Source: Catenisphaera adipataccumulans
Lineage (GTDB): Bacteria > Bacillota_I > Bacilli_A > Erysipelotrichales > Erysipelotrichaceae
Length of the DNA stretch: 64,000 nucleotides
Assembly (NCBI RefSeq): GCF_014202755.1
Contig: NZ_JACHHK010000001.1
Location: forward strand, 124,001-188,000
Direction: 5' to 3'
Shown here: positions 1-64,000 of the stretch, piece by piece
Layout: the number at the start of each line of letters is the position of its first letter
Position numbering within the stretch: position 1 is the first letter of the stretch
Notes under the pieces: model-generated
Told to the model about the DNA's origin: nothing
Databases searched by the model: none
Seen by the model: the letters and a program-made list of their open reading frames with translations, nothing else
Made by a program: the position numbers and the translations under genes

Positions 1-679
1 GCGTGGCCGTACCGCCGGAAATAAAGGAACCGATGACCAGTGAAACACCAGTCAATAAGTTCATCGAACCGGCAGATTTTGCAAAGATCGCGGTCAGACC
101 GCCGCCCTGCGTCGTCGACAGGACCATCGAATAGATTCCCAGGACCGCGATCAGCGGCACAGAAATATACGAAATGATTTCCATGCCCTTGATGCCGAAA
201 TACGCGCTGGCCGTCATGCAGACGCCGGCGATCGCCACCAGGATCCAAGGAGAAATACCCAGCAGTTCCGCAGCCGGGATCGCAAACATCGCCGCACCGA
301 CACCGAACCAGCCGATCTGGGTCAAACCGATGAACAGCGACGGCAAATAGGACCCTTTCGTTCCAAAGGCATGCCGGCACAATAAATCAAAGCTCAGACC
401 GGAATCCGCGCCGATGTAGCTGAGCAGACCGGTATAAACAGCTAAAAAGATACCGCCCAATACGACCGCCCAAATAAAGTCGGTCAAATTCAAACCGTTG
501 CCTAATTTAGCACCTACCGACATCGAAGCGGAAAAGAATGTAAAACCAAGCATGATGAAGAACATCGCGAAGAAACCTTTTTTTGCCTTGGACGGAACTT
601 TTTCAAACGTGTAGTCCGTATCCTCATGCGCAGGCTGCTTCACATCTTGTTCTGGATCATCCACACAAATCGTCGTCAT
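1..679 (-). CDS. codB: cytosine permease, CodB-like (NCS1 family), 5' part
   Basis: This is the first 226 codons of a gene that runs off the left edge of the window. The product resembles CodB, the NCS1-family cytosine/proton symporter of the inner membrane. After a polar N-terminus of about 35 residues come alternating hydrophobic segments with NCS1/CodB landmarks: MLGFTFFSASMSVGAKLG, then a SFDLLCRHAFG-type segment, then TQIGWFGVGAAMFAIP. ATG at 679 follows a GGAAGGAG ribosome site. A promoter and a hairpin with a T run lie directly upstream, so expression may be set by premature termination. No cytosine deaminase gene is visible because the downstream side is outside the window. Confidence 0.85.
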   Translation of the reverse strand, partial: MTTICVDDPEQDVKQPAHEDTDYTFEKVPSKAKKGFFAMFFIMLGFTFFSASMSVGAKLGNGLNLTDFIWAVVLGGIFLAVYTGLLSYIGADSGLSFDLLCRHAFGTKGSYLPSLFIGLTQIGWFGVGAAMFAIPAAELLGISPWILVAIAGVCMTASAYFGIKGMEIISYISVPLIAVLGIYSMVLSTTQGGGLTAIFAKSAGSMNLLTGVSLVIGSFISGGTAT

Positions 680-707
680 TGTATCTCTCCTTCCGTGCAG
701 GAATCCT

Positions 708-742
708 GAAAAAAAGACGCTCTGTTCCCTGAACAGGCGTCT
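708..742 (-). terminator. hairpin plus T run: codB leader attenuator or exonuclease-gene terminator
   Basis: AGACGC (715-720) pairs with GCGTCT (737-742), and TGTTC pairs with GAACA inside that stem. On the minus strand the stem is followed by six T. It lies downstream of a promoter-like sequence (768-796) and about 30 nt before the codB start, so it could act as a conditional terminator. It could equally end the exonuclease transcript. No recognisable PyrR-binding loop or purine aptamer was seen. Confidence 0.7.
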
Positions 743-767
743 GACTTCATTGCCTAACACCAGAAAA

Positions 768-796
768 AGAATAATCGAATAAGCTTTGCCTGTCAA
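768..796 (-). promoter_or_regulatory. promoter of codB
   Basis: On the minus strand TTGACA (791-796) is separated by 17 nt from TATTCT (768-773). The -35 hexamer overlaps the stop codon of the exonuclease gene. The predicted start, near 760, would give a leader of about 80 nt that contains the hairpin at 715-742. Confidence 0.65.
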
Positions 797-1812
797 GACA
801 TCAGACAAGAAATATTGTCTAAGTCCGCTTGCTTCAAAAACCGCCGTTCGTACGGTTCCATGGCCGAAGGCAAGGCCGCCGATGAATCCAGGTGCAGCTG
901 CCAGATCAATTTTCTATATGCCATCAGTTCAGCCGGATCATGAAACAGCAGACGGACCATATCGGTGCCTTCAGATTTGGTGCAAGGTTCAGTTTCCTGT
1001 CCTGATATATATTGCGCCGGCACGATCACGTATGATTTCTTTTTCATGATCCGTATTTTGATGGGACGATAGCCGCTGATGATTTCGACATAATTGGATT
1101 TGGTCCGATACAGGCGGATCTTTTCCGGCGGGCAGCCGTGATCTAACAGAATTTGAACAATAACTGAGGCCGCAGCCGTTTCTTTCCGCGAATATTGCCG
1201 CTGTGTCAGATCGATGCGCCGTTGTTCGATATTTTCCTGATTCAAGGAAAGTAAGCGATCCAGGGTCCGGCCGCACGTTTCAGCATCCGCCGCCGCCCGG
1301 TGCGCCTGTGGATTGACGATCTGAAAATATTGAGCCAACGCTCCCTGACTGTAGCTGTATAAACCTTTGACCGTTCGGCGTGAGAGCTTCAATGTGTCAA
1401 TATACTGCAGACAGCCGCTGTAATCGTACCGACTTAATGCCCGGCTTAAAAATCCCATATCAAAATTCGCATTGTGGGCACAAAGCAGAGTCCCGCCAGC
1501 CAAAGCATCGCCAAAAAAATCGATCAGCTGCTGGTAGGCTGCGGCAGGGGCCGTGCCGTATTTTCTAAGCATCTGCGTGGAAATATGATTCACTTGGTAA
1601 GCGCCGTACGGCACCGGTACGCCTTCATCGATCAAAGTTGTAAACGTATCTGTGACGCTGCCGTTTTCAAACTTCACGGCACCGACTTCAATGATCACAT
1701 CGTTCTCCGGCGACAGTCCGGTCGTCTCGGTATCAAACGCAATGAAAGACTTCTGCAGACGTTCATACGTTTCGATGTTCAAAAAACGTTCATCGGTCAA
1801 GATCTCATTCAT
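793..1812 (-). CDS. DnaQ-like 3'-5' exonuclease with C-terminal extension
   Basis: The N-terminal half is a DEDD-family 3'-5' exonuclease like the proofreading domain of PolC or DnaQ. Visible motifs are FIAFDTETTGLSP (Exo I, Asp and Glu metal ligands), LLCAHNANFDMGFL (Exo II) and AHRAAADAETCG (Exo III, with the DEDDh His). The remaining roughly 150 residues are not recognised. The ATG at 1812 is preferred because it overlaps the stop of the upstream HxlR gene (ATGA), which suggests translational coupling; an ATG at 1830 would add six residues. The role is probably DNA or RNA processing or repair, since the gene is far too short to be a polymerase. Confidence 0.85.
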   Translation of the reverse strand: MNEILTDERFLNIETYERLQKSFIAFDTETTGLSPENDVIIEVGAVKFENGSVTDTFTTLIDEGVPVPYGAYQVNHISTQMLRKYGTAPAAAYQQLIDFFGDALAGGTLLCAHNANFDMGFLSRALSRYDYSGCLQYIDTLKLSRRTVKGLYSYSQGALAQYFQIVNPQAHRAAADAETCGRTLDRLLSLNQENIEQRRIDLTQRQYSRKETAAASVIVQILLDHGCPPEKIRLYRTKSNYVEIISGYRPIKIRIMKKKSYVIVPAQYISGQETEPCTKSEGTDMVRLLFHDPAELMAYRKLIWQLHLDSSAALPSAMEPYERRFLKQADLDNISCLMS

Positions 1813-2141
1813 AGATTGGCTTCGCCCCATTCTTTTAATTCCATCAAGATCGGCACCATGCTTTCGGCTTTCGGGGTCAATGAATATTCGACCCTTACCG
1901 GCATTTCATCGTATTGTTTCCGCTGTACCAAACCGTCTTTGTTCATTTCTTTCAAGGATTGTGCCAGCATCGTATTGGTGATGCCGACAATGGTTTTCCG
2001 CAACTGGCCATAACGCATCGGTCCTTGGTTTTTCATCGCGCACAAAATAAGGATCTTCCATTTGCCGCCGATGATATCCAATACTTTCTTCAGGCCGCAG
2101 CCATCGCCGCCGACCGTTTCACAAATCACGTCTTTTGTCAT
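1809..2141 (-). CDS. HxlR-family winged-helix regulator
   Basis: A 110-residue MarR-like HxlR protein. Landmarks are CGLKKVLDIIGGKWKILIL near residue 15, the helix-turn-helix around RYGQLRKTIVGITNTMLAQSL, and the wing ending in EYSLTPKAES. The Cys residues near the N-terminus (CETVGGDGCG) resemble those of thiol-sensing HxlR members such as YodB or HypR, but sensing is inferred. It diverges from a thioredoxin gene. The intergenic region is one large dyad covering both promoters, so the protein probably represses both itself and the thioredoxin gene. Confidence 0.9.
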   Translation of the reverse strand: MTKDVICETVGGDGCGLKKVLDIIGGKWKILILCAMKNQGPMRYGQLRKTIVGITNTMLAQSLKEMNKDGLVQRKQYDEMPVRVEYSLTPKAESMVPILMELKEWGEANL

Positions 2142-2185
2142 ATTCTCACTCCGTTTTTTCTGAGCAGATAAATATCATCTGCGTA

Positions 2186-2226
2186 CTTGATAAGAAAATT
2201 ATACCATGTATAATAAATTTATCAAG
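2186..2226. promoter_or_regulatory. symmetric divergent promoter-operator of hxlR and trx
   Basis: Two nested inverted repeats share one centre at base 2206. The outer pair is CTTGATAA (2186-2193) and TTATCAAG (2219-2226); the inner pair is TTATAC (2199-2204) and GTATAA (2208-2213). Each strand carries TTGATA, a 16-nt spacer and TATAAT: plus strand 2187-2192 and 2209-2214, minus strand 2220-2225 and 2198-2203. The two promoters therefore occupy the same DNA and should exclude each other. Confidence 0.8.
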
Positions 2227-2242
2227 ACAGGAGGTCATAGAT

Positions 2243-2560
2243 ATGGAATATACATTTACACAAGAAAACTTTTCAAAAGAAGTCCTTGGCAGCAAACAGC
2301 CGGTTTTGATCGATTTTTATGCGGACTGGTGCCCGCCTTGTAAAATGATGGGCCCGATCGTCCGCAAGCTGGCGGATAAGTACGACGGCAAGGTCAAGAT
2401 CGGCAAGGTCAATTCAGACCAACAGCCGGAATTGGCCCGTCAGTTCGGTGTCATGAGCATTCCGAATTTTGTGTTCATCAAAGACGGCAAGCTCGTCGAT
2501 CAGGTTGTCGGCGCAATGCCCCAGCATGTATTGGAACAGCGCATTCAAAACATTTTATAA
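2243..2560 (+). CDS. trxA: thioredoxin
   Basis: A 105-residue single-domain thioredoxin that reduces protein disulfides in the cytoplasm. The active site reads DWCPPCKMMGP near residue 30; the second residue between the Cys pair is Pro rather than Gly (CPPC instead of the common CGPC), which should alter redox potential. The cis-Pro region is VMSIPNFVF. ATG 2243 follows a strong AGGAGG site, so the upstream in-frame codons are not coding. It diverges from the HxlR gene and shares its operator, consistent with induction by thiol or electrophile stress. Confidence 0.95.
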   Translation: MEYTFTQENFSKEVLGSKQPVLIDFYADWCPPCKMMGPIVRKLADKYDGKVKIGKVNSDQQPELARQFGVMSIPNFVFIKDGKLVDQVVGAMPQHVLEQRIQNIL

Positions 2561-2564
2561 AAGG

Positions 2565-2588
2565 AAAAGGCCGAATTTTCGGCCTTTT
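2565..2588. terminator. bidirectional terminator after trx
   Basis: AAAAGGCCGAA (2565-2575) pairs with TTCGGCCTTTT (2578-2588), giving A/T runs on both sides. It serves the thioredoxin gene and the convergent PTS operon, whose last reading frame ends at 2591. Confidence 0.85.
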
Positions 2589-2590
2589 CT

Positions 2591-2884
2591 TTAGGAAGAG
2601 AATTTATAGCAGAGGGTTTCAAAGAGGGTCTGTTCATCCATCGCTAACAAGCGTAAACGCAGCGAAGGATCCTGACCGATCTTAACGATTTCATTAAACA
2701 ATTCAATATACTCGTTCACGCCTCTGGAAGCGAAGCAGAACAAAAAATTAACACGGGTTTGATGATCAGAGAACACGATACCCGGATGATTCACCAGCAA
2801 TCCCAGGCCATCTCGGATCACACCGCTTTGTTTCGATGCATGGGCCAGTGCCACACCTTGACCGAGAATAATATAGTCACCGTA
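2591..2884 (-). pseudogene. EIIA-like C-terminal domain cut off from the PRD regulator
   Basis: This frame continues the regulator at 2885-4603 after a single in-frame TAA (2885-2887). The sequence after the stop reads YGDYIILGQGVALAHAS, the phosphorylation-site region of a PTS EIIA domain of the mannitol/fructose type, with the conserved His in ALAHAS. A plausible EIIA C-terminal half follows. No ATG with a ribosome site restarts translation. It looks like a domain lost by a nonsense mutation, although low-level readthrough cannot be excluded. Confidence 0.75.
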
Positions 2885-4603
2885 TTATTCTACGTTCGCA
2901 ATGGCTTGTTCCGCAAATTCCGCGGTGATCATTTGTTTGTGGATCATTGGCTGCGCAGCTTTGCGGATCCCATCCTGCCAGGTGTGATCCTCGTCATCGA
3001 TTTGTAAACAATCCCTCTCTAATAGTTGACCGATGGCGGATTTTTCTTTTTTCCCTGATTTTTTATAGGACTGGATCAATTCGTTGATTTGTTGGACCAG
3101 ATCTGCAGGCAATTCATCCTGAAGACGGTCGACCACATTCTGCTTTTTCAGCAGCGGCTGTTTCTGCAGCGTAAATAACTGCGATTGAATGTGATTCATA
3201 TCTTCCATATCCAAGACCGGGTGCACCTGGATCACCGGCACCGAAAGTTTCGGCAGCTGGACCGTGGAAATGATACAGTCAACACGGCTTTCATCCATAT
3301 GATCCAACTCCTTGACCGGGAGGACTTGTATTACATTCAGGTCAAAATAATTGCGGATCTGGGCTTCGACATACCGTCCTGTCGCCATGCTTCCTGGGCA
3401 GACAACGATCACGGACGGAGCGCGGCTGCGGTTGCGGCTGCGCAGCAGAGAAACACAGATATGGATCATGATCGAATGCAGCATATTTTCCGTCATCGTA
3501 TATCCTAAATATTTTTCCACGATCGGAATATGGGCCGACACCGCCTGCTCGATCATTTGATATTCCGGGATGTACTGCTGTACATCCGGAATATCCACGT
3601 CTAGATCGCCCCAGTTCCGAATGTTCTTGATGTGCATGAACAGAGAATCAATTAACTTAGGATCTTGACTGAGAGAAGTCTGCAGCTGCTGGTCGATCTT
3701 CGTCAGAAAATGGGTGATCACTTCATAAAGCTCGATTTGATCAAGACTGCGTACATAGGATTCGATCGCATGTTTCTTTCGAAAATTCCGGAATAATACC
3801 AACATCTGCATTTGTACAACGCAGTTGATTTTATAACCGACGTACATCATGATATTATCAATTTCATTCAGTGTGATGTTGATGTTGATGGATTCGACTT
3901 CCGATTTTGGCCGATTATATAAAACGTACAGACAGAGAACCAAATCATAGAGAGAATCATCGCCGAACATCAAGTTATTGATTTCCAAATAGTCCTGCAC
4001 ATGAGCCAGAATAACGGAAAATGGATATTCAATCTGCAAAGACTCCGCGATCATATTTTGATAAAATCCATTTTTGACAAATTGGAACTGAATTTCATGA
4101 AAATAACGGACCAACATATCCAATCGTGTCAGATCGCTGCACTGCACAAAAACACCTCGTCCGGGATCGCTGATCAGCTGCACATCTTCTGTATTCTGAA
4201 ACACATCTTTTACTTTTTCGATGTCATTTAAGATCGTGATCCGGCTGACCATCAGATCATCGGCAAACGACTGCATCGTTATGATCCGTTTTTCCCATAG
4301 TAAATGGACGATGATATAAATTTGACGCTCTTCTTTCGAAAGCTTGTAATCGTAGACGCTCATTTGACTCAAATGGGCAGAAATCTTTTTTACATCAAAA
4401 TCAGGTCCGTAATTTAACTTGCCTTCTGCATCAAAATATAAATCGGATATATGCAGTTTCCGCAGAAAATCGTTGACCTCGCTGATATCATTGCGAATGG
4501 TACGCTCCCCGATTTTATACTTCTTTTTAAATTGGATGATCGTCAGTTTCTGAGATGGATTTGCCAGTAAGCTTTGCAGGATCTCTTCTGACCTCTTTTT
4601 CAA
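2885..4603 (-). CDS. PRD-containing (MtlR/BglG-like) transcription regulator, truncated
   Basis: A 572-residue PTS-controlled transcription regulator. It begins with a winged-helix segment (QKLTIIQFKKKYKIGERTI, residues about 18-36) and a second helix-turn-helix near residue 115 (SRITILNDIEKV). Two PTS regulation domains (about 180-395) and an EIIB-like domain (PSVIVVCPGSMATG, near 400, with a Cys) follow. The C-terminal EIIA-like domain is removed by an in-frame TAA at 2885. It is the last gene of the sugar-alcohol PTS operon and presumably activates it according to substrate and phosphorylation state. Loss of the EIIA domain could make the activator insensitive or inactive. Confidence 0.85.
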   Translation of the reverse strand: MKKRSEEILQSLLANPSQKLTIIQFKKKYKIGERTIRNDISEVNDFLRKLHISDLYFDAEGKLNYGPDFDVKKISAHLSQMSVYDYKLSKEERQIYIIVHLLWEKRIITMQSFADDLMVSRITILNDIEKVKDVFQNTEDVQLISDPGRGVFVQCSDLTRLDMLVRYFHEIQFQFVKNGFYQNMIAESLQIEYPFSVILAHVQDYLEINNLMFGDDSLYDLVLCLYVLYNRPKSEVESININITLNEIDNIMMYVGYKINCVVQMQMLVLFRNFRKKHAIESYVRSLDQIELYEVITHFLTKIDQQLQTSLSQDPKLIDSLFMHIKNIRNWGDLDVDIPDVQQYIPEYQMIEQAVSAHIPIVEKYLGYTMTENMLHSIMIHICVSLLRSRNRSRAPSVIVVCPGSMATGRYVEAQIRNYFDLNVIQVLPVKELDHMDESRVDCIISTVQLPKLSVPVIQVHPVLDMEDMNHIQSQLFTLQKQPLLKKQNVVDRLQDELPADLVQQINELIQSYKKSGKKEKSAIGQLLERDCLQIDDEDHTWQDGIRKAAQPMIHKQMITAEFAEQAIANVE

Positions 4604-4641
4604 ATAACCACCTCCGCATAGAGGCGTTCGATATCGAACGC

Positions 4642-4941
4642 CTACTCATTCGCCAATTTTACAAGCAGATCTTTGACTTTTTTCTCGGTGCCGGCTCGAT
4701 TTACATTGGAGATCAAGCCGAAGACGCTTAGATAAGGTTTATTCAAAGGTTTGCGGTAATTTGCGGTGGTGAAAACGACATCCACATCGTTCTGTTTGGT
4801 CGGAACTTCGGCAATGGTTCCTTTCACGATCCGGACGTTGACACCGGCATCTTTAGCAATTTCTTTGATTGCCTCCTGCGCGATCGTCGACGATGCGACG
4901 CCGCTGCCGCAGGCAACGAGCACTTTTACTTCTTTTGACAT
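4642..4941 (-). CDS. PTS EIIB component, galactitol type
   Basis: A 99-residue soluble EIIB. The phospho-acceptor Cys sits in the N-terminal loop KVLVACGSGVASST, typical of the lactose/galactitol EIIB fold, and the length is that of a stand-alone GatB. It passes phosphate from EIIA to the incoming sugar alcohol bound by EIIC. The gene lies between the hexuloisomerase and regulator genes, about 14 nt after the former, in the same operon as EIIA and EIIC. Confidence 0.9.
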   Translation of the reverse strand: MSKEVKVLVACGSGVASSTIAQEAIKEIAKDAGVNVRIVKGTIAEVPTKQNDVDVVFTTANYRKPLNKPYLSVFGLISNVNRAGTEKKVKDLLVKLANE

Positions 4942-4955
4942 GTTTGGACTCCTTT

Positions 4956-5498
4956 CTATTCTATACTGGCATGTCTTTGTGCCATTTTCTTATTGGTATC
5001 GGCGCTTTTTTCGCTCATTTTTAATATAACAGCATCAAAGATCATCAGTAACATTTGTTCAAATAAACTGCCCAGCGGCTGGACGCTGACAGCTGATTCC
5101 GCGTATTTTGAAGCGGATTCGATCTGGATCAAGGGCTTGTGATTCCGGGATAACGAGGAAGGTTTATCGCCTGTGATGACCAAGACATCGACTCCTTGTT
5201 TGGCACCGTTGTCGGCTGCATTCACAACGCTCTGCGTCTCACCGGATGCACTGGCAACGATCAGCAGATCCCCTTTTCCGACGGATGGCGTCGTCGTTTC
5301 GCCGACCACATAAGCCGTCCGGCCGATCTGCATCAAACGCATAGCCAGTGCCTTCAACATCAGTCCGGACCGTCCGGTTCCATATACGAAGATACGGTCG
5401 TGGCTGTCCACCGCATCGATGAAGGCATCGATTTGTGCATCTGTGATTTTTTTCGATGCTTTTTTTAATTCCTGATTGATCGTTAATAATTCATTCAT
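4956..5498 (-). CDS. hxlB: 6-phospho-3-hexuloisomerase (SIS domain)
   Basis: A 180-residue SIS-domain isomerase that converts D-arabino-hex-3-ulose 6-phosphate to fructose 6-phosphate. The diagnostic run is YGTGRSGLMLKALAMRLMQ followed by VVGETTTPSVGKGDLL and SASGET, close to the HxlB/PHI family. In methylotrophs this enzyme partners hexulose-6-phosphate synthase (HxlA), but no synthase gene is in this operon. It lies among PTS genes, an SDR dehydrogenase and a 3-epimerase, so its substrate probably comes from oxidation or epimerisation of an imported sugar alcohol phosphate rather than from formaldehyde fixation. That role is inferred. Confidence 0.9.
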   Translation of the reverse strand: MNELLTINQELKKASKKITDAQIDAFIDAVDSHDRIFVYGTGRSGLMLKALAMRLMQIGRTAYVVGETTTPSVGKGDLLIVASASGETQSVVNAADNGAKQGVDVLVITGDKPSSLSRNHKPLIQIESASKYAESAVSVQPLGSLFEQMLLMIFDAVILKMSEKSADTNKKMAQRHASIE

Positions 5499-5507
5499 AA
5501 GGTTACC

Positions 5508-6155
5508 TCAGTTTAATTGTTCGTTCAGTGCTGCAATGTTTTGTGCAATATCACCGCGGAAAATGAAACCGCCGGATACGAAGACATTGGCGCCTGCCTT
5601 TTGGCAAAGGGCAATGTTCGTATTGTCGATGCCGCCGTCCACTTCGATCTGGATATCGCGCGCACCGCATAATTCTCTGGTCTGACGGATCTTATCCAGC
5701 ATGCTTGGATGGAACGATTGGCCTGCTTCCCCTGGATTGATGGTCATCAGCAGGATCATATCGATCTGATCCAGAACATATTTCAGTGAGTTTTCATCGG
5801 TTGCCGGACTTAAGACCACACCGGCTTTTTTATTGTTCTTTTTGATGCGTTCTATACAGCTTGCCAGACGTGCCGTCGACTCCTGATGGACCGTCACCAT
5901 ATCGGCACCGGCATCCATGACGGCGTCCAGAATACGTTCCGGCTTTTCAACCATCAGATGAACATCCAGCTTCAGAGAGGTCATTTTCTTCAGCATGCGG
6001 ATGTGATCCGGACCAAAAGCCATTTTCTCGACAAAATGTCCGTCCATAACATCCACGTGGAGCCACTGAATGTTGTTTTGTTCCAAAATTGTCAGTTGTT
6101 CTTTTAAATTTCCTAGATCTGCACCGAAAACCGACGGAGCAATAATGTTCTGCAT
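5508..6155 (-). CDS. ribulose-phosphate / allulose-6-phosphate 3-epimerase family
   Basis: A 215-residue TIM-barrel epimerase. Family marks are IIAPSVFGADLGNL at the start, WLHVDVMDGHFV with the metal-binding His/Asp, LDVHLMVEKPE, MTINPGEAGQSF and EVDGGID near the end. It moves a hydroxyl at C3 of a ketose phosphate. ATG 6155 lies 8 nt after the EIIA stop with a GTAGGTG ribosome site. Given the hexuloisomerase partner, a hexulose-6-phosphate substrate such as allulose 6-phosphate is as likely as ribulose 5-phosphate; sequence alone does not decide. Confidence 0.85.
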   Translation of the reverse strand: MQNIIAPSVFGADLGNLKEQLTILEQNNIQWLHVDVMDGHFVEKMAFGPDHIRMLKKMTSLKLDVHLMVEKPERILDAVMDAGADMVTVHQESTARLASCIERIKKNNKKAGVVLSPATDENSLKYVLDQIDMILLMTINPGEAGQSFHPSMLDKIRQTRELCGARDIQIEVDGGIDNTNIALCQKAGANVFVSGGFIFRGDIAQNIAALNEQLN

Positions 6156-6163
6156 GTTTTCAC

Positions 6164-6607
6164 CTACCCTACATTTTCCTGCAGACATGCGATGATTTCT
6201 TCATCGCTTTGTTTGCGCAGCTGCTGCAGAATTTCGGTATTGTTTAAAAATGTCATCATGTTCTGCAGTGCTTTGATATGTTTATTCGGATCTTTGATGG
6301 CTAGATTAAAGATCATATCCGTATAAATTTCCTGTGTATCATCATCCATGCGGCGGAACGCGACTGGTTTTTCTAATTTTAAGTAGCAAATTGCGTTGGC
6401 TTTGATGCCTTCATCCTTCGCATGCGGGATCGCGGTCGGAATTTCCGTCGGCAGACCGGTCGGATATTCCTTTTCCCGTTCAATGCACAACTGCGCAAAA
6501 TTCGGACTGGTGATGCCCGCTTGATACAGGGCATCACCACATAGCTGCAATGCTTCTTCTTTCGTATTTGCCTTGCCATGTAAAACAATGTATTTATTTT
6601 TTTCCAT
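6164..6607 (-). CDS. PTS EIIA component, fructose/galactitol type
   Basis: A 147-residue EIIA of the mannitol-fructose-galactitol superfamily. The phosphorylated His is in PTEIPTAIPHAKDEGI, near residue 62, and the C-terminal half shows MIFNLAIKDPNKHI, typical of these domains. It takes phosphate from HPr and passes it to EIIB. It sits 10 nt downstream of the EIIC gene and 8 nt upstream of the epimerase gene, inside the operon. Confidence 0.9.
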   Translation of the reverse strand: MEKNKYIVLHGKANTKEEALQLCGDALYQAGITSPNFAQLCIEREKEYPTGLPTEIPTAIPHAKDEGIKANAICYLKLEKPVAFRRMDDDTQEIYTDMIFNLAIKDPNKHIKALQNMMTFLNNTEILQQLRKQSDEEIIACLQENVG

Positions 6608-6616
6608 AACGTCCTC

Positions 6617-7873
6617 CTATCCGAGCAGTTTATGGAATAAGCAAACGATCAAGTTTCCTGGGTTCCATCCAAAGTGAGAAGCCGTTACCGTACCTGAGAA
6701 CGATACGCCCGTTACCGACAGCATCTGTGTGGCTTCCGGTGCAAACATGTTCGCAAAGAACAAAGTGAAGAACATGATAATACTCATGCAGATCAATGTA
6801 CGAACGACGTTTCCTTTACTTGCGACCACGCACATCGGTGATAAGTAGCATACTTCACCAAGAATGCCCAATGGGAAGAAACGCATGCCCGGCACTAAGA
6901 AGGATAACAGTACTGTGACCGGGATCATGATAGCGGTACATGTGATGCAGGCCGGATCGCCTAAACCTAAGGCAATATCCATACCGATATACAGTTCTGC
7001 ATCATCGCCGACTTTCTCATGCATATAGTCGTTGGCAGCATTGCCTAATGGAGTCAGACCTTCCATCATGATCGATACCATGCGTGGGATCAAGACCATC
7101 GCGGCGGCAACGCCCATTGAAATTGTCAGCAGGCTGCCCAGATCCTGTTTGGTCAGCAGAGATAAGAACGCACCAACCAATAATCCGATGATCGCCGGAT
7201 CTCCGAAGATGCCCAGCTTTTCTCCCAAACGGTCAATATTCGCATCCAAGTGGTTCAGTCCCGGAATATGATCGATGATCTTATTCAGTCCGACACTGAA
7301 CGGATAAACATAGGCGACAAAGGAGAAGGTCGTACAGGTCGTTCCTTCCAGACCGAAGAATTCGCCCCATTTCGGTGCGACCCATTGTGCAAAGAACAAT
7401 GTGACCACGCCGCAGACAATCGCTACGACAAATCCTAAGATCACGTTGCCGAACAAAGCGTAAGCCAATGCGCCCGGCACCAGGAAGTGCATAAAGTTCC
7501 AAATATCGACATTCAGTACTTTTGTGACTTTAAACTTCACCAGCAGCAAGTTGACAATGATCAAGGTCGGAATGACGAAGACCGCAAATGGTACGGTCCA
7601 GGCTGCCGCACCTAAGGCCGCGAAACCAATTTCCAGTACATCGTACCCTTTTCCCAGCGCAGAATAATAATCCATGACTGGCTGAACGGATTCAATCAGT
7701 AAATTGACCGCCAGGACCAGACCTTGGAAACCGATGCCGACCATCAAACCAGCTTTGATGGCCTTGCCCCACTTCATCCGGAAGAATTTACCGAGGATCG
7801 CGATGACAACCGGGAGCAGGACCGCTGCTCCTAGGTTGACAAATTCCTGAAAAAAATCTAATAAAGCATCCAT
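6617..7873 (-). CDS. PTS EIIC permease, galactitol (GatC) family
   Basis: A 418-residue polytopic membrane protein, the sugar-translocating unit of a galactitol-type PTS. The sequence starts with VNLGAAVLLPVVIAILGKF, contains many hydrophobic helices, and has the family segments NDYMHEKVGDDAELYIG and LGDPACITCTAI. Length and separate A, B and C genes fit the Gat family. The exact polyol cannot be told from sequence; the enzyme genes beside it point to a hexitol or pentitol. Confidence 0.9.
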   Translation of the reverse strand: MDALLDFFQEFVNLGAAVLLPVVIAILGKFFRMKWGKAIKAGLMVGIGFQGLVLAVNLLIESVQPVMDYYSALGKGYDVLEIGFAALGAAAWTVPFAVFVIPTLIIVNLLLVKFKVTKVLNVDIWNFMHFLVPGALAYALFGNVILGFVVAIVCGVVTLFFAQWVAPKWGEFFGLEGTTCTTFSFVAYVYPFSVGLNKIIDHIPGLNHLDANIDRLGEKLGIFGDPAIIGLLVGAFLSLLTKQDLGSLLTISMGVAAAMVLIPRMVSIMMEGLTPLGNAANDYMHEKVGDDAELYIGMDIALGLGDPACITCTAIMIPVTVLLSFLVPGMRFFPLGILGEVCYLSPMCVVASKGNVVRTLICMSIIMFFTLFFANMFAPEATQMLSVTGVSFSGTVTASHFGWNPGNLIVCLFHKLLG

Positions 7874-7891
7874 TGGTTTTCTCCTTTATGC

Positions 7892-8644
7892 CTATGCGAT
7901 GGTCCTTCCGCCGTCCATCAGGATCGTCTGACCATGGATATAAGAGTTTGCCGGATCGGCCAGGAATACAGCCAGATTCGCTACATCTTCACAGGTTCCG
8001 AAACGACGTACCGGAATTTTCTGCAGCACTGCATCCAACGATTCTTGTGTCGGATAATTGACACGCATCATATTGCCGGAGTCGATCAAACGTGGTGCGA
8101 TCGCATTGACATTGACGCCTTTCGGTCCGAGTTCTTTTGCCAGACCGCGCATCAGTCCTTCACCGCCGGCTTTTGCGGCTGGATAGCTGACACCGCCGCC
8201 GGTACCGCTCAATGCCGAGCCAGAACTGATATAAACAATAGAACCATGATTGGTCAGAAAATCATTATAGAATGCCTTGACGGTCGTATAGAGTCCAGTC
8301 AAATTGATATCGATCACTTTCTGCCAGTCAGCCATTGAAATTTCGGATACTTTCGCACGCTGTGCAATACCGGCATCCAGGACCAGGATATCGACCCGTC
8401 CGAATGCTTTGAAGGTTTCCTCACGTACCTGAAGCATATGATCGTAGTTGGATACATCAGCCTGTACAAAAATGGAACGAGTGTATTTTTCACTGATTTC
8501 TTTTGCGCTTGCCTCACCATTTTCTTTGTTATAGTCGACAATTACAGTATTGGCACCTTCCTGTGCGAACTGTACGGCAATTTGTTTGCCGATGCCATGT
8601 GCGGCGCCCGTGATGACTGCTACTTTTCCATCGAACTTACTCAT
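7892..8644 (-). CDS. SDR-family NAD(P)-dependent polyol dehydrogenase
   Basis: A classical short-chain dehydrogenase of 250 residues: Rossmann motif TGAAHGIG near residue 12, NxG-like LDAGIA, catalytic Ser in YISSGSALSG, the Tyr-x-x-x-Lys motif as SYPAAKAG, and the C-terminal DGGRTI end. ATG 8644 is chosen because AAGGAG precedes it, so an upstream in-frame start at 8665 is unlikely. As first gene of the PTS operon it probably oxidises the imported sugar alcohol phosphate to a ketose phosphate used by the epimerase and isomerase. The substrate assignment is inference. Confidence 0.85.
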   Translation of the reverse strand: MSKFDGKVAVITGAAHGIGKQIAVQFAQEGANTVIVDYNKENGEASAKEISEKYTRSIFVQADVSNYDHMLQVREETFKAFGRVDILVLDAGIAQRAKVSEISMADWQKVIDINLTGLYTTVKAFYNDFLTNHGSIVYISSGSALSGTGGGVSYPAAKAGGEGLMRGLAKELGPKGVNVNAIAPRLIDSGNMMRVNYPTQESLDAVLQKIPVRRFGTCEDVANLAVFLADPANSYIHGQTILMDGGRTIA

Positions 8645-8687
8645 ATTTCTTTTCTCCTTTTCCACTTATTTGGTTTTTTTGTGTTTT

Positions 8688-8703
8688 ATAATTCATGAAT
8701 TAT
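8688..8703. promoter_or_regulatory. 16-bp palindrome in the PTS operon leader
   Basis: The perfect palindrome ATAATTCATGAATTAT lies between the -10 box (8714-8719) and the SDR start (8644). Its place downstream of the promoter suits a repressor or roadblock site. The binding protein is unknown. Confidence 0.45.
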
Positions 8704-8713
8704 TTACATTTTC

Positions 8714-8741
8714 ATTATATTTTGTATGGTTTTTCCCTCAA
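8714..8741 (-). promoter_or_regulatory. promoter of the PTS operon
   Basis: On the minus strand TTGAGG (8736-8741) is followed after 16 nt by TATAAT (8714-8719). It precedes the SDR gene by about 70 nt. Confidence 0.6.
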
Positions 8742-8783
8742 GTTAAAACCCTTTCATAGCAATCGAAAAGAATTTACAAGAAT

Positions 8784-8816
8784 TAAAAAAACTGCATCGA
8801 TTTCGATGCAGTTTTA
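8784..8816. terminator. terminator downstream of the deiminase gene
   Basis: ACTGCATCGA (8791-8800) pairs with TCGATGCAGT (8803-8812). Minus-strand reading gives a T-rich tail after the stem, so it ends the deiminase operon just upstream of the PTS promoter. Confidence 0.85.
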
Positions 8817-8821
8817 ATGGG

Positions 8822-9964
8822 TCATTCGGCTTGGCTCAATGGCTGCTGCTGGGTCACGCAGTGGAGCATGCCGCCGTTTTTATACAGTGCTGTTACGTTA
8901 ATTGGTACGATCGTATGATCCGGATATAAGTTCTGCATGATCGTCACAGCGGTTTGATCATTGGCATCGTCGTATACAGGCAGCAGCAGGACTTCTTTGC
9001 CCAGATAATAATTCAAGTACGAGCCTTTATAATCCAGTCCGGTCACGTTTTTGGATGTCAGCGGAACTTCCACGATCTTGTACCGTTCCCCGGATGCATT
9101 CGTCGCTTCCTGCAGTGTGTCATAGTCCGAAGCTTTGATGTTCTCATAAAGATCAAAGAAGTCCTCTTCCGGCACGGTCAAGATCGTCTGTGCATCATAG
9201 AAACGCGCAAAACCGTCAATGTGGGCATCCGTGATATCTTCATCCGTCACGCCTTCCAGCCAGATAAATTTTTTTGCGCCGAGATATTTCTTTAAATAAC
9301 GCTCTGCCTTTGCTTGTGAACAATGCGGATTGCGGTTCTTACTGATGACTGCGCTTTTCGTTGCCAGTACAGTGCCGTCCGCGGCAATATCGACGGAACC
9401 GCCTTCCAGAACGAATTTCGAAACATCGATACGCGGAATACCGGTTGCTTTGGCGACGGTCTGCGGGATGCGGTCATCTTTTCGATAGGGCGTCTTCTTT
9501 CCCCATCCGTCAAAGCCAAAATCAACAATATGCAGCTGGCCTTGGGCATCATAGACAAACATCGGACCGGTATCCCGGGCCCAGACATCATCGGATTTTG
9601 CGATCACAAAATCAACCTGATTCCGATCTACACCTGCCTCATTCAGTTTTGAAACAATGTGTTTCTTCAGCTTTTGATCATAAGCGATGATATGTACATG
9701 TTCGCCTGGTGCCAGCGCCTTGACCATTTCGATCCAGATCGGTTCGATCGAGCGGGCATAGGCTTTTCCGTAGGTGTGGGCATGCGGCCAAATCAGCCAG
9801 GTGCCTTCATGTTTTTGATTTTCATCTGGAAATGTGTAGGTGGTTTCTTTCGCATTTGCCGTGAGGATCTGGTTCCCCATCAGATTGATACTCACCAGCA
9901 GGCACAAGACGATCTGCACCAGTTTACGACAGGCGCCTTCTTTCCGTCGGATCCGCTCGTTCAT
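8822..9964 (-). CDS. secreted agmatine deiminase / peptidyl-arginine-deiminase family protein
   Basis: A 380-residue guanidino-group-modifying enzyme. A basic start and a hydrophobic segment VQIVLCLLVSINLMG ending near ANA look like a signal peptide, so the enzyme is probably exported or lipid-anchored at the surface. The catalytic core shows GTWLIWPHA, DDVWARDTGPMFV, VLEGGSVD, TDAHIDGFARF and the C-terminal nucleophile Cys in GGMLHCVTQQQP. These are the family's Asp, His and Cys residues for deimination of agmatine or arginine side chains. Typical agmatine deiminases are cytosolic; export is the odd point here. The gene overlaps the HD gene by 4 nt. Confidence 0.85.
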   Translation of the reverse strand: MNERIRRKEGACRKLVQIVLCLLVSINLMGNQILTANAKETTYTFPDENQKHEGTWLIWPHAHTYGKAYARSIEPIWIEMVKALAPGEHVHIIAYDQKLKKHIVSKLNEAGVDRNQVDFVIAKSDDVWARDTGPMFVYDAQGQLHIVDFGFDGWGKKTPYRKDDRIPQTVAKATGIPRIDVSKFVLEGGSVDIAADGTVLATKSAVISKNRNPHCSQAKAERYLKKYLGAKKFIWLEGVTDEDITDAHIDGFARFYDAQTILTVPEEDFFDLYENIKASDYDTLQEATNASGERYKIVEVPLTSKNVTGLDYKGSYLNYYLGKEVLLLPVYDDANDQTAVTIMQNLYPDHTIVPINVTALYKNGGMLHCVTQQQPLSQAE

Positions 9965-10479
9965 GCGGCGCTCCTTTCGCCGTATACATTTTCTAACAGC
10001 TGCCGGCCGGTTTTGGTTTGAAAGACGCGGTCCCGGAATGTTTTGATTGTTTCGTGTTCCAAATTGGATTCATCCGCATTGACCAGAAAATCTGCTTCCA
10101 GCAGGATCTGATAATCTTGTCCGTCCACGTTCTGAAAGCTGTGATGATGGCCGACCAGATAGACAATGCGCTCCAGCTGTTCGGCCGGCAGATCAAAATC
10201 TTCAAAGAACGTACGAGTCAACGGTTTTCCTTCCATTTCCTGATATCGGCCGTTGGTGCTGCCGTATTTTTCCCTGCACAGCGGACAGGCAATATCGTGC
10301 ACGACCGCCGCCAGCTCCAGTGTTTCCTGCGTCCGCGCATCCAATCCTTCGGCAATGCCGATGGTATGCGCAAAGCCCCATACTTTCAAAAAATGATTGA
10401 TATCATGGCGGCGGGCATCACTGGTTTGTTGATAAAATGCGTTCATTTTCATGATCGCTTCCGCAACGATTTTCTCCAT
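9961..10479 (-). CDS. HD-domain phosphohydrolase
   Basis: A 172-residue HD-superfamily protein: RRHDINHFLKVWGFAHTIG (first His), AAVVHDIACPLC (the HD pair) and VGHHHSF (later His ligands). Such proteins hydrolyse phosphoesters or nucleotides with a metal; the substrate is not known. ATGA overlap with the deiminase gene shows coupled translation, an unusual pairing for a secreted enzyme. Confidence 0.85.
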   Translation of the reverse strand: MEKIVAEAIMKMNAFYQQTSDARRHDINHFLKVWGFAHTIGIAEGLDARTQETLELAAVVHDIACPLCREKYGSTNGRYQEMEGKPLTRTFFEDFDLPAEQLERIVYLVGHHHSFQNVDGQDYQILLEADFLVNADESNLEHETIKTFRDRVFQTKTGRQLLENVYGERSAA

Positions 10480-10579
10480 TTTTTCACCCTCTTGTCGGCA
10501 TCATTTTATCATATCCGGATCGCAAAGGAAAAAATGAGAGACCAAGCTGATCTGTTCGTTGTTCCACGTAATTCTGACA

Positions 10580-10611
10580 AGAATAAAAGGACGATGTTTA
10601 TGACATCGTCC
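10580..10611 (-). terminator. terminator after the 47-residue membrane protein
   Basis: GGACGATGT (10589-10597) pairs with ACATCGTCC (10603-10611), followed on the minus strand by CTTTTATTC. Confidence 0.75.
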
Positions 10612-10616
10612 CTTTC

Positions 10617-10760
10617 CTAAAGGTTTCCTTTCAATGCGATGCCGATGGCAACGCCGATTCGATACATGAAAAATCCAGCGATACAAATGATCGAAATGGT
10701 AAGAAGCAAACGGGCCTCCGGCGATAAGTTGTTATAATAAGATCTTAATTTTTCAAGCAT
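10617..10760 (-). CDS. small membrane protein, 47 residues
   Basis: A short protein with one strongly hydrophobic helix (LLLTISIICIAGFFMYRIG) near the C-terminus and a polar N-terminus. ATG 10760 follows a strong GAGGAGG site, and a clear terminator follows the stop, so it is a monocistronic gene. Function is not recognised. Confidence 0.55.
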   Translation of the reverse strand: MLEKLRSYYNNLSPEARLLLTISIICIAGFFMYRIGVAIGIALKGNL

Positions 10761-10874
10761 GATCGGAACCTCCTCAATCATACTGTACATCGGTGACCAA
10801 AAAGATTCTGCCATGCTATGTAAAATGGACGTTAAATTTTATAAACAATAAATTTATTGTATGATAATTGCCGT

Positions 10875-12070
10875 ATGAAGAATGAAAAACATGATTCACA
10901 AAATAAGATCCTGCCGATCATCTTGTTCGGTCTGATTGCCTGTGTTTTATATGGATTAGCTGCCGGGATCGCAGTGATATTGGGATCCTTTTAAAGCCGC
11001 TGGCAGCGCATAGTGGTTAGTCTTATGACCAGGTGAGTTTCTGCATTGCTGTCATGGAACTGGTCTTCGGACTAACACAGCCGCTGTTTGGGATGCTGGC
11101 AGCCAATAAGACCAATCGTTACGTATTAAATCTAGGTGCTGTGCTTCTGCTGCTAAGTTTTACGGGGATGTTCATAGCTCGGTCCAAACTTAGTTTAGTG
11201 CTTTCACTGGGAATTCTATTCGGTTCCGGAGCTGGTGCCCTGGCCTTCGGATTGATCCTCACATCCGCCATTCATTTTGTCGGCAGGCAAAATGCGATGT
11301 TGATTTCAGGCATGTTGAATGCTTCGGCAGGCATGGTCGGTTTTATCTTATCGCCTGTTCTGGTTGCCTTATTTGTGCTGAGCATCCTGGCGATCGGACT
11401 GATCCCGATCGCGCGGATCGATATAAAAAAGACGAAAAAGCTGTTCAGCAGGAACCACGTCCTGAAACCGAAAGGACCGGTGCCGTCATTCGTCAGGCAG
11501 TCGAAAACCGTACTTATTGTCTGCCGATGGCTGGCTTTTTTACCTGCGGTTTTCACATGATCATCATTGAAACTCATTTATTTTCGCAATTTACCGCTAA
11601 CGGTCTTTCCGACCAACGTGCCGGCTGGGCATTCTCGCTTTATGATTGCCACGATCTTCGGTGCCCTGCTTTCGGGCTATTTATCGGCACGGATCCGAAA
11701 AGGATTTCTTTTGTGGTTTTACTACGGTTTTCGGGCAGTCTGGATAACTGCATACATCTTTTTGATGCCGAAGACCTTTGCGGCGGCTGTCCTTTTTGCG
11801 ATTGGGCTGGGCATGACCGGCGATGCGACGGTTTCACCGACATCTGGATTGGTCAACGATTCTTTCCCGCTGCGGCAGGTTGCCACATTGGTCGGCTTGT
11901 TGTTTACACTGCATCAGATCGGTGCTATCCTCAGTGTTTGGATCCGCGGCATCATCGTCACACAGACTGGCAGTTATACCTTGCTTGGGCTGATCGATAT
12001 CGTACTCTGTCTGTTTGCATCCGCATGCAGTTTTCAAATTGAAAGAAAACAAATCAAGGATCCCAATTAA
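10875..12070 (+). pseudogene. MFS transporter pseudogene
   Basis: Fragments of one major facilitator transporter lie in several frames. The first 32 codons from ATG 10875 shift near 10971. The next segment contains an in-frame TAG near 11017 in place of a coding codon within AAHSG-stop-SYDQV. A long stretch then runs to about 11455, with SFCIAVMELVFGL at its start. The frame shifts again for RQAVENRTY and AGFFTCGFHMIIIE, and back near 11640 for GALLSGYLSARIRKG through to the stop at 12070. Residual helices and the loop motif GYLSARIRK identify the family. With at least three frameshifts and a stop it cannot make a full transporter. Confidence 0.85.
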
Positions 12071-12081
12071 GCGGGATCCTT
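12056..12081. terminator. hairpin between convergent genes
   Basis: AAGGATCCC (12056-12064) pairs with GGGATCCTT (12073-12081), overlapping the ends of the MFS pseudogene and the DUF6020-like gene. The T run is weak. Confidence 0.6.
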
Positions 12082-13716
12082 ACGTTTTTTCTGGAAATAA
12101 TGAAACATCGCTGCCAAGATATATAGAGAAAATACATTGGGCATGATGTATCGGAAATAGGCATTGACCGGTGAGGCAAGGCAAACCAAGAAGGTCACAA
12201 AAGCCGGCACCAGACAAAGTATTGCTTTGTATTTCTTTCGGCAAATGTAATACAGCACCATGAACCCGACGATCCAGGTATTAAATCCGATATTGATCAA
12301 TAAACCAAACGGCAGGATCCACACAAAGGAGTTTCCGTACGCCCGTAAAACCGCCCGTAAATTTGCAAGAGAATTGTGCTGGTAATCAAAACCGAATTGA
12401 TTGAGGATATATCGATCTCTGAAATACACATACGGACGATATTTCAGCGGCGAATAATAGCCATATGTATTAGCGATGGTGGCTTCAAAATACACCAATG
12501 GATGCTTGGTAAACTCGTATGCCCATGTCTTAAAATAATTTTTCAGATCCTGCGTCGTAGTATCTGGATTGTATTTGTTTTTGACAGGATCAGCTCTTTC
12601 TGGATTATATCTTTGCGCCAGATCACTCAGATCCAGCACACGGTCGATACTTTTACGTTCGTCGGCGCTCATTTCATCGCCATAGTACTTTGTGTAGCGG
12701 GCGGTTTGCTGAAACGGGATCGACAGCATTTCCCGCGGACTTCCTGGTGTGATATGAAAATACGGCAGGATCGCCTGGTTGTAGATCGTATAGAAAGAAA
12801 CAATGCACACCAGCAGGAGCATCACTTGTTTTCTGTGGACCCGCGACAATAACAGAACAAAAAGCGTGATGGCCACCACATAGATCCCATTTTTTCTGGC
12901 CAGACAAACCAGGATCATCAGTCCGATCATCGAAAGTATTCTTTTCCAGTTCCACTGGATCTTTTGCGTGACCAGCCGAAAGACCATGATCTCAAACAGG
13001 ATCACATAACAGGTATAAAATACATCTTTTACATCGGTCACCGCATAAAACGGAAAGACCGGAACGAAGCAATAACACAGCAGAGTCAGAAAGCGGAATC
13101 GGTAAGATGTGCCAATTTCTTTCATGAATTTGATCGTATAGGCAAGCGTCCCCATCAAGACGCTCGTTTGTACGATCGTATAGATGAACAGACCAATGTT
13201 CGTACTATGAAAAAGCAATAGACCAAGTTTGACACAGCTGCCGATAAAGACCGCATGCAAAACCGGATGATGACTGGTCAAAAGTTGATGCGGATCGATC
13301 AAATTTACATAACTGGAATATTTATTGGGAATCTGAAAAAACTGAACGATTTCATAAGTCGGATCCGGTGATACAATGCCAGGATAAAAGGCGATGATAT
13401 AAATGAGCCAAGTTACAGATAAGGACACAATGGTCGTACGCATCGGATGTTCTTCCAACTGTGCCTTAAATTTCCGATACAAATGCCCATGCTGGCGGTG
13501 AAACCATTTCCATTCATGCGGCTGATCGACAGCATGAAGTAAACGGATCAGCAGGCGGTCAAATAAAAAAATCAGACACAGAAAACCAGCAGAAAACAGC
13601 ACTGGATATTTCTGGATACTGCTGAAACTGTCGTCCACCAGAAAACTGATTCCTAGTATCGTGCATAAACTATATAAGATCGCAAATAGTAAAATAATCC
13701 GATTGTTTCTCTTCAT
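12067..13716 (-). CDS. polytopic membrane protein, DUF6020-like
   Basis: A 549-residue protein with about a dozen hydrophobic helices. Between helices it carries IAFYPGIVSPDPTYEIVQFF and SHHPVLHAVFIG, sequence typical of DUF6020 proteins, which resemble GT-C glycosyltransferases in topology and in the acidic residues of the first outer loop. A sugar or polymer transferase role at the cell surface is possible but unproven. The gene stands alone and converges on the MFS pseudogene. Confidence 0.7.
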   Translation of the reverse strand: MKRNNRIILLFAILYSLCTILGISFLVDDSFSSIQKYPVLFSAGFLCLIFLFDRLLIRLLHAVDQPHEWKWFHRQHGHLYRKFKAQLEEHPMRTTIVSLSVTWLIYIIAFYPGIVSPDPTYEIVQFFQIPNKYSSYVNLIDPHQLLTSHHPVLHAVFIGSCVKLGLLLFHSTNIGLFIYTIVQTSVLMGTLAYTIKFMKEIGTSYRFRFLTLLCYCFVPVFPFYAVTDVKDVFYTCYVILFEIMVFRLVTQKIQWNWKRILSMIGLMILVCLARKNGIYVVAITLFVLLLSRVHRKQVMLLLVCIVSFYTIYNQAILPYFHITPGSPREMLSIPFQQTARYTKYYGDEMSADERKSIDRVLDLSDLAQRYNPERADPVKNKYNPDTTTQDLKNYFKTWAYEFTKHPLVYFEATIANTYGYYSPLKYRPYVYFRDRYILNQFGFDYQHNSLANLRAVLRAYGNSFVWILPFGLLINIGFNTWIVGFMVLYYICRKKYKAILCLVPAFVTFLVCLASPVNAYFRYIMPNVFSLYILAAMFHYFQKKRKDPA

Positions 13717-13999
13717 ATTCTATGTTCTCCAATCGAGGCTATCTTATCAATCACATATTAATTCCATATTAAATAAATAAAAAAAATCACTTAATAATTT
13801 GTTAATAATAAAGATCAATAAAAACCCATTCATCCAGATTGATGTTTTTATTACTTTCATAACTATTATTTTCAAATTATTGATAATTATTAAAAAGAAT
13901 CGAAATAATCTTTTATATTATATATCAGTGAATTTTATCGTAATATAAAAAAACAGCACGAATGATCGCGCTGTTATTGTAAAAATAAATATCAAAACA
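13717..13999. other. AT-rich intergenic stretch
   Basis: About 280 nt of very AT-rich sequence between two minus-strand genes. Apart from the terminator at 13946-13975 and likely promoter elements of the DUF6020-like gene, no gene or clear repeat was seen. Confidence 0.6.
13946..13975 (-). terminator. terminator of the DUF1232 gene
   Basis: AACAGCACGA (13952-13961) pairs with TCGCGCTGTT (13966-13975), with one mismatch, and is followed on the minus strand by seven T. Confidence 0.8.
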
Positions 14000-14419
14000 T
14001 TAAAACTGCATGAACTTCCGCCACTGTTTATAACGTTTCAAATCATCCGAAATGGACTTGAATACATAGGCAAAAGCTGCTGCATCATCCACAAAGCCTG
14101 CCGCCGGAATAAAGTCCGGGACCAAATCCAACGGGACCAACGCATAGATCAATACAGCCGTCAGTGCGACAATTGTTTCCTTCGGAATTTCACGATACGT
14201 ACCGTCCGCATAGTCCTGCAGGCAATCAATGCCCAAAATGATCTGATCGGAAATCTTCCGCAAACCAGGTACATTGCCGACTTTATCCATCCAGTCTTTT
14301 ATTTTCTCCAGAAAATTATTCAGTTTTCCTTCTTCGAGAATTTTCTCAGCCGCTGCCCGTTTTTCTGCTAACGATTCCTGCAGCTGTGTTTTGGAAAAAA
14401 ATGTGTTCATACGAGGCAT
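14000..14419 (-). CDS. DUF1232 (YkvA-like) protein
   Basis: A 139-residue protein. The C-terminal part shows the DUF1232 signature: VLIYALVPLDLVPDFIPAAGFVDD, a hydrophobic helix with the PxDxxPD motif. The N-terminal 60 residues are charged and helical. The family is membrane-associated and of unknown function. ATG 14419 follows GGGGAGG. Confidence 0.85.
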   Translation of the reverse strand: MPRMNTFFSKTQLQESLAEKRAAAEKILEEGKLNNFLEKIKDWMDKVGNVPGLRKISDQIILGIDCLQDYADGTYREIPKETIVALTAVLIYALVPLDLVPDFIPAAGFVDDAAAFAYVFKSISDDLKRYKQWRKFMQF

Positions 14420-14581
14420 CCTTGTTTCCTCCCCGTTTCAATAAATCATTGATAAGCTGTTTTGTCAATAAAATCGTAAAAATCGGTGAATCTTTTTGAT
14501 CAGCAGTACGATACACTATACAGTATTGATTGGTCGAAGGATTACTCTTTGCGATTTTACCTGTCATTCATGTTAATATAA

Positions 14582-14597
14582 TGTTGTGAACACAACA
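14582..14597. promoter_or_regulatory. Crp/Fnr operator on its own gene
   Basis: TGTTGT-N4-ACAACA directly follows a TATAAT box (14577-14582), so it covers the predicted transcription start and the GTG used as start codon. The same 16-bp sequence layout occurs at 16604-16619 upstream of the hemerythrin gene. Autorepression is the natural reading. Confidence 0.75.
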
Positions 14598-15296
14598 AAT
14601 ATTCAAAATCATTGGTCCCCTGAAGAGCTGGCCGTCATGCAAAAATCAAAGCTATTTTCTAATATTTCTAAACCGGAACTGATCACTCTGCTGCCTTGCT
14701 TGAATGGTCAAAAAAAGACATATACCAAAGAGGAATATATTTATTGGGCCGGAGATACCATCACGAACGTCGGTCTGCTGCTCTCTGGCCGCGCACACAT
14801 CGAACGATATGATTACTGGGGCAGCCGCCATATTGTTCATGCTTTGCAGCCTGGTGATTTATTTGGTGAAAGCTATGCCGCTTCTGCAGATTCAACGTTA
14901 AATGTCTGTGTACAGGCCGATGAGGATCTGACCGTATTGTTTCTGGAACTGCCGAAGATCCTGCATATGTGCCGCTCAGCCTGTCCGTTCCACGCCCGCT
15001 TGATCGATAATCTGGTCAGCTTGCTGGCAAACCGGAACGTGATGCTGAACGAGAAACTGACCTATATCACCCAGCACTCGCTGCAGGATAAGATCTTGGC
15101 TTATCTTTCCGCTGAATCGATCCGGCAGCACTCGGCGTATTTTGATATTCCATTTGACCGGCAGCAGCTGGCGGATTACTTAAATGCGGACCGCAGTGCA
15201 TTATCCAGTGCATTGTCTAAATTAAAAGCCAAAGGGATCATCGACTTTCAGAAAAATCATTTTCACCTTTTGATCCCGGCACGCCGCGAAAGCTGA
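14586..15296 (+). CDS. Crp/Fnr-family transcription regulator
   Basis: A 236-residue regulator with a cyclic-nucleotide-binding-like beta-roll (about 20-140, with WAGDTITNVGLLLSGRAHI and LQPGDLFGESYA) and a C-terminal Crp-type helix-turn-helix (FDRQQLADYLNADRSALSSALSKLKAKG). Cys residues are scattered (CLNG, CVQA, CRSACPF), but no FNR-type N-terminal Cys cluster is visible; heme or redox sensing is possible. The GTG at 14586 lies inside an operator and has no ribosome site, so translation may start on a leaderless mRNA, or at ATG 14637. The divergent-facing hemerythrin gene downstream has the same operator. Confidence 0.9.
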   Translation: MNTTNIQNHWSPEELAVMQKSKLFSNISKPELITLLPCLNGQKKTYTKEEYIYWAGDTITNVGLLLSGRAHIERYDYWGSRHIVHALQPGDLFGESYAASADSTLNVCVQADEDLTVLFLELPKILHMCRSACPFHARLIDNLVSLLANRNVMLNEKLTYITQHSLQDKILAYLSAESIRQHSAYFDIPFDRQQLADYLNADRSALSSALSKLKAKGIIDFQKNHFHLLIPARRES

Positions 15297-15309
15297 TCGG
15301 TATTCCGCT

Positions 15310-16551
15310 TCACGCGATGTCCGTGATGTCTTCGACAACTTCCAGTACGCCAAGATATTCTTTTTGTTTCGATCGTACGGCCAGATAGCGCACCAGCGTT
15401 TTCCGGCCTTTTTTCGTGGTCACAAAAGAAATTGCATTTTCTTCGCCGGACTTTAGTTTTTGAATGACATTCTGGACGATCGGAATCACTTTCGGCGGGT
15501 GGCACTCATATACCTGGTGTCCCAAAGCCGACACCGCCCGCGGGAACAAGGAAGAGTCTTCTGAAAAATAACGGTTGGTATCGTTGGCATCGATAAAAGT
15601 CAGTTCAACAGGCAGCGTACGCAAAATGCCTTCCAGTTCTGCCAGAGAAAGCGTTCCGCCGGGAAGTTGGATCTCTGCCTGTTCGACAGAACCGTCCGCT
15701 CCTTCGATCGAGATCTGTTTCTTTTCTGGCTTTGCATCCTGCCACTGCGGGATTTCTTTGATCCACGCATAGCCAAAGCGCGGCAGATCTTGATCAATCA
15801 TCTGCCATTCTTCTTCGGTAAAATATTTTTCCGCCAATGGATACAGGATCTTCTCCTCTTTGAAGATCATTTCCTGCATACGTGCACAAAGTCTGCGGAT
15901 ATCATCTTTTACATTCTGCGGCAGCTCCGGCTCGTCTGTTTGTTTTAACTGACGAATCAACGCATTCACAGACTGGCGCAGTTCCCCGTCTACATTCCAC
16001 ATCACATCAGCCGGTCCGGCAACGCCATGACGTTTCAGCGGCGGCAGGATCAATTCATCCTTCTTATCATAATGGACCGCCGCCGCTTTTAGATCGTTAA
16101 GAGAATTCAGGATTTGTTTGGTTTCCGCATTTTGTGTAAGCAGCTTCCGCATTTGATTCAAACGTTTTGTGAATTCTTCGTTTTCCATAGTCAAGATCTG
16201 CAGCGGATGGCCTTGGATTTCTGCGCTTTTGGCCGACGGCATGTCCTGCATTTTGCGTTTTGTTTTTATCGAGGCGGCGACAGATGCCTCTGCCTGCGCA
16301 ATACACTCCTGCCGTGTGTTTCCATGGAAAAGAGCAGAATGCAGATCGCATAATTTCTGCACTTGCGATAAAGGCACACCGTTCTGCATCATTGTTTTTT
16401 CCGCATCCACAATTTCTTTTGCGTCAACGGATCCAAATGTTTCCCGAAAATCATTTTGAACACTTTCCCATGCTTCGCCGTTGTTCAGTCGTTCGATATA
16501 ATTCATGAGCATTTCTGTTCGGTTGATTTCATTTTGATTTGTCTGCATCAT
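15310..16551 (-). CDS. DUF438-hemerythrin-PAS protein
   Basis: A 413-residue protein with three recognisable parts: DUF438 (about 15-80), a hemerythrin HHE-type helical domain (about 120-260, with AAAVHYDKKDELILPPLKRHG and FKEEKILYPLAEKYF) and a C-terminal PAS domain (about 300-410, with FIDANDTNRYFSEDSSLFPRAVSALG). Hemerythrin-like domains bind a di-iron centre and handle oxygen or nitric oxide; the PAS part may bind a ligand. The convergent Crp/Fnr gene and a class II Crp-type operator upstream suggest it is an induced oxygen/NO-response protein. Confidence 0.9.
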   Translation of the reverse strand: MMQTNQNEINRTEMLMNYIERLNNGEAWESVQNDFRETFGSVDAKEIVDAEKTMMQNGVPLSQVQKLCDLHSALFHGNTRQECIAQAEASVAASIKTKRKMQDMPSAKSAEIQGHPLQILTMENEEFTKRLNQMRKLLTQNAETKQILNSLNDLKAAAVHYDKKDELILPPLKRHGVAGPADVMWNVDGELRQSVNALIRQLKQTDEPELPQNVKDDIRRLCARMQEMIFKEEKILYPLAEKYFTEEEWQMIDQDLPRFGYAWIKEIPQWQDAKPEKKQISIEGADGSVEQAEIQLPGGTLSLAELEGILRTLPVELTFIDANDTNRYFSEDSSLFPRAVSALGHQVYECHPPKVIPIVQNVIQKLKSGEENAISFVTTKKGRKTLVRYLAVRSKQKEYLGVLEVVEDITDIA

Positions 16552-16576
16552 ATCCCTGCTTTCTATTTACAGAGAT

Positions 16577-16619
16577 ACTATAAAAGCGATTCGTTGTTTT
16601 GTATGTTGTGCAGACAACA
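16577..16619 (-). promoter_or_regulatory. Crp/Fnr class II promoter of the hemerythrin gene
   Basis: On the minus strand a TATAGT box (16577-16582) predicts a start near 16570. The operator TGTTGT-N4-ACAACA at 16604-16619 is then centred at -41.5, the classical activator position for Crp/Fnr proteins. No good -35 hexamer is present, as expected for an activated promoter. Confidence 0.75.
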
Positions 16620-16620
16620 A

Positions 16621-16654
16621 AAAAGCATCGAAATCAAAGATTCAATGCTTTTTA
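16621..16654 (-). terminator. terminator of the acetyltransferase gene
   Basis: AAAAGCATCGA and TTCAATGCTTTT form an imperfect stem. The minus-strand T run enters the Crp-type operator of the next gene. Confidence 0.65.
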
Positions 16655-16660
16655 TTCCGA

Positions 16661-17245
16661 TCAGATCGGATATTTATTTTTATCAGCCGGCGTGATCGGC
16701 CGGATCACCCGGCACGGATCGCCTGCCGCTATCACATCTGCCGGAATGTCCTTTGTCACGACACTGCCGGCACCGATGATGGAATTATTTCCAATGGTGA
16801 CGCCTGGTAAAACCGAAACATTGGTTCGGATCCATACATTGTCACCGATCTGGATCGGCTGTGATATTTCCAAACCATCGGCTCGCTGCTGTGCATCGAT
16901 CGCATGTCCGGTCGTCGAAAAGACGCAATTCGGTGCGATACAGACATTATCGCCGAACGTAACTTTTGCGCCGTCTAAAATATTAACATTGTGATTGGCA
17001 AAAAAGTTCTGCCCGACCGAGATATTGCTGCCGTAGTCCGCATAAAATGGTGCAACCACTGTGATGGTCCCTTTGATTTCACCAAATATTTGATGCAGCA
17101 GTTCGTTTTGTTTATCCGTATCGGAAGGCCGGCAATGATTAAAATCGTAGCATAGGTCCTTGCACCGCATCCGGCGCCGTAATATTTCTTCATCGTTGTT
17201 GGCATTATATAAATAGCCTGCCTGAGCTTTTTCCCACTCTGTCAT
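16661..17245 (-). CDS. maltose/galactoside O-acetyltransferase family (LbH hexapeptide)
   Basis: A 194-residue trimeric left-handed beta-helix acetyltransferase that moves acetyl from acetyl-CoA to a sugar hydroxyl. It starts with TEWEKAQAGYLYNANNDEEI (the Maa N-terminal helix) and continues with hexapeptide repeats, the catalytic His in VFSTTGHAID, and the ending SVVTKDIPADVIAAGDPCRVIRPI. ATG 17245 with AAGGGAAG upstream is preferred over GTG 17254. Confidence 0.9.
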   Translation of the reverse strand: MTEWEKAQAGYLYNANNDEEILRRRMRCKDLCYDFNHCRPSDTDKQNELLHQIFGEIKGTITVVAPFYADYGSNISVGQNFFANHNVNILDGAKVTFGDNVCIAPNCVFSTTGHAIDAQQRADGLEISQPIQIGDNVWIRTNVSVLPGVTIGNNSIIGAGSVVTKDIPADVIAAGDPCRVIRPITPADKNKYPI

Positions 17246-17322
17246 GTTATACACTTCCCTTTTCTCAATCTAACGGAAGGTACATAAGATGTCAATAGAC
17301 CGATGTGCATAGATTAAGCCTG

Positions 17323-18294
17323 TCAAAGAGCTTGGATCACCATCATGATGATCGGCGCAACGACCGCAAATAAGATCGTACTCAGCGCTACAATACTTGT
17401 CGCGTAGTGAACGTCTCCCTTTCCTTCATTCGCCAGCACCGGCAGAACGGTCAGGGCCGGAACGGCCGACTGCATGATCAATGTGCTCTGCTCAGCAGAC
17501 GGCATGTTATATCCTGTATGAATCACAATTTGGATCACCAGGATCATTGCCGCCGGTGCAATGACAAATTTTCCGATCAACGCAACAACTGTATCTTTAT
17601 CAAACCGCAAGGATTTCAAGCCCGCATTGCATAACACAATGCCGATATAGATCAAAGCCAGCGGCGTGACCAAATTGCCGAGGTACTGCGTTGTGGTCGT
17701 GATCGGAGCCGGCACTTGTACGTTCAGGAGCACCAGAATGATCGCCAGCAGAAAGGCAATCAAAGGCGGTGACAGAATTTGTTTCCAAGCCCCTTTTCGG
17801 CTGCTCTTTTTCGTTGTTCTGTTTTCCTCGAGCGGATCGCCGGTAATCAGAAATGAGCCAAACGCCCACGTAGAAACCGTATTGATCACGTAATAAATCA
17901 GGAAATAGGTTTCGGCGGCCGCACCGAACAACGCAAGATTCAGCGGCATACCGATAAAAATCGTATTGGCGTTCGCGAACGTATTGATAAACGTTCCCCT
18001 TCTGCCGCGCTTGACTTTTATGATCTTCGCCAGAACGAATGCAGCCAGATAACTAATTAACACAGCCGTCCCGCCGATCAGCAGACCGTCGGCAAAAGAA
18101 GCCAGACGAGAAGCCGTCAAATGACTGATCACAGAAGTAAAAACGGAAGCCGGCAAAGCGATCTTCATGATCAATTTTGAAATATTTCCTGCAAAACTGT
18201 CATCAAACCAATGGCTGTTCTGAAGCAGGTAGCCAATCAATATGATCGCAAAGATCGGAAAAATGCTTTTGAGAACCTCAAGTAATATGTTCAT
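17323..18294 (-). CDS. mleP: AEC-family transporter, malate permease
   Basis: A 323-residue membrane protein of the auxin efflux carrier family with about ten helices in two halves. It begins LLEVLKSIFPIFAIILIGYLL and has NTFANANTIFIGMPL in the middle, a family hallmark. It lies 17 nt downstream of the malolactic enzyme gene, the usual place of MleP, which exchanges or imports malate for the fermentation. Confidence 0.85.
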   Translation of the reverse strand: MNILLEVLKSIFPIFAIILIGYLLQNSHWFDDSFAGNISKLIMKIALPASVFTSVISHLTASRLASFADGLLIGGTAVLISYLAAFVLAKIIKVKRGRRGTFINTFANANTIFIGMPLNLALFGAAAETYFLIYYVINTVSTWAFGSFLITGDPLEENRTTKKSSRKGAWKQILSPPLIAFLLAIILVLLNVQVPAPITTTTQYLGNLVTPLALIYIGIVLCNAGLKSLRFDKDTVVALIGKFVIAPAAMILVIQIVIHTGYNMPSAEQSTLIMQSAVPALTVLPVLANEGKGDVHYATSIVALSTILFAVVAPIIMMVIQAL

Positions 18295-18311
18295 TTTCTA
18301 TGCTCCATTTC

Positions 18312-19940
18312 TTACTTATATTTTGGTTCCCATTTATATTTCTTCACACATTCATCCGGATCCGATACGTCATTTCGATTCAGTCCCTCTTTCTTTGCTT
18401 CTGCCGCAACAGCAGAGGCTACGGTTTCCGAGAAACGATCCAGCTGCGTGACTGGCGGAAGCACGGCTGCCCCTGGCTGTGCCGGATCCACGATGCCGCC
18501 GATCGAATGTGCCGCAACAGAAATCATACGATCCGTCAGCAGTTTGGCCCCGGAAGCTATGACACCCAACCCAAGTCCTGGATAAATCAAAGCATTATTT
18601 GCCTGACCGATTTCATAGGTCACGCCCTTATAAGTTACAGGCTGTGACGGAATACCGGTTGCCACCAATGCCCGGCCGTCGGTCCAGTGAATCAGATCTT
18701 CTGCTTTGGCCTCAGCTAACTCGGTCGGATTGCTGAGCGGGAAAATAATCGGGCGCTTGGTAAAGGAAGCCATTTCTTTCACGATTTCTTCCGTAAACGC
18801 ACCGGATTGAGTCGAAGTGCCGACCAAAATCGTCGGATGAATCGCTTTCACTGCAGCGGCAAGCGTCGTAAGCTCGTCTGCATTATCAAATTCAGACCTT
18901 TTTCGGACAAACGGTTTCTGCTCCGGCGTAAGATCGGTCATGTCGTCAAATAACAAGCCTTGTCGATCCACCAAATAGAATTTCTTTTTTGCCTCCGCTT
19001 CGGAGAGTCCTTGATCCAACATTTCTTGATAAATGCGCTTGGCAATGCCGCATCCAGCTGTTCCGGCTCCGAAACACATATATGTTTGATCGGACAATTT
19101 TTCGCCGGAAATATTCAAACCGCCAAGAATACCGGCTAGTGAAATAATACCCGTTCCTTCAATATCATCATTAAAGACTGGATAGGTATCCACATACTTA
19201 TTCAGAATATTGGCCGCATGTTCCCTGCCAAAATCTTCAAAGTGAAGATAGAGATGCGGAAACATGTTTTCAACCAGTTTTACGAACTGATCAACAAAAT
19301 TATAATAGCGGTCATCGATAATTCGTTTTTGATGGAGCCCTAAATACAGCGGATCATTCAGAAGACTTTCCCGGTTGGTGCCGGCATCCAATACGACAGG
19401 CAGCACTCGTGCCGGATCCAGACCAGCTGCTGCAGTATAAACCATCAATTTGCCGACTGAGATGCTCACGCCATTTGTTCCCCAGTCACCAATACCGAGG
19501 ATCGCTTCCGCATCCGTCACAACGATCAAATCAATATCGCGTCCTTCTGCCGCATTCCGGATCGATTGTTCCATTTGTTCCGGATGGTCAATGGAAAGAT
19601 AAGCTGCATTTTGTGGTGTGATAAAAAACTCACTATATTCGCGGATGCTTTCTGCAATGCCTGGATCATAAACGATCGGCATAAATTCCGCAATGTGCTG
19701 CTTAAAGACATGAAAAAACAACGTTCGATTGCGGCTGAAAATATTCATCAAATAATGGCGCTTTTCCGTCACGTTGGGTTTGTTTTCGACATTTTTATAC
19801 ACTTGTTCCGCCTGCGTATCCAGAGACTGGACTGTCGGCGGCAGAATACCGACCAGACCATATTTTTCTCTTTCCTGCATCGTAAAAGCTGTCCCTTTAT
19901 TTAAGAACGGATCATTTAATAAGTCATAACCTTTTTTCAT
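18312..19940 (-). CDS. mleA: malolactic enzyme
   Basis: A 542-residue member of the malic enzyme family, with the length and start ([14 protein letters not shown]) of malolactic enzymes. It converts L-malate directly to L-lactate and CO2 with NAD and Mn. Visible sites are the malic-enzyme Tyr/Lys region ([14 protein letters not shown], and [17 protein letters not shown]), the metal site [10 protein letters not shown] and the nucleotide loop [10 protein letters not shown]. The transporter gene follows and a LysR gene diverges upstream, which is the mleR-mleA-mleP arrangement. An ordinary NAD-malic enzyme is possible but less likely in this context. Confidence 0.88.
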
Positions 19941-20004
19941 ACTGTACCTCCTTCAGTGAAAGCGCATCCAACATCCTGTTTTTTTTATTTTATGTAAAAT
20001 AAAA

Positions 20005-20019
20005 ATACTTTAGAAGTAT
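20005..20019. promoter_or_regulatory. LysR-type inverted repeat between mleA and mleR
   Basis: ATACTT-TAG-AAGTAT is a perfect dyad in the divergent intergenic region. Two GACATAT copies follow at about 20026 and 20051. MleR-type regulators bind such dyads to activate with malate. Confidence 0.6.
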
Positions 20020-20114
20020 CAAAATGACATATCAACCATGTTAAATCGACATATTACACAGCGAAATAAGGTATGCTATGATGAAATTAGAAATGTTGAA
20101 TGAAAGGTATTTAT

Positions 20115-21002
20115 ATGATTACGTACGATTACTATCGAGTTTTCTATTATGCTGCGCTTTTCAAAAGCTTTTCCAAAGCTGCCGAAGTGCTCTACAGCAA
20201 TCAGCCAAATGTTGCCCGGATCATCAAGCGGTTGGAAAGCGAATTGGGATGTCAATTGTTTATCCGTTCGAACCGCGGTGTCACTTTGACCCCGGAAGCC
20301 GAAGTGTTGTATAAACATGTCGCTGTTGCCTGTGAACAGCTGGCAGCCGGTGAAGAAGAAGTGTACGAAATGCAGGGACTGAAAACGGGTTTTGTCGCGA
20401 TCGGGGCAAGTGAAACAGCGCTGCGATTATTCTTGCTTGAACGCATCGAAAAATTTCACGAACAATACCCTGGTGTGCATCTCAAGATCCGCAACAGTCA
20501 GACACCGGATACCATTCAGGCGCTAAAAAATGGTCAGGTCGAATGTGCCGTCATCACCGCCCCATTTAAGATCAGCAATGAATTCCATTCCGAACCAGTT
20601 TATCAGTTCCGTGAAATTTTGATTGCCGGCGCCAAACAGAAAGAGGCAGTGAAAAATATCAAAACACTGGAAGATCTTGCCGGGCTTTCTTTGATCTCAC
20701 TGCCGAAAAACAGCAGCAGTTATGAATTTTATGTCCACTATTTCATGAAGCATGACGTAAAATATCATCCGGACATCGAGACGGAAACAGCTGATCAGGT
20801 CCTTTCCCTGGTTGAACGAAATTTCGGCCTAGGCTTCTTTCCGGCTGAAGCTGCCAAAGAATATATCGATGCTGGCAAAATCGTTGAAGTTCCGCTGGAA
20901 GTGCCGCCGATCATACGTGAGACCCGATTGGTCTACCATCCCGACCGTGTAAAAGGCCCCGCTGTGAAAAAAGCCATGGATTTCATCAGAAATCGAGCTT
21001 GA
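20115..21002 (+). CDS. mleR: LysR-family regulator of the malolactic genes
   Basis: A LysR regulator of 295 residues: N-terminal helix-turn-helix (SFSKAAEVLYSNQPNVARIIKRLE, with LFIRSNRGVTLT after it) and a periplasmic-binding-protein-like effector domain. ATG 20115 with GAAAGG before it is preferred over ATG 20100. Divergent placement from mleA and family similarity point to malate-responsive activation. Confidence 0.88.
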   Translation: MITYDYYRVFYYAALFKSFSKAAEVLYSNQPNVARIIKRLESELGCQLFIRSNRGVTLTPEAEVLYKHVAVACEQLAAGEEEVYEMQGLKTGFVAIGASETALRLFLLERIEKFHEQYPGVHLKIRNSQTPDTIQALKNGQVECAVITAPFKISNEFHSEPVYQFREILIAGAKQKEAVKNIKTLEDLAGLSLISLPKNSSSYEFYVHYFMKHDVKYHPDIETETADQVLSLVERNFGLGFFPAEAAKEYIDAGKIVEVPLEVPPIIRETRLVYHPDRVKGPAVKKAMDFIRNRA

Positions 21003-21014
21003 TCATCCACTAAA

Positions 21015-21044
21015 AAGCCGAAGACTTTTCGTAGTCTTCGGCTT
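21015..21044. terminator. terminator after mleR
   Basis: AAGCCGAAGAC (21015-21025) pairs with GTCTTCGGCTT (21034-21044). It also lies at the end of the convergent nitroreductase remnant. Confidence 0.85.
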
Positions 21045-21540
21045 ATTCTATGAAATGTACCCGATCTTCATCATAACGATCTTCCTGTGTTCTTCCTTCT
21101 GCCGGGTATCCAACCGGGAACAAAGAAAATGGCTCGACGGTTTCTGGAAGATCCAGTACCTTCCGAACATGATCCATACGCTATTTGATCGGTGCAATTC
21201 CAAGCCAAACGCCTCCAAGGCCTAGTTCATCCGTTTGCAGCCACATATTCTCCTGAGCAATCGACAGATCGATCTGCGCAAATTCCGGAAAACGCAGTCC
21301 CTGTTTCCGGTAAACCGGAACAATGACCGCTGGAGCACCAACGGCACAGCCGGCATAAGGGCTTGCCGCAGATAAAGCCTTGATTGTATCTTGATTGGTG
21401 ACGACATAGAATTCCCAAGGCTGCTGATCGCCGGCACTTGGCGCCTGCATACCTGCCCGAAGGATTTCTAGAATTTTATCCTTCTCCACCGGACGGTCTT
21501 CATATTTTCGAATACTGACACGATGATAAATACTGCTCAT
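21043..21540 (-). pseudogene. nitroreductase with in-frame TAG
   Basis: The frame encodes a nitroreductase from MSSIYHRVSIRKYEDRPVEK (FMN-binding Arg) through QAPSAGDQQPWEFYVV to LGGVWLGIAPIK, is broken by TAG at 21181-21183, and continues in the same frame with RMDHVRKVLDLPETVEPFSL and VGYPAEGR up to TAA at 21043. The C-terminal part is normal family sequence, so a single codon (perhaps GAG) has become TAG. ATG 21540 has an AGGGA site. The 119-residue product lacks the end of the fold and is probably inactive. Confidence 0.8.
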
Positions 21541-21613
21541 AAAATCCCTGCCTTTCTCACATGAATACAATGGATCTTTTCAGCCGTGCAGGCAACAGAG
21601 TTTTTATAATGTA

Positions 21614-21976
21614 TTAATCCATTTTGCCGCTTTGGTTGATGGCTTGATCTGCCGGCAGAATGTATTCAGAAAGATGTTCATTGCCCCAGTCACACATGAT
21701 CTGCAGAACGGGTTCAAGTGTTCTGCCATATTCTGTTAAAGAATATTCGGTCTTTGGAGGAACCACTGGATAGACTTCTCGATGAATCAGTCCATCCTTT
21801 TCTAATTCTCTTAACTGCTGAGTCAGCATCTTCTGTGTGGCCTGCGGCATGATCCGCTGCAGTTCCGAGAAGCGCAGTGTCTGTCCGATCAAATGGTACA
21901 GGATGATCGGTTTATATTTCCCGCCGATCAAACTGAGCGTTGCTTCTACCGGACAGTGAAACTTCGTCTGTTTCAT
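21614..21976 (-). CDS. HxlR-family winged-helix regulator
   Basis: A 120-residue HxlR protein: CPVEATLSLIGGKYKPIILYHL near the start, RFSELQRIMPQATQKMLTQQL as the recognition region, and TEYSLTEYGRT in the wing. A single Cys near the start and one near the end could sense electrophiles. It is the last gene of the DJ-1/flavin reductase/nitroreductase operon, overlapping the nitroreductase gene by 4 nt, and probably regulates that operon. Confidence 0.9.
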   Translation of the reverse strand: MKQTKFHCPVEATLSLIGGKYKPIILYHLIGQTLRFSELQRIMPQATQKMLTQQLRELEKDGLIHREVYPVVPPKTEYSLTEYGRTLEPVLQIMCDWGNEHLSEYILPADQAINQSGKMD

Positions 21977-22491
21977 CGTTCTTTCACCACCTCATCCATC
22001 GCTCGATACTGGGTATGCTTCGGTGTCGGCACAGCCTGCGGATCTGCGTATCCCATCGGCATCAGCAGGACAACTTTTTCATTCTTCGGAATATCAAAAG
22101 CTTCGGCAGCTACATGGTTCGGGAATGCGTTGACCCAGCAGGAGGCGATGCCTAGGTCCCATGCCTCCAGCATCATATGTGCTGCCACGATACTGACATC
22201 TTCCTGGCCTGAAGCAATACCTGGTTCCAGTCTATTTTTCCACTGTTCATCTTCATTATATGTCATCAGAAGGACCACAGGTGCATTAAATGCACAAGGA
22301 GTGATCCGGCGGATGGTCTTGAGCGCTTCTTCGCTTTTCAAGATATAGATGCGGAATGGCTGACAATTCGCAGCTGTTGGTGCAACTTTGGCTGCCTGCA
22401 GAATTTTTTCCATCTTTTCGGGTTCGATGGCCTTATTCTGATATTTCCGGACCGAATATCTAGCTTCTGCCAAGGATAAAAAGCTTTTCAC
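21973..22491 (-). CDS. nitroreductase family protein
   Basis: A 172-residue FMN-dependent nitroreductase-like protein: RYSVRKYQNKAIEPEKMEK at the start, APTAANCQPFRIYIL for FMN contact, and GIASCWVNAFPNHVAAEA. It is shorter than NfsB-type enzymes but a normal length for this subfamily. It probably reduces quinones or nitro compounds with NAD(P)H. It overlaps both neighbours by 4 nt. Confidence 0.88.
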   Translation of the reverse strand: MKSFLSLAEARYSVRKYQNKAIEPEKMEKILQAAKVAPTAANCQPFRIYILKSEEALKTIRRITPCAFNAPVVLLMTYNEDEQWKNRLEPGIASGQEDVSIVAAHMMLEAWDLGIASCWVNAFPNHVAAEAFDIPKNEKVVLLMPMGYADPQAVPTPKHTQYRAMDEVVKER

Positions 22492-23051
22492 TTTTTATAG
22501 TCCTTTCCATAACTCCAACACTTCGCGATGACTTTTCCAGTTGATAAATATTGTGCACTCTGAAATTCAAATAAGACTGGACGGACTTTTTCATAATCGA
22601 CCTTACCGCGTTCATTTAAATTTTCTTCCTGCACATACGTATGAACTGGTTTTAATATAAAATTGTGGAAAGCGCCCACCGTAACCATCTTTACAACTTG
22701 GCAAGTCATACAGACCGGTGCATTTTCGACCACCGGCGCTTTTTCCAGATCATCAAAGTGCCATGGAAATACATCGGATTTATCTGTATTTTCGGCTTTT
22801 ACAATGCCGCACCAGTCAACGGCTTTCATCATCTCCGGATTGGTCAGACTGACAGAGACGACCCCGTTTTTTATGATAGCTGCATCATCTAGTTTATGGC
22901 TTTGATCCACACTGATAAGAAAATGGCCATGCTCCACGACACCAACATGGGCGATCGGCAGAAAATTGACTCTTCCATCTTCCAGCACGGTACCGACAAG
23001 TGTTGTCGGCATGGGATAGAGTCCCATGACCGAACCAATATCTTTCTGCAT
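22488..23051 (-). CDS. flavin reductase-like FMN-binding protein
   Basis: A 187-residue protein of the flavoredoxin/flavin-reductase family: the N-terminal PMPTTLVGTVLEDGRVNFLPIAHVG strand pair, VSVSLTNPEMM and the Cys-rich APVCMTCQVVK. Such proteins bind FMN and reduce free flavin or act as electron carriers. It sits between DJ-1 and nitroreductase genes and may supply reduced flavin to the latter. Confidence 0.85.
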   Translation of the reverse strand: MQKDIGSVMGLYPMPTTLVGTVLEDGRVNFLPIAHVGVVEHGHFLISVDQSHKLDDAAIIKNGVVSVSLTNPEMMKAVDWCGIVKAENTDKSDVFPWHFDDLEKAPVVENAPVCMTCQVVKMVTVGAFHNFILKPVHTYVQEENLNERGKVDYEKVRPVLFEFQSAQYLSTGKVIAKCWSYGKDYKK

Positions 23052-23066
23052 ATTTTGTCTCTCCTC

Positions 23067-23741
23067 TTACTTCAGCGCGGCAGAAAGCATTTCTGCCACC
23101 TTATGAACCGACATCGGATTTTGTCCGGTGATCAAGCGTTGATCTTCGACCGCAAATTCTGTATACGGATCACCTTTGACGAAATCTGCGCCATCTTTGA
23201 TCAATTCATTTTCCGGCGAAAGCGGCACCATTTGATCCGTTCCGTTCAGCTTTTCTTCCTCATTGGTAAAGCCGTTGACTTTCTTGCCTTGTACCAACGG
23301 TTTGCCGTCGGCATCTTTTAGATTGACCAGTCCGGCTTCACCATGGCAAACACTGGCAATATAGCCGCCGTTTGAATAAATCGTTTCTGCCAGATCGATC
23401 AGCTTTTCATTTTTAGGGAAATCCCACATCGCGCCATGACCGCCGCAGAAATAGATTGCCGCATATTCCTTCGGATCGATCTTTTCAAAAGGGATGGATC
23501 CTTTCATACCTTGAGAGAATTTTTCAGAGTCCACGATTTTTTGTATATTTTCACTGACATCCGCACTGGCTGGATCGATAGGGATCGGGCCGCCGTTCGT
23601 GCTCGCGAACACGACCTCAAAGCCGTTTTTGGTCAGAACATCATAAAAGGAAGCTGCTTCTTCGAGCCAGACACCTGTTTTTCTTTCTGGATGCTCCAAA
23701 TAATGATCAACGTTCGTCAATGCCATTAATACTTTTTTCAT
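23067..23741 (-). CDS. DJ-1/PfpI-family (Hsp31-like) protein
   Basis: A 224-residue class I glutamine-amidotransferase-like protein of the DJ-1/Hsp31 branch. The nucleophile elbow is ASVCHGEAGL with a reactive Cys followed by His, and IYFCGGHGAMWDF carries the companion residues. Members act as glyoxalase, chaperone or deglycase against reactive carbonyls. As first gene of a redox operon it fits electrophile stress. Confidence 0.88.
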   Translation of the reverse strand: MKKVLMALTNVDHYLEHPERKTGVWLEEAASFYDVLTKNGFEVVFASTNGGPIPIDPASADVSENIQKIVDSEKFSQGMKGSIPFEKIDPKEYAAIYFCGGHGAMWDFPKNEKLIDLAETIYSNGGYIASVCHGEAGLVNLKDADGKPLVQGKKVNGFTNEEEKLNGTDQMVPLSPENELIKDGADFVKGDPYTEFAVEDQRLITGQNPMSVHKVAEMLSAALK

Positions 23742-23792
23742 GTAAAATACCTCACTTTCATTTCACGATCACAGGGGAATCTTCCTGTTGAC

Positions 23793-23829
23793 ACTTACAA
23801 TTTACATAGTTCTGATTCAAAATGTAAGT
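23793..23829. promoter_or_regulatory. operator-like inverted repeat upstream of the DJ-1 operon
   Basis: ACTTACA (23793-23799) and TGTAAGT (23823-23829) form a dyad centred at 23811, about 70 nt upstream of the DJ-1 start; a further GTAAGT follows near 23861. It is a likely binding region for the operon's own HxlR protein. Confidence 0.5.
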
Positions 23830-23905
23830 ACGCACTTATATGTGCCATAGTTCCCAAAAAGTAAGTATAAGGGTGAATTCATGGATCATTTTGTTCATCG
23901 ATCAT

Positions 23906-24016
23906 GTCCGATCATAATAAAAACAAGCAGGCGGATGCAATATCTGACTGCTTGTTTTTTTATGATGATTGATTTTCCGGATTCGATCAACTCTGCTTCT
24001 TCGAATCTGCATCGTA
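23906..24016 (-). CDS. possible 36-residue small protein
   Basis: On the minus strand a GGGAGG site is followed 8 nt later by ATG and a 36-codon frame starting MQIRRSRVDRIRKINHH, very basic, ending within the hairpin at about 23920-23957. The start signal is good, but composition and overlap with a terminator-like hairpin make coding doubtful. Confidence 0.2.
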
Positions 24017-24185
24017 TCATCCTCCCTTAAATGGACTCAACCGACCATCAGTTGAGTTCGGTCGACCAATAGTTTACTTGAAGTAGAGTCCTGCAAAACC
24101 CACTTTTCCGCTTCATTTCCATTCTAAGATTCATGGATCTCTCTAAATTCTCAAGCGACGACAGCCCAGCCTTCTTCAAAATGAA

Positions 24186-24217
24186 AAAAGACGTCGACCG
24201 GCCGATCAGCGTCTTTT
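24186..24217 (-). terminator. terminator of the macrodomain operon
   Basis: AAAAGACG (24186-24193) pairs with CGTCTTTT (24210-24217), with six T on the minus strand. Confidence 0.85.
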
Positions 24218-24237
24218 CCTGTATTGATTTGATTTGC

Positions 24238-25053
24238 TTAGGCAGCCTGTGATTCCAGCAGCCGCTGATAGATTTTCAAATCACTGTCCTTGAACACATT
24301 GAAGATCACATTTTTCATACAGCTATCCGGATGGGTATCTAACCATTTCTTAACAGCAGCAATTGCTATTTCCGCCGCTTTATCCTGCGGAAACATAAAT
24401 ACACCGGTAGAGATGCAGCAGAAGGCAATATTCTTACAGCCGTTCTCGGCGGCAAGATCCAGACTTGCCCGATAACATTCTGCCAGCTGATCTTTATGTT
24501 CCTGTTTCAAAGATGAAGAAACAATCGGACCTACGACATGTACAATGTACTTGGACGGCAGATCATAGGCAGAAGAAATCATCGGTACGGCCGTCGGCTG
24601 TTCATAATCTTGTCCATACTGTTTCCGGCATTCCTTCATTTTCTGGTCCATCTCGTATCGAAGCTGACAGCCGGCATATGTTCCGACGATATTGTCCTCA
24701 CAATTGTGAAGCGGCCGATAGCACCCGGTCATCTGGCTGTTGGCGGCATTGACGATCGCATCACACCTTAAGGTCGTAATATCGCCCTGCCAGAGATACA
24801 GCCTGGAATCGCTTTTCACTGGCTGCAGATCTTGAAGATCGGTGATGCCTTTTTCTTTCGTCCGACAGATAAGATATTCATCCTGAACCTGCAGAAACTC
24901 TTTCGAAGCCGGTGCCGGCATGCGCACGTTGAACAAGGCCCGCAGCAAGTCTTGTTGTCCTTGTTCATCCTCCGGGATGTGGATCTTTCCATATTCCGGC
25001 ATTTCTTTTTGAAGTTCACGGATCAAGTATTTTCTTCTTTCTTCCTGGGTCAT
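24238..25053 (-). CDS. zinc-containing macrodomain protein-ADP-ribose hydrolase
   Basis: A 271-residue protein. After an N-terminal helical part (about 1-80) comes a macrodomain: LYLWQGDITTLRCDAIVNAANSQM, then GCYRPLHNCEDNIVGTYAG with the Cys-His-Cys zinc set of the SirTM-linked macrodomain class, and FCCISTGVFMFPQDKAAEIA. These enzymes remove ADP-ribose from proteins. In staphylococci and streptococci the gene sits beside the SirTM sirtuin; here it ends an osmolyte-transporter operon, overlapping the ATPase gene by 4 nt, while the sirtuin is 6 kb away under an identical operator. Confidence 0.9.
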   Translation of the reverse strand: MTQEERRKYLIRELQKEMPEYGKIHIPEDEQGQQDLLRALFNVRMPAPASKEFLQVQDEYLICRTKEKGITDLQDLQPVKSDSRLYLWQGDITTLRCDAIVNAANSQMTGCYRPLHNCEDNIVGTYAGCQLRYEMDQKMKECRKQYGQDYEQPTAVPMISSAYDLPSKYIVHVVGPIVSSSLKQEHKDQLAECYRASLDLAAENGCKNIAFCCISTGVFMFPQDKAAEIAIAAVKKWLDTHPDSCMKNVIFNVFKDSDLKIYQRLLESQAA

Positions 25054-25877
25054 CGAATGCCTCCTTGAGTTTTGATGCCGGCAGCAGCCCCGCTGTATTC
25101 ACACTGTTCGATGCGGTCCTCACTGAGCAGGCAGGTATGCCGCTGGCGGCGGACCAGTTTTTCGACAAATGAATTGGCTGGGTGCTGAAGAATTTGATTG
25201 GGTGTATCGTACTGTTGGATCTCGCCATGATCCATGATCAAAACTTTGGTCGCTAACTTCAGTGCTTCTTGAATGTCATGCGTCACAAAGAGAATTGTGA
25301 TATGGGTTTCTTGATGAATGCGCAGGATCTCATCCTGCAAAGTTGACCGCGTGATTTCATCCACCGCACCGAACGGTTCATCCATCAGCAGGATTTCCGG
25401 TGATGCGGCCAGTGCTCTGGCGATGCCGACCCGCTGCTGCTGTCCGCCGGAAAGTTCACTTGGATAACGTTCTTTCATGGACGGATCCAGTCCCACGATC
25501 TTCATCCATTTATCCACTGCTTGTTCTGTCCGCTTTTTATCTTTTTTATTCAGTAAATTCGGTACATAAGCAATATTTTGCTCAACCGTCATATGCGGGA
25601 ACAATACACTGCCTTGGATCGCATAACCGATGGAACGGCGCAGCTGGACCGGATCACAGTTTTTTATGTTGGTTCCTTCCACAAAAATATCACCGGCTGT
25701 TGGTTCAATCAAAGCGTTGATCATTTTCAGCGTGGTTGTTTTTCCGCAGCCGGAAGAACCGATGATGGTGATAAAATCTCCTTGATCAACAGAAAAGCTC
25801 AGATCTTCAATCACGGTATTATCCGCATATGCTTTTGTCACATGCTTAAATTCAATGATTTCTTGGTTCATCTTCAT
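25050..25877 (-). CDS. opuFA: osmoprotectant ABC transporter ATPase (OpuCA/OpuFA type)
   Basis: A 275-residue ABC ATPase: Walker A GSSGCGKTTTLKM, Q-loop YAIQGSVLFPHMTV, signature LSGGQQQRVGIARALA, Walker B ILLMDEPFGAVDEITR and the switch His in FVTHDIQEA. The glycine-betaine/choline subfamily is shown by DPVQLRRSIGYAIQ and by the partner gene. It lacks the paired CBS domains of OpuA-type ATPases, leaving a short tail of about 35 residues, so osmotic gating by CBS is absent. Confidence 0.9.
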   Translation of the reverse strand: MKMNQEIIEFKHVTKAYADNTVIEDLSFSVDQGDFITIIGSSGCGKTTTLKMINALIEPTAGDIFVEGTNIKNCDPVQLRRSIGYAIQGSVLFPHMTVEQNIAYVPNLLNKKDKKRTEQAVDKWMKIVGLDPSMKERYPSELSGGQQQRVGIARALAASPEILLMDEPFGAVDEITRSTLQDEILRIHQETHITILFVTHDIQEALKLATKVLIMDHGEIQQYDTPNQILQHPANSFVEKLVRRQRHTCLLSEDRIEQCEYSGAAAGIKTQGGIR

Positions 25878-25886
25878 CCCTGCTTT

Positions 25887-27425
25887 CTATTCGATCAAGC
25901 CTTTTGTCTGCAGAAATTTTCTTGCGATATCCCGCGGTTCTTTTTCTTTGACTTCCACTTCGTAATTCATTTTGACCATATCCTCATTTTTAATTTTACC
26001 AGTCAATTTTTTGAACTCTGCTTTCAGTTCCGGATGTTTTTCCAACACCTCGGATCGGATCACATTGCCGCAAAGATAGGAAGGAAAGAAATCCTTGTCA
26101 TCGCGCAGGACAACCGCATCCGCATCAGCCAGCTGGCCGTCCGTGGTGAAAACCACCATCACATCGATTTGTTTTTCAGCCAAAGCTTGATATTTCAGTC
26201 CGATATCCAGATCCATCGTCTTTCCGAACGTCATTCCATAGGTATCGCATAAAGCATCATAGCCATCTTCGCGTTCATAGAAATCGTACTCAGCGCCGAA
26301 CGTCAGATCGGACGCATATTGTTTCAGGTCAGAATAGGTCTTGATCCCATATTGATCAGCTATCTCTTTCCGGACAACAAGACCGTAGGTATTCTCAAAT
26401 CCATACATGCCGATCCACTGCATGCCTTTTTTCTTGTATGCCGCCTGCAGTTGGTCAAACTGTTTTTCGGTATATATATCAGTTTTTTTCAGCACCATGT
26501 TCCATGCCGTGCCGGTATATTCCGGGTATAGATCAAATTCGTCTTTTTCCATGGCTGGTTCTATATTGGATGTGCCGCCGCCGACACCTTGCGTCAATTT
26601 GACGTCCAGATCGGTATCCTGCTCGATCAGGATCTCCAGCATTTCACCAAGAATATATTGTTCCGTCATAGGCTTGGTCGCAATTTTGATGGTTTTATCG
26701 GCCGGATCGGGCATGAAAATCAATCCAACGATCAAGCTGACAATGACAAGAAGAATGGTGATGCCGGCAATCTTATTTTGACGTTTCGCTTTCTTGGAAT
26801 GTTTCTGCATCCGCTTTTCAACGATCCCAAGAAGAAAATCTGCAAGCAATGCCAATGCCGCAGTCAATAAACTGCCAGCCAAGGTCATGGCGGAATTATT
26901 GGTAGTAATGCCGCGGTAGATCGCAACGCCCATGCCGCCGGCACCGATGAACGATGCAATTCCGGTCAGCGCAATCGTCATGGTCACCATGTTGCGGATA
27001 CCGGACATGATCACCGGCATCGCTAATGGCAGCTTGATCTTCAGCAGGATCTGTTTTCGTGTGCTGCCCATTCCTTTTGCTGCCTCAATAATGGCAGGAT
27101 CCACATTGGTCAGTCCCGTATGGACGGACCGTACCATCGGCAGCAGCGCATAAATTGTCAGTGCGATCACCGCTGTCGCATTGCCGACTCCTGAAAACGG
27201 GATCAGAAACCCCAACATGGAAATAGAAGGAATCGTATAAATGAAATTGATCACGCCCAATGTCCACTTGGCCGATTTCTGGTATTCACTGATCAATATG
27301 CCGACCAGATCGCCGAAGATAATGGCAATGCCGATCGCTAAAAACGAGATTTCCAGATGTTCGATCAAGAGATCCAGAAAGAAATCCCATTTCGTGATCA
27401 ACAGATCAAAAACTGCATCTATCAT
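25887..27425 (-). CDS. opuFB: fused osmolyte permease and substrate-binding protein (OpuFB type)
   Basis: A 512-residue fusion. Residues 1-215 are a binding-protein-dependent permease (YTIPSISMLGFLIPFSG, and the EAA-like loop EAAKGMGSTRKQILLKIKLP). A linker helix (IAGITILLVIVSLIVGLIF) leads to an extracellular glycine-betaine/choline-binding domain (KIATKPMTEQYILGEML, DLYPEYTGTAWN). This layout is that of OpuF transporters. ATG 27425 has AGGAG upstream. With the ATPase it imports compatible solutes such as betaine or choline. Confidence 0.9.
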   Translation of the reverse strand: MIDAVFDLLITKWDFFLDLLIEHLEISFLAIGIAIIFGDLVGILISEYQKSAKWTLGVINFIYTIPSISMLGFLIPFSGVGNATAVIALTIYALLPMVRSVHTGLTNVDPAIIEAAKGMGSTRKQILLKIKLPLAMPVIMSGIRNMVTMTIALTGIASFIGAGGMGVAIYRGITTNNSAMTLAGSLLTAALALLADFLLGIVEKRMQKHSKKAKRQNKIAGITILLVIVSLIVGLIFMPDPADKTIKIATKPMTEQYILGEMLEILIEQDTDLDVKLTQGVGGGTSNIEPAMEKDEFDLYPEYTGTAWNMVLKKTDIYTEKQFDQLQAAYKKKGMQWIGMYGFENTYGLVVRKEIADQYGIKTYSDLKQYASDLTFGAEYDFYEREDGYDALCDTYGMTFGKTMDLDIGLKYQALAEKQIDVMVVFTTDGQLADADAVVLRDDKDFFPSYLCGNVIRSEVLEKHPELKAEFKKLTGKIKNEDMVKMNYEVEVKEKEPRDIARKFLQTKGLIE

Positions 27426-27448
27426 AACTATGCTCCTATCCGGCAATC

Positions 27449-28063
27449 TTATTCTTCATTTCGGTTTATGATTGCCTGTACCGGGCAGTTCTCATAGCAC
27501 AGACCGCAGTGCAGACAGCTGTCCTGCCGGATCACATACGGCATGCCGGCATCAATGGCTTGCTGAGGGCAATTCCGCTGGCATGTCCCGCATCCAATGC
27601 AGGCATCCGTGATTCGAAATCCCTTGGCTTGAACTTTACTTTCGCCGAAGCTGAAACTTTCCCGATGGATCGGACTCGTGCCTAAATCAAAGAATTCGAC
27701 GGCACCGGATTCAATCGCAAATGGATCGAGAATATAGCGCGATTCGCCTGGATAAACGTCGTTCATCGAAGGATTCTCTTCAAAGATCCGATCGATCCAT
27801 TTTTTCTGATCATCCAATTTTCTGACAGCTCCGGTCAGACGGATCATCTGCCAGTTCTTATTCAAGGCACTAATAGCCACATGAGGATTGCCGATCAACT
27901 GATGATAAAAATCCTTGCCTCGGCCGGTGCAGAACACCAGCCGGTCTTCTTCCACGATCATGACATCGATGATTCGGTTATGCGGCATTCCTTTTTCGTC
28001 CACGGTGGCAAACGAAACATCTTTGATTTCTCTGAGCATCTGTAAACAATCCTGAGCGTTCAT
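27449..28063 (-). CDS. PNPOx-like flavoprotein fused to a 2[4Fe-4S] ferredoxin (copy 1)
   Basis: A 204-residue fusion. The N-terminal 140 residues form a pyridoxamine-phosphate-oxidase-like split barrel (SFATVDEKGMPHNRIIDVMIV, then LVFCTGRGKDFYHQLIGNPHVAIS), which usually binds FMN or F420. The last 60 residues hold two ferredoxin motifs, CIGCGTCQRNCPQQAI and CLHCGLCYENCPVQAI. It may pass electrons between FMN and iron-sulfur centres; substrate unknown. It heads the OpuF-macrodomain operon behind the shared operator and has a paralogue at 32271-32927. Confidence 0.88.
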   Translation of the reverse strand: MNAQDCLQMLREIKDVSFATVDEKGMPHNRIIDVMIVEEDRLVFCTGRGKDFYHQLIGNPHVAISALNKNWQMIRLTGAVRKLDDQKKWIDRIFEENPSMNDVYPGESRYILDPFAIESGAVEFFDLGTSPIHRESFSFGESKVQAKGFRITDACIGCGTCQRNCPQQAIDAGMPYVIRQDSCLHCGLCYENCPVQAIINRNEE

Positions 28064-28098
28064 GTATATTTCCTCCCTGTTGATTTGTATTTTATATT

Positions 28099-28130
28099 TG
28101 TAATATATTTTATTACATCTAATTTGTCAA
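28099..28130 (-). promoter_or_regulatory. promoter with TGTAATA-N5-TATTACA operator (copy 1)
   Basis: On the minus strand TTGACA (28125-28130), a 17-nt spacer and TATATT (28102-28107) form a good promoter. The dyad TGTAATA-N5-TATTACA (28099-28117) covers the -10 box and most of the spacer, a repression geometry. The same elements in the same register occur at 32969-33000. Confidence 0.8.
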
Positions 28131-28153
28131 GCTCTTATCAAACAAATTTACAC

Positions 28154-28184
28154 AATAAAAAATGAGGATACCTTTCAGTATCCT
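28154..28184 (-). terminator. terminator of the HXXEE gene
   Basis: TGAGGATAC (28161-28169) pairs with GTATCCTCA (28176-28184), with a minus-strand T run of six or more. Confidence 0.85.
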
Positions 28185-28240
28185 CAAGTTTAAACAAGTA
28201 AACGACTCTGACTTTTATTAAACGCATTCCGCTCATCTGC

Positions 28241-28918
28241 TTATTCTTCGATGATCTTTCCATTTGGATCCGTATATTGCTCATACCATCCCGCATTATC
28301 AAAGACGTATGGGTTGTCTTTACTCTTCAAAAGTTTCTCCGGCATCTGTACAAATATCACGGTAAATGCGGCTAGAATGATCAGCCCTCCTACGGCATCT
28401 TTCCAGTGGAGCCCATTCTTTACAAACCATACGGTACCGGCAATGCCCAGCGGCAGCCAGCAGCACAATGCGGTCACAAGTCCCGGTGCATAGAAACCGG
28501 TATAGATTCCTTCCGCATACAGCGCGGTCATCGACTGGTATGCCAGCAGGAAATGAACTATAACTTCAAAATAGCTGAAAAGCGTGACCGCAAAGTGCAT
28601 TTTTCTGCCATATTTATTTGTTTCTGTCAGAACAAACCAGACAACTGCTCCGCCGAAGTTGGTGATCATATCCGTTAACTCGCTCATTGGATATCGATCT
28701 CTTAGCATCGGGCTCGAACGAATATTGTAAATATAGTGGAATCCACCGGGGATCACCCACTCCTCCCATACATGGAAAGTCAGTACGATCACCACGAATG
28801 CCCCGAACTTGCGGATGCTGTCCCAATCCTTCCAGTGCACGATCAATTGTACGGTCAGCACAATGCTCATGATGATCATGAGATAGAGCCATCCCCATTC
28901 AACAAACCATAACCACAT
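28241..28918 (-). CDS. HXXEE-domain membrane protein
   Basis: A 225-residue protein with about six hydrophobic helices. TFHVWEEWVIPGGF gives the His-x-x-Glu-Glu motif that names the family. Family members may be membrane-embedded metal enzymes, but no activity is established. ATG 28918 follows AGGAGG, so the longer reading from 28978 is unlikely. It diverges from the TetR gene, whose operator repeats lie between. Confidence 0.8.
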   Translation of the reverse strand: MWLWFVEWGWLYLMIIMSIVLTVQLIVHWKDWDSIRKFGAFVVIVLTFHVWEEWVIPGGFHYIYNIRSSPMLRDRYPMSELTDMITNFGGAVVWFVLTETNKYGRKMHFAVTLFSYFEVIVHFLLAYQSMTALYAEGIYTGFYAPGLVTALCCWLPLGIAGTVWFVKNGLHWKDAVGGLIILAAFTVIFVQMPEKLLKSKDNPYVFDNAGWYEQYTDPNGKIIEE

Positions 28919-28988
28919 AGTCAACCTCCTGTTTTCTGCTGATCCATCTCTATTTCTTTGCAGAACAAATCCTAACACGATTATTTTT

Positions 28989-29039
28989 GTGCTACAATAG
29001 TTTCGAAAAAAGTGCTACATTGTCACCCAACCTTGTAGC
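28989..29039. promoter_or_regulatory. repeat cluster between HXXEE and TetR genes
   Basis: GTGCTACA occurs at 28989-28996 and 29012-29019 as a direct repeat spaced 23 nt apart. TGTAGC at 29034-29039 is the inverted form. The cluster probably binds the divergent TetR protein. Confidence 0.5.
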
Positions 29040-29076
29040 GGAACCAGAGGGAAATCAACGGAAGAAGAGGTATTCT

Positions 29077-29641
29077 ATGTACCATATTTCAAAAGATAAA
29101 CGCGCAAAAAAATCAGCAGAACTTGTCTATCAAGGACTGCTGACTTGTCTGAAGCATAAAAATTTTGATCAGATCACAGTGACTGATCTTCAAAAGGCAT
29201 CCAGTGTCGCACGCACGACGTTCTATCGAGCTTTTGATAATATATCCGATATTCTGTACTGGAAATGTGACCTCTGTTTTCAGGAAGTGCTTGGAAGCTT
29301 TAAAGAAGAACAGTTTGCCAATGAAATGGAATTGGTCCGCCAGTATTTTTCCTATTGGATGGGACACAAAGATATTCTGGAATTGTTGATGAAGATCAAC
29401 CGCTACGACATGATTTATTCCTGCCACATGAATGCGGCGTTGACTGTGCAAAAAAAAATTCGGATCCCGCCCGGATATGCAAGGAATACACAGCAACTAT
29501 TTTCTGGCCATCCGGACCGGATTTACAATTAGTATTCTGACTGCCTGGCTGCAGGGCGGCGAAAAAGAATCAATCGATGAAATCATTGAAATCGTAAACG
29601 AACAATTAGCACTTATGCCTTACGGAAAAACACATTCGTGA
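29077..29641 (+). pseudogene. TetR-family regulator with frameshift at a run of nine A
   Basis: From ATG 29077 (GAAGAGG site) the frame encodes a TetR regulator: MYHISKDKRAKKSAELVYQG, DFTITDLQ-like FDQITVTDLQKASSVARTTF and an effector domain to VQKK. A run of nine A (29450-29458) then leaves the wrong frame, which stops at 29532. One nucleotide away the natural C-terminus continues as FGSRPDMQGIHSNYF, GFTISILTAWLQGG to TGA 29639-29641. The tract could allow slippage in transcription or phase variation, or the gene may simply be dead. Confidence 0.75.
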
Positions 29642-29781
29642 TTCGATTTTTCGGCTGATCTTCATCCATTTGATTTGAATGATTTCTTTGGACACATGAT
29701 TCCATTGAGCGTAAGGATAGGATCACTGACCAGTTGCTCGCATTGAAGATATTCTGACATCGTTGTTCCTTTTGATATCTT

Positions 29782-29976
29782 TTACTTCGATAAAAAGAAT
29801 ATCTCTTCCACATGTTTATGGAACAATCGTGCGATCTTCATCGCAAGTTCAAGGGTGGGATTGTATTTATCATTCTCAATAGCAACAATGGTCTGTCTGC
29901 TGACACCAACGGCATCGGCAAGATCTTCCTGCCGCATCCCCTGTTTCTTTCGCAGTTCCTTAATATTATTCTTCAC
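29782..29976 (-). CDS. small XRE-family DNA-binding protein
   Basis: A 64-residue Cro/CI-like helix-turn-helix protein (LRKKQGMRQEDLADAVGVS, QTIVAIENDKYNPTLELA), close to the YozG-like group. It ends the pair with the membrane protein gene just upstream, a common arrangement in which the small regulator controls the pair. Confidence 0.9.
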   Translation of the reverse strand: MKNNIKELRKKQGMRQEDLADAVGVSRQTIVAIENDKYNPTLELAMKIARLFHKHVEEIFFLSK

Positions 29977-29986
29977 AATTCTGCCT

Positions 29987-30295
29987 TCATCGATTAAAAA
30001 GGATACCTACCAATACAAGAACGATAGCGGCAGCCAGACTGAATACGATCAGAATGATCTCATTCGGTTCGCTCCCATAGTATTCATCATCACCGGATAT
30101 CATCCTTCTTTTGATGTGGCGCTTTATCAATTCCGGAATAAAGACCGCTGCTGCCGTCAGAAAAACCGGCACCATGTCAAGCTTTGTTTCACCAGTGATC
30201 GCATGCCAGCAGCTGTAGAGGATCCAGACATCCAGTATTACAAGTATGATCCTGTATCCATAGGAGGCTGCTTTTAATTGAATATATTCATCCAT
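29987..30295 (-). CDS. small membrane protein paired with XRE regulator
   Basis: A 102-residue protein with three likely helices (YRIILVILDVWILYSCW, MVPVFLTAAAVFI and IILIVFSLAAAIVLVLVGILF). The loop is rich in Arg and Lys. It lies 10 nt upstream of the XRE gene. Such pairs are widespread in Bacillota; function is unknown. Confidence 0.75.
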   Translation of the reverse strand: MDEYIQLKAASYGYRIILVILDVWILYSCWHAITGETKLDMVPVFLTAAAVFIPELIKRHIKRRMISGDDEYYGSEPNEIILIVFSLAAAIVLVLVGILFNR

Positions 30296-30319
30296 TTTTT
30301 CATAAATTCTCCTTTCATA

Positions 30320-30385
30320 ATGTCAAGTTCTCTTTACATTTTCGACATAATGGATGAAGAGAAAAATGTCAAGATATTTTTACAT
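30320..30385. promoter_or_regulatory. two direct repeats upstream of the XRE pair
   Basis: ATGTCAAG-N8-TACAT-type repeats at 30320-30339 and 30366-30385 are 46 nt apart and match at 17 of 20 positions. Each is an imperfect dyad. On the minus strand each contains TTGACAT, and the distal copy gives a -35 for a TATGTC -10 box. They look like two operator copies for the XRE protein. Confidence 0.55.
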
Positions 30386-30784
30386 TTATGACGGCAATTC
30401 TTTAGAAGAATAAGAAATTTGTATACGAGAAATCATTTTATATAAGTTCAACACAGCATTGAGCGCATCAACAGAGCGTTTTTTGAACATCGTATACTTT
30501 TGATATCATAAAAACAGGAAGCTTAATTGCTGCTCGAAAATAGGGCTGATAACGAATGTGAAAGTCTGTCAGCAAATGCTGTGAATATATCAGCGAATGA
30601 AATACAAAAAATAGCGAATTGGGTAATTGCTATTACTGTTGCTGTTCTTTATTTGATGATTTCTGTAATAACACAAAAGCGGGTGATAACTTGAGTCGCG
30701 TGGCTGCATATTGTTTTCCCCGGATTTTACGGAATTTTTATAAAAACCATTACCACCGCATCTGCTTTCCCTTTTACTGCGGCA
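30386..30784. other. intergenic stretch with little content
   Basis: AT-rich, about 400 nt. Apart from the possible small gene at 30527-30694 and a GCGGCATCATGCCGC hairpin at the end of the Rrf2 gene, no gene or repeat was seen. Confidence 0.5.
30527..30694 (+). CDS. possible 55-residue small membrane protein
   Basis: A TTG start preceded by AGGA opens 55 codons with an acidic N-terminal part and one helix (WVIAITVAVLYLMISVI) followed by TQKR. Hydrophobic profile and ribosome site are plausible, but the start is weak and no homology was recognised. Confidence 0.3.
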   Translation: MLLENRADNECESLSANAVNISANEIQKIANWVIAITVAVLYLMISVITQKRVIT

Positions 30785-31222
30785 TCATGCCGCTGTCTGT
30801 GCTGCCTCAATTTTATCATAGACTTCCTGCACGTTATGAGAAGCCAGTTCTATCTCAAACTCCTTCTGGATTTCAGCAAGTGACTGATCCAGCGCTTTAT
30901 GGATATTCTTTCCTACCGGACACTGCGGATTCGGATTCTCATGGAACCGGAACAAATCTTCTTTGCTGTTTGTTTCGACCGCTTTATAGATATCAAAATA
31001 GGTAATCTTTGACAAAGGACGGTTGATCGTAATGCCGCCTGGTCCCCGTTTTACATCGATGATTCCTGCTTCCTGCAGCTGCAGCATGATATTCCGGACA
31101 ATAACAGGATTGCTGCCAATACTTTCCGCAAGAAACGGACTTGTTATTTTCTGATCTTGTCCAAAAAACTTTGTCGCTGCAAGGATATGCACAGCAATCG
31201 TGAACTTCGTCGAAATCTGCAT
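30785..31222 (-). CDS. Rrf2-family transcription regulator
   Basis: A 145-residue Rrf2 protein: MQISTKFTIAVHILAATKFF at the start, the winged helix ITSPFLAESIGSNPVIVRNIMLQLQEAG with GPGGITI in the wing, and a single Cys in PNPQCPVG. The usual three-Cys cluster for an iron-sulfur centre is missing, so sensing may be by a single thiol. It is the third gene of the PNPOx-SirTM operon and the best local candidate for the protein that binds TGTAATA-N5-TATTACA. Confidence 0.88.
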   Translation of the reverse strand: MQISTKFTIAVHILAATKFFGQDQKITSPFLAESIGSNPVIVRNIMLQLQEAGIIDVKRGPGGITINRPLSKITYFDIYKAVETNSKEDLFRFHENPNPQCPVGKNIHKALDQSLAEIQKEFEIELASHNVQEVYDKIEAAQTAA

Positions 31223-31255
31223 ATTCTCACCTCTTCTCCTACGACTTAAAAAATT

Positions 31256-32182
31256 TCAATCAATCCATTCTTTTAGTTTCTTCAGAGTCGCACCGATATC
31301 ATCATCAATACAAATCGATTTCTTCTCTATTTCTTTTGGAGCAAATGCTTCTCCAAGATTTAGACATGCATACGTAGCATGTGGCCATTCATATGTTCTT
31401 TTCCAGAAATTAAATTTTATGATGCCAGGCGTGTTTCCTCCCACGCCTATTTCAAGAAATACTGTTTTCATTCCTTGATGACTTTTTAGAAAGTCATGGT
31501 ATCTGTTCTGGGCCTCATACCATCCGTCATCCTGTACAAACGTATCATCGCTGCGTAAATTCGTTGTCATCAGTTTTCCATCATCTGGACATACAGGAAC
31601 AAGTGCGGAAGGCACTGTCATCTTGATCTTCGTATTCTGCGGCACAATTAATTCCCCATTATCCGCAATCTGAAAACCTTCTGAAAGAACCATTTTGCGA
31701 ATCGTTTCGTAGTTATCATAGGTCTTTTTCTTTGACACACCGCTTGGAGAACTACTCTGAAATAAGCCATAATCCCCCTGCGTGTAGAAAAGACGTTTCT
31801 TATCGAACCCACTCTTTTGGAAACAATGATCTACATTCGTGGTTAAAACAAAATAATCTTTGTTTTTTACAAGATCCAGTAAATTTTGATAAACATCAGA
31901 TGGAATTAGCGTATAACGATTGATCCAGATGTACCGGCACCAAAAGCCCCAGAACTCTTCCATAGAATTATAGGGATAGAAGCCCAAAGAATACATGTCG
32001 TGAAAACCATACTTTTCTTCGAAATCTTGGAAATACTTTTCAAAACGTTTTCCCGTATAAGTAAATCCTGCTGACGTTGATAATCCAGCACCAGCACCGA
32101 TGATGACGGAATCAGCTTCTTGCAGAGCTTGATGTAATTTCCGAATCTCTTTCTCTTTATCGACTTTTTTCTTCAAAATCAT
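31256..32182 (-). CDS. SirTM-type sirtuin (SIR2 family)
   Basis: A 308-residue sirtuin. The Rossmann motif reads VIIGAGAGLSTSAGFTYTG, where ordinary sirtuins have GIPDFR. The catalytic loop is TTNVDHCFQKSGF, the form seen in class M sirtuins (SirTM), which ADP-ribosylate a lipoylated carrier protein rather than deacylate. It lies between PNPOx-ferredoxin copy 2 and the Rrf2 gene. The usual partners (GcvH-like, lipoate ligase) are not in the window; the macrodomain is in a separate operon. RBS GAAAGGAG precedes ATG 32182. Confidence 0.88.
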   Translation of the reverse strand: MILKKKVDKEKEIRKLHQALQEADSVIIGAGAGLSTSAGFTYTGKRFEKYFQDFEEKYGFHDMYSLGFYPYNSMEEFWGFWCRYIWINRYTLIPSDVYQNLLDLVKNKDYFVLTTNVDHCFQKSGFDKKRLFYTQGDYGLFQSSSPSGVSKKKTYDNYETIRKMVLSEGFQIADNGELIVPQNTKIKMTVPSALVPVCPDDGKLMTTNLRSDDTFVQDDGWYEAQNRYHDFLKSHQGMKTVFLEIGVGGNTPGIIKFNFWKRTYEWPHATYACLNLGEAFAPKEIEKKSICIDDDIGATLKKLKEWID

Positions 32183-32270
32183 ACGGTACGCTCCTTTCCT
32201 GAATGAATTTTTTGATTTGGATCCTGAATCGGGCTGCCCAAAATAAGTGAATGAAACAAATTGAACATCT

Positions 32271-32927
32271 TTACCGCCTGATCACGGCCCCTGCCGGACA
32301 GTCTGTAAAACAATTGCCGCAGTGCAGGCAATGCGCTTGATCAATTTTGAATGGAACACTCTCATGCCGGATGCAGTTTTGAGGACACACTGTCAGACAT
32401 TTCCCGCATCCAGTACAAGCCAATGAAATCAAATAAGGTACATGACTTTCTTCTTCTGTTTTTTCAAAGGCACCGACTGAAAATGATTCTCTTGTGATAG
32501 GTTTTGTTGAAAGATCAAAGAACTCACCGGTTCCGGCGGTCATCTTAAAAACCACCAATGCTTCCCGGGATTTTTCTGTTGGATATATCTCGGCCATATA
32601 CGGATTCTTCTCAAAAATTTCTTTCAGCTTTCTTGTACCGATGCATTCAACCGAGCCGCGGATTGAAATGGATTTCTTCTGCATCGTCGCATGCATACGA
32701 TCCATCCCCTCTCCGCCGGACATTCCCGTCAGCGCGATGAATGGATGAGTGATCAGCTGTTTATAAAAATCTTTTCCTTTCGCGGTAAGAAAGTACAATG
32801 TATGACCGTCTGTAAGCATGATATCAATGACTCGGGTTGCCGGACGATTCTGATCATCAAGCGTCGCACAGACCACGGAATGCATTTCATTCACCAAAAT
32901 AGAAAGATATTGCTTCGTTTTATCCAT
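32271..32927 (-). CDS. PNPOx-like flavoprotein fused to a 2[4Fe-4S] ferredoxin (copy 2)
   Basis: A 218-residue paralogue of 27449-28063 with the same order: split-barrel flavin domain (VVCATLDDQNRPATRVIDIML, LYFLTAKGKDFYKQLITHPF) then two cluster motifs, CTGCGKCLTVCPQNCI and CLHCGNCFTDCPAGAV. An insertion of about 15 residues follows the first strand pair. It is first in the SirTM-Rrf2 operon and has the same promoter-operator as copy 1. Confidence 0.88.
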   Translation of the reverse strand: MDKTKQYLSILVNEMHSVVCATLDDQNRPATRVIDIMLTDGHTLYFLTAKGKDFYKQLITHPFIALTGMSGGEGMDRMHATMQKKSISIRGSVECIGTRKLKEIFEKNPYMAEIYPTEKSREALVVFKMTAGTGEFFDLSTKPITRESFSVGAFEKTEEESHVPYLISLACTGCGKCLTVCPQNCIRHESVPFKIDQAHCLHCGNCFTDCPAGAVIRR

Positions 32928-32968
32928 TTTCTCACCTGACCTTTCAGAATCTAAGCATCTTTTCTAGG

Positions 32969-33000
32969 TGTAATATACAATATTACATTTTAGATGTCAA
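32969..33000 (-). promoter_or_regulatory. promoter with TGTAATA-N5-TATTACA operator (copy 2)
   Basis: TTGACA (32995-33000), a 17-nt spacer and TATATT (32972-32977) on the minus strand, with the dyad at 32969-32987. The offset of dyad to -10 box is identical to copy 1, although the spacer and flanks differ, so the match reflects selection rather than simple duplication of the whole region. Confidence 0.8.
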
Positions 33001-33223
33001 CTAATTAATTACATCAATATTGATCAGATCGTTCCTGTTCCAAGCTGTATGCTCTTCTGGTCATTTCTAATCATTGTTTTCCGATTTCATCGTGATTTCT
33101 TTATTGACAACTCGATTCATTTTTGTAAATTAGTATTTGAATTATTCATCAAATTGTATCAATTCGGCAGTCAGAAAAATAGAAAACCACACTTTTTCTC
33201 TGCCGGCGGAAAGGAGCCTATAT

Positions 33224-34036
33224 ATGATTTTGATCAACGGTCAATGGCAAGGCGGCGGAAACAAAGATACCTTTCAAGCCGCACAAATCCTTAAAGATCA
33301 TCTTTCTAGATCCAATCCAGTCGTCACAGCACCTGTCTGTACCAACGAAGATCTGATTGAAAAAGAACGGATCATTGGTCTGGATGAACTCACCCAACAA
33401 ATCCAGGCTGCTTTGCAGATCCTGCAAAAAGAAAAACCGACGCATCTGATGACGGTCGGCGGCGGCTGTGATGCCGATACGGCATCTCTTGCTTATATGA
33501 ATGCACTTTATCAAGGAGATCTGACCGTAATTTGGATGGATGCCCACGGGGATATCAACTCACCCAATGAATCAGACAGTCATCTCTATTACGGCATGCC
33601 GATCCGGGCTTTGTTGGGCGAATGTCCGCCGATCTCGGATCTGCTTCCTCTTCCGCTGCAGCCGGAACAATTGATCCTGTTCGGATGCAGAGATTTGGAT
33701 CAAACAGAAAAAAATTATATTTCTGAAAATCAAATCACATTGATTCCGGTCTTAGAGGATCCCGGAGAATTGGAAAAACAGCTGACCGATCTTATTCAAA
33801 CAAAAAAGAACCGGCACCTTTATATTCATCTGGATCTGGATGTCCTTGATCCGCATGAATTTCCACATACACCGCTGCCGGCGCCAGGGACCGGATTCTC
33901 AGCCGAAGCCATCCTTTCTGCTCTGCACAGTTTGAAACAACATAATGATCTTGTCGGAACCGGAGTTTTTGAATTCAAATACACCGGGAGCATTCCTGCC
34001 TTTCTGAAAAATGCGTTGGACATTTTGTGTGTATAA
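33224..34036 (+). CDS. arginase/ureohydrolase-family protein
   Basis: A 270-residue ureohydrolase-fold protein. Metal motifs are VIWMDAHGDIN and HLDLDVLDPHEF. The first motif, normally GGDHS, reads GGGCDADT, so the conserved His ligand of the Mn-A site is absent and a Cys stands near. Activity may therefore be altered or use a single metal. ATG 33224 follows AAAGGAG, and TTGACA-N16-TAAATT (33104-33131) is a likely promoter. Its 3' end overlaps the remnant of the convergent hydrolase gene. Confidence 0.85.
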   Translation: MILINGQWQGGGNKDTFQAAQILKDHLSRSNPVVTAPVCTNEDLIEKERIIGLDELTQQIQAALQILQKEKPTHLMTVGGGCDADTASLAYMNALYQGDLTVIWMDAHGDINSPNESDSHLYYGMPIRALLGECPPISDLLPLPLQPEQLILFGCRDLDQTEKNYISENQITLIPVLEDPGELEKQLTDLIQTKKNRHLYIHLDLDVLDPHEFPHTPLPAPGTGFSAEAILSALHSLKQHNDLVGTGVFEFKYTGSIPAFLKNALDILCV

Positions 34037-35146
34037 TATCAGTTGTGAGATCCTCCAACATATTTCGCAGCGTTTTACAGAAAATATCCGTGTCTTCATA
34101 CTGCGGGTAGTGACCGCATCCGTCGATGAATTTTATCTGTTTTGCCGGTGCGGCAATGGAATCGTAATACGACTGTGTGCATTCTGCAGGTGTTGTCCAA
34201 TCCTGTGAGCCAGAAATAAATCCGACCGGAACTTGATACTTCATTCCGTATTTCCGCACATCAATATTCATCGCATGATCCAATAATTTCTGGTTCAAGG
34301 CGATGAATGATTTTGTATCCTTTGCGGCCATGAACATCCAGCGTAAATCATCCACACCAAACCAAGGAGATCGGATCGTCAGCCAAGATGAATGATTCCC
34401 TTCTTTTTCTGATTGATGATAAGGATTTGTTTGATTTCTTCATTCTAATAAAGACGTAGTTGTTCGATCACGAAGATATTTCTTGTAGGCACGCTGCATC
34501 GCAGATGGATCATCCCCGGCAGCTTCTGCCTTTTGAAGCGCATCTTGATAGCTGCAAGTCTCGCCTTCTTCCGCCGAGACCACCTGCCCGACACCGATAT
34601 AAGCCAATACTTTATCCGGGTGCTTCAGCATGTAGCAGCTGGCCGATATCTGTTCCATACGAATGGCCTAAGATGATAACTTTTTTCTTGTTAAAACGTC
34701 TGCACAGATAATCGACCAGTTCATCCAGATCTTTTTGTGTCTGTTTAAATGAAACTGTCTCGTTATGCGGATCCTGATCCTTGTTTTTGAAATAGGTACG
34801 GCCGCAGCCGCGCTGTTCCCAGTTGACAAATGTGTAAGAATCTGTCAGCTGTTGTTCGAAGACATAGGTCGTGTAGGCATCCGGTCCTGCCGGCCCGCCA
34901 TGGAGCCAAATGATGATCGGATTGTTCTTATCCTGACCGCGAATTAAAAGATATTGTCTCTGTCCCCCTAATTTCACATACGTTCCTTCATCAATCCCGC
35001 CGGCAGCCGTGATATGATCCGTGCGGTAGGTACGGCCGCGCCGAAACAACGATCAAACTAGAAACAATCAAAAAGCACGCAAAGCATTGAATGATCCGTT
35101 TCAAGATTTTCCGGATCGAAATTTTAATGTTTGTGTTTTCTTTCAA
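33975..35146 (-). pseudogene. alpha/beta hydrolase (proline iminopeptidase-like) pseudogene
   Basis: Parts of one membrane-anchored hydrolase lie in different frames. A TTG start at 35146 with GGAGG opens an N-terminal anchor (FACFLIVSSLIVV). The next frame carries IIIWLHGGPAGPDAY, NWEQRGCGRTY and the nucleophile elbow ILGHSYGTD. A shift near 34655 leads to YMLKHPDKVLAYIGVGQV, and an in-frame TGA at 34440 interrupts before SPWFGVDDLRWMF and the catalytic Asp/His segments SGSQDWTTP and IDGCGHYPQYED. Two frameshifts and one stop make the gene inactive. Confidence 0.8.
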
Positions 35147-35270
35147 GATGGATCCTCCGATGGTCAACAGTACATCCTAAAACATCCGCTTATTTCATAC
35201 AAGGTATTCAGTGAAACTATTTCAGAATACATTTTTATTATATTTTATGATATTGAAACAAATCAATACA

Positions 35271-35294
35271 AAGCCTCGGACTTCTCCGAGGCTT
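35271..35294. terminator. hairpin after the nitroreductase-like gene
   Basis: AAGCCTCGGA pairs with TCCGAGGCTT around a CTTC loop; the T tail is weak on the minus strand. Confidence 0.6.
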
Positions 35295-35299
35295 GTATG

Positions 35300-35959
35300 T
35301 TATGCCCAAATGTTTTGATCTTTTCCAGAGCCCAACTCAAAATGGTATTTTACGATACCCAGATCTGTTTTCGTATAGAAACCCAGTCCGGCTTTGACGC
35401 TGACTTTTTCCCCATTTCTTTTGAACGTAAATTTCTGCTGGTTGATGGCCGTCGGTGCCAGTAAAGCAGCTTCCAAACCGTTCTTATACCACTCTGGATC
35501 GCCGGATTGGTAGTCACTGACCTGGGACAGTGTCTTCACTTTATGCGCCGTTCCCTGCGTCTGGCCATACCCCAGCGCAATGACCATATACCGTTTTTCG
35601 CCCGGAGCGATCGTGCCGTGTGATTTACCTTTCTTATACGTCATTGCCACCCAGCAAGAATTCATGCCCAGCGTCTGTGCCAGCAGCACCAGATGTTCGC
35701 CGTAATAGCCGATTGCTTCTTCTTTTCCTTTGGGACCGATCAGCGCAAAATAGTTGCGGCAGCCTTGAAAATCTCCATAGGAAGGCTTGCCGGCTTCAAA
35801 TGCATCCGGTTCATTGGTGATCAGCTGAATATGCAGACTGCTTTCCTCGTTGACTCGATCAGTCTCTTTCTGCAGCACTGAGACAGCGTCTGCAGCCAAT
35901 GGTTGATTCGTAAATTTTCTGACAGAATGTCTTTGTTTCATTGCTTCTATGAAATCCAT
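35300..35959 (-). CDS. nitroreductase-fold protein (TM1586-like)
   Basis: A 219-residue protein of the nitroreductase superfamily: FIEAMKQRHSVRKFTNQPL at the start, GYYGEHLVLLAQTLGMNSCWVAMTY in the middle, and a C-terminal repeat-like half (EAALLAPTAINQQKFTFKR) typical of the TM1586 subfamily, in which one chain resembles two half-domains. FMN binding is expected; substrate unknown. It lies 14 nt downstream of the truncated metallo-beta-lactamase gene and was probably co-transcribed with it. Confidence 0.82.
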   Translation of the reverse strand: MDFIEAMKQRHSVRKFTNQPLAADAVSVLQKETDRVNEESSLHIQLITNEPDAFEAGKPSYGDFQGCRNYFALIGPKGKEEAIGYYGEHLVLLAQTLGMNSCWVAMTYKKGKSHGTIAPGEKRYMVIALGYGQTQGTAHKVKTLSQVSDYQSGDPEWYKNGLEAALLAPTAINQQKFTFKRNGEKVSVKAGLGFYTKTDLGIVKYHFELGSGKDQNIWA

Positions 35960-35973
35960 TGTGATGTCCTCCT

Positions 35974-36509
35974 TTAGAATTCAAATGTCGGTTTGGTATT
36001 TTCTGGATCATGGGTCATCAAAATAGCCTCACAATGCGGATCCAGCGCAAGAGCACGCAATTTTTTTAGTGACTGTTTGGTTTCTTTCCGATTCCATTCT
36101 ACACCTGGCAGAACTTGTCTCTGCCATGAAGGTCTGCCGTACCCGGCATCCCCAGCAATGATCAGATAACGATCCTTTGAACCGACCCGGATCGCTGTCA
36201 TGCCGGCAGAGTGCCCGTGCATCGGAAATGCGATGATCGTGCCGTCTTGAAACAGATCAAACGGTTCATCGGCAAAGGTCTCGATGTTCACATCGCGCCA
36301 CAGCCTTCGAAGATATCGGGGATTGTGTTTATTTGCGGCTTGCCATTCGGCAGCGCTGCATAGAATATGTCCGGCCTCTTTGACTTCACCGATCCCGCCG
36401 GCATGATCGATGTCCATGTGTGTCAGCAGACAATAATCCAAATCGGCAGTCTTGTATCCGTGGGCGGCCAGCTGATCCACGATGCCCTCGCCTTTTGGCA
36501 GAAGGCCAG
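35974..36509 (-). pseudogene. metallo-beta-lactamase-fold hydrolase, 5' end lost at the phage junction
   Basis: The C-terminal two thirds of an AHL-lactonase-like metallo-hydrolase. LLTHMDIDHAGG gives the HxxDH-type metal site, HGHSAGM and IAGDAGYG supply further ligands, and TMTHDPEN-like ILMTHDPENTKP ends the fold. Recognisable sequence starts at LPKGEGIVDQLAAHG. The 80-90 residues expected before it, including the substrate-side strands, are missing. Beyond about base 36,510 the DNA is phage, so the gene is cut rather than merely short. Confidence 0.75.
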
Positions 36510-37585
36510 GCGAGGCGAGGCTCTGCGAAACCTATGAGGACAAAGGATCAGACTACGCTGCAGAAGGCACCGATGCACATGCGCTTGGCGAGTACAAACT
36601 CAAGACCGCACTCGGTATGCCTGTCGACGATCCGACCGACAGCCTCAAGTGGTATTCCGAGGAGATGGAGGACTGCACCAGCGGCTATGCCGAATATGTG
36701 CTGGAACAGGTCGAAGCCGCCAAGGAAACCTGCACCGACCCGGTAGTTCTTATCGAGCAGCGTGTGGACTTCTCCCGCTGGGTAGAACAAGGCTTCGGAA
36801 CCGCCGACTGCATCATCATTGCGGACGGTACGCTCCGAGTGATCGACTACAAGCACGGCTTAGGCGTCTTGGTCTCTGCAGAGGAGAATCCGCAGATGCA
36901 GTGTTACGCTCTCGGCGCTTTGGAGCTTTTCGATGACATTTACGACATCGAACAGGTTTCCATGACTATTTACCAACCGAGGCGTCAGAACGTCAGCACC
37001 TACGAAATCAGCAAGGACGACTTGTACCGCTGGGCGGATGAAGTCTTAAAGCCCACCGCAGATTTGGCTTTTGCCGGTGACGGGAACTTCCTGTGCGGTG
37101 AATGGTGCGGCTTCTGCAAGGCTAAGAATGAGTGCCGCGCCAGAGCCGAGGCAAATCTTAAGCTCGCGCAGCATGATTTCAAACTCCCGCCACTGCTTAC
37201 GGATACCGAGATCGAGGTTATCCTCGGCAAGGTAGATGAGCTGGTTAGCTGGGCTTCCGATATCAAGGAATACGCCCTGCAGCAAGCTCTCTCCGGTAAG
37301 GAATGGACTGGCTTTAAGCTCGTCGAAGGACGCAGCAACCGCAGATACAGCAACGAGGCCGCCGTCATTGATGCGGTCGAGAAAGCAGGCTTTGACCCGT
37401 ATGAGAAAAAGCTGCTCGGCATCACCGCCATGCAGAAGCTCCTCGGCAAGTCCCGCTTTGATGAACTCCTAACGGCTTACATTGAAAAGCCGCAGGGCAA
37501 ACCCACACTTGTGCCGGATAGCGACAAGCGCCCGGCCATGAATACAGCAAAAAATGATTTTATGGAGGAAAACGACAATGAGTAA
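36482..37585 (+). CDS. phage DUF2800 (RecB/Cas4-like) nuclease, N-terminus replaced
   Basis: Family sequence begins at ARLCETYEDKGSDYAAEGTDAH and continues through a PD-(D/E)XK core (TADCIIIADGTLRVIDYKHG) to a Cys-containing C-terminal part (CGEWCGFCKAKNECRARAE), as in Cas4-like exonucleases with an iron-sulfur cluster. The usual first 20-25 residues (the LSAS-type start) are absent, and the ATG at 36482 lies in chromosomal DNA. The phage gene is therefore 5'-truncated at the junction. In related phages it precedes DUF2815 and the polymerase and belongs to recombination or replication. Confidence 0.85.
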   Translation: MPSPFGRRPGEARLCETYEDKGSDYAAEGTDAHALGEYKLKTALGMPVDDPTDSLKWYSEEMEDCTSGYAEYVLEQVEAAKETCTDPVVLIEQRVDFSRWVEQGFGTADCIIIADGTLRVIDYKHGLGVLVSAEENPQMQCYALGALELFDDIYDIEQVSMTIYQPRRQNVSTYEISKDDLYRWADEVLKPTADLAFAGDGNFLCGEWCGFCKAKNECRARAEANLKLAQHDFKLPPLLTDTEIEVILGKVDELVSWASDIKEYALQQALSGKEWTGFKLVEGRSNRRYSNEAAVIDAVEKAGFDPYEKKLLGITAMQKLLGKSRFDELLTAYIEKPQGKPTLVPDSDKRPAMNTAKNDFMEENDNE

Positions 37586-38150
37586 GAATGTAAAAATCAG
37601 CAATCCCATGAAGGTTATCACCGGTGTCGACACACGCTGGAGCTACGCAAACGTCTGGGAGCCGAAGTCCATCAACGGCGGCACTCCCAAGTACAGCGTG
37701 AGCCTCATCATCCCTAAGTCCGACACCAAGACCATCGCCAAGATTCAGGCTGCTATCGAGGCTGCCTACAAGGAGGGCGAGGCCAAGCTCAAGGGCAACG
37801 GCAAGTCCGTACCGGCGCTCTCTGTTTTGAAGACTCCTCTGCGTGACGGCGATGCAGAGCGTCCGGACGACGAGGCCTACAAGAATGCCTACTTCGTCAA
37901 CGCCAATGCAACCTCTGCACCCGGCATCGTGGACGCAGACCTGAATCCGATTCTCACCCGCTCCGAAGTGTACAGCGGTGTGTATGGCAGAGCCAGCATC
38001 ACGTTTTATGCTTTCAACTCTTCCGGCAACAAGGGAATCGCCTGCGGGCTCAACAACCTGCAGAAGATCCGCGACGGTGAGCCTCTCGGCGGCAAGGCAA
38101 GCGCTGAGTCCGACTTTGCCACTGACGACGATGAAGATTTTCTCAACTAA
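37578..38150 (+). CDS. DUF2815 phage ssDNA-binding-like protein
   Basis: A 190-residue DUF2815 protein (MSKNVKISNPMKVITGVDTR, SYANVWEPKSINGGTPKYSV) ending in an acidic tail (FATDDDEDFLN) like that of single-strand binding proteins. ATG 37578 has GGAGG before it. It overlaps the DUF2800 frame by 8 nt, the usual gene order in these replication modules. Confidence 0.88.
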   Translation: MSKNVKISNPMKVITGVDTRWSYANVWEPKSINGGTPKYSVSLIIPKSDTKTIAKIQAAIEAAYKEGEAKLKGNGKSVPALSVLKTPLRDGDAERPDDEAYKNAYFVNANATSAPGIVDADLNPILTRSEVYSGVYGRASITFYAFNSSGNKGIACGLNNLQKIRDGEPLGGKASAESDFATDDDEDFLN

Positions 38151-38168
38151 GGAAAGGAGCGCAAAACA

Positions 38169-38360
38169 ATGGAAAGCACAGTTATGATTTCATCCCTTCT
38201 CTGCAACATTCTGATCGGGTGCTTCTGCATCGTAGTCCTGTCTTGGGCAGTGGTCGCCATCCAGACGGTGATCAACGACTTCAAGCGTGAGAAACGTGAG
38301 GAGAAAAAGGCCGCGCAGGACGACGAATACCATATCAAGCGTATGGAATCCCTGAAATAA
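38169..38360 (+). CDS. small phage membrane protein
   Basis: A 63-residue protein with one N-terminal helix (ISSLLCNILIGCFCIVVLSWAVVA) and a highly charged tail. GGAAAGGAG precedes the start. A terminator follows, so the first replication block ends here. Function unknown. Confidence 0.7.
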   Translation: MESTVMISSLLCNILIGCFCIVVLSWAVVAIQTVINDFKREKREEKKAAQDDEYHIKRMESLK

Positions 38361-38374
38361 TCCAGTACCGGCAG

Positions 38375-38406
38375 GCGGCTTAGGAGCAATCTTAAGCCGC
38401 TTGTTT
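38375..38406 (+). terminator. phage terminator 1
   Basis: GCGGCTTA (38375-38382) pairs with TAAGCCGC (38393-38400), followed by TTGTTT. Confidence 0.6.
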
Positions 38407-38424
38407 GAATTGAGGTGAAAATCT

Positions 38425-40413
38425 ATGCAAACACTCAGTATTGATATCGAAACCTACAGCGACGTAAACCTGTCAAAGTGCGGCGTATATAAATATGCCG
38501 AGTCACCGGACTTTGAGATACTGTTATTCGGCTACAGCTCCGACGGCTCCGAGGTGACGGTCATCGACCTTGCACAGGGAGAACGCCTGCCGCATGAAAT
38601 CATAGAAGCCCTGACTGATGATTCTGTCATCAAATGGGCTTTCAATGCAAATTTTGAACGGGTGTGCTTATCCCGATATCTCCGTGATCTTGGAGTAAGC
38701 CTTGACCCCTTCCATGAAAACCACCCTCTCTCGACCGAATGCGCACGTTTCTTAAACCCGGAAAGCTGGCGCTGCTCTATGGTCTGGGCGGCCACAATGG
38801 GACTACCGCTTTCTCTGGAAGGCGTCGGTGCCGTCCTCGGTCTTGAAAAACAGAAACTCACGGAGGGAAAAGACCTGATCAAATACTTCTCCGTGCCCTG
38901 CGCTCCGACGAAAGCAAACAGCGGTCGCACGAGGAACCACCCTTTCCATGCGCCGGACAAGTGGGACGCCTTCAAAAAATATAACATCCGCGATGTAGAA
39001 ACCGAGATCGGCATCAAGGATCGTCTTGCCAAATTTCCTGTGCCGGAGGAGGTCTGGGATGAATACCATATCGATCAGGAAATCAACGACAGAGGTGTCC
39101 GGCTCGACATGGATCTGGTAAAGGAAGCCATCGAAATGGACACCCGCTCCCGGTCAGAACTGACTGCCGCTATGAAAGATATGACAGCACTTGATAATCC
39201 AAACTCCGTCCAGCAAATGAAACAGTGGCTCTCTGATAACGGACTCGAAACTGACAGCCTTGGAAAGAAAGTCGTGGCAGAACTAATCAAAACCGCTCCT
39301 CCAGAACTTCAGACCGTTCTGGAGCTCCGACAGCAGCTTGCCAAATCCTCCGTTAAGAAATATCAGACGATGGAGCGTGCGGTCTGTGATGACGGTAGAG
39401 CTCGCGGCATGTTCGCATTTTACGGAGCCAATCGTACCGGACGCTGGGCAGGCAGGCTTATACAATTACAAAACCTCCCGCAAAATCATCTCCCGGATCT
39501 GGCTGACGCACGCGCTCTTGTAAAATCCGGTGACTTTGATGCCGTGAAGCTCTTATATGAGGATGTCCCGGACACCCTCTCTCAACTAATCCGGACAGCG
39601 TTCATCCCGAAAGACGGTACGCAGTTTTATGTTTCCGACTTCAGCGCCATCGAAGCAAGAGTCATCGCGTGGTATGCCGGTGAGACGTGGCGTCAAAAGG
39701 TCTTTGAAACAGGTGGTGACATCTACTGCGCCAGTGCCAGTCAGATGTTCCATGTTCCGGTTGAGAAGCATGGCATTAACGGCCATCTGCGTCAAAAGGG
39801 CAAAATTGCGGAACTCGCGCTCGGCTACGGCGGCTCGGTCGGTGCCTTAAAGGCAATGGGCGCTATAGAGATGGGACTTTCCGAAGATGAGCTTCCTCCG
39901 CTGGTGGATGCATGGCGGCAGACAAATCCAAACATCGTAAAATTCTGGTGGGATGTCGACCGCGCTGTCATGGAGGCTGTGAAGTATAAACACACAACCA
40001 GCAGCTACGGGCTTACCTTCTCCTGCCGCTCCGGGATGCTCTTTATTACGCTGCCCTCCGGACGGAACCTCGCCTATGTGAAGCCAAAGGTCGGTACGAA
40101 TAAATTCGGAGGCGAGTGTATCACCTATGAAGGCATCGGCAGCACGAAAAAATGGGAACGGCTCGACTCATACGGGCCGAAATTCGTGGAAAACATCGTG
40201 CAGGCAACCTCTCGCGACATCCTCTGCTATGCCATGAAGACGCTGCGCTGCTGTTCCATTGTCATGCATATCCACGACGAACTGGTCATCGAAGCAGACC
40301 CTCGCATGTCCCTTGACGTTCTCTGTGAACAGATGGGCAGGACTCCGCCGTGGGCAAAAGGCCTGAAGCTCCGCGCCGACGGTTACACCACGCCCTTCTA
40401 CAAAAAAGATTAA
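38425..40413 (+). CDS. phage family A DNA polymerase
   Basis: A 662-residue polymerase. The N-terminal exonuclease part shows LSIDIETYSDV and WAFNANFERVCL. The polymerase part shows the A motif FYVSDFSAIEARV, the O-helix region HGINGHLRQKGKIAELALGYGG and the C motif IHDELVIE. It is of the type found in Bacillota phages of this module and is the replicative enzyme. Confidence 0.93.
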   Translation: MQTLSIDIETYSDVNLSKCGVYKYAESPDFEILLFGYSSDGSEVTVIDLAQGERLPHEIIEALTDDSVIKWAFNANFERVCLSRYLRDLGVSLDPFHENHPLSTECARFLNPESWRCSMVWAATMGLPLSLEGVGAVLGLEKQKLTEGKDLIKYFSVPCAPTKANSGRTRNHPFHAPDKWDAFKKYNIRDVETEIGIKDRLAKFPVPEEVWDEYHIDQEINDRGVRLDMDLVKEAIEMDTRSRSELTAAMKDMTALDNPNSVQQMKQWLSDNGLETDSLGKKVVAELIKTAPPELQTVLELRQQLAKSSVKKYQTMERAVCDDGRARGMFAFYGANRTGRWAGRLIQLQNLPQNHLPDLADARALVKSGDFDAVKLLYEDVPDTLSQLIRTAFIPKDGTQFYVSDFSAIEARVIAWYAGETWRQKVFETGGDIYCASASQMFHVPVEKHGINGHLRQKGKIAELALGYGGSVGALKAMGAIEMGLSEDELPPLVDAWRQTNPNIVKFWWDVDRAVMEAVKYKHTTSSYGLTFSCRSGMLFITLPSGRNLAYVKPKVGTNKFGGECITYEGIGSTKKWERLDSYGPKFVENIVQATSRDILCYAMKTLRCCSIVMHIHDELVIEADPRMSLDVLCEQMGRTPPWAKGLKLRADGYTTPFYKKD

Positions 40414-40431
40414 AAATCGTTCGCTCAAATC

Positions 40432-40472
40432 AGGCGTTCATCTCCAGTGGAAATTGGAGGTGGACGCCTTTA
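40432..40472 (+). terminator. phage terminator 2
   Basis: AGGCGTTCATCTCCA (40432-40446) pairs with TGGAGGTGGACGCCT (40455-40469). The T run is short. Confidence 0.65.
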
Positions 40473-40499
40473 AGTCTGCCCGGAAAGGAGGACTCCCCA

Positions 40500-40922
40500 G
40501 TGAGCAACGATTATCGCAACAGCGAAGGCTATCCTGACCCAACCGCAGGTGAAGCACTCTCCCGGATTGCTGCAAATGAAAAGCAGTCCCTTCGTGCTTT
40601 CCGGCCTATCGTCTACATCTGCTCTCCGTTTTCCGGAGACGTGGAGACAAATGTAGCTAATGCCAGACGCTACAGCCGCTTTGCCGTGGACAAGGGATAT
40701 ATCCCTATCGCACCGCATTTGCTATTTCCGCAGTTCCTTGATGATAACAATCCGGATGAACGTGAGCTTGGTCTTTTCTTCGGAAATGCCCTCATGAGCA
40801 AGTGCGCTGAGGTCTGGGTATTCGGTAGCCGCATCTCATCCGGTATGGAAGCAGAAATCAAACGCGCCAAGTGGAAGGGCTATCACTTGCGCTATTTCAC
40901 AGAAGAATGTCAGGAGGTTTAA
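40500..40922 (+). CDS. DUF4406 protein (deoxyribosyltransferase-like)
   Basis: A 140-residue protein. PIVYICSPFSGDVETNVANARRYS and EVWVFGSRISSGMEAEIKRA match DUF4406, a Rossmann-like fold related to nucleoside 2-deoxyribosyltransferases. GTG 40500 follows AAAGGAGG. It may act on nucleotides during phage growth. Confidence 0.82.
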   Translation: MSNDYRNSEGYPDPTAGEALSRIAANEKQSLRAFRPIVYICSPFSGDVETNVANARRYSRFAVDKGYIPIAPHLLFPQFLDDNNPDERELGLFFGNALMSKCAEVWVFGSRISSGMEAEIKRAKWKGYHLRYFTEECQEV

Positions 40923-40926
40923 CGCT

Positions 40927-41256
40927 ATGTATGAAATTAAAGAAAATCGCAGAGAGCTTTTCGATGGCACGGAGATCACCACCTACACCCGTGATGTGGT
41001 AAGTGCCAATATTCTGCAGGTCGAAGCCGGGACAACCGGCTACAAAGGTGGCGACACCGGCCACGGCGGACGCACTTATTTCCGCATTTCCGATGAAGCC
41101 AGCACAGATATCCATGTCACGCCTTTAATGGACAGATTCGGCTGCAACGGTTTTGAAGTTACCCTTGGCGGCGACTGCGAACTGGAAACCATGATCCGCG
41201 CCCTAAAATTTATCACGAAGGTGCTGGAGGAAGAATCGGAGGAGGTGTACGACTGA
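40927..41256 (+). CDS. conserved phage protein, function unknown
   Basis: A 109-residue protein, probably mixed alpha/beta, with the Gly-rich stretch TTGYKGGDTGHGGRTYF and an acidic C-terminal helix (KVLEEESEEVYD). It begins 4 nt after the DUF4406 stop and overlaps the primase start by 1 nt, so it is part of the replication operon. Confidence 0.65.
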   Translation: MYEIKENRRELFDGTEITTYTRDVVSANILQVEAGTTGYKGGDTGHGGRTYFRISDEASTDIHVTPLMDRFGCNGFEVTLGGDCELETMIRALKFITKVLEEESEEVYD

Positions 41257-43529
41257 TGTTTACCCTGTATAGCGCCGATTTTATCGGCAATCCCGGAAAC
41301 TGCTCCTATCCGCATAAGACCGTTGTCATGGACGCGGACAGCATGAGAGACGCAGTCGGTCACGACTATGTGTGTGCGGAGTACAAAAACCACTACCGCA
41401 ACAGCGACAACTTTCTCTCCGCTGACTGCCTCCCCGTTGACTGTGATAACGACCATTCAGAAGATCCGAAAGACTGGATCACACCGGCAGACGTGCTGGA
41501 GGCATTTCCGGGAGTAAGCCTCGCCATCCATTACAGCCGTTTTAATCAGCGCGAGAAAAACGGCAAACCGGCAAGGCCAAAGTTCCATGTGCTCTTTCCC
41601 ATCGACCGGGTGACAGATGCCGCCCTCTATAGCGATATGAAGAAGCTGGTCAATTCCATATTTCCGTATTTTGATACGAAGGCTCTGGATGCTGCTCGCT
41701 TCTTCTTCGGAACACAGGAGCCGAATGTGGAGCTCTATCCCGGTCGCATGAACCTCACGGAATTTTTGAATGACGACGAGTTCGATGCAGACCTGCCCGG
41801 CGGGCATGAAAAAGACGTCGTGATACCGGAAGGAAGCCGTAACGCTACCATGTCCCGTTTTGCCGGTATCGTCATAAAGAAATACGGCGATACAGAAAAA
41901 GCCTACCAGAGCTTTCTTGAAAAGGCCGCAACATGTGTGCCACCTCTGGATAACAGCGAGCTTAATACAATCTGGCACAGTGCCCAGCGTTTTTATTCCA
42001 AGATCAGCCGAGAGGACGGATATGTCCCTCCGGAAGTTTATAACGACGAGAACAGCTATAAGCCGGAGGACTTTTCCGACGTCGGGCAGGCAGAGGTGCT
42101 CTCGAAGTATTTTGCAAACGAGCTGCGTTACTCACCGGCCACCCACTTTATCCGATACAGCGATCACTACTGGCAGGAAACAGAACCCGGCGCACAGGCC
42201 GTCGCTCATGAACTCACCCGCAGGCAGCTCGCAGAAGCCAGTCGAAATTTGATGGAGGCTCTGCAGAAGCTCAAAAATTGCGGAGCACAGGAAATCCTTG
42301 ATAACACATCCAAGGCCAAGGCTGAACAGCTGATGAGCGACGAACAGATGGAGGCCTATCAGGAGTTCCTTGCCGCCAAGGCCTACCAGAGCTTTGCCGT
42401 CCGTAGACGCGACTCCAAAAACATTACATCTACCCTCAAAGAGACGCACCCGATGCTGGAAATCTCGCCGAGAGACTTGGACGCAGACTGCTTCCTGCTC
42501 TGCACACCGGAGGCGACCTACGACCTTCGTAAAGGTATCGCCGGAGCCCGCGAGCACTCTGCTGATGACTTTATTACAAAAATCACGTCCGTGTCACCCG
42601 GCAGTAAAGGAGCGCAGCTCTGGCAGGATAATCTGGATCTGATTTTTCAGAAGGATCAGCAGCTTATCGACTATGTGCAAATGATCTGCGGCCTTGCTGC
42701 AATCGGGAAGGTTTTTGTGGAGGCACTCATCATTGCATACGGCGATGGCCGGAACGGCAAATCCACCTTCTGGAATGCCATCTCCCGCGTGCTTGGACTC
42801 TACAGCGGAAATATATCCGCAGATACCCTGACCGTCGGCTGCCGCAGGAACATCAAGCCGGAAATGGCTGAGGTCAAAGGCAAGCGCCTGCTGATTGCTG
42901 CGGAAATGCAGGAAGGTGCAAGGCTCAACGACTCTACCGTCAAGCAGCTCTGCTCTACGGATGATGTGTTTGCGGAGAAAAAGTATAAAGACCCGTTTTC
43001 CTTCAAGCCCTGCCATACGCTGGTGCTGTATACGAACCACCTGCCTCGCGTCTCCGCTTCCGATGACGGTATCTGGCGCAGGCTTATCGTTATCCCATTT
43101 AATGCCAAGATCGAGGGCAAGGCCGACATCAAGAATTACGGCGAGTACCTGTATGAAAATGCCGGTGAAAGCATTCTGGCATGGATCATCGAAGGTGCCA
43201 AAAAAGTCATCGCGCTGGACTACCAGATTCCGGTACCGGACTGCGTGACAAAGGCCATCGATGAATATCGCAGCCAGAACGACTGGTTCGGGCATTTTCT
43301 GGACGAGAAGTGCGATGTGGATGAGTCCTTTAAGGAAAGCTCCTCGGCGCTCTATCAGGCATACCGCAACTACCCGCTGGACTGCAATGAGTATGTGCGC
43401 AGCACGGCAGATTTTTACTTTGCGCTGGAGAAAGCCGGATTCGAGCGGCTGACACTGAATCGGAAGCGCTATTTCAAGGGCTTAAAGATTCATGAGGACA
43501 GCGGTGCAGAGGAAGATTTTCTGCAGTGA
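41256..43529 (+). CDS. P4/D5-family phage primase-helicase
   Basis: A 757-residue protein. The N-terminal part is primase-like (YICAEYKN-type VCAEYKNHYRNSDNF, CLPVDCDNDHSEDP with acidic metal residues). The C-terminal part is an SF3 helicase with D5-N: Walker A AYGDGRNGKSTFWNAI, Walker B LLIAAEMQEG and sensor HTLVLYTNHLPRV. It primes and unwinds DNA at the phage origin. Confidence 0.9.
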   Translation: MFTLYSADFIGNPGNCSYPHKTVVMDADSMRDAVGHDYVCAEYKNHYRNSDNFLSADCLPVDCDNDHSEDPKDWITPADVLEAFPGVSLAIHYSRFNQREKNGKPARPKFHVLFPIDRVTDAALYSDMKKLVNSIFPYFDTKALDAARFFFGTQEPNVELYPGRMNLTEFLNDDEFDADLPGGHEKDVVIPEGSRNATMSRFAGIVIKKYGDTEKAYQSFLEKAATCVPPLDNSELNTIWHSAQRFYSKISREDGYVPPEVYNDENSYKPEDFSDVGQAEVLSKYFANELRYSPATHFIRYSDHYWQETEPGAQAVAHELTRRQLAEASRNLMEALQKLKNCGAQEILDNTSKAKAEQLMSDEQMEAYQEFLAAKAYQSFAVRRRDSKNITSTLKETHPMLEISPRDLDADCFLLCTPEATYDLRKGIAGAREHSADDFITKITSVSPGSKGAQLWQDNLDLIFQKDQQLIDYVQMICGLAAIGKVFVEALIIAYGDGRNGKSTFWNAISRVLGLYSGNISADTLTVGCRRNIKPEMAEVKGKRLLIAAEMQEGARLNDSTVKQLCSTDDVFAEKKYKDPFSFKPCHTLVLYTNHLPRVSASDDGIWRRLIVIPFNAKIEGKADIKNYGEYLYENAGESILAWIIEGAKKVIALDYQIPVPDCVTKAIDEYRSQNDWFGHFLDEKCDVDESFKESSSALYQAYRNYPLDCNEYVRSTADFYFALEKAGFERLTLNRKRYFKGLKIHEDSGAEEDFLQ

Positions 43530-43542
43530 TCCGGGACTATGA

Positions 43543-43633
43543 CAAGGTGTATCAAGGTCTTATATAAAAACTCTCTTAGGCCTAAAAAAATAGCTCTAAG
43601 AAAAAGTTTGGTAAATACCATTGATACACCTTG
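43543..43633. repeat. 13-bp inverted repeat downstream of the primase gene
   Basis: CAAGGTGTATCAA (43543-43555) and TTGATACACCTTG (43621-43633) are perfect complements 65 nt apart. Inside lie further complementary blocks (AAACT-CTTAG and CTAAG-AGTTT types). The 140-nt gene-free space could be an origin, a structured RNA or a terminator. Confidence 0.75.
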
Positions 43634-43670
43634 CACATCCCCTGAAATTAACGCCTGACGGAGGTTTGCA

Positions 43671-43952
43671 ATGATAGAAAAACAGATAGAAAACAAGTTA
43701 ACTATGGCGGTGAAAAAGAACGGCGGCATTGCCCTTAAGCTGGTGTGTCCCTCTTTCGCAGGAATGCCCGACCGACTGATCTTACTCCCTGACGGCCATA
43801 TCGGTTTCGCAGAGCTGAAGGCACCCGGCAAAAAGCCACGCCCTCTCCAGCTCTCACGCCACAGGCTGCTGCGGGAGCTTGGCTACCGGGTATACGTCAT
43901 TGACGATCCGGAACAGATTGGAGGGATGATCGATGAACTTCAATCCACATGA
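43671..43952 (+). CDS. VRR-NUC domain nuclease
   Basis: A 93-residue stand-alone VRR-NUC protein: KLVCPSFAGMPDRLILLPDGHIGFAELKAPGK gives the Asp and Glu-x-Lys of the PD-(D/E)XK core. Such small nucleases often adjoin the SNF2-like helicase, as here with a 20-nt overlap, and may resolve branched DNA. Confidence 0.9.
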   Translation: MIEKQIENKLTMAVKKNGGIALKLVCPSFAGMPDRLILLPDGHIGFAELKAPGKKPRPLQLSRHRLLRELGYRVYVIDDPEQIGGMIDELQST

Positions 43953-45285
43953 TTATCAGGCTTATGCCATCCGCTACATCGAAAAGCATCCCGTGGCTGC
44001 AGTCCTTTTAGATATGGGACTTGGCAAGACGATCATCAGTCTGACAGCAGTATATGACCTGTTGTTTGACAGCTTCGAAGTGCATCGCGTTTTAGTGGTG
44101 GCTCCCTTAAGAGTCGCCCGCGATACATGGCCAGCAGAAATCCAGAAATGGGAGCACCTAAGAGGTCTAACCTATGCGGTCGCAGTCGGGACACCGAAGG
44201 AGCGAAAAGCCGCCCTCATGCATGGAGCAGATATTACGATCATCAACCGTGAGAACCTGCAGTGGCTCATTGACGAGTCCGGCTTTCCCTTTGACTTCGA
44301 TATGGTGATTATTGATGAGCTGTCGTCCTTCAAAAATCATAAATCCAAGCGTTTCAAGTCTCTGATGAAGGTACGGCCACGGATTCACCGGATTATCGGC
44401 CTGACCGGCACTCCTTCCTCCAACGGACTCATGGATCTGTGGGCGGAGTTTAAAGTGCTGGATATGGGCGAGCGCCTCGGACGCTTTATCACGCAGTACC
44501 GGACAAATTACTTCATGCCGGACAAGAGAAACGGCGAGATCATCTACTCCTATAAACCGCTGCCCTATGCGGAGGACGCCATCTATCGGAGGATCTCGGA
44601 TATCACGATTTCCATGAAATCTACCGACCATCTGAAGATGCCGGAGCTGGTTTCAACGGAATATGAAGTGCAGCTTTCCGACTCTGAGCGCAGCCGTTAT
44701 GAAGATTTGAAACAAGAGCTCATATTGCAGCTCCCCGACGGCGAGGTGACTGCTGCCAATGCCGCATCGCTTACAGGCAAGCTCTCACAGCTCGCAAATG
44801 GTGCCATATATGCCGATACCGGTGAGGTCATCGAGTTCCACGACCGGAAGCTGGACGCTTTGGAGGATATTATCGAGGCCGCCAATGAAAAACCGCTTCT
44901 TGTGGCCTACTGGTTCCGGCATGACCTTAGCCGCATCAAGAACCGCTTCAATGTCCGGGAGATCAAGACCAGCCGAGATATTGCTGACTGGAATGCGGGA
45001 AAGATTCCTGTAGCAGTCATCCATCCGGCCTCTGCCGGTCACGGTTTGAACCTTCAGGCAGGAGGCTCCACCCTTGTATGGTTCGGTCTCACATGGTCGC
45101 TGGAATTATATCAGCAGACCAACGCCCGTCTCTGGCGGCAAGGTCAAGAATCCGGCACTGTGGTGATCCAGCACATTATTTCCAAGGGCACCATCGACGA
45201 AAGGATCGTAAAGGCGCTATCTAAGAAAGAGATGACGCAGACCGCACTGATTGACGCGGTCAAGGCTGATCTTGAGGTGGTGTGA
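43933..45285 (+). CDS. SNF2-family phage helicase
   Basis: A 450-residue SF2 helicase: LLDMGLGKTIISLTA (Walker A), VIIDELSSFKNH (motif II, an Asp-Glu-Leu-Ser variant), IIGLTGTPSSNG (motif III) and ARLWRQGQESGTVVIQ (motif VI). It follows the VRR-NUC gene and probably remodels replication intermediates with it. Confidence 0.92.
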   Translation: MNFNPHDYQAYAIRYIEKHPVAAVLLDMGLGKTIISLTAVYDLLFDSFEVHRVLVVAPLRVARDTWPAEIQKWEHLRGLTYAVAVGTPKERKAALMHGADITIINRENLQWLIDESGFPFDFDMVIIDELSSFKNHKSKRFKSLMKVRPRIHRIIGLTGTPSSNGLMDLWAEFKVLDMGERLGRFITQYRTNYFMPDKRNGEIIYSYKPLPYAEDAIYRRISDITISMKSTDHLKMPELVSTEYEVQLSDSERSRYEDLKQELILQLPDGEVTAANAASLTGKLSQLANGAIYADTGEVIEFHDRKLDALEDIIEAANEKPLLVAYWFRHDLSRIKNRFNVREIKTSRDIADWNAGKIPVAVIHPASAGHGLNLQAGGSTLVWFGLTWSLELYQQTNARLWRQGQESGTVVIQHIISKGTIDERIVKALSKKEMTQTALIDAVKADLEVV

Positions 45286-45509
45286 TGACCGATCCTTATG
45301 AAAATCTCGCCAATGCCATCGTGCTGCAGGCAGTGAAGGATTACCGGGACGCCCTGAAGCGCCTGAAAAAGAAACCCGGTAATCAAGCCGCTATGTCGGA
45401 TGCAATGGAATGTGAACTGTTCTTCCGCTCCGGCTGGTACAAAGCACTGACGAGTGTAGACGGCGAGTATCTCATACAAAAACTACGAGAGGAGGCGAAG
45501 TCCTTATGA
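45285..45509 (+). CDS. small phage protein of the replication module
   Basis: A 74-residue, mostly helical protein (DPYENLANAIVLQAVKDYRDAL, FFRSGWYKALTSVDGEYLIQ). ATG 45285 overlaps the helicase stop by one base, and its own stop overlaps the next start. Proteins of this type accompany DUF1492 in many Bacillota phages; function unknown. Confidence 0.75.
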   Translation: MTDPYENLANAIVLQAVKDYRDALKRLKKKPGNQAAMSDAMECELFFRSGWYKALTSVDGEYLIQKLREEAKSL

Positions 45510-45934
45510 CAGTAAAAGAATATCTCCATCAGGCCTACCGCCTTGATCAGAGAATCAAGTCCGACACGATGGAAGCGCAAAACCTACGTGAGATGGCGGG
45601 AAGTGTGTCGGCTATCCAATATGATAAAGACCGCGTGCAGACTTCCCGAAATACGGAAGCACCCTTTGTCCGAACGCTTGAGAAGCTGTGGACTCTGGAA
45701 AAGAAAATCGCCGGTGAGCTGGAAATGCTATCAGACCTTAAGAAACAGATACGGGAGGTCATTGAGGCAGTCCCTGATACCGACGAGCGCATGGTACTCA
45801 AGTATCGGTACATCCATAACTATACATGGGAGCAGATCGGAATGGAGCTCTGTGCAGATGCCCGCACCATTCGTCGCTGGCACGGCAAGGCGCTCCTTCA
45901 TGTAACACTTCCGGATGATCCGATTATCATTTGA
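45506..45934 (+). CDS. DUF1492 sigma-like phage regulator
   Basis: A 142-residue protein with an N-terminal coiled-coil-like half and a C-terminal region similar to sigma region 4 (ERMVLKYRYIHNYTWEQIGMELCADARTIRRWHGKAL). The family is thought to switch on late genes, like ArpU. Directly downstream lies a promoter with three 10-bp repeats, the likely target. Confidence 0.85.
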   Translation: MTVKEYLHQAYRLDQRIKSDTMEAQNLREMAGSVSAIQYDKDRVQTSRNTEAPFVRTLEKLWTLEKKIAGELEMLSDLKKQIREVIEAVPDTDERMVLKYRYIHNYTWEQIGMELCADARTIRRWHGKALLHVTLPDDPIII

Positions 45935-45935
45935 A

Positions 45936-45998
45936 ATGCGCCCGAAATGTCCTGCTTTGTCCTGAGATGTCCACCCGCCCTTTATGATAGTATATAAT
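45936..45998 (+). promoter_or_regulatory. late promoter with phased 10-bp repeats
   Basis: ATGTCC, TTGTCC and ATGTCC at 45947, 45957 and 45967 recur every 10 bp. A poorer ATGCGC at 45936 may be a fourth unit. TATAAT (45993-45998) is the -10 box, and no -35 consensus is found at the right distance. The layout suits an activator bound on one DNA face beside RNA polymerase. Confidence 0.7.
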
Positions 45999-46047
45999 CA
46001 GCGAAAAGAATAAAGAAACAGCTGCACGCGCAGCACACGAGCCTTGC

Positions 46048-46077
46048 GGGAACACCCTGCAGGGCTTTCTTTATGCC
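46048..46077 (+). terminator. hairpin in the late leader
   Basis: GCCTTGCGGG and CCCTGCAGGGC pair around an AACA loop, followed by TTTCTTT. It lies between the late promoter and the HNH gene, so some transcripts may end here. Confidence 0.5.
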
Positions 46078-46096
46078 CTGAAAGGAGGCACGGCTT

Positions 46097-46444
46097 ATGC
46101 CAAGAAAACCACAACGACCGTGCCGCTATCCCGGCTGCCCACATCTTACGGACGGCGTTTATTGTGAGGAGCACGCCAAGATCATGGAACAGCACTACGA
46201 GAAGTTCCAGCGCGGCTACTCTCCCGGCAAGCGCTACGGCAGAGCATGGAAACGAATCCGTGACCGCTACGTTCATAAGCACCCGCTTTGTGAGCAGTGC
46301 TTAAAGGAAGGACGCTACGTCGCGGTCGAGGAAGTCCACCACATCGTGCCGCTTGCTGAGGGAGGATCGAATGACGAGTCCAACCTTATGAGTCTTTGTC
46401 GTTCGTGTCACGAGAAGATTCACCGCGAGCGCGGCGACCGGTAG
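46097..46444 (+). CDS. HNH endonuclease of the packaging module
   Basis: A 115-residue HNH protein: CEQCLKEGRYVAVEEVHHIVPLAEGG and NLMSLCRSCHEKIH give the zinc Cys pairs and catalytic His residues. An additional Cys set lies at the N-terminus (CRYPGCPHLTDGVYC). HNH genes just before the terminase genes are needed for cos cleavage in HK97-like phages. Confidence 0.92.
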   Translation: MPRKPQRPCRYPGCPHLTDGVYCEEHAKIMEQHYEKFQRGYSPGKRYGRAWKRIRDRYVHKHPLCEQCLKEGRYVAVEEVHHIVPLAEGGSNDESNLMSLCRSCHEKIHRERGDR

Positions 46445-46520
46445 GGCGGTCAAAATCTCTACGACCCTTTTCCCCGGAAAACGGCGCGGGGTCTTTTACG
46501 CAAAAATTGCAATTCAAACA
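46445..46520. other. candidate cos/packaging region
   Basis: The gap between HNH and small terminase genes holds GACCC (46463-46467) paired with GGGTC (46489-46493), and the palindrome TTTTCCCCGGAAAA (46468-46481) inside. GC-rich dyads in this position resemble cos regions of HNH-dependent phages. Assigned by position and symmetry only. Confidence 0.45.
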
Positions 46521-46560
46521 GGGTATTAAACCCTGCACCACAGAAATGGAAGTGATCGAC

Positions 46561-47142
46561 ATGGCGAAAGACGGAACCTATCGCGGCGGGCGGCGTGTCA
46601 AAGCTGGCTCCAAGCCGGACGCCCTCGCCGACAAAATTATGAAAGGCGCACCTGCAAAGCGTATGGAGCTGCCGGACTTCACTGACGACATGACCGACTT
46701 CGATGTTGACGACATCGGTGACGGCGTGGAGCTGGAAGGCATGGATATGCCAAGCCCGGATGATTACCTCTCTGCTCTTCAGAAGGACGGTAAGCCCCTC
46801 GGTGCAGATGAAATCTATAAGGAAACATGGCTGTGGCTCAAGGAGCGCGGCTGCGAGAGGCTGGTAAACAAGCGCCTGCTTGAAAGCTACTCTGAGGCCT
46901 TTGCCCGGTATATCCAGTGCTCCGAAGCTGTCAGCAAATACGGCATGCTCGGAAAGCACCCGACCACCGGCGCTGCAATTGCGAGCCCATTCACACAGCT
47001 TTTGATGAATTTTCAGAAGCAGGCCAACCTGCTCTGGTATGAGATTTACGACATTGTGAAGCAAAACTGCACCGAGCCATTTGAAGGTAGTCCGCAGGAC
47101 AGCGTGATGGAGCAGCTGCTTCGAAGCAGGAGGAATATGTAA
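46561..47142 (+). CDS. terminase small subunit, P27 family
   Basis: A 193-residue P27-family small terminase: an N-terminal polar part (YRGGRRVKAGSKPDALADKI) and the helical domain ERLVNKRLLESYSEAFARYIQ with TTGAAIASPFTQLLMNFQKQANLLWYEI. ATG 46561 is preceded by GGAAGTG. It recognises the packaging site and loads the large subunit. Confidence 0.9.
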   Translation: MAKDGTYRGGRRVKAGSKPDALADKIMKGAPAKRMELPDFTDDMTDFDVDDIGDGVELEGMDMPSPDDYLSALQKDGKPLGADEIYKETWLWLKERGCERLVNKRLLESYSEAFARYIQCSEAVSKYGMLGKHPTTGAAIASPFTQLLMNFQKQANLLWYEIYDIVKQNCTEPFEGSPQDSVMEQLLRSRRNM

Positions 47143-48408
47143 ATGAACACACAGAAATTAGAACAGGTACCTATTGATAAACTGGTGCCCTACGCCCGGA
47201 ATGCCCGGACACATAGCAAGGAGCAGATCGCACAGCTCCGGGCTTCTCTCAGGGAGTTCGGCTTTGTGAGTCCTGCTGTCATTGATGCGGACTATAACAT
47301 CCTCGTCGGCCACGGTCGCATTACGGCTGCCCGCGAGGAAGGATATGAAACCGTGCCCTGCGTCTTTGCAGAAAACCTGACGGAAGCACAAAAGCGTGCG
47401 TATATCCTTGCGGATAATCAGCTGGCGCTCAACGCAGGCTGGGATGAGGAAATGCTGTCGGTCGAATTGTCTGATCTGCAGGATCAGTCCTTTGACCTAT
47501 CTCTCCTCGGCTTTGATGCCGGTGAGCTGGATAAACTGCTCGGCACCGGAAGCGAAAAGGACATCGCCGATGATGATTTTGACCTCACCGCTGCCCTTGA
47601 GAAAGCTTCCTTCGTAGAGCCCGGCGACATCTGGACGGTTGGCAAGCATAGAGTCATGTGTGGAGATGCCACCTCTCCGGAAGATGTGGAAAAGCTCATG
47701 GACGGCAAGAATGCAAACCTTGTTCTGACCGATCCGCCCTACGGCGTATCCTTCAAAGCCTCGGATGGTCTTACGATCAAGAACGACTCTCTCAAGGGCG
47801 AGGAATTTTACAAGTTCCTGCTGGCAGCGTTTAAGAACATGGCTGACCACCTCGAAAAAGGCGGAGCCGCTTACTGCTTCCACGCGGATACTGAAGGGCT
47901 CACTTTCCGAAAGGCATTCATTGACGCAGGTTTCCATCTCGCCGGTGTGTGTATCTGGGTAAAGAACAGCCTCGTGCTCGGTCGATCCGATTATCAATGG
48001 CAGCATGAACCTGTGCTCTATGGTTTTTTGCAAAACGGCAAGCACCCGTGGTATTCCGACCGCAAGCAGACCACCATCTGGAACTACGATAAACCAAAGC
48101 GCAATAAGGATCACCCGACCAGCAAGCCGCTGGATCTTCTGGGCTATCCCATCCAGAACTCCTCTCAGGAAAATTCTGTAGTTATTGATACCTTCGGCGG
48201 CTCCGGTTCCACACTGATGGCCTGCGAGCAGCTGAACCGCGTCTGTTACATGATGGAGCTCGATCCGAAATACGCCTCTGTCATCCTTCGCCGTTACGTG
48301 GAGGATACCGGCGATGAGGAAAATGTATATGTAATAAGGAACGGCGAAAAGCTCTTCTATTCCGCTCTGGCAAAGGAAGTCGAGACCTCTCCGACGGCGG
48401 GTGTATAA
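47143..48408 (+). CDS. ParB-like domain fused to a DNA methyltransferase
   Basis: A 421-residue fusion. Residues 1-110 are a ParB/Spo0J-like nuclease fold (LVPYARNARTHSKEQIAQL, NILVGHGRITAAREEG). The rest is an amino-methyltransferase with DPPYG at about 196 and the SAM-binding FGGSGSTLMAC near 350, a beta-class order (catalytic motif first). It likely methylates phage DNA for protection from host restriction. It stands between the two terminase genes. Confidence 0.92.
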   Translation: MNTQKLEQVPIDKLVPYARNARTHSKEQIAQLRASLREFGFVSPAVIDADYNILVGHGRITAAREEGYETVPCVFAENLTEAQKRAYILADNQLALNAGWDEEMLSVELSDLQDQSFDLSLLGFDAGELDKLLGTGSEKDIADDDFDLTAALEKASFVEPGDIWTVGKHRVMCGDATSPEDVEKLMDGKNANLVLTDPPYGVSFKASDGLTIKNDSLKGEEFYKFLLAAFKNMADHLEKGGAAYCFHADTEGLTFRKAFIDAGFHLAGVCIWVKNSLVLGRSDYQWQHEPVLYGFLQNGKHPWYSDRKQTTIWNYDKPKRNKDHPTSKPLDLLGYPIQNSSQENSVVIDTFGGSGSTLMACEQLNRVCYMMELDPKYASVILRRYVEDTGDEENVYVIRNGEKLFYSALAKEVETSPTAGV

Positions 48409-48480
48409 TACACAATTTCTGCCCGGATTCTTCGGCGATTTTCTACCTTAGAAAATGTCGAAAAATGCTTGATAAATAAG

Positions 48481-48513
48481 GCTTTCAGAGTGATGTATAT
48501 ACATGCCGAAAGG
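48481..48513 (+). promoter_or_regulatory. conserved leader element, copy A
   Basis: 33 nt that match 28 of 33 positions at 49689-49721. Shared core: TTCAGAGTGAT followed by a TAT-rich dyad (ATGTATATACAT at 48493-48504), then CC and AAAGG. It lies 40 nt before the start of the next gene and after a short TACACAATTT match that also recurs. Confidence 0.7.
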
Positions 48514-48553
48514 CACAGCTTAAAACCTTAATTCACAAAGGAGGAACACACTC

Positions 48554-49222
48554 ATGAAAGCAAATTACAACGTAACCGGAAACGACAGAAAAGCATTGGT
48601 CGCAGCCATCGAAAACCTCACCGGCGATAAGGCGATCTACATGCGTATGCCGACCTGCGCTTACGAGATCGGCGACATCACGGTCGACAAAGAAGGCGGC
48701 GTAACCTGCGAGGACGCAGACAAGCTGGAACGCATCATCCACAGCCTGATCGCGGATGGCTTCACACCGGAGGATACCGAAGAGGTCGAAAGCTACGATG
48801 AAGCCACCGGCCTTACAGTCAGCCTCCCGCTCGACAAGGTGGCAGTCGGAAATCTCACCAACCTCCTCACCGCCAAGGAGAGCCTCATCAAAAAGGCACT
48901 CGGCATTGACGACCTTGGCATTGAGGTCACGGAGGATGCGGTCAGCTTCCCTTGGTTTACTGAGATGCCTGAGCCGGACGAGGTCAAGGCCTACACCCAC
49001 TTCATTGCCGCCCTTGGCAAAATGAGCCGGGATTTGAAGCGTATCAGCGCCACTGAAAAGGAAGTCGACAACGAGAAGTACGCATTCCGCTGCTTCCTCC
49101 TGCGGCTTGGCTTCATCGGAAACGAATATAAGGCAGAGCGCAAGATTCTCCTTAAGAATCTCTCCGGCAACTCCAGCTGGAAGAACGGCGCACCGGAAAA
49201 GGAGGTGGCAGCATGCGAATGA
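48554..49222 (+). CDS. conserved phage accessory protein (annotated elsewhere as virulence protein)
   Basis: A 222-residue soluble protein. The start MKANYNVTGNDRKALVAAIENLTG and the internal MPTCAYEIGDITVDKEG are typical of a family common in mobile elements of Bacillota and often labelled virulence-related without proof. A ribosome site AAAGGAGG precedes ATG. It leads a three-gene accessory operon with its own leader element. Confidence 0.75.
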   Translation: MKANYNVTGNDRKALVAAIENLTGDKAIYMRMPTCAYEIGDITVDKEGGVTCEDADKLERIIHSLIADGFTPEDTEEVESYDEATGLTVSLPLDKVAVGNLTNLLTAKESLIKKALGIDDLGIEVTEDAVSFPWFTEMPEPDEVKAYTHFIAALGKMSRDLKRISATEKEVDNEKYAFRCFLLRLGFIGNEYKAERKILLKNLSGNSSWKNGAPEKEVAACE

Positions 49223-49437
49223 TCACGAAAGAGCAGCTTGAAGCGCTCCGCTCCCGCTACCCGGCAGGCACCCGCGTGGAGCTTCTCCAGATGGACGATG
49301 TGCAGGCTCCGCCTATCGGCACCAAGGGAACCGTTACGGGAGTCGACGATACCGGCAGCCTCATGGTGAACTGGGACAACTGCTCCGGCCTGAATGTCAT
49401 CTACGGCATCGACCGTGTGCGGAAGGTGGTGGACTGA
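49213..49437 (+). CDS. DUF4314 protein
   Basis: A 74-residue SH3-like protein: RYPAGTRVELLQMDDVQAPP and GTKGTVTGVDDTGSLMVNWD define DUF4314. It overlaps the previous gene by 10 nt. Function unknown; frequent in mobile elements. Confidence 0.88.
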   Translation: MRMITKEQLEALRSRYPAGTRVELLQMDDVQAPPIGTKGTVTGVDDTGSLMVNWDNCSGLNVIYGIDRVRKVVD

Positions 49438-49438
49438 T

Positions 49439-49615
49439 ATGGATGAAAAGGTAAAGGAACAGATTCTTGCCATCCGGGACACTGGTCTTACCAATATGGT
49501 CGATGTAAACATGGTGCAGCGTCTGGCCTACGAGAGAGACTTCTACGAGCTGGTTTTATACCTTGAGGATCACCGGAAAGAATACGTGAATTTCATTCTG
49601 ACCGGCGAGGCATAA
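49439..49615 (+). CDS. DUF5049 protein
   Basis: A 58-residue helical protein (MDEKVKEQILAIRDTGLTNM, YERDFYELVLYLEDHRKEYV) of the DUF5049 type, directly after DUF4314 as in other elements. No function known. Confidence 0.82.
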   Translation: MDEKVKEQILAIRDTGLTNMVDVNMVQRLAYERDFYELVLYLEDHRKEYVNFILTGEA

Positions 49616-49688
49616 ACTACACAATTTAGGCCTCAAAACTTCCTGCAGGATTGTCACATATATTTCGATAAATAGCTTGCTATTACAG

Positions 49689-49721
49689 GCGTTCAGAGTG
49701 ATATATGTACATACCAAAAGG
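49689..49721 (+). promoter_or_regulatory. conserved leader element, copy B
   Basis: Second copy of the element at 48481-48513, with dyad TATGTACATA (49704-49713), 26 nt before the start of the next gene. A TACACAATTT match again follows the preceding stop codon. Reuse in front of two unrelated genes argues for a promoter or structured leader. Confidence 0.7.
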
Positions 49722-49747
49722 GAAAACAACAACAAGGAGGAACCACC

Positions 49748-50113
49748 ATGAAGTACACAATCGAAGCCATAGAAAACGCGAAACCCGGAATGCGCTGGGA
49801 AGAGATCGGATGCCATTGGACGCTGGGACAGGCCTACCTTTACAGCAAGGAAGCCGGAAACGACCTGCCGAACTTCGCCGAAGTCATCTGGGATTACGAC
49901 ATCGAAGCGATCCTTGCAGATTGCCGGAAGCTCGGAGTAAAGGAATTCACCATCAGCTCCACCTTCTCAAGTCTCATCGAGACCATTGCAAAGTTTGAGG
50001 AGCTCGGCTGCACGCTGGACGGAATTGTAAAGGTCAAGGAGCGCTACACCCGCTTCGGAAGCGACGAGCACGCCCTCATCCCGGCCTTCAAGATGACGGT
50101 AAGGGAGGCGTAA
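49748..50113 (+). CDS. conserved accessory protein of mobile elements
   Basis: A 121-residue protein (KPGMRWEEIGCHWTLGQAYL, DYDIEAILADCRKLGVKEFT) with an alternating helix-strand pattern. Similar proteins occur in phages and conjugative elements beside DUF4314/5049. Function unknown. AAGGAGG precedes the ATG. Confidence 0.7.
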   Translation: MKYTIEAIENAKPGMRWEEIGCHWTLGQAYLYSKEAGNDLPNFAEVIWDYDIEAILADCRKLGVKEFTISSTFSSLIETIAKFEELGCTLDGIVKVKERYTRFGSDEHALIPAFKMTVREA

Positions 50114-50117
50114 GGAA

Positions 50118-50366
50118 ATGTGGAGCGAAGGAGTTATCGGCATCCCGGATGCCAAGGACAAGGAAAAATATACCAAGTGCCACTACTGGGTAAAGCACTA
50201 CGATGTGCCAAGCGAAACTTACGGCATCAACGGCGGCAGGATCAGCAAGCTCATGATCAAGATTGACGGCGAGACCGTTTGCAACTACGACAGAGGCTGG
50301 GACATTCATCCCACCTGTAAGGAAGCAGAGATGGCGCTTTGCATCCTGCTGGAGAACCACAACTAA
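50118..50366 (+). CDS. conserved small accessory protein
   Basis: An 82-residue protein (GIPDAKDKEKYTKCHYWVKHYD, GRISKLMIKIDGETVCNYDRGW), apparently a small beta-rich fold. It begins 4 nt after the previous gene. No function recognised; it ends the second accessory operon before a cluster of hairpins. Confidence 0.7.
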   Translation: MWSEGVIGIPDAKDKEKYTKCHYWVKHYDVPSETYGINGGRISKLMIKIDGETVCNYDRGWDIHPTCKEAEMALCILLENHN

Positions 50367-50374
50367 GCATTAAA

Positions 50375-50461
50375 CCCGAATATGAATATTCCGGGAGACT
50401 GAGCCAGAAGGCTCTTTCTCTCGTACTGATACCAGATCGCTATGGCGGTCTTTTATTTTGC
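50375..50461 (+). terminator. three hairpins before the large terminase gene
   Basis: CCCGAATAT/ATATTC-CGGG (50375-50395), GAGCC-AGAA-GGCTC followed by TTTCTC (50401-50420), and AGATCGC/GCGGTCT followed by TTTATTTT (50434-50460). The last two have terminator form. Confidence 0.6.
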
Positions 50462-50481
50462 TCTGAAAGGAGGCGGCCACC

Positions 50482-52089
50482 GTGCCAATGCGAAAACTGA
50501 AAAACTATAAGCCGACCCGCTTCATGGCAGAGACTTCTCACTACAGCAAGCAGATGGCGGACTTCGCTGTGATGTTCATCGAGCAGCTCACCCACACCAA
50601 AGGCACGTGGGCAGGAAAACCCTTCGAGCTCATCGACTGGCAGGAAAGGATCATCCGCGACCTGTTCGGTGTCCTGAAGCCGAACGGTTACCGTCAGTTC
50701 AATACGGCCTATATCGAAATTCCTAAGAAAATGGGAAAGTCAGAGCTGGCCGCTGCTGTCGCCCTGCTCCTTTGCTGCGGTGACGGTGAGGAACGCGCCG
50801 AAGTCTACGGCTGCGCTGCCGATAGACAGCAGGCCACCATCGTTTTTGATGTTGCTGCGGATATGGTGAGGATGTGTCCGGCACTTAATCGTCGCGTCAA
50901 AATACTGGCCTCCCAGAAACGGATCATCTATGAGCCTACCAACAGCTTCTATCAGGTGCTCTCCGCTGAGGCCTACAGTAAGCACGGCTTTAATATCCAC
51001 GGCGTGGTATTTGATGAGCTGCACACCCAGCCAAACCGGAAACTCTTTGATGTAATGACAAAGGGCTCCGGTGATGCCAGAATGCAGCCGCTGTATTTCC
51101 TGATTACCACTGCAGGGAATGACACAAACACCATCTGCTATGAAGTCCACCAGAAAGCGCAGGACATCCTCGACGGCAGGAAGTTCGATCCAACCTTTTA
51201 TCCGGTCATTTACGGCGCGGAACCTGATGAGGACTGGACTGATCCGGAGGTGTGGAAAAAGGCAAATCCCTCTCTCGGTATCACGGTCGGCATTGACAAG
51301 GTAGAAGCGGCCTGCGAATCGGCAAAGCAAAACCCCGGTGAAGAGAATTCCTTCAGGCAGCTGCGCCTTAATCAATGGGTAAAGCAGGCTGTCCGCTGGA
51401 TGCCAATGGATAAATGGGACGCCTGCGCCTTTCCGGTCAATGAGGATGACCTCGAAGGACGTGTCTGCTATGGCGGTCTTGACCTGTCCTCCACTACGGA
51501 TATTACATCCTTTGTGCTGGTGTTCCCGCCACGGGATGAAGACGACAAGTATGTGATCCTCCCGTACTTCTGGGTGCCAGAGGATACGCTGGATCTTCGC
51601 GTGAGGCGCGATCATGTACCCTACGACACTTGGGAGAAGGAAGGCGTGCTGCAGACCACCGAGGGCAATGTCATCCATTATGGCTATATCGAGAAATTCA
51701 TCGAACGCCTCGGCGAGCGCTTCAATATCCGCGAAATCGCATTCGATCGCTGGGGAGCAGTCCAGATGGTTCAGAACTTGGAGAACATGGGCTTTACTGT
51801 CGTGCCCTTCGGACAGGGCTTTAAGGATATGAGCCCGCCCACAAAGGGACTCATGAAGCTGACACTTGAGCAAAAGCTCGCTCACGGCGGCCACTCGGTG
51901 CTCCGCTGGAATATGGATAACATCTTCATCCGTACTGACCCAGCCGGAAATATCAAGGCTGACAAGGAAAAATCTACAGAGAAGATCGACGGTGCTATCG
52001 CCACCATCATGGCGCTTGACCGTGCGATCCGCTGCGGCAATGACAACGGTGCTTCTGTCTATGACGACAGAGGCATTTTATTTATCTGA
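50482..52089 (+). CDS. terminase large subunit
   Basis: A 535-residue packaging motor. ATPase motifs are YIEIPKKMGKSELAAAVALL (Walker A-like) and HGVVFDELHTQPNR (Walker B). The nuclease half shows GGLDLSSTTDITSF and DKEKSTEKIDGAIATIMALD with acidic metal residues. GTG 50482 follows AAAGGAGG. With P27 small terminase this is the HK97-like cos type. Confidence 0.95.
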   Translation: MPMRKLKNYKPTRFMAETSHYSKQMADFAVMFIEQLTHTKGTWAGKPFELIDWQERIIRDLFGVLKPNGYRQFNTAYIEIPKKMGKSELAAAVALLLCCGDGEERAEVYGCAADRQQATIVFDVAADMVRMCPALNRRVKILASQKRIIYEPTNSFYQVLSAEAYSKHGFNIHGVVFDELHTQPNRKLFDVMTKGSGDARMQPLYFLITTAGNDTNTICYEVHQKAQDILDGRKFDPTFYPVIYGAEPDEDWTDPEVWKKANPSLGITVGIDKVEAACESAKQNPGEENSFRQLRLNQWVKQAVRWMPMDKWDACAFPVNEDDLEGRVCYGGLDLSSTTDITSFVLVFPPRDEDDKYVILPYFWVPEDTLDLRVRRDHVPYDTWEKEGVLQTTEGNVIHYGYIEKFIERLGERFNIREIAFDRWGAVQMVQNLENMGFTVVPFGQGFKDMSPPTKGLMKLTLEQKLAHGGHSVLRWNMDNIFIRTDPAGNIKADKEKSTEKIDGAIATIMALDRAIRCGNDNGASVYDDRGILFI

Positions 52090-52105
52090 AAGGCAGGTGA
52101 TCAAT

Positions 52106-53434
52106 ATGAGCATTTTTTCAGGACTGTTTCGTTCAAGAGATAAGCCTACCAATTCAACAACCGGAAGCTCCTACCGCTTCTTCTTCGGCGGCACGACCTC
52201 CGGCAAGGCTGTAACGGAGCGCTCCGCCATGCAGATGACGGCGGTCTACTCCTGCGTGAGGATTCTGTCCGAGGCGATTGCAGGACTGCCGATTCACCTC
52301 TATCGATACGGCGAAGGCGGCAGCAAGGAAAAAGCGATAAATCACCCGCTATACTTCCTGCTTCACGATGAGCCAAATCCGGAAATGACATCCTTTGTAT
52401 TCCGGGAAACATTGATGACGCACCTACTCCTGTGGGGAAACGCCTACGCGCAGATCATTCGGAACGGCAAAGGCGAAGTAGTCGCACTCTATCCTCTGAT
52501 GCCAAATCGTATGACGGTCAACCGCGATGAAAACGGTGAGCTTTATTACGAATACCAAACATCACAGGATGAGGCGCACACGATGAATGGAAGCCGTGTA
52601 AGACTTCAGCCGTCCGACGTGCTGCACGTTCCCGGTCTTGGCTTTGACGGCCTTGTGGGCTACAGCCCGATTGCAATGGCTAAAAATGCCATCGGCATGG
52701 CAATAGCCTGCGAAGAATACGGCGCTAAGTTTTTTGCAAACGGCGCGACTCCCGGCGGCATCTTGGAACATCCCGGTGTGGTAAAAGATCCGGAGCGTGT
52801 AAGAGAAAGCTGGAACTCTGCTTTCGGCGGCAGCTCTAATGCAAACAAGGTGGCTGTGCTGGAGGAAGGCATGAAATATACGCCTATCTCCATCTCACCG
52901 GAACAGGCGCAGTTTTTGGAGACGAGGAAATTCCAGATCAATGAAATCGCACGTATCTTCCGCATCCCGCCTCACATGATCGGCGACCTTGAGAAATCGA
53001 GCTTCTCAAATATCGAGCAACAGTCGCTGGAATTCGTGAAATACACGCTCGACCCGTGGGTATGCCGCTGGGAACAGTCCATGCAGAGAGCCCTGCTCTC
53101 TCCGGATGAAAAGAAAAACTACTTCTTCAAATTCAACGTGGACGGTCTGCTCAGAGGCGACTACCAGAGCCGCATGAACGGCTATGCGGTCGGACGCCAA
53201 AATGGCTGGATGTCCGCTAACGATATCAGGGAGCTTGAAAACCTCGACCGTATTCCAGAGGAGGAAGGCGGCGACCTGTACCTGATCAATGGCAATATGA
53301 CCAAGCTCAAGGACGCAGGTATTTTTGCGGCCTCAGCACAGACGCAGGAGGAAGCTGATGAAACGAAGGAAACACAAACCGAACCGGAACCCGAAGACGG
53401 GCGCACCCGGTTCAGAAAGAAGGAGGCACTATGA
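52106..53434 (+). CDS. portal protein, HK97 family
   Basis: A 442-residue portal: start MSIFSGLFRSRDKP, SAMQMTAVYSCVRILSEAIAGLP, LLWGNAYAQIIRNGKGEV and EIARIFRIPPHMIGDLEKSS are family hallmarks. ATG 52106 has a GGCAGGTG site. The C-terminal tail is acidic and Gln/Glu-rich. Confidence 0.95.
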   Translation: MSIFSGLFRSRDKPTNSTTGSSYRFFFGGTTSGKAVTERSAMQMTAVYSCVRILSEAIAGLPIHLYRYGEGGSKEKAINHPLYFLLHDEPNPEMTSFVFRETLMTHLLLWGNAYAQIIRNGKGEVVALYPLMPNRMTVNRDENGELYYEYQTSQDEAHTMNGSRVRLQPSDVLHVPGLGFDGLVGYSPIAMAKNAIGMAIACEEYGAKFFANGATPGGILEHPGVVKDPERVRESWNSAFGGSSNANKVAVLEEGMKYTPISISPEQAQFLETRKFQINEIARIFRIPPHMIGDLEKSSFSNIEQQSLEFVKYTLDPWVCRWEQSMQRALLSPDEKKNYFFKFNVDGLLRGDYQSRMNGYAVGRQNGWMSANDIRELENLDRIPEEEGGDLYLINGNMTKLKDAGIFAASAQTQEEADETKETQTEPEPEDGRTRFRKKEAL

Positions 53435-54159
53435 CCAGAAAGTTTTGGAACTGGGTGCGAAACGAGGAGCCAGACAGCTTTGGCTCCGACCGAACGCTCT
53501 ACCTCGACGGGGAAATTTCCGATGAAACGTGGTTCGGCGACGAAGTAACACCCAAGCTATTTAGTGATGAACTGCATGCAGGCGATGGAAACATCACCCT
53601 CTGGATCAACTCTCCGGGCGGTGATGTTTTTGCTGCTGCACAGATCTACAACATGCTGATGGATTACCCACATGATGTGACGGTCAAGATTGATGCTCTT
53701 GCTGCTTCGGCAGCATCGGTTATCGCTATGGCCGGAACAAAGGTCTGCATGAGTCCTGTGGCCATGATGATGGTACACAACCCTGCGACCATCGCCATCG
53801 GTGATACCGAGGAAATGCAGAAAGCCATCGACATGTTAAACGAAGTCAAGGAATCCATTATGAACGCCTACGAAATCAAATCCGGGCTCTCCCGTCACAA
53901 GATTTCACAGCTCATGGATGCCGAGACATGGATGAACGCCAAGGAAGCCGTGAAGCTCGGCTTTGCTGACGAGATTCTGTTCAGGGATGGAGAAAAATCC
54001 GTCCCGAAGGATACGGCTGACGCAGAGATGCTTTTCTCCCGCAAGGCCGTCACCGATTCGCTGCTTTCCCGCCTGATTCCAAAGAAAAAGCCGGAAGCAA
54101 ATAAACACATGGTACCAGTAACCGATCTTGAGAAGCGCCTTTCGCTTCTCGCACACTAA
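53431..54159 (+). CDS. ClpP-like head maturation protease
   Basis: A 242-residue S14-type protease: ITLWINSPGGDVFAAAQIYN, catalytic Ser in DALAASAASVIAMAG, catalytic His in MMMVHNPATIAI, and later Asp in the helix region. It processes capsid and scaffold. It overlaps the portal gene by 4 nt. Confidence 0.94.
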   Translation: MTRKFWNWVRNEEPDSFGSDRTLYLDGEISDETWFGDEVTPKLFSDELHAGDGNITLWINSPGGDVFAAAQIYNMLMDYPHDVTVKIDALAASAASVIAMAGTKVCMSPVAMMMVHNPATIAIGDTEEMQKAIDMLNEVKESIMNAYEIKSGLSRHKISQLMDAETWMNAKEAVKLGFADEILFRDGEKSVPKDTADAEMLFSRKAVTDSLLSRLIPKKKPEANKHMVPVTDLEKRLSLLAH

Positions 54160-54174
54160 AGGAGGATTTTTATT

Positions 54175-55410
54175 ATGACTCAGATTATGGAACTCATGGA
54201 CAAGAGAGCGAAGGCATGGGAGGCCGCTAAGGCGTTTCTTAATAGCCACTCTCAGAACGGCGGCATGGTTTCTGCGGAGGATGCCACAACCTACGACAAG
54301 ATGGAAAAGGAAGTCACCGACCTCACCAAGGATATCGAGCGTCTACAGCGTCAGGAGCAGATCGACAAGATGATGAGCGCACCGACATCTACTCCGCTCA
54401 CCGGAAAGCCCGGTGTAAAGGATGAACCGGAGGATAAGCCCGGCAGAGCTTCTGCAGCCTATAAAAAGGCCTTCTGGGACAACATCCGTCATCCCGGCAA
54501 TCCCGCAATCCGCGATGTACTTGAGGAAGGAACCGATGCAAACGGCGGATACCTTGTTCCGATTGAATTCGAGCACACCCTTGTTCAGGCGCTCAATGAA
54601 AACAACATCATGCGTACTATCGGCTGCAAGGTCATCACCACACAGAACGAACGCAAGATCCCTGTGGCAAATGGCCACACGCAGGCGGCGTGGACTGCCG
54701 AGAACGGTGCCTACACCGAGAGCAATCCGACCTTCGCGCAGACCAGCATTGATGCCTTCAAACTGACTGACCTCATCAAGGTGTCCGACGAGCTGCTTTC
54801 CGACAGCTTCTTTGATATCGAAGGCTACATCTCTGAGGAATTCGGTCGCGCCTTCGGTGAAGCTGAAGAAGATGCCTTCATCAACGGTGCTGTGCAGACC
54901 GGCCAGACGGCTATCGACAGACCTACTGGCCTGTTCATTCCTTCTGCTGCTGGTGGTGCTCCTTCCGGCGTAACCGCAGCTTCCGCTACGGCAATTACCG
55001 CCGATGAGCTGATCAGCCTTGTGTACTCTCTCAAGGCACCGTATCGCAGCAAGGCGAAGTTTCTCATGAATGATGCCACTGTCGCAGCTATCAGAAAGCT
55101 CAAGGATCTGAACGGCGTCTATGTATGGCAGCCTGCTCTTACTGCCGGAGAGCCTGATAGACTGCTTGGCTATCCGCTCTACACCTCTCCGAAGGTACCT
55201 ACAATGGCCGCAGGTGCAAGAGCCATCGCATTCGGCGACTTCTCCTGCTACTGGATCGCTGATAGAGCCGGTCGCACAATCAAGCGCCTCAACGAGCTTT
55301 ACGCTACCAACGGTCAGGTCGGCTTTACCTGCACGGAACGTGTTGACGGCAAGCTGATCCTTTCCGAAGGCATCAAGATTCTTGACATGAAGGCAACTTC
55401 CGGTTCTTAA
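54175..55410 (+). CDS. major capsid protein, HK97 fold
   Basis: A 411-residue capsid precursor. Residues 1-100 are a coiled-coil scaffold (MDKRAKAWEAAKAFLN, MEKEVTDLTKDIERLQRQ). The HK97 core begins near GTDANGGYLVPIEFEHTLVQ and ends at FTCTERVDGKLILSEGIKIL. The protease just upstream probably removes the first part. Confidence 0.94.
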   Translation: MTQIMELMDKRAKAWEAAKAFLNSHSQNGGMVSAEDATTYDKMEKEVTDLTKDIERLQRQEQIDKMMSAPTSTPLTGKPGVKDEPEDKPGRASAAYKKAFWDNIRHPGNPAIRDVLEEGTDANGGYLVPIEFEHTLVQALNENNIMRTIGCKVITTQNERKIPVANGHTQAAWTAENGAYTESNPTFAQTSIDAFKLTDLIKVSDELLSDSFFDIEGYISEEFGRAFGEAEEDAFINGAVQTGQTAIDRPTGLFIPSAAGGAPSGVTAASATAITADELISLVYSLKAPYRSKAKFLMNDATVAAIRKLKDLNGVYVWQPALTAGEPDRLLGYPLYTSPKVPTMAAGARAIAFGDFSCYWIADRAGRTIKRLNELYATNGQVGFTCTERVDGKLILSEGIKILDMKATSGS

Positions 55411-55429
55411 GGCAAGGAGGTGAACGACC

Positions 55430-55765
55430 GTGGCTTTGATTTCAACTGAAGATGCGAAGGCCTATCTGCGCGTAGATTCGTCGGATGAGGATGCCACGGT
55501 CGGTATCCTCTTGGCCTCCGCAATTCGCTTATGTATTGATATTGCAAGACTTACGGATGATCAGTGGGAAGTGATCGACTCCGATGCTGCTTCTTCTGAT
55601 GAATATACCGAAGCGGAGCTGTCTGCAATCCGGGAAACCATGAAGGTCGCTATCCTCTATACCTGTGCCTATCTCTTTGAGCACAGGGAGGAAGCCGACC
55701 ACCATGCTCTTACCATGACACTACGCTCACTTCTTTTTGCAATACGGGAAGGAGCGTTTTCATGA
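55430..55765 (+). CDS. head-tail connector (gp6-like)
   Basis: A 111-residue adaptor: LISTEDAKAYLRVDSSDEDATVG and an all-helical body typical of phage gp6/YqbG connectors. Follows the capsid gene by 20 nt. Confidence 0.85.
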   Translation: MALISTEDAKAYLRVDSSDEDATVGILLASAIRLCIDIARLTDDQWEVIDSDAASSDEYTEAELSAIRETMKVAILYTCAYLFEHREEADHHALTMTLRSLLFAIREGAFS

Positions 55766-56094
55766 ATATAGCAGCTATGAGGGTGCGCGTCACTTTCCAG
55801 AAAAATACGGTCATCGTCGACAAATACGGAAACCACAAAACCGGCTGGGCGGATTATTTTTCCTGCTGGGCGACTGTCGGCACGAGCTCCGGTTCCGAAT
55901 CTTCCGGTGTAGTCATCAATCCGGAGGAATCGCTGGACTTCACCTGCCGCTACTGCTCTGAGCTTGCGGATGTGGAATCGACAAAATACCGGATCATCGC
56001 GGAAGGCCGCACCTACAACATCACCTATGTGAATCCGATGGGCTATAAGCATAACAGCCTGAAGTTCAACTGCAAGCTGGAGAAGAACGCATGA
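55762..56094 (+). CDS. head closure protein
   Basis: A 110-residue head-closure (SPP1 gp16-like) protein: MRVRVTFQKNTVIVDKYGN, KTGWADYFSCWATVGTSSG and the beta-strand ending GRTYNITYVNPMG. Overlaps the connector gene by 4 nt. Confidence 0.87.
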   Translation: MNIAAMRVRVTFQKNTVIVDKYGNHKTGWADYFSCWATVGTSSGSESSGVVINPEESLDFTCRYCSELADVESTKYRIIAEGRTYNITYVNPMGYKHNSLKFNCKLEKNA

Positions 56095-56477
56095 GTAGAA
56101 ATGTATCAATAAACGAGATGGGCGACGCCATTATGGAGGAACTCGAAAAATATTCAAAGCTCGCCACAGATGACATGAAGGCCGCTGTGAAAGAAACTGC
56201 TGCTTCCGTCCGTAAGGATATTCAGGCAGGCGCTCCGGTTGATACCGGTAAATACAAGAAAAGCTGGTCAGTCAAGAATATGCATGAGGATTCACAGAGC
56301 ATTGACCTTGTAGTGCATTCGAGGAACCGCTATCAGCTGGCACACCTTCTGGAGCATGGACATGTGAAACGAGGCGGCGGACGTGTTCCGGCACAGCCTC
56401 ATATCGCCTCAGCCGAGGAGCGCGGAAACGAAAAGCTCGTCAATACCATCAGGCAGAAGCTGGGAGGTGGATCATGA
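56091..56477 (+). CDS. HK97 gp10-like tail-completion protein
   Basis: A 128-residue protein: GAPVDTGKYKKSWSVKNM and RYQLAHLLEHGHVKRGGGRV are hallmarks of the gp10 family, which joins head and tail. Overlaps both neighbours by 4 nt. Confidence 0.9.
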   Translation: MSRNVSINEMGDAIMEELEKYSKLATDDMKAAVKETAASVRKDIQAGAPVDTGKYKKSWSVKNMHEDSQSIDLVVHSRNRYQLAHLLEHGHVKRGGGRVPAQPHIASAEERGNEKLVNTIRQKLGGGS

Positions 56478-56800
56478 CATACGACGATGTAATCACCATG
56501 TTAGAGGAAGCCGGTCTGCCGCTTGCCTACGACCATTTTGCCGAAGGCGAGTCACCAGACCCACCCTTCCTCGTTTTTCTTTATCCGGGCTCTGACAATA
56601 TGTTCGCGGATGACACCGTGTTCAAAAAAATTGATGAACTGAACATCGAATTATACACGGACGTAAAAGACCCGGAAACAGAAACCCAGATCGAGGACAT
56701 CTTAATCGCCCACGACCTGCCTTATGAGAAATCTGAGGTATGGATCGAGTCGGAGAAGTTGTACGAGGTCTTATATCAAACACAGATCATAGGAGGTTAA
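56474..56800 (+). CDS. tail terminator/completion-like protein
   Basis: A 108-residue protein (PLAYDHFAEGESPDPPFLVFLYPG, LNIELYTDVKDPETETQIED). Place and pattern suit the tail terminator of siphophages, which caps the tube. Confidence 0.75.
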   Translation: MTYDDVITMLEEAGLPLAYDHFAEGESPDPPFLVFLYPGSDNMFADDTVFKKIDELNIELYTDVKDPETETQIEDILIAHDLPYEKSEVWIESEKLYEVLYQTQIIGG

Positions 56801-56805
56801 AAACT

Positions 56806-57390
56806 ATGCCTAACACGAGTAACAAGGTCAAGTTCGGCCTTAAAAACTGCCACTACGCCATTGCTACGCTTGCCGCTGACGGCACTGTCACCTTTGGTAC
56901 ACCCGTAGCAATGCCCGGTGCCGTATCCCTTTCGCTGGATGCTGAGGGAGATAATGATCCATTCTATGCGGACGACTCCGTATATTACATGGTTTCAAAC
57001 AACAACGGCTATTCCGGCGACTTTGAACTGGCGCTGATCCCGGAGAGCTTTCTTACGGATGTCATGCACGAGACTGAGGATGCAAACGGCGTCATTGTTG
57101 AGAACAAGGATGTAGAGCCGGAGCATTTTGCGCTGCTCTTTGAGTTTTCCGGCGACCAGAGAAAGATCCGTCACTGCATGTATTACTGCAGCGCGACCCG
57201 TCCTTCCGTCACCGGCAGCACCAAGGAGGACTCTACCGAGGTGCAGACTGAGACGCTCTCCATCACAGCTTCTCCGCTCCCTTCCGGCATTGTGAAGGTC
57301 AAAACTGGTACGAACACTACAAGTGCTGTTTACGACGCTTGGTACAGCTCTGTATATGAGCCGAGTGCTTCAGTAAGTAGCGGTGAATAA
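56806..57390 (+). CDS. major tail tube protein
   Basis: A 194-residue tube protein: VKFGLKNCHYAIATLAADGT, GAVSLSLDAEGDNDPFYADD and SNNNGYSGDFELALIPE match the siphophage major tail proteins. ATG 56806 follows AGGAGG. Confidence 0.88.
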   Translation: MPNTSNKVKFGLKNCHYAIATLAADGTVTFGTPVAMPGAVSLSLDAEGDNDPFYADDSVYYMVSNNNGYSGDFELALIPESFLTDVMHETEDANGVIVENKDVEPEHFALLFEFSGDQRKIRHCMYYCSATRPSVTGSTKEDSTEVQTETLSITASPLPSGIVKVKTGTNTTSAVYDAWYSSVYEPSASVSSGE

Positions 57391-57401
57391 GGAGGCGCGA
57401 T

Positions 57402-57779
57402 ATGGCAGTAACAAAAACAATCGAAGTTGACGGCAAAGAGGTGCAGTTCCGCGCCTCAGCCGCTATTCCTCGCCTTTACAGAAATAAGTTCCACAGGGAT
57501 ATTTACAAGGATTTAAACGAGCTGCAGAAAGGCATCGATGAAAGCGACGCAGAAAGCTCCAATCTGGACACTTTCAGTCTGGAGCTTTTTGAGAATATCG
57601 CATGGCTGATGGCAAAGCATCAGAATCCTGATGTCCCGGATACTCCGGAGGACTGGCTCGACCAGTTCAACACCTTCTCCATTTATGAAATCCTGCCTCA
57701 GATCATCGAGCTGTGGGGACTCAATGTGGAACAGCAGGTGGAATCTAAAAAAAACATCATCCGACAGAGCGGGAAATGA
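57402..57779 (+). CDS. tail assembly chaperone gpG
   Basis: A 125-residue chaperone (FRASAAIPRLYRNKFHRDIYKD, FSLELFENIAWLMAKHQNPDVP). Near its end is the slippery heptamer A-AAA-AAC (57749-57755), in the correct phase for a -1 shift into the following frame. The unshifted form ends at 57779. Confidence 0.9.
   Translation: MAVTKTIEVDGKEVQFRASAAIPRLYRNKFHRDIYKDLNELQKGIDESDAESSNLDTFSLELFENIAWLMAKHQNPDVPDTPEDWLDQFNTFSIYEILPQIIELWGLNVEQQVESKKNIIRQSGK
57749..57755 (+). promoter_or_regulatory. -1 ribosomal frameshift site of gpG/gpGT
   Basis: A-AAA-AAC at the end of a run of eight A, read in frame as AAA AAC. The -1 frame is open from here through the next gene to 57940, so a gpG-T fusion can form, as in lambda. 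Confidence 0.85.
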
Positions 57780-57940
57780 CAACCCCGCTCTTTTTACTCC
57801 GGTGTGTGCAGATCGGGCTTTCCATCTCGGAGCTCGACCTGCTCACTATCGGGACTGTCAATGACATGTATGCAGAAATGAGCAACGACGATTACAACTA
57901 TCCTGCGCTCGCGACACAGGAGCAGATGGATCGATTTTAA
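57776..57940 (+). CDS. gpT part of the tail assembly chaperone
   Basis: A 54-residue frame (TPLFLLRCVQIGLSISELDLLT, MYAEMSNDDYNYPALATQEQ) in the -1 frame relative to gpG. Its ATG overlaps the gpG stop (ATGA), but the main product is probably the frameshift fusion gpGT, whose T part is needed to recruit tail tube subunits to the tape measure. Confidence 0.8.
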   Translation: MTTPLFLLRCVQIGLSISELDLLTIGTVNDMYAEMSNDDYNYPALATQEQMDRF

Positions 57941-57958
57941 CAGGAAGGAGGTCACCGC

Positions 57959-60679
57959 ATGGCCGACAGAATAAAAGGCATAACCGTGGAAATCGGCGGC
58001 GATACGACCGGCCTTTCCAAAGCCCTCTCCGGCGTAAACAAAGAAATCAAATCAACTCAGTCGCAGCTAAAAGACGTCAACAAACTCCTGAAGCTCGACC
58101 CGACAAATACCGCGCTGCTCGAACAGAAACAGAAGCTCCTACAACAGGCAGTCTCCGAAACGAAGGAAAAGCTCACACAGCTGAAGTCCGTGCAAGACCA
58201 GATGGATGCTGGACTCAAAAACGGTACCGTCACCCAGCAGCAATATGATGCATGGCAGCGTGAGATCATAGAGACCGAAAACGAGCTCAAAAACCTCGAA
58301 CAGCAGTGTCGGGAAACAGATACCTCTATCACGGCAACACTCCGGGCGACCGGCTCTAAACTGCAGGAGGTCGGCGGGAAAATATCTGATGTTGGCACGA
58401 GCCTGTCTACGCATGTAACGGCTCCCATTGTCGCCATCGGCGCTGCCTCCATTGCTGCCTTTAACGAGGTGGATGCTGGCCTTGACATCGTTGCACAGAA
58501 AACTGGTGCTACCGGCGATGAGCTGGAAGATATGTGCCAGATCGTAAAAGACCTCGCCACGGAGATACCGACGGACTTCGAAACTGCCGGTGCTGCTGTC
58601 GGCGAGGTCAACACCCGTTTCGGCCTGACCGGGCAGGCGCTGGATGACCTCTCGGCAAAATTCATCAAGTTTGCCCAGCTCAATGATACCGATGTTTCGA
58701 CATCTATCGACAATGTATCCTCCGTCATGAACGCCTTCGGCATGGACGCTTCCGAGGCAGATAATCTTCTGGATGCCTTAAATGCTACCGGTCAGGCCAC
58801 CGGCATTGATATGGATACACTGGCAAACGCCCTCTCCTCCAATGCCGCGCAGCTAAAGGAAATGGGACTCACCGCCCAGCAGGCTGCTGGCTTTATGGGC
58901 ATGGTGGAAATGTCCGGCCTTGATACCTCTGCCGCTATGATGGGCTTAAAGACCGCCATGAAAAATGCAACGGCAGACGGCAAAACGCTGGATCAGGTGC
59001 TTGCGGAATTCTCTACTACTATGCAGGGAAGCGGCAGCGATGCAGAAAAGCTGCAAGCGGCTTATGACCTTTTCGGAAGTAAGGCCGGTGCCTCCATTTA
59101 TAATGCCGTGCAGACCGGAAAGCTCAACCTGTCGGATTTCTCCAGCTTCCTCGGAGATTTTGAAGGCAGTGTCGAGAACACCTTCAATGAGACTCTCGAC
59201 CCGATTGACCAGTTTCAGATGACGATGAATTCTCTGAAGGAAACCGGTGCAGAGGTCGGCAACTCCCTGATGTCAGTTCTTGCTCCTGTCCTAAAAGAGC
59301 TCTCTGACAAGCTAAAATCCCTCGCCGAATGGTGGAACAACCTCGGAGAGCCTATGCAGCAGATGATCGTAAAAATTGCGCTCGTGGCTGCTGCAATCGG
59401 GCCGGTACTTATAATCGTCGGCAAAGTTATATCCGCTGTTGGTACCATTATGACGATTATTCCTACTGTTACCACTGCTATGGCCGGAGTAAAGACGGCG
59501 ATGGCTGGTCTGAATGCTGTCATGGCGGCAAATCCGATAGGCCTGATCATTACGGCCATCGGTCTACTGGTAGCTGCATTTATCTACCTGTGGAACAACT
59601 GCGAGGGCTTCAGAGAATTCTGGATCAACCTCTGGGAAAAGGTCAAGGAGATTGCTATTACTGTATGGACGGCGATCAAGGACTTCTTCGTCAGTGTCTG
59701 GGAGGCAATAAAGAACACCTTCACAACTGTGGTAAATGCAATCAGCAGTTTTCTTACCACAGCTTGGAATACGATAAAAAGCACGGTCGAAACCGTGATG
59801 AATGCCATAAAGACTGTTATCTCTACGATCTGGAATGGCATCAAGAGCTTTTTTGAAACAATATTCAATGCAATCAAAACTGTGGTAACCACCTATTTCA
59901 ATATCTATAAGACGATCATCGAAACCGTCCTGAACGTGATAAAGACCGTGGTTACTACTGTTTGGAACGCGATAAAAACAGCTGTTGAAACTGTCGTGAA
60001 TGCCATAAAGACGGTCATCACCACCGCATGGAATGCCATCAAAACTACGACCTCTACGATTTTCAATGCCGTAAAGAGCGTGGTCACTTCCGTTTGGAAC
60101 GGCATAAAGAGCGCGGTCATGAATGTAGTTAATACCATGAAGTCCGGCATCAGCAATGGCTTCAATGCGATCAAGAGCACGGTGTCCAATATCATAAACG
60201 GGATCAAAAATACGATCTCCAATGTGTTCAATACGATCTGGAGCACGGTATCCGGCATCGTAAACAAGCTAAAGAGCGTGTTCAACTTCAGCTGGAGCCT
60301 GCCGAAGATCAAGCTGCCGCACTTCTCCATCACAGGCAGCTTTTCGCTGAACCCGCCATCCATACCGCACTTTTCTGTGGACTGGTATAAGAAGGCGATG
60401 CCCGGCGGCATGATCTTAAAGGATGCGACCATCTTCGGCCAGAGCGGCGGCACACTTCTTGGCGGCGGTGAAGCTGGTGATGAAGCTGTGGTCGGTGTGA
60501 GCTCGCTGCGCTCCATGATTCAGGATGCAGTAGGCAGCGCTACCCTCAGCGTTTCAGGCGACCAGCCTCTCATCAATATCGAGGAAATGAGTGTCAGAAG
60601 CGACGACGATATTCGGAAGATTTCTCAGCAGCTCAACACACTGCTGACTGCAGGACGCAGGGCGAAAGGACTGGTGTAA
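57959..60679 (+). CDS. tail tape measure protein
   Basis: A 906-residue tape measure. N-terminal coiled coil (VNKEIKSTQSQLKDVNKLLK), then the TP901-type core domain (IAAFNEVDAGLDIVAQKTGATG, MDTLANALSSNAAQLKEMGLT), membrane-like helices near residue 480-540 and a long run of 11-residue repeats, then a Gly-rich end. Its length sets tail length. Confidence 0.93.
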   Translation: MADRIKGITVEIGGDTTGLSKALSGVNKEIKSTQSQLKDVNKLLKLDPTNTALLEQKQKLLQQAVSETKEKLTQLKSVQDQMDAGLKNGTVTQQQYDAWQREIIETENELKNLEQQCRETDTSITATLRATGSKLQEVGGKISDVGTSLSTHVTAPIVAIGAASIAAFNEVDAGLDIVAQKTGATGDELEDMCQIVKDLATEIPTDFETAGAAVGEVNTRFGLTGQALDDLSAKFIKFAQLNDTDVSTSIDNVSSVMNAFGMDASEADNLLDALNATGQATGIDMDTLANALSSNAAQLKEMGLTAQQAAGFMGMVEMSGLDTSAAMMGLKTAMKNATADGKTLDQVLAEFSTTMQGSGSDAEKLQAAYDLFGSKAGASIYNAVQTGKLNLSDFSSFLGDFEGSVENTFNETLDPIDQFQMTMNSLKETGAEVGNSLMSVLAPVLKELSDKLKSLAEWWNNLGEPMQQMIVKIALVAAAIGPVLIIVGKVISAVGTIMTIIPTVTTAMAGVKTAMAGLNAVMAANPIGLIITAIGLLVAAFIYLWNNCEGFREFWINLWEKVKEIAITVWTAIKDFFVSVWEAIKNTFTTVVNAISSFLTTAWNTIKSTVETVMNAIKTVISTIWNGIKSFFETIFNAIKTVVTTYFNIYKTIIETVLNVIKTVVTTVWNAIKTAVETVVNAIKTVITTAWNAIKTTTSTIFNAVKSVVTSVWNGIKSAVMNVVNTMKSGISNGFNAIKSTVSNIINGIKNTISNVFNTIWSTVSGIVNKLKSVFNFSWSLPKIKLPHFSITGSFSLNPPSIPHFSVDWYKKAMPGGMILKDATIFGQSGGTLLGGGEAGDEAVVGVSSLRSMIQDAVGSATLSVSGDQPLINIEEMSVRSDDDIRKISQQLNTLLTAGRRAKGLV
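59640..60280 (+). repeat. 11-residue repeat region of the tape measure gene
   Basis: About twenty degenerate copies of the pattern aromatic-Asn-Ala-Ile-Lys-Thr-x-Val-x-Thr-x, coded by 33-nt units (for example WNAIKTAVETV, VNAIKTVITTA, WNAIKTTTSTI). Unit number would change tail length. Confidence 0.8.
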
Positions 60680-60680
60680 T

Positions 60681-61460
60681 ATGGGATTTTCATTTAACGG
60701 AACAACCTCCCAGTCTATGGGACTTGCGACAAGGATTACAAACGAATACAGGATGCCGGAGCTTAGAAACAACACGATCACCATGCCCGGACGGCACGGC
60801 GTATTTGATTTCGGAGAAACGGTATCCGAGCGAAAGATACTGATTTCCTGCTTCATTCCTCCGGGAAGTACAGATGCACAGTTTCTTTCAAAGAAGGACG
60901 ATATTATCGAATGGCTGAATCCGGACAACGGCCTCCGCCAGCTCATTCTGGACAAGGAACCGGGACGAGTGTATGAAGCAAGGCTTACGTCCGGATTCTC
61001 CTTTGACCGGGCAGTACGTAATTCCTGCACCTTCGATCTGGAATTTTTCTGCCCAGACCCTTATGGCTATGCCATATCAGATGAAACCTTCGATTTTGCG
61101 AAAACCGGAACCTTTACCGCTTCACGCGCTCTTGGAAATATCGAGTCCTACCCGGTCTACTCCTTGAAGGGTGTAATTCCTTCCGGGACGGACTCGTATA
61201 TCTCCATAACCACAAACGGCAGCGAGCTTCAGATTATTGGACGGCTTGCCTCCGGAGAAACATTGATTATTGACTCCGACCTTATGACAGCAAAAGTAGT
61301 TGATTCCAACGGAGAAACACTTCGAAACGGTCTCCCGCTTCTGTCGGAGCTGAACTTCCCGGTCTTAAATACGGGAGATAACACCATCGTGATTGCTGCG
61401 GTCGGTACAAATACAACATTTACGGAACTGAACATTCAAGCCAGAAGCCGCTGGAGGTGA
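60681..61460 (+). CDS. distal tail protein (Dit)
   Basis: A 259-residue Dit-like protein: RNNTITMPGRHGVFDFGETVSERKI and AVRNSCTFDLEFFCPDPYGYA mark the N-terminal ring domain; the C-terminal half is a galectin-like domain (YPVYSLKGVIPSGTDSYISI). It begins one base after the tape measure stop. Confidence 0.9.
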   Translation: MGFSFNGTTSQSMGLATRITNEYRMPELRNNTITMPGRHGVFDFGETVSERKILISCFIPPGSTDAQFLSKKDDIIEWLNPDNGLRQLILDKEPGRVYEARLTSGFSFDRAVRNSCTFDLEFFCPDPYGYAISDETFDFAKTGTFTASRALGNIESYPVYSLKGVIPSGTDSYISITTNGSELQIIGRLASGETLIIDSDLMTAKVVDSNGETLRNGLPLLSELNFPVLNTGDNTIVIAAVGTNTTFTELNIQARSRWR

Positions 61461-61466
61461 TTTTGC

Positions 61467-63989
61467 ATGGCTCTTAAAAATATATTGAATACCCAAGATG
61501 CCTTCACCGGCGAGTTCCCGGCTGCATGGGCTCCTGACGGTCTCTGGCGCTTTAACGAATCAGAACCGGATGCAGATGATTATCTGGCGGATTCCTCCGG
61601 GAAGGATCGCAAGGCTTATATTCATAACTGGAGCGGCACCACCGCAGATATGAAAACAGGCAATTTCGGTCGCTACTTCCAGTTGAACATCAATAATCCT
61701 TCTTCGGAGAAAACCTACCTGAAGGTGGAAAACGACGGCAGCATCTTCTCAAACCTCGGTGAAACCATCGTGGTCGGCGGCTGGATGAAGCCTACGACAT
61801 ATTCAGTCGGCAACGCCTATACTCCGATCTTGAATACCCGCTATGGTTCCGGACAGCCGATTTTCTATCTGTCGCTGATCAGAGGAAAACCGAGGATTAT
61901 GCTGTATAACTCCTCCGGTTCTCTGATCCTCGATACGTCGGTAACGCCATCATTCTCTCTGCTAAACGGCTACTGGTACTTTATTGCCTGCGTGATTAAG
62001 CCAAATGCCAAGACAGCGCAGTATGTCCTTGGCGATAAGAGCTCCGGCACGGTTTGGCAGTCAAGTGTGCTGACCTTTAACGGAGAGCTGAACCGTAGCT
62101 GTGTGGCTGACCTCATCTGGGGAATGCACGCGGACTCCTACTGGTACGCAGGCGGCTTTGATGATTGGTTCCTCGACTGCGATTCTGATCTAACCGCCGA
62201 TGACCTTGCAGAATATTTTCTGGAATCGCTCTCCGCAAACGGTGCAGATCTGACCGGTGATGTGGACGCTCTGACGACACCGGATGTCGTTACGCTTCGA
62301 GCTACAGACTCTGTCTATCCGTCAAGCGGACAGCTCATTACTGCAGCAAGGGACTGTGGCGTGACTGGTAACGGCAGAGTTTCTGTTAAGGCAGATTACT
62401 CTCCGGGAGAGACCTCTATCTCGCTTGTGGAAACAGCCACCTCAGATGACCTCTCCACTTGGACAGAGTGGCAGGCTGTCGGTGCAAACGGCGAGCTGGA
62501 ATCTCCTGCAAAGAAATACATTAAATACCGCGTCACGCTCTCTACCACAAATACAGCAAGGACGCCTACGCTGACATCTATCAGTCTGTACGATAACCCA
62601 AAGCCGCTCTATACCAAACTTGGCTATGCAAGACCGGTCATTCTGGACTCAGACGGGAATGTGGAAGCTGTGCTGGATAACGCCTATGACATCATTGTGA
62701 CCAGCGAGATCAACGGCGTGGATGAGCTGGAATTTAAGCTGCCGTTTCAGGACAGCAAACGCGCCTATATCGATAACGAAAAGACCGTGCGTATTGTCAG
62801 CGACACCTATCGCATCCGCACGATTACGGACGACAAGGAAGAAAGCGGCAAGGCCATCACCACGGTCTATGCGGAAGCGGCATTCTATGATCTTGCCTAC
62901 TCCGTAAAAAAGGACGAGATTACCTTTAACGCAGACACGGCTGATGTGCCGATGGCTTATGCCCTGCAGGGTACCGACTGGGATGTGGGCACGGTTAATG
63001 TCTCCACAAAGCGTACTTGGACTTGCTCTGAGAAAAACGCGCTGGCAATTTTGCGTGCAGTACAGAACATTCACGGCGGCGACCTGATTTTTGATAACGC
63101 AAACAGGATCGTGAAGCTCCTAACCTTCTCCGGCGAGGATTCCGGCGTACTGTTCTGCTACAAGAAAAACATGAAATCCATCCAACGCGTCATTGATACG
63201 ACCAGCCTGATTACAAGACTTTATGCCTACGGCAAGGACGGCATGACCTTTGCTTCGATCAATGGCGGCAACGAGTATGTGCAGGACACGACCTATACTT
63301 CCGAAATACGAATTGCTACGCTGGATTGCTCGAACTTCACCAATCCGTATCAGATGCTGGAATATGCCAACATGCGACTTGCAGACTATGCCTCTCCGCG
63401 TATCTCCTATGTGCTAAAGGCGATGGATCTGTCAGTATTGACCGGCTATGAACATGAAACATGGGCGCTGGGCGATACGGTCATGGTGAAGGATGATGAC
63501 CTGAACCTGTCTGTAAAGACCAGAATCGTCCGCAGGGAATACAACCTGCAGGAGCCTTGGAATACGGTGCTGGAGCTTTCCACTACCCTCCGGGAACTGG
63601 GCGATTCCTCCTCACGCTGGGATAGCGCAGCCGATACGCTGGAGTCTACCGATCTGATAGACAGTCAGGAAATGAAGGATCTGGTGCCGTTTAATCACCT
63701 GCGTAATTCCAGAGCAGATTCCGGTCTTAGCTACTGGCAAAACTCCGGATTTACCGTGGATGCAGATAATGGCGTATCCGGCACGGCTTCCTTCAAATGC
63801 GAAGGTGCGCTGAATACCACAAAGAGTCTTTCACAGACCATAACGCCCGCCAACCGGCAGTGCTATACCTTTTCGGCGCAGATTGCCTCTGAGAATCTCT
63901 CAAAAGGTACGAATGGACAGGTGGGCATTGAGGTGACCTTTGAATACGAGGACGGAACAACGGAAACACGATTTATAGACCTGATCTGA
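61467..63989 (+). CDS. tail protein: LamG-like domain, tail core and carbohydrate-binding-like end
   Basis: An 840-residue tail-tip protein. Residues about 20-255 form a LamG/concanavalin-like domain (DGLWRFNESEPDADDYLADSSG, VGGWMKPTTYSVGNAYTPIL). The middle, from about 380 (TKLGYARPVILDSDGNVEAV, NGVDELEFKLPFQDSKRAYI), is the siphophage Tal/endopeptidase-like core. The end (NHLRNSRADSGLSYWQNSGF) starts a carbohydrate-binding-like jelly roll. It probably binds the host surface. A following AAGGAGG shows another tail gene begins at the window edge. Confidence 0.85.
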   Translation: MALKNILNTQDAFTGEFPAAWAPDGLWRFNESEPDADDYLADSSGKDRKAYIHNWSGTTADMKTGNFGRYFQLNINNPSSEKTYLKVENDGSIFSNLGETIVVGGWMKPTTYSVGNAYTPILNTRYGSGQPIFYLSLIRGKPRIMLYNSSGSLILDTSVTPSFSLLNGYWYFIACVIKPNAKTAQYVLGDKSSGTVWQSSVLTFNGELNRSCVADLIWGMHADSYWYAGGFDDWFLDCDSDLTADDLAEYFLESLSANGADLTGDVDALTTPDVVTLRATDSVYPSSGQLITAARDCGVTGNGRVSVKADYSPGETSISLVETATSDDLSTWTEWQAVGANGELESPAKKYIKYRVTLSTTNTARTPTLTSISLYDNPKPLYTKLGYARPVILDSDGNVEAVLDNAYDIIVTSEINGVDELEFKLPFQDSKRAYIDNEKTVRIVSDTYRIRTITDDKEESGKAITTVYAEAAFYDLAYSVKKDEITFNADTADVPMAYALQGTDWDVGTVNVSTKRTWTCSEKNALAILRAVQNIHGGDLIFDNANRIVKLLTFSGEDSGVLFCYKKNMKSIQRVIDTTSLITRLYAYGKDGMTFASINGGNEYVQDTTYTSEIRIATLDCSNFTNPYQMLEYANMRLADYASPRISYVLKAMDLSVLTGYEHETWALGDTVMVKDDDLNLSVKTRIVRREYNLQEPWNTVLELSTTLRELGDSSSRWDSAADTLESTDLIDSQEMKDLVPFNHLRNSRADSGLSYWQNSGFTVDADNGVSGTASFKCEGALNTTKSLSQTITPANRQCYTFSAQIASENLSKGTNGQVGIEVTFEYEDGTTETRFIDLI

Positions 63990-64000
63990 AGGAGGGATTT

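Follow-up and report, generated by a model that had tools for sequence, protein, structure and literature searches.

The window analysed here, i.e., the whole 64-kb stretch of DNA, contains a gene for a Crp/Fnr-family regulator and, on the opposite strand, a gene for a protein with DUF438, hemerythrin and PAS domains. The start region of the former and the promoter region of the latter each contain a copy of the same palindrome, and the following features were assigned:

14577–14582, plus strand: putative –10 box (TATAAT) for the regulator gene, touching operator 1; the best hexamer available, with no good –35
14582–14597, no strand assigned: operator 1, TGTTGTGAACACAACA, in the start region of the regulator gene; predicted autorepression
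14586–15296, plus strand: Crp/Fnr-family regulator of the HcpR type, starting at GTG 14586 or ATG 14637; Pfam cNMP_binding and HTH_Crp_2
15310–16551, minus strand: DUF438-hemerythrin-PAS protein of 413 aa; Pfam DUF438, Hemerythrin and PAS_10; predicted activated target
16577–16582, minus strand: –10 box (TATAGT) for the DUF438 gene, with a distance of exactly 21 nt to operator 2; transcription predicted to start (+1) at 16570
16604–16619: operator 2, TGTTGTCTGCACAACA on the minus strand, centred at –41.5 of the DUF438 promoter
16620–16653, minus strand: hairpin resembling a terminator, belonging to the upstream gene and directly adjacent to operator 2

The initial annotation had placed one 16-bp operator at both genes, and both copies of TGTTGT-N4-ACAACA are indeed perfect and are the only two in the window, where 0.01 exact matches would be expected by chance and where none of 100 shuffles contained two copies. 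The whole 2.0 Mb genome contains three exact sites, compared with none for the reversed control pattern. The one additional copy (contig 2, position 119923; L033:1501–1516) is located upstream of the gene for a Prismane-family hybrid cluster protein (hcp), so that the regulator, the DUF438 gene and hcp have one site each. What had been described as a pair of genes is instead a three-site HcpR-type regulon that includes hcp. When up to two mismatches were allowed, the motif was not enriched genome-wide (63 sites versus 78 for the reversed control) and showed no excess within the window, which indicates that the signal is carried only by near-perfect sites; the five one-mismatch sites of the genome are all found within long ORFs. 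The lack of enrichment at two mismatches is what could be said for chance palindromes with no regulatory role, but such a reading is hardly credible in view of the 0.01 copies expected in the window, the third copy at hcp and the fixed 21-nt spacing across loci described below, and it is already contradicted by the conservation seen in sequence comparisons.

The centre of operator 2 (16611.5) lies at –41.5 relative to the +1 predicted from TATAGT, as had been proposed. Since the terminator-like hairpin abuts this operator, the DUF438 gene needs a promoter of its own. At hcp, a TATGGT hexamer starts exactly 21 nt past the exact operator, which again corresponds to –41.5 from the predicted start, and in the whole genome the exact composite of operator, 21 nt and TAnnnT is found only at these two genes. 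In class II promoters of the Crp/Fnr type, such as those of E. coli CRP and FNR, the activator is centred at –41.5 and the –35 is poor. On the predicted starts, the same centre and a weak –35 are found here, although the half-site differs.

For comparison of the promoter geometry, orthologues in related genomes and 80 named genomes, mostly of Bacillota, were examined. The choice of the operator at each locus rested on its score, with no selection for spacing; the counts refer to 87 distinct loci, which are related to each other and are not independent trials. On the target strand, TAnnnT is present exactly 21 nt from the operator (i.e., at –41.5) in 82 of the 87 loci and at 19, 20 or 22 nt in none of them, against a background rate of 2.2%. 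The class II distance proposed for the DUF438 gene recurs at hcp as well as across relatives. Secondary TAnnnT peaks at 13, 16 and 18 nt are probably due to the divergent promoters being AT-rich and densely packed. A target-strand –35 of 4/6 or better was found in only four of the 87 loci, which fits a bound protein that stands in for the –35. In 70 of the 87 loci, the regulator strand carries a –10 whose end lies 14 nt ahead of the operator, and 59 of these 70 promoters have a TTG –35 at a 17-bp spacer. This places the operator of the relatives at approximately +8 to +23 of the regulator transcript, with its centre at about +15/16 from the predicted start. The geometry suggested in the initial annotation, one site placed to activate a target and one to repress the regulator itself, is therefore well supported by sequence conservation across the 87 loci.

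In the relatives, the regulator is usually divergent to hcp or to the gene for the two-cluster ferredoxin FrdX, with one operator common to both; a single bound dimer would there switch on the defence gene while shutting off its own. The operator together with divergent hcp and/or frdX was found in 59 of the 80 named loci, i.e., in 59 of the 65 that bear an operator. Two further loci, removed as duplicates, carry it as well; the 15 of the 80 counted as having no recognisable operator beside the regulator include two that were only removed as duplicates. The layout in the present genome is split, the regulator, the DUF438 gene and hcp each having their own copy of the site, and a search of this genome for an frdX orthologue returned only weak ferredoxin-domain matches.

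The regulator is most plausibly a Crp/Fnr protein of the HcpR type that responds to nitrosative stress and has three sites, one at its own gene, one at the DUF438 gene and one at hcp. It has a cNMP-binding-type domain and a Crp HTH (Pfam), an exact operator is present at –41.5 upstream of hcp, and no other protein of the genome matches HTH_Crp_2 above the cut-off. Arg-180, which was linked to the G of the half-site by Rodionov et al. 2005 (PMC1274295), is combined in this protein with a residue other than Glu at position 181, as is characteristic of HcpR. The recognition helix, DRSALS, has Arg at CRP-180 in 108 of 110 aligned relatives and Ser at CRP-181 in 102 of 110, counts to be read with the partial selection of the named relatives on the DRSALS peptide in mind. 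The common HcpR2 motif, GTAAC-N4-GTTAC, is not matched by the site found here. This mismatch does not exclude HcpR membership, as the HcpR2 proteins of C. difficile and C. thermocellum, which have Ser-181, are described as having deviating motifs, the motif itself not being given in the text (PMC1274295). Two other assignments were rejected. FNR does not fit, as the N-terminal Cys cluster is absent and the site is not TTGAT-N4-ATCAA. A cAMP-type CRP does not fit either, as residue 181 is Ser rather than Glu and the half-site is TGTTG rather than that of TGTGA-N6-TCACA.

Compared with the published HcpR/HcpR2 regulon (PMC1274295), the system shares a Crp/Fnr regulator with Ser at CRP-181, hcp as a target and, in the relatives, frdX as a partner; hemerythrin-like genes are also mentioned among the members of that regulon. 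It differs in its site (TGTTG-N6-CAACA instead of GTAAC-N4-GTTAC), in the location of the regulator apart from hcp, and in that no frdX orthologue was found in this genome. This kind of regulator is already known (Rodionov 2005; C. difficile hcpR 2026), and the DUF438 target, the quantified geometry and a co-conserved cysteine triad are what is added here. The triad consists of C21, C112 and C116 (counted from the M at 14637; the Cys of LLPCL plus C-x3-C-x2-H) and is complete in 94 of 110 aligned relatives, wholly absent in 12 and mixed in four. A role in binding a metal or an Fe-S cluster, or as a redox site, is conceivable. Solved-structure relatives of the regulator include Lmo0753 and P. 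gingivalis HcpR (PDB 9DAY). The latter is homologous over nearly the full length and controls hcp in response to NO, but it senses via heme and Met68, and a counterpart of C-x3-C is absent from the alignment (PMC12750200). It is tentatively conceivable, although we would not favour it, that the HcpR branch of Bacillota forms a fixed two-way promoter module in which one dimer switches on a defence gene from –41.5 and acts as a roadblock to its own gene around +15, with NO sensed by a new Cys3 site (C21, C112 and C116, perhaps with H119) instead of heme.

Taken together, the sites, their spacing and conservation, the missing target –35 boxes and the gene partners form the observed basis of a model to which we would give a probability of roughly 80%: an HcpR-type dimer would activate the DUF438 gene and hcp from –41.5 and shut down its own gene. 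The predicted parts of the model are binding, the signal, and whether each site serves activation or repression. The dimer would read TGTTG-N6-CAACA and, upon a nitrosative signal, presumably NO, would bind at –41.5 and so take the position of the absent –35, acting as a class II activator of both targets; bound to operator 1, the same dimer would block transcription of the regulator gene and thereby provide negative feedback. The initial annotation had proposed oxygen or nitric oxide handling. As the regulon includes hcp, the signal is more likely to be NO or nitrosative stress; the presence of hcp and the absence of the FNR cysteine motif both spoke against oxygen as the main signal.

The opposite direction at the targets, i.e., repression of hcp and the DUF438 gene that is released by NO, is modelled for HcpR2 of Desulfovibrio desulfuricans, where an Fe-S cluster damaged by NO is involved (PMC5701242), and the co-conserved cysteine triad of the present regulator would be compatible with it. 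We regard this as improbable, since the exact replacement of the –35 by the operator at –41.5, together with the missing target –35 boxes, is a signature of activation, and since NO induction is lost in a C. difficile hcpR::Tn mutant. In that organism, hcp and frdX increase about 200-fold upon NO exposure in the wild type but not in hcpR::Tn, which indicates that HcpR acts there as an activator; hcpR adjoins frdX-hcp, has a putative site in common with them, and is required for NO induction of hcp (PMC12915319). In the cited part of that report, a DUF438 target is not mentioned and autorepression is not addressed.

The initial annotation had the operator overlapping the start of the regulator transcript; the site does lie in the start region, but its position relative to the start is uncertain here because the start codon is ambiguous, GTG 14586 lying inside operator 1 and ATG 14637 downstream of it. 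In three relatives (L133, L134 and L135), the N-terminal similarity extends upstream of ATG 14637, which makes GTG 14586 possible as the start. If translation starts there, TATAAT cannot be the promoter of the regulator and a transcript start further upstream is needed; autorepression would then stay plausible, while the exact operator distance would not. The consensus promoter scan listed no promoter at this TATAAT, and the arrangement, with TATAAT touching the operator and a good –35 absent, departs from the layout of the relatives.

A DUF1232 gene (14000–14419, minus strand) is divergent from the regulator gene, and a TAAAAT on its strand is found 22 nt from operator 1, one nucleotide off the conserved 21 nt. 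Both this minus-strand hexamer and the deviating promoter of the regulator would suit a variant in which activation of the DUF438 gene and hcp is right but operator 1 does not repress here, being either neutral or serving the DUF1232 gene through TAAAAT. This variant seems to us rather unlikely, as an exact palindrome is retained in the start region of the regulator; service to DUF1232 is further opposed by the absence of TAnnnT at 22 nt from all 87 related loci and by the inspection of divergent genes, in which no DUF1232 partner turned up.

Under the preferred model, with activation of both targets and autorepression, the DUF438-hemerythrin-PAS protein, whose DUF438 domain is without known function, shares its regulator with hcp, which indicates a tie to NO defence in anaerobic Firmicutes. 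The hemerythrin and PAS parts have good Pfam matches, and His, Glu and Asp residues of the hemerythrin region are conserved among the aligned relatives. By inference, the protein would repair or protect iron centres, or bind NO or oxygen. A search of the available literature for DUF438 together with hemerythrin found no paper. A comparable protein is Ddes_1165 of Desulfovibrio, which likewise combines hemerythrin and PAS, is NO-induced and is proposed to be a YtfE equivalent with a role in Fe-S repair; in the cited part of that report, a DUF438 domain is not named and a regulator is not assigned (PMC5701242). In the PAS part of the protein encoded at 15310–16551, the Cys-His pair C350-H351 is shared by all 23 aligned relatives and may be a ligand or active pair.

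The promoter rule, an operator followed by 21 nt and a –10 box, is sharp and testable and could serve to identify HcpR targets in genomes to which the published common motif does not apply. DUF438 operators with the 21-nt spacing are also present in G063, G093 and G028, and in G064 and G069 the spacing is 20 nt, while the gene divergent to the regulator in G035 (L061/L023) is the DUF438 gene. The regulator homologues of G064 and G069 (loci L017 and L019) have neither the cysteine triad nor an adjacent operator, and hcp keeps the exact operator there. In G028, G064 and G069, a short gene separates the operator from the DUF438 gene. Short genes of about 70–90 codons, DUF1858-like by eye and suggestive of a two-gene transcript in the genomes concerned, were seen between the operator and the DUF438 gene in loci L050, L053, L054 and L134.
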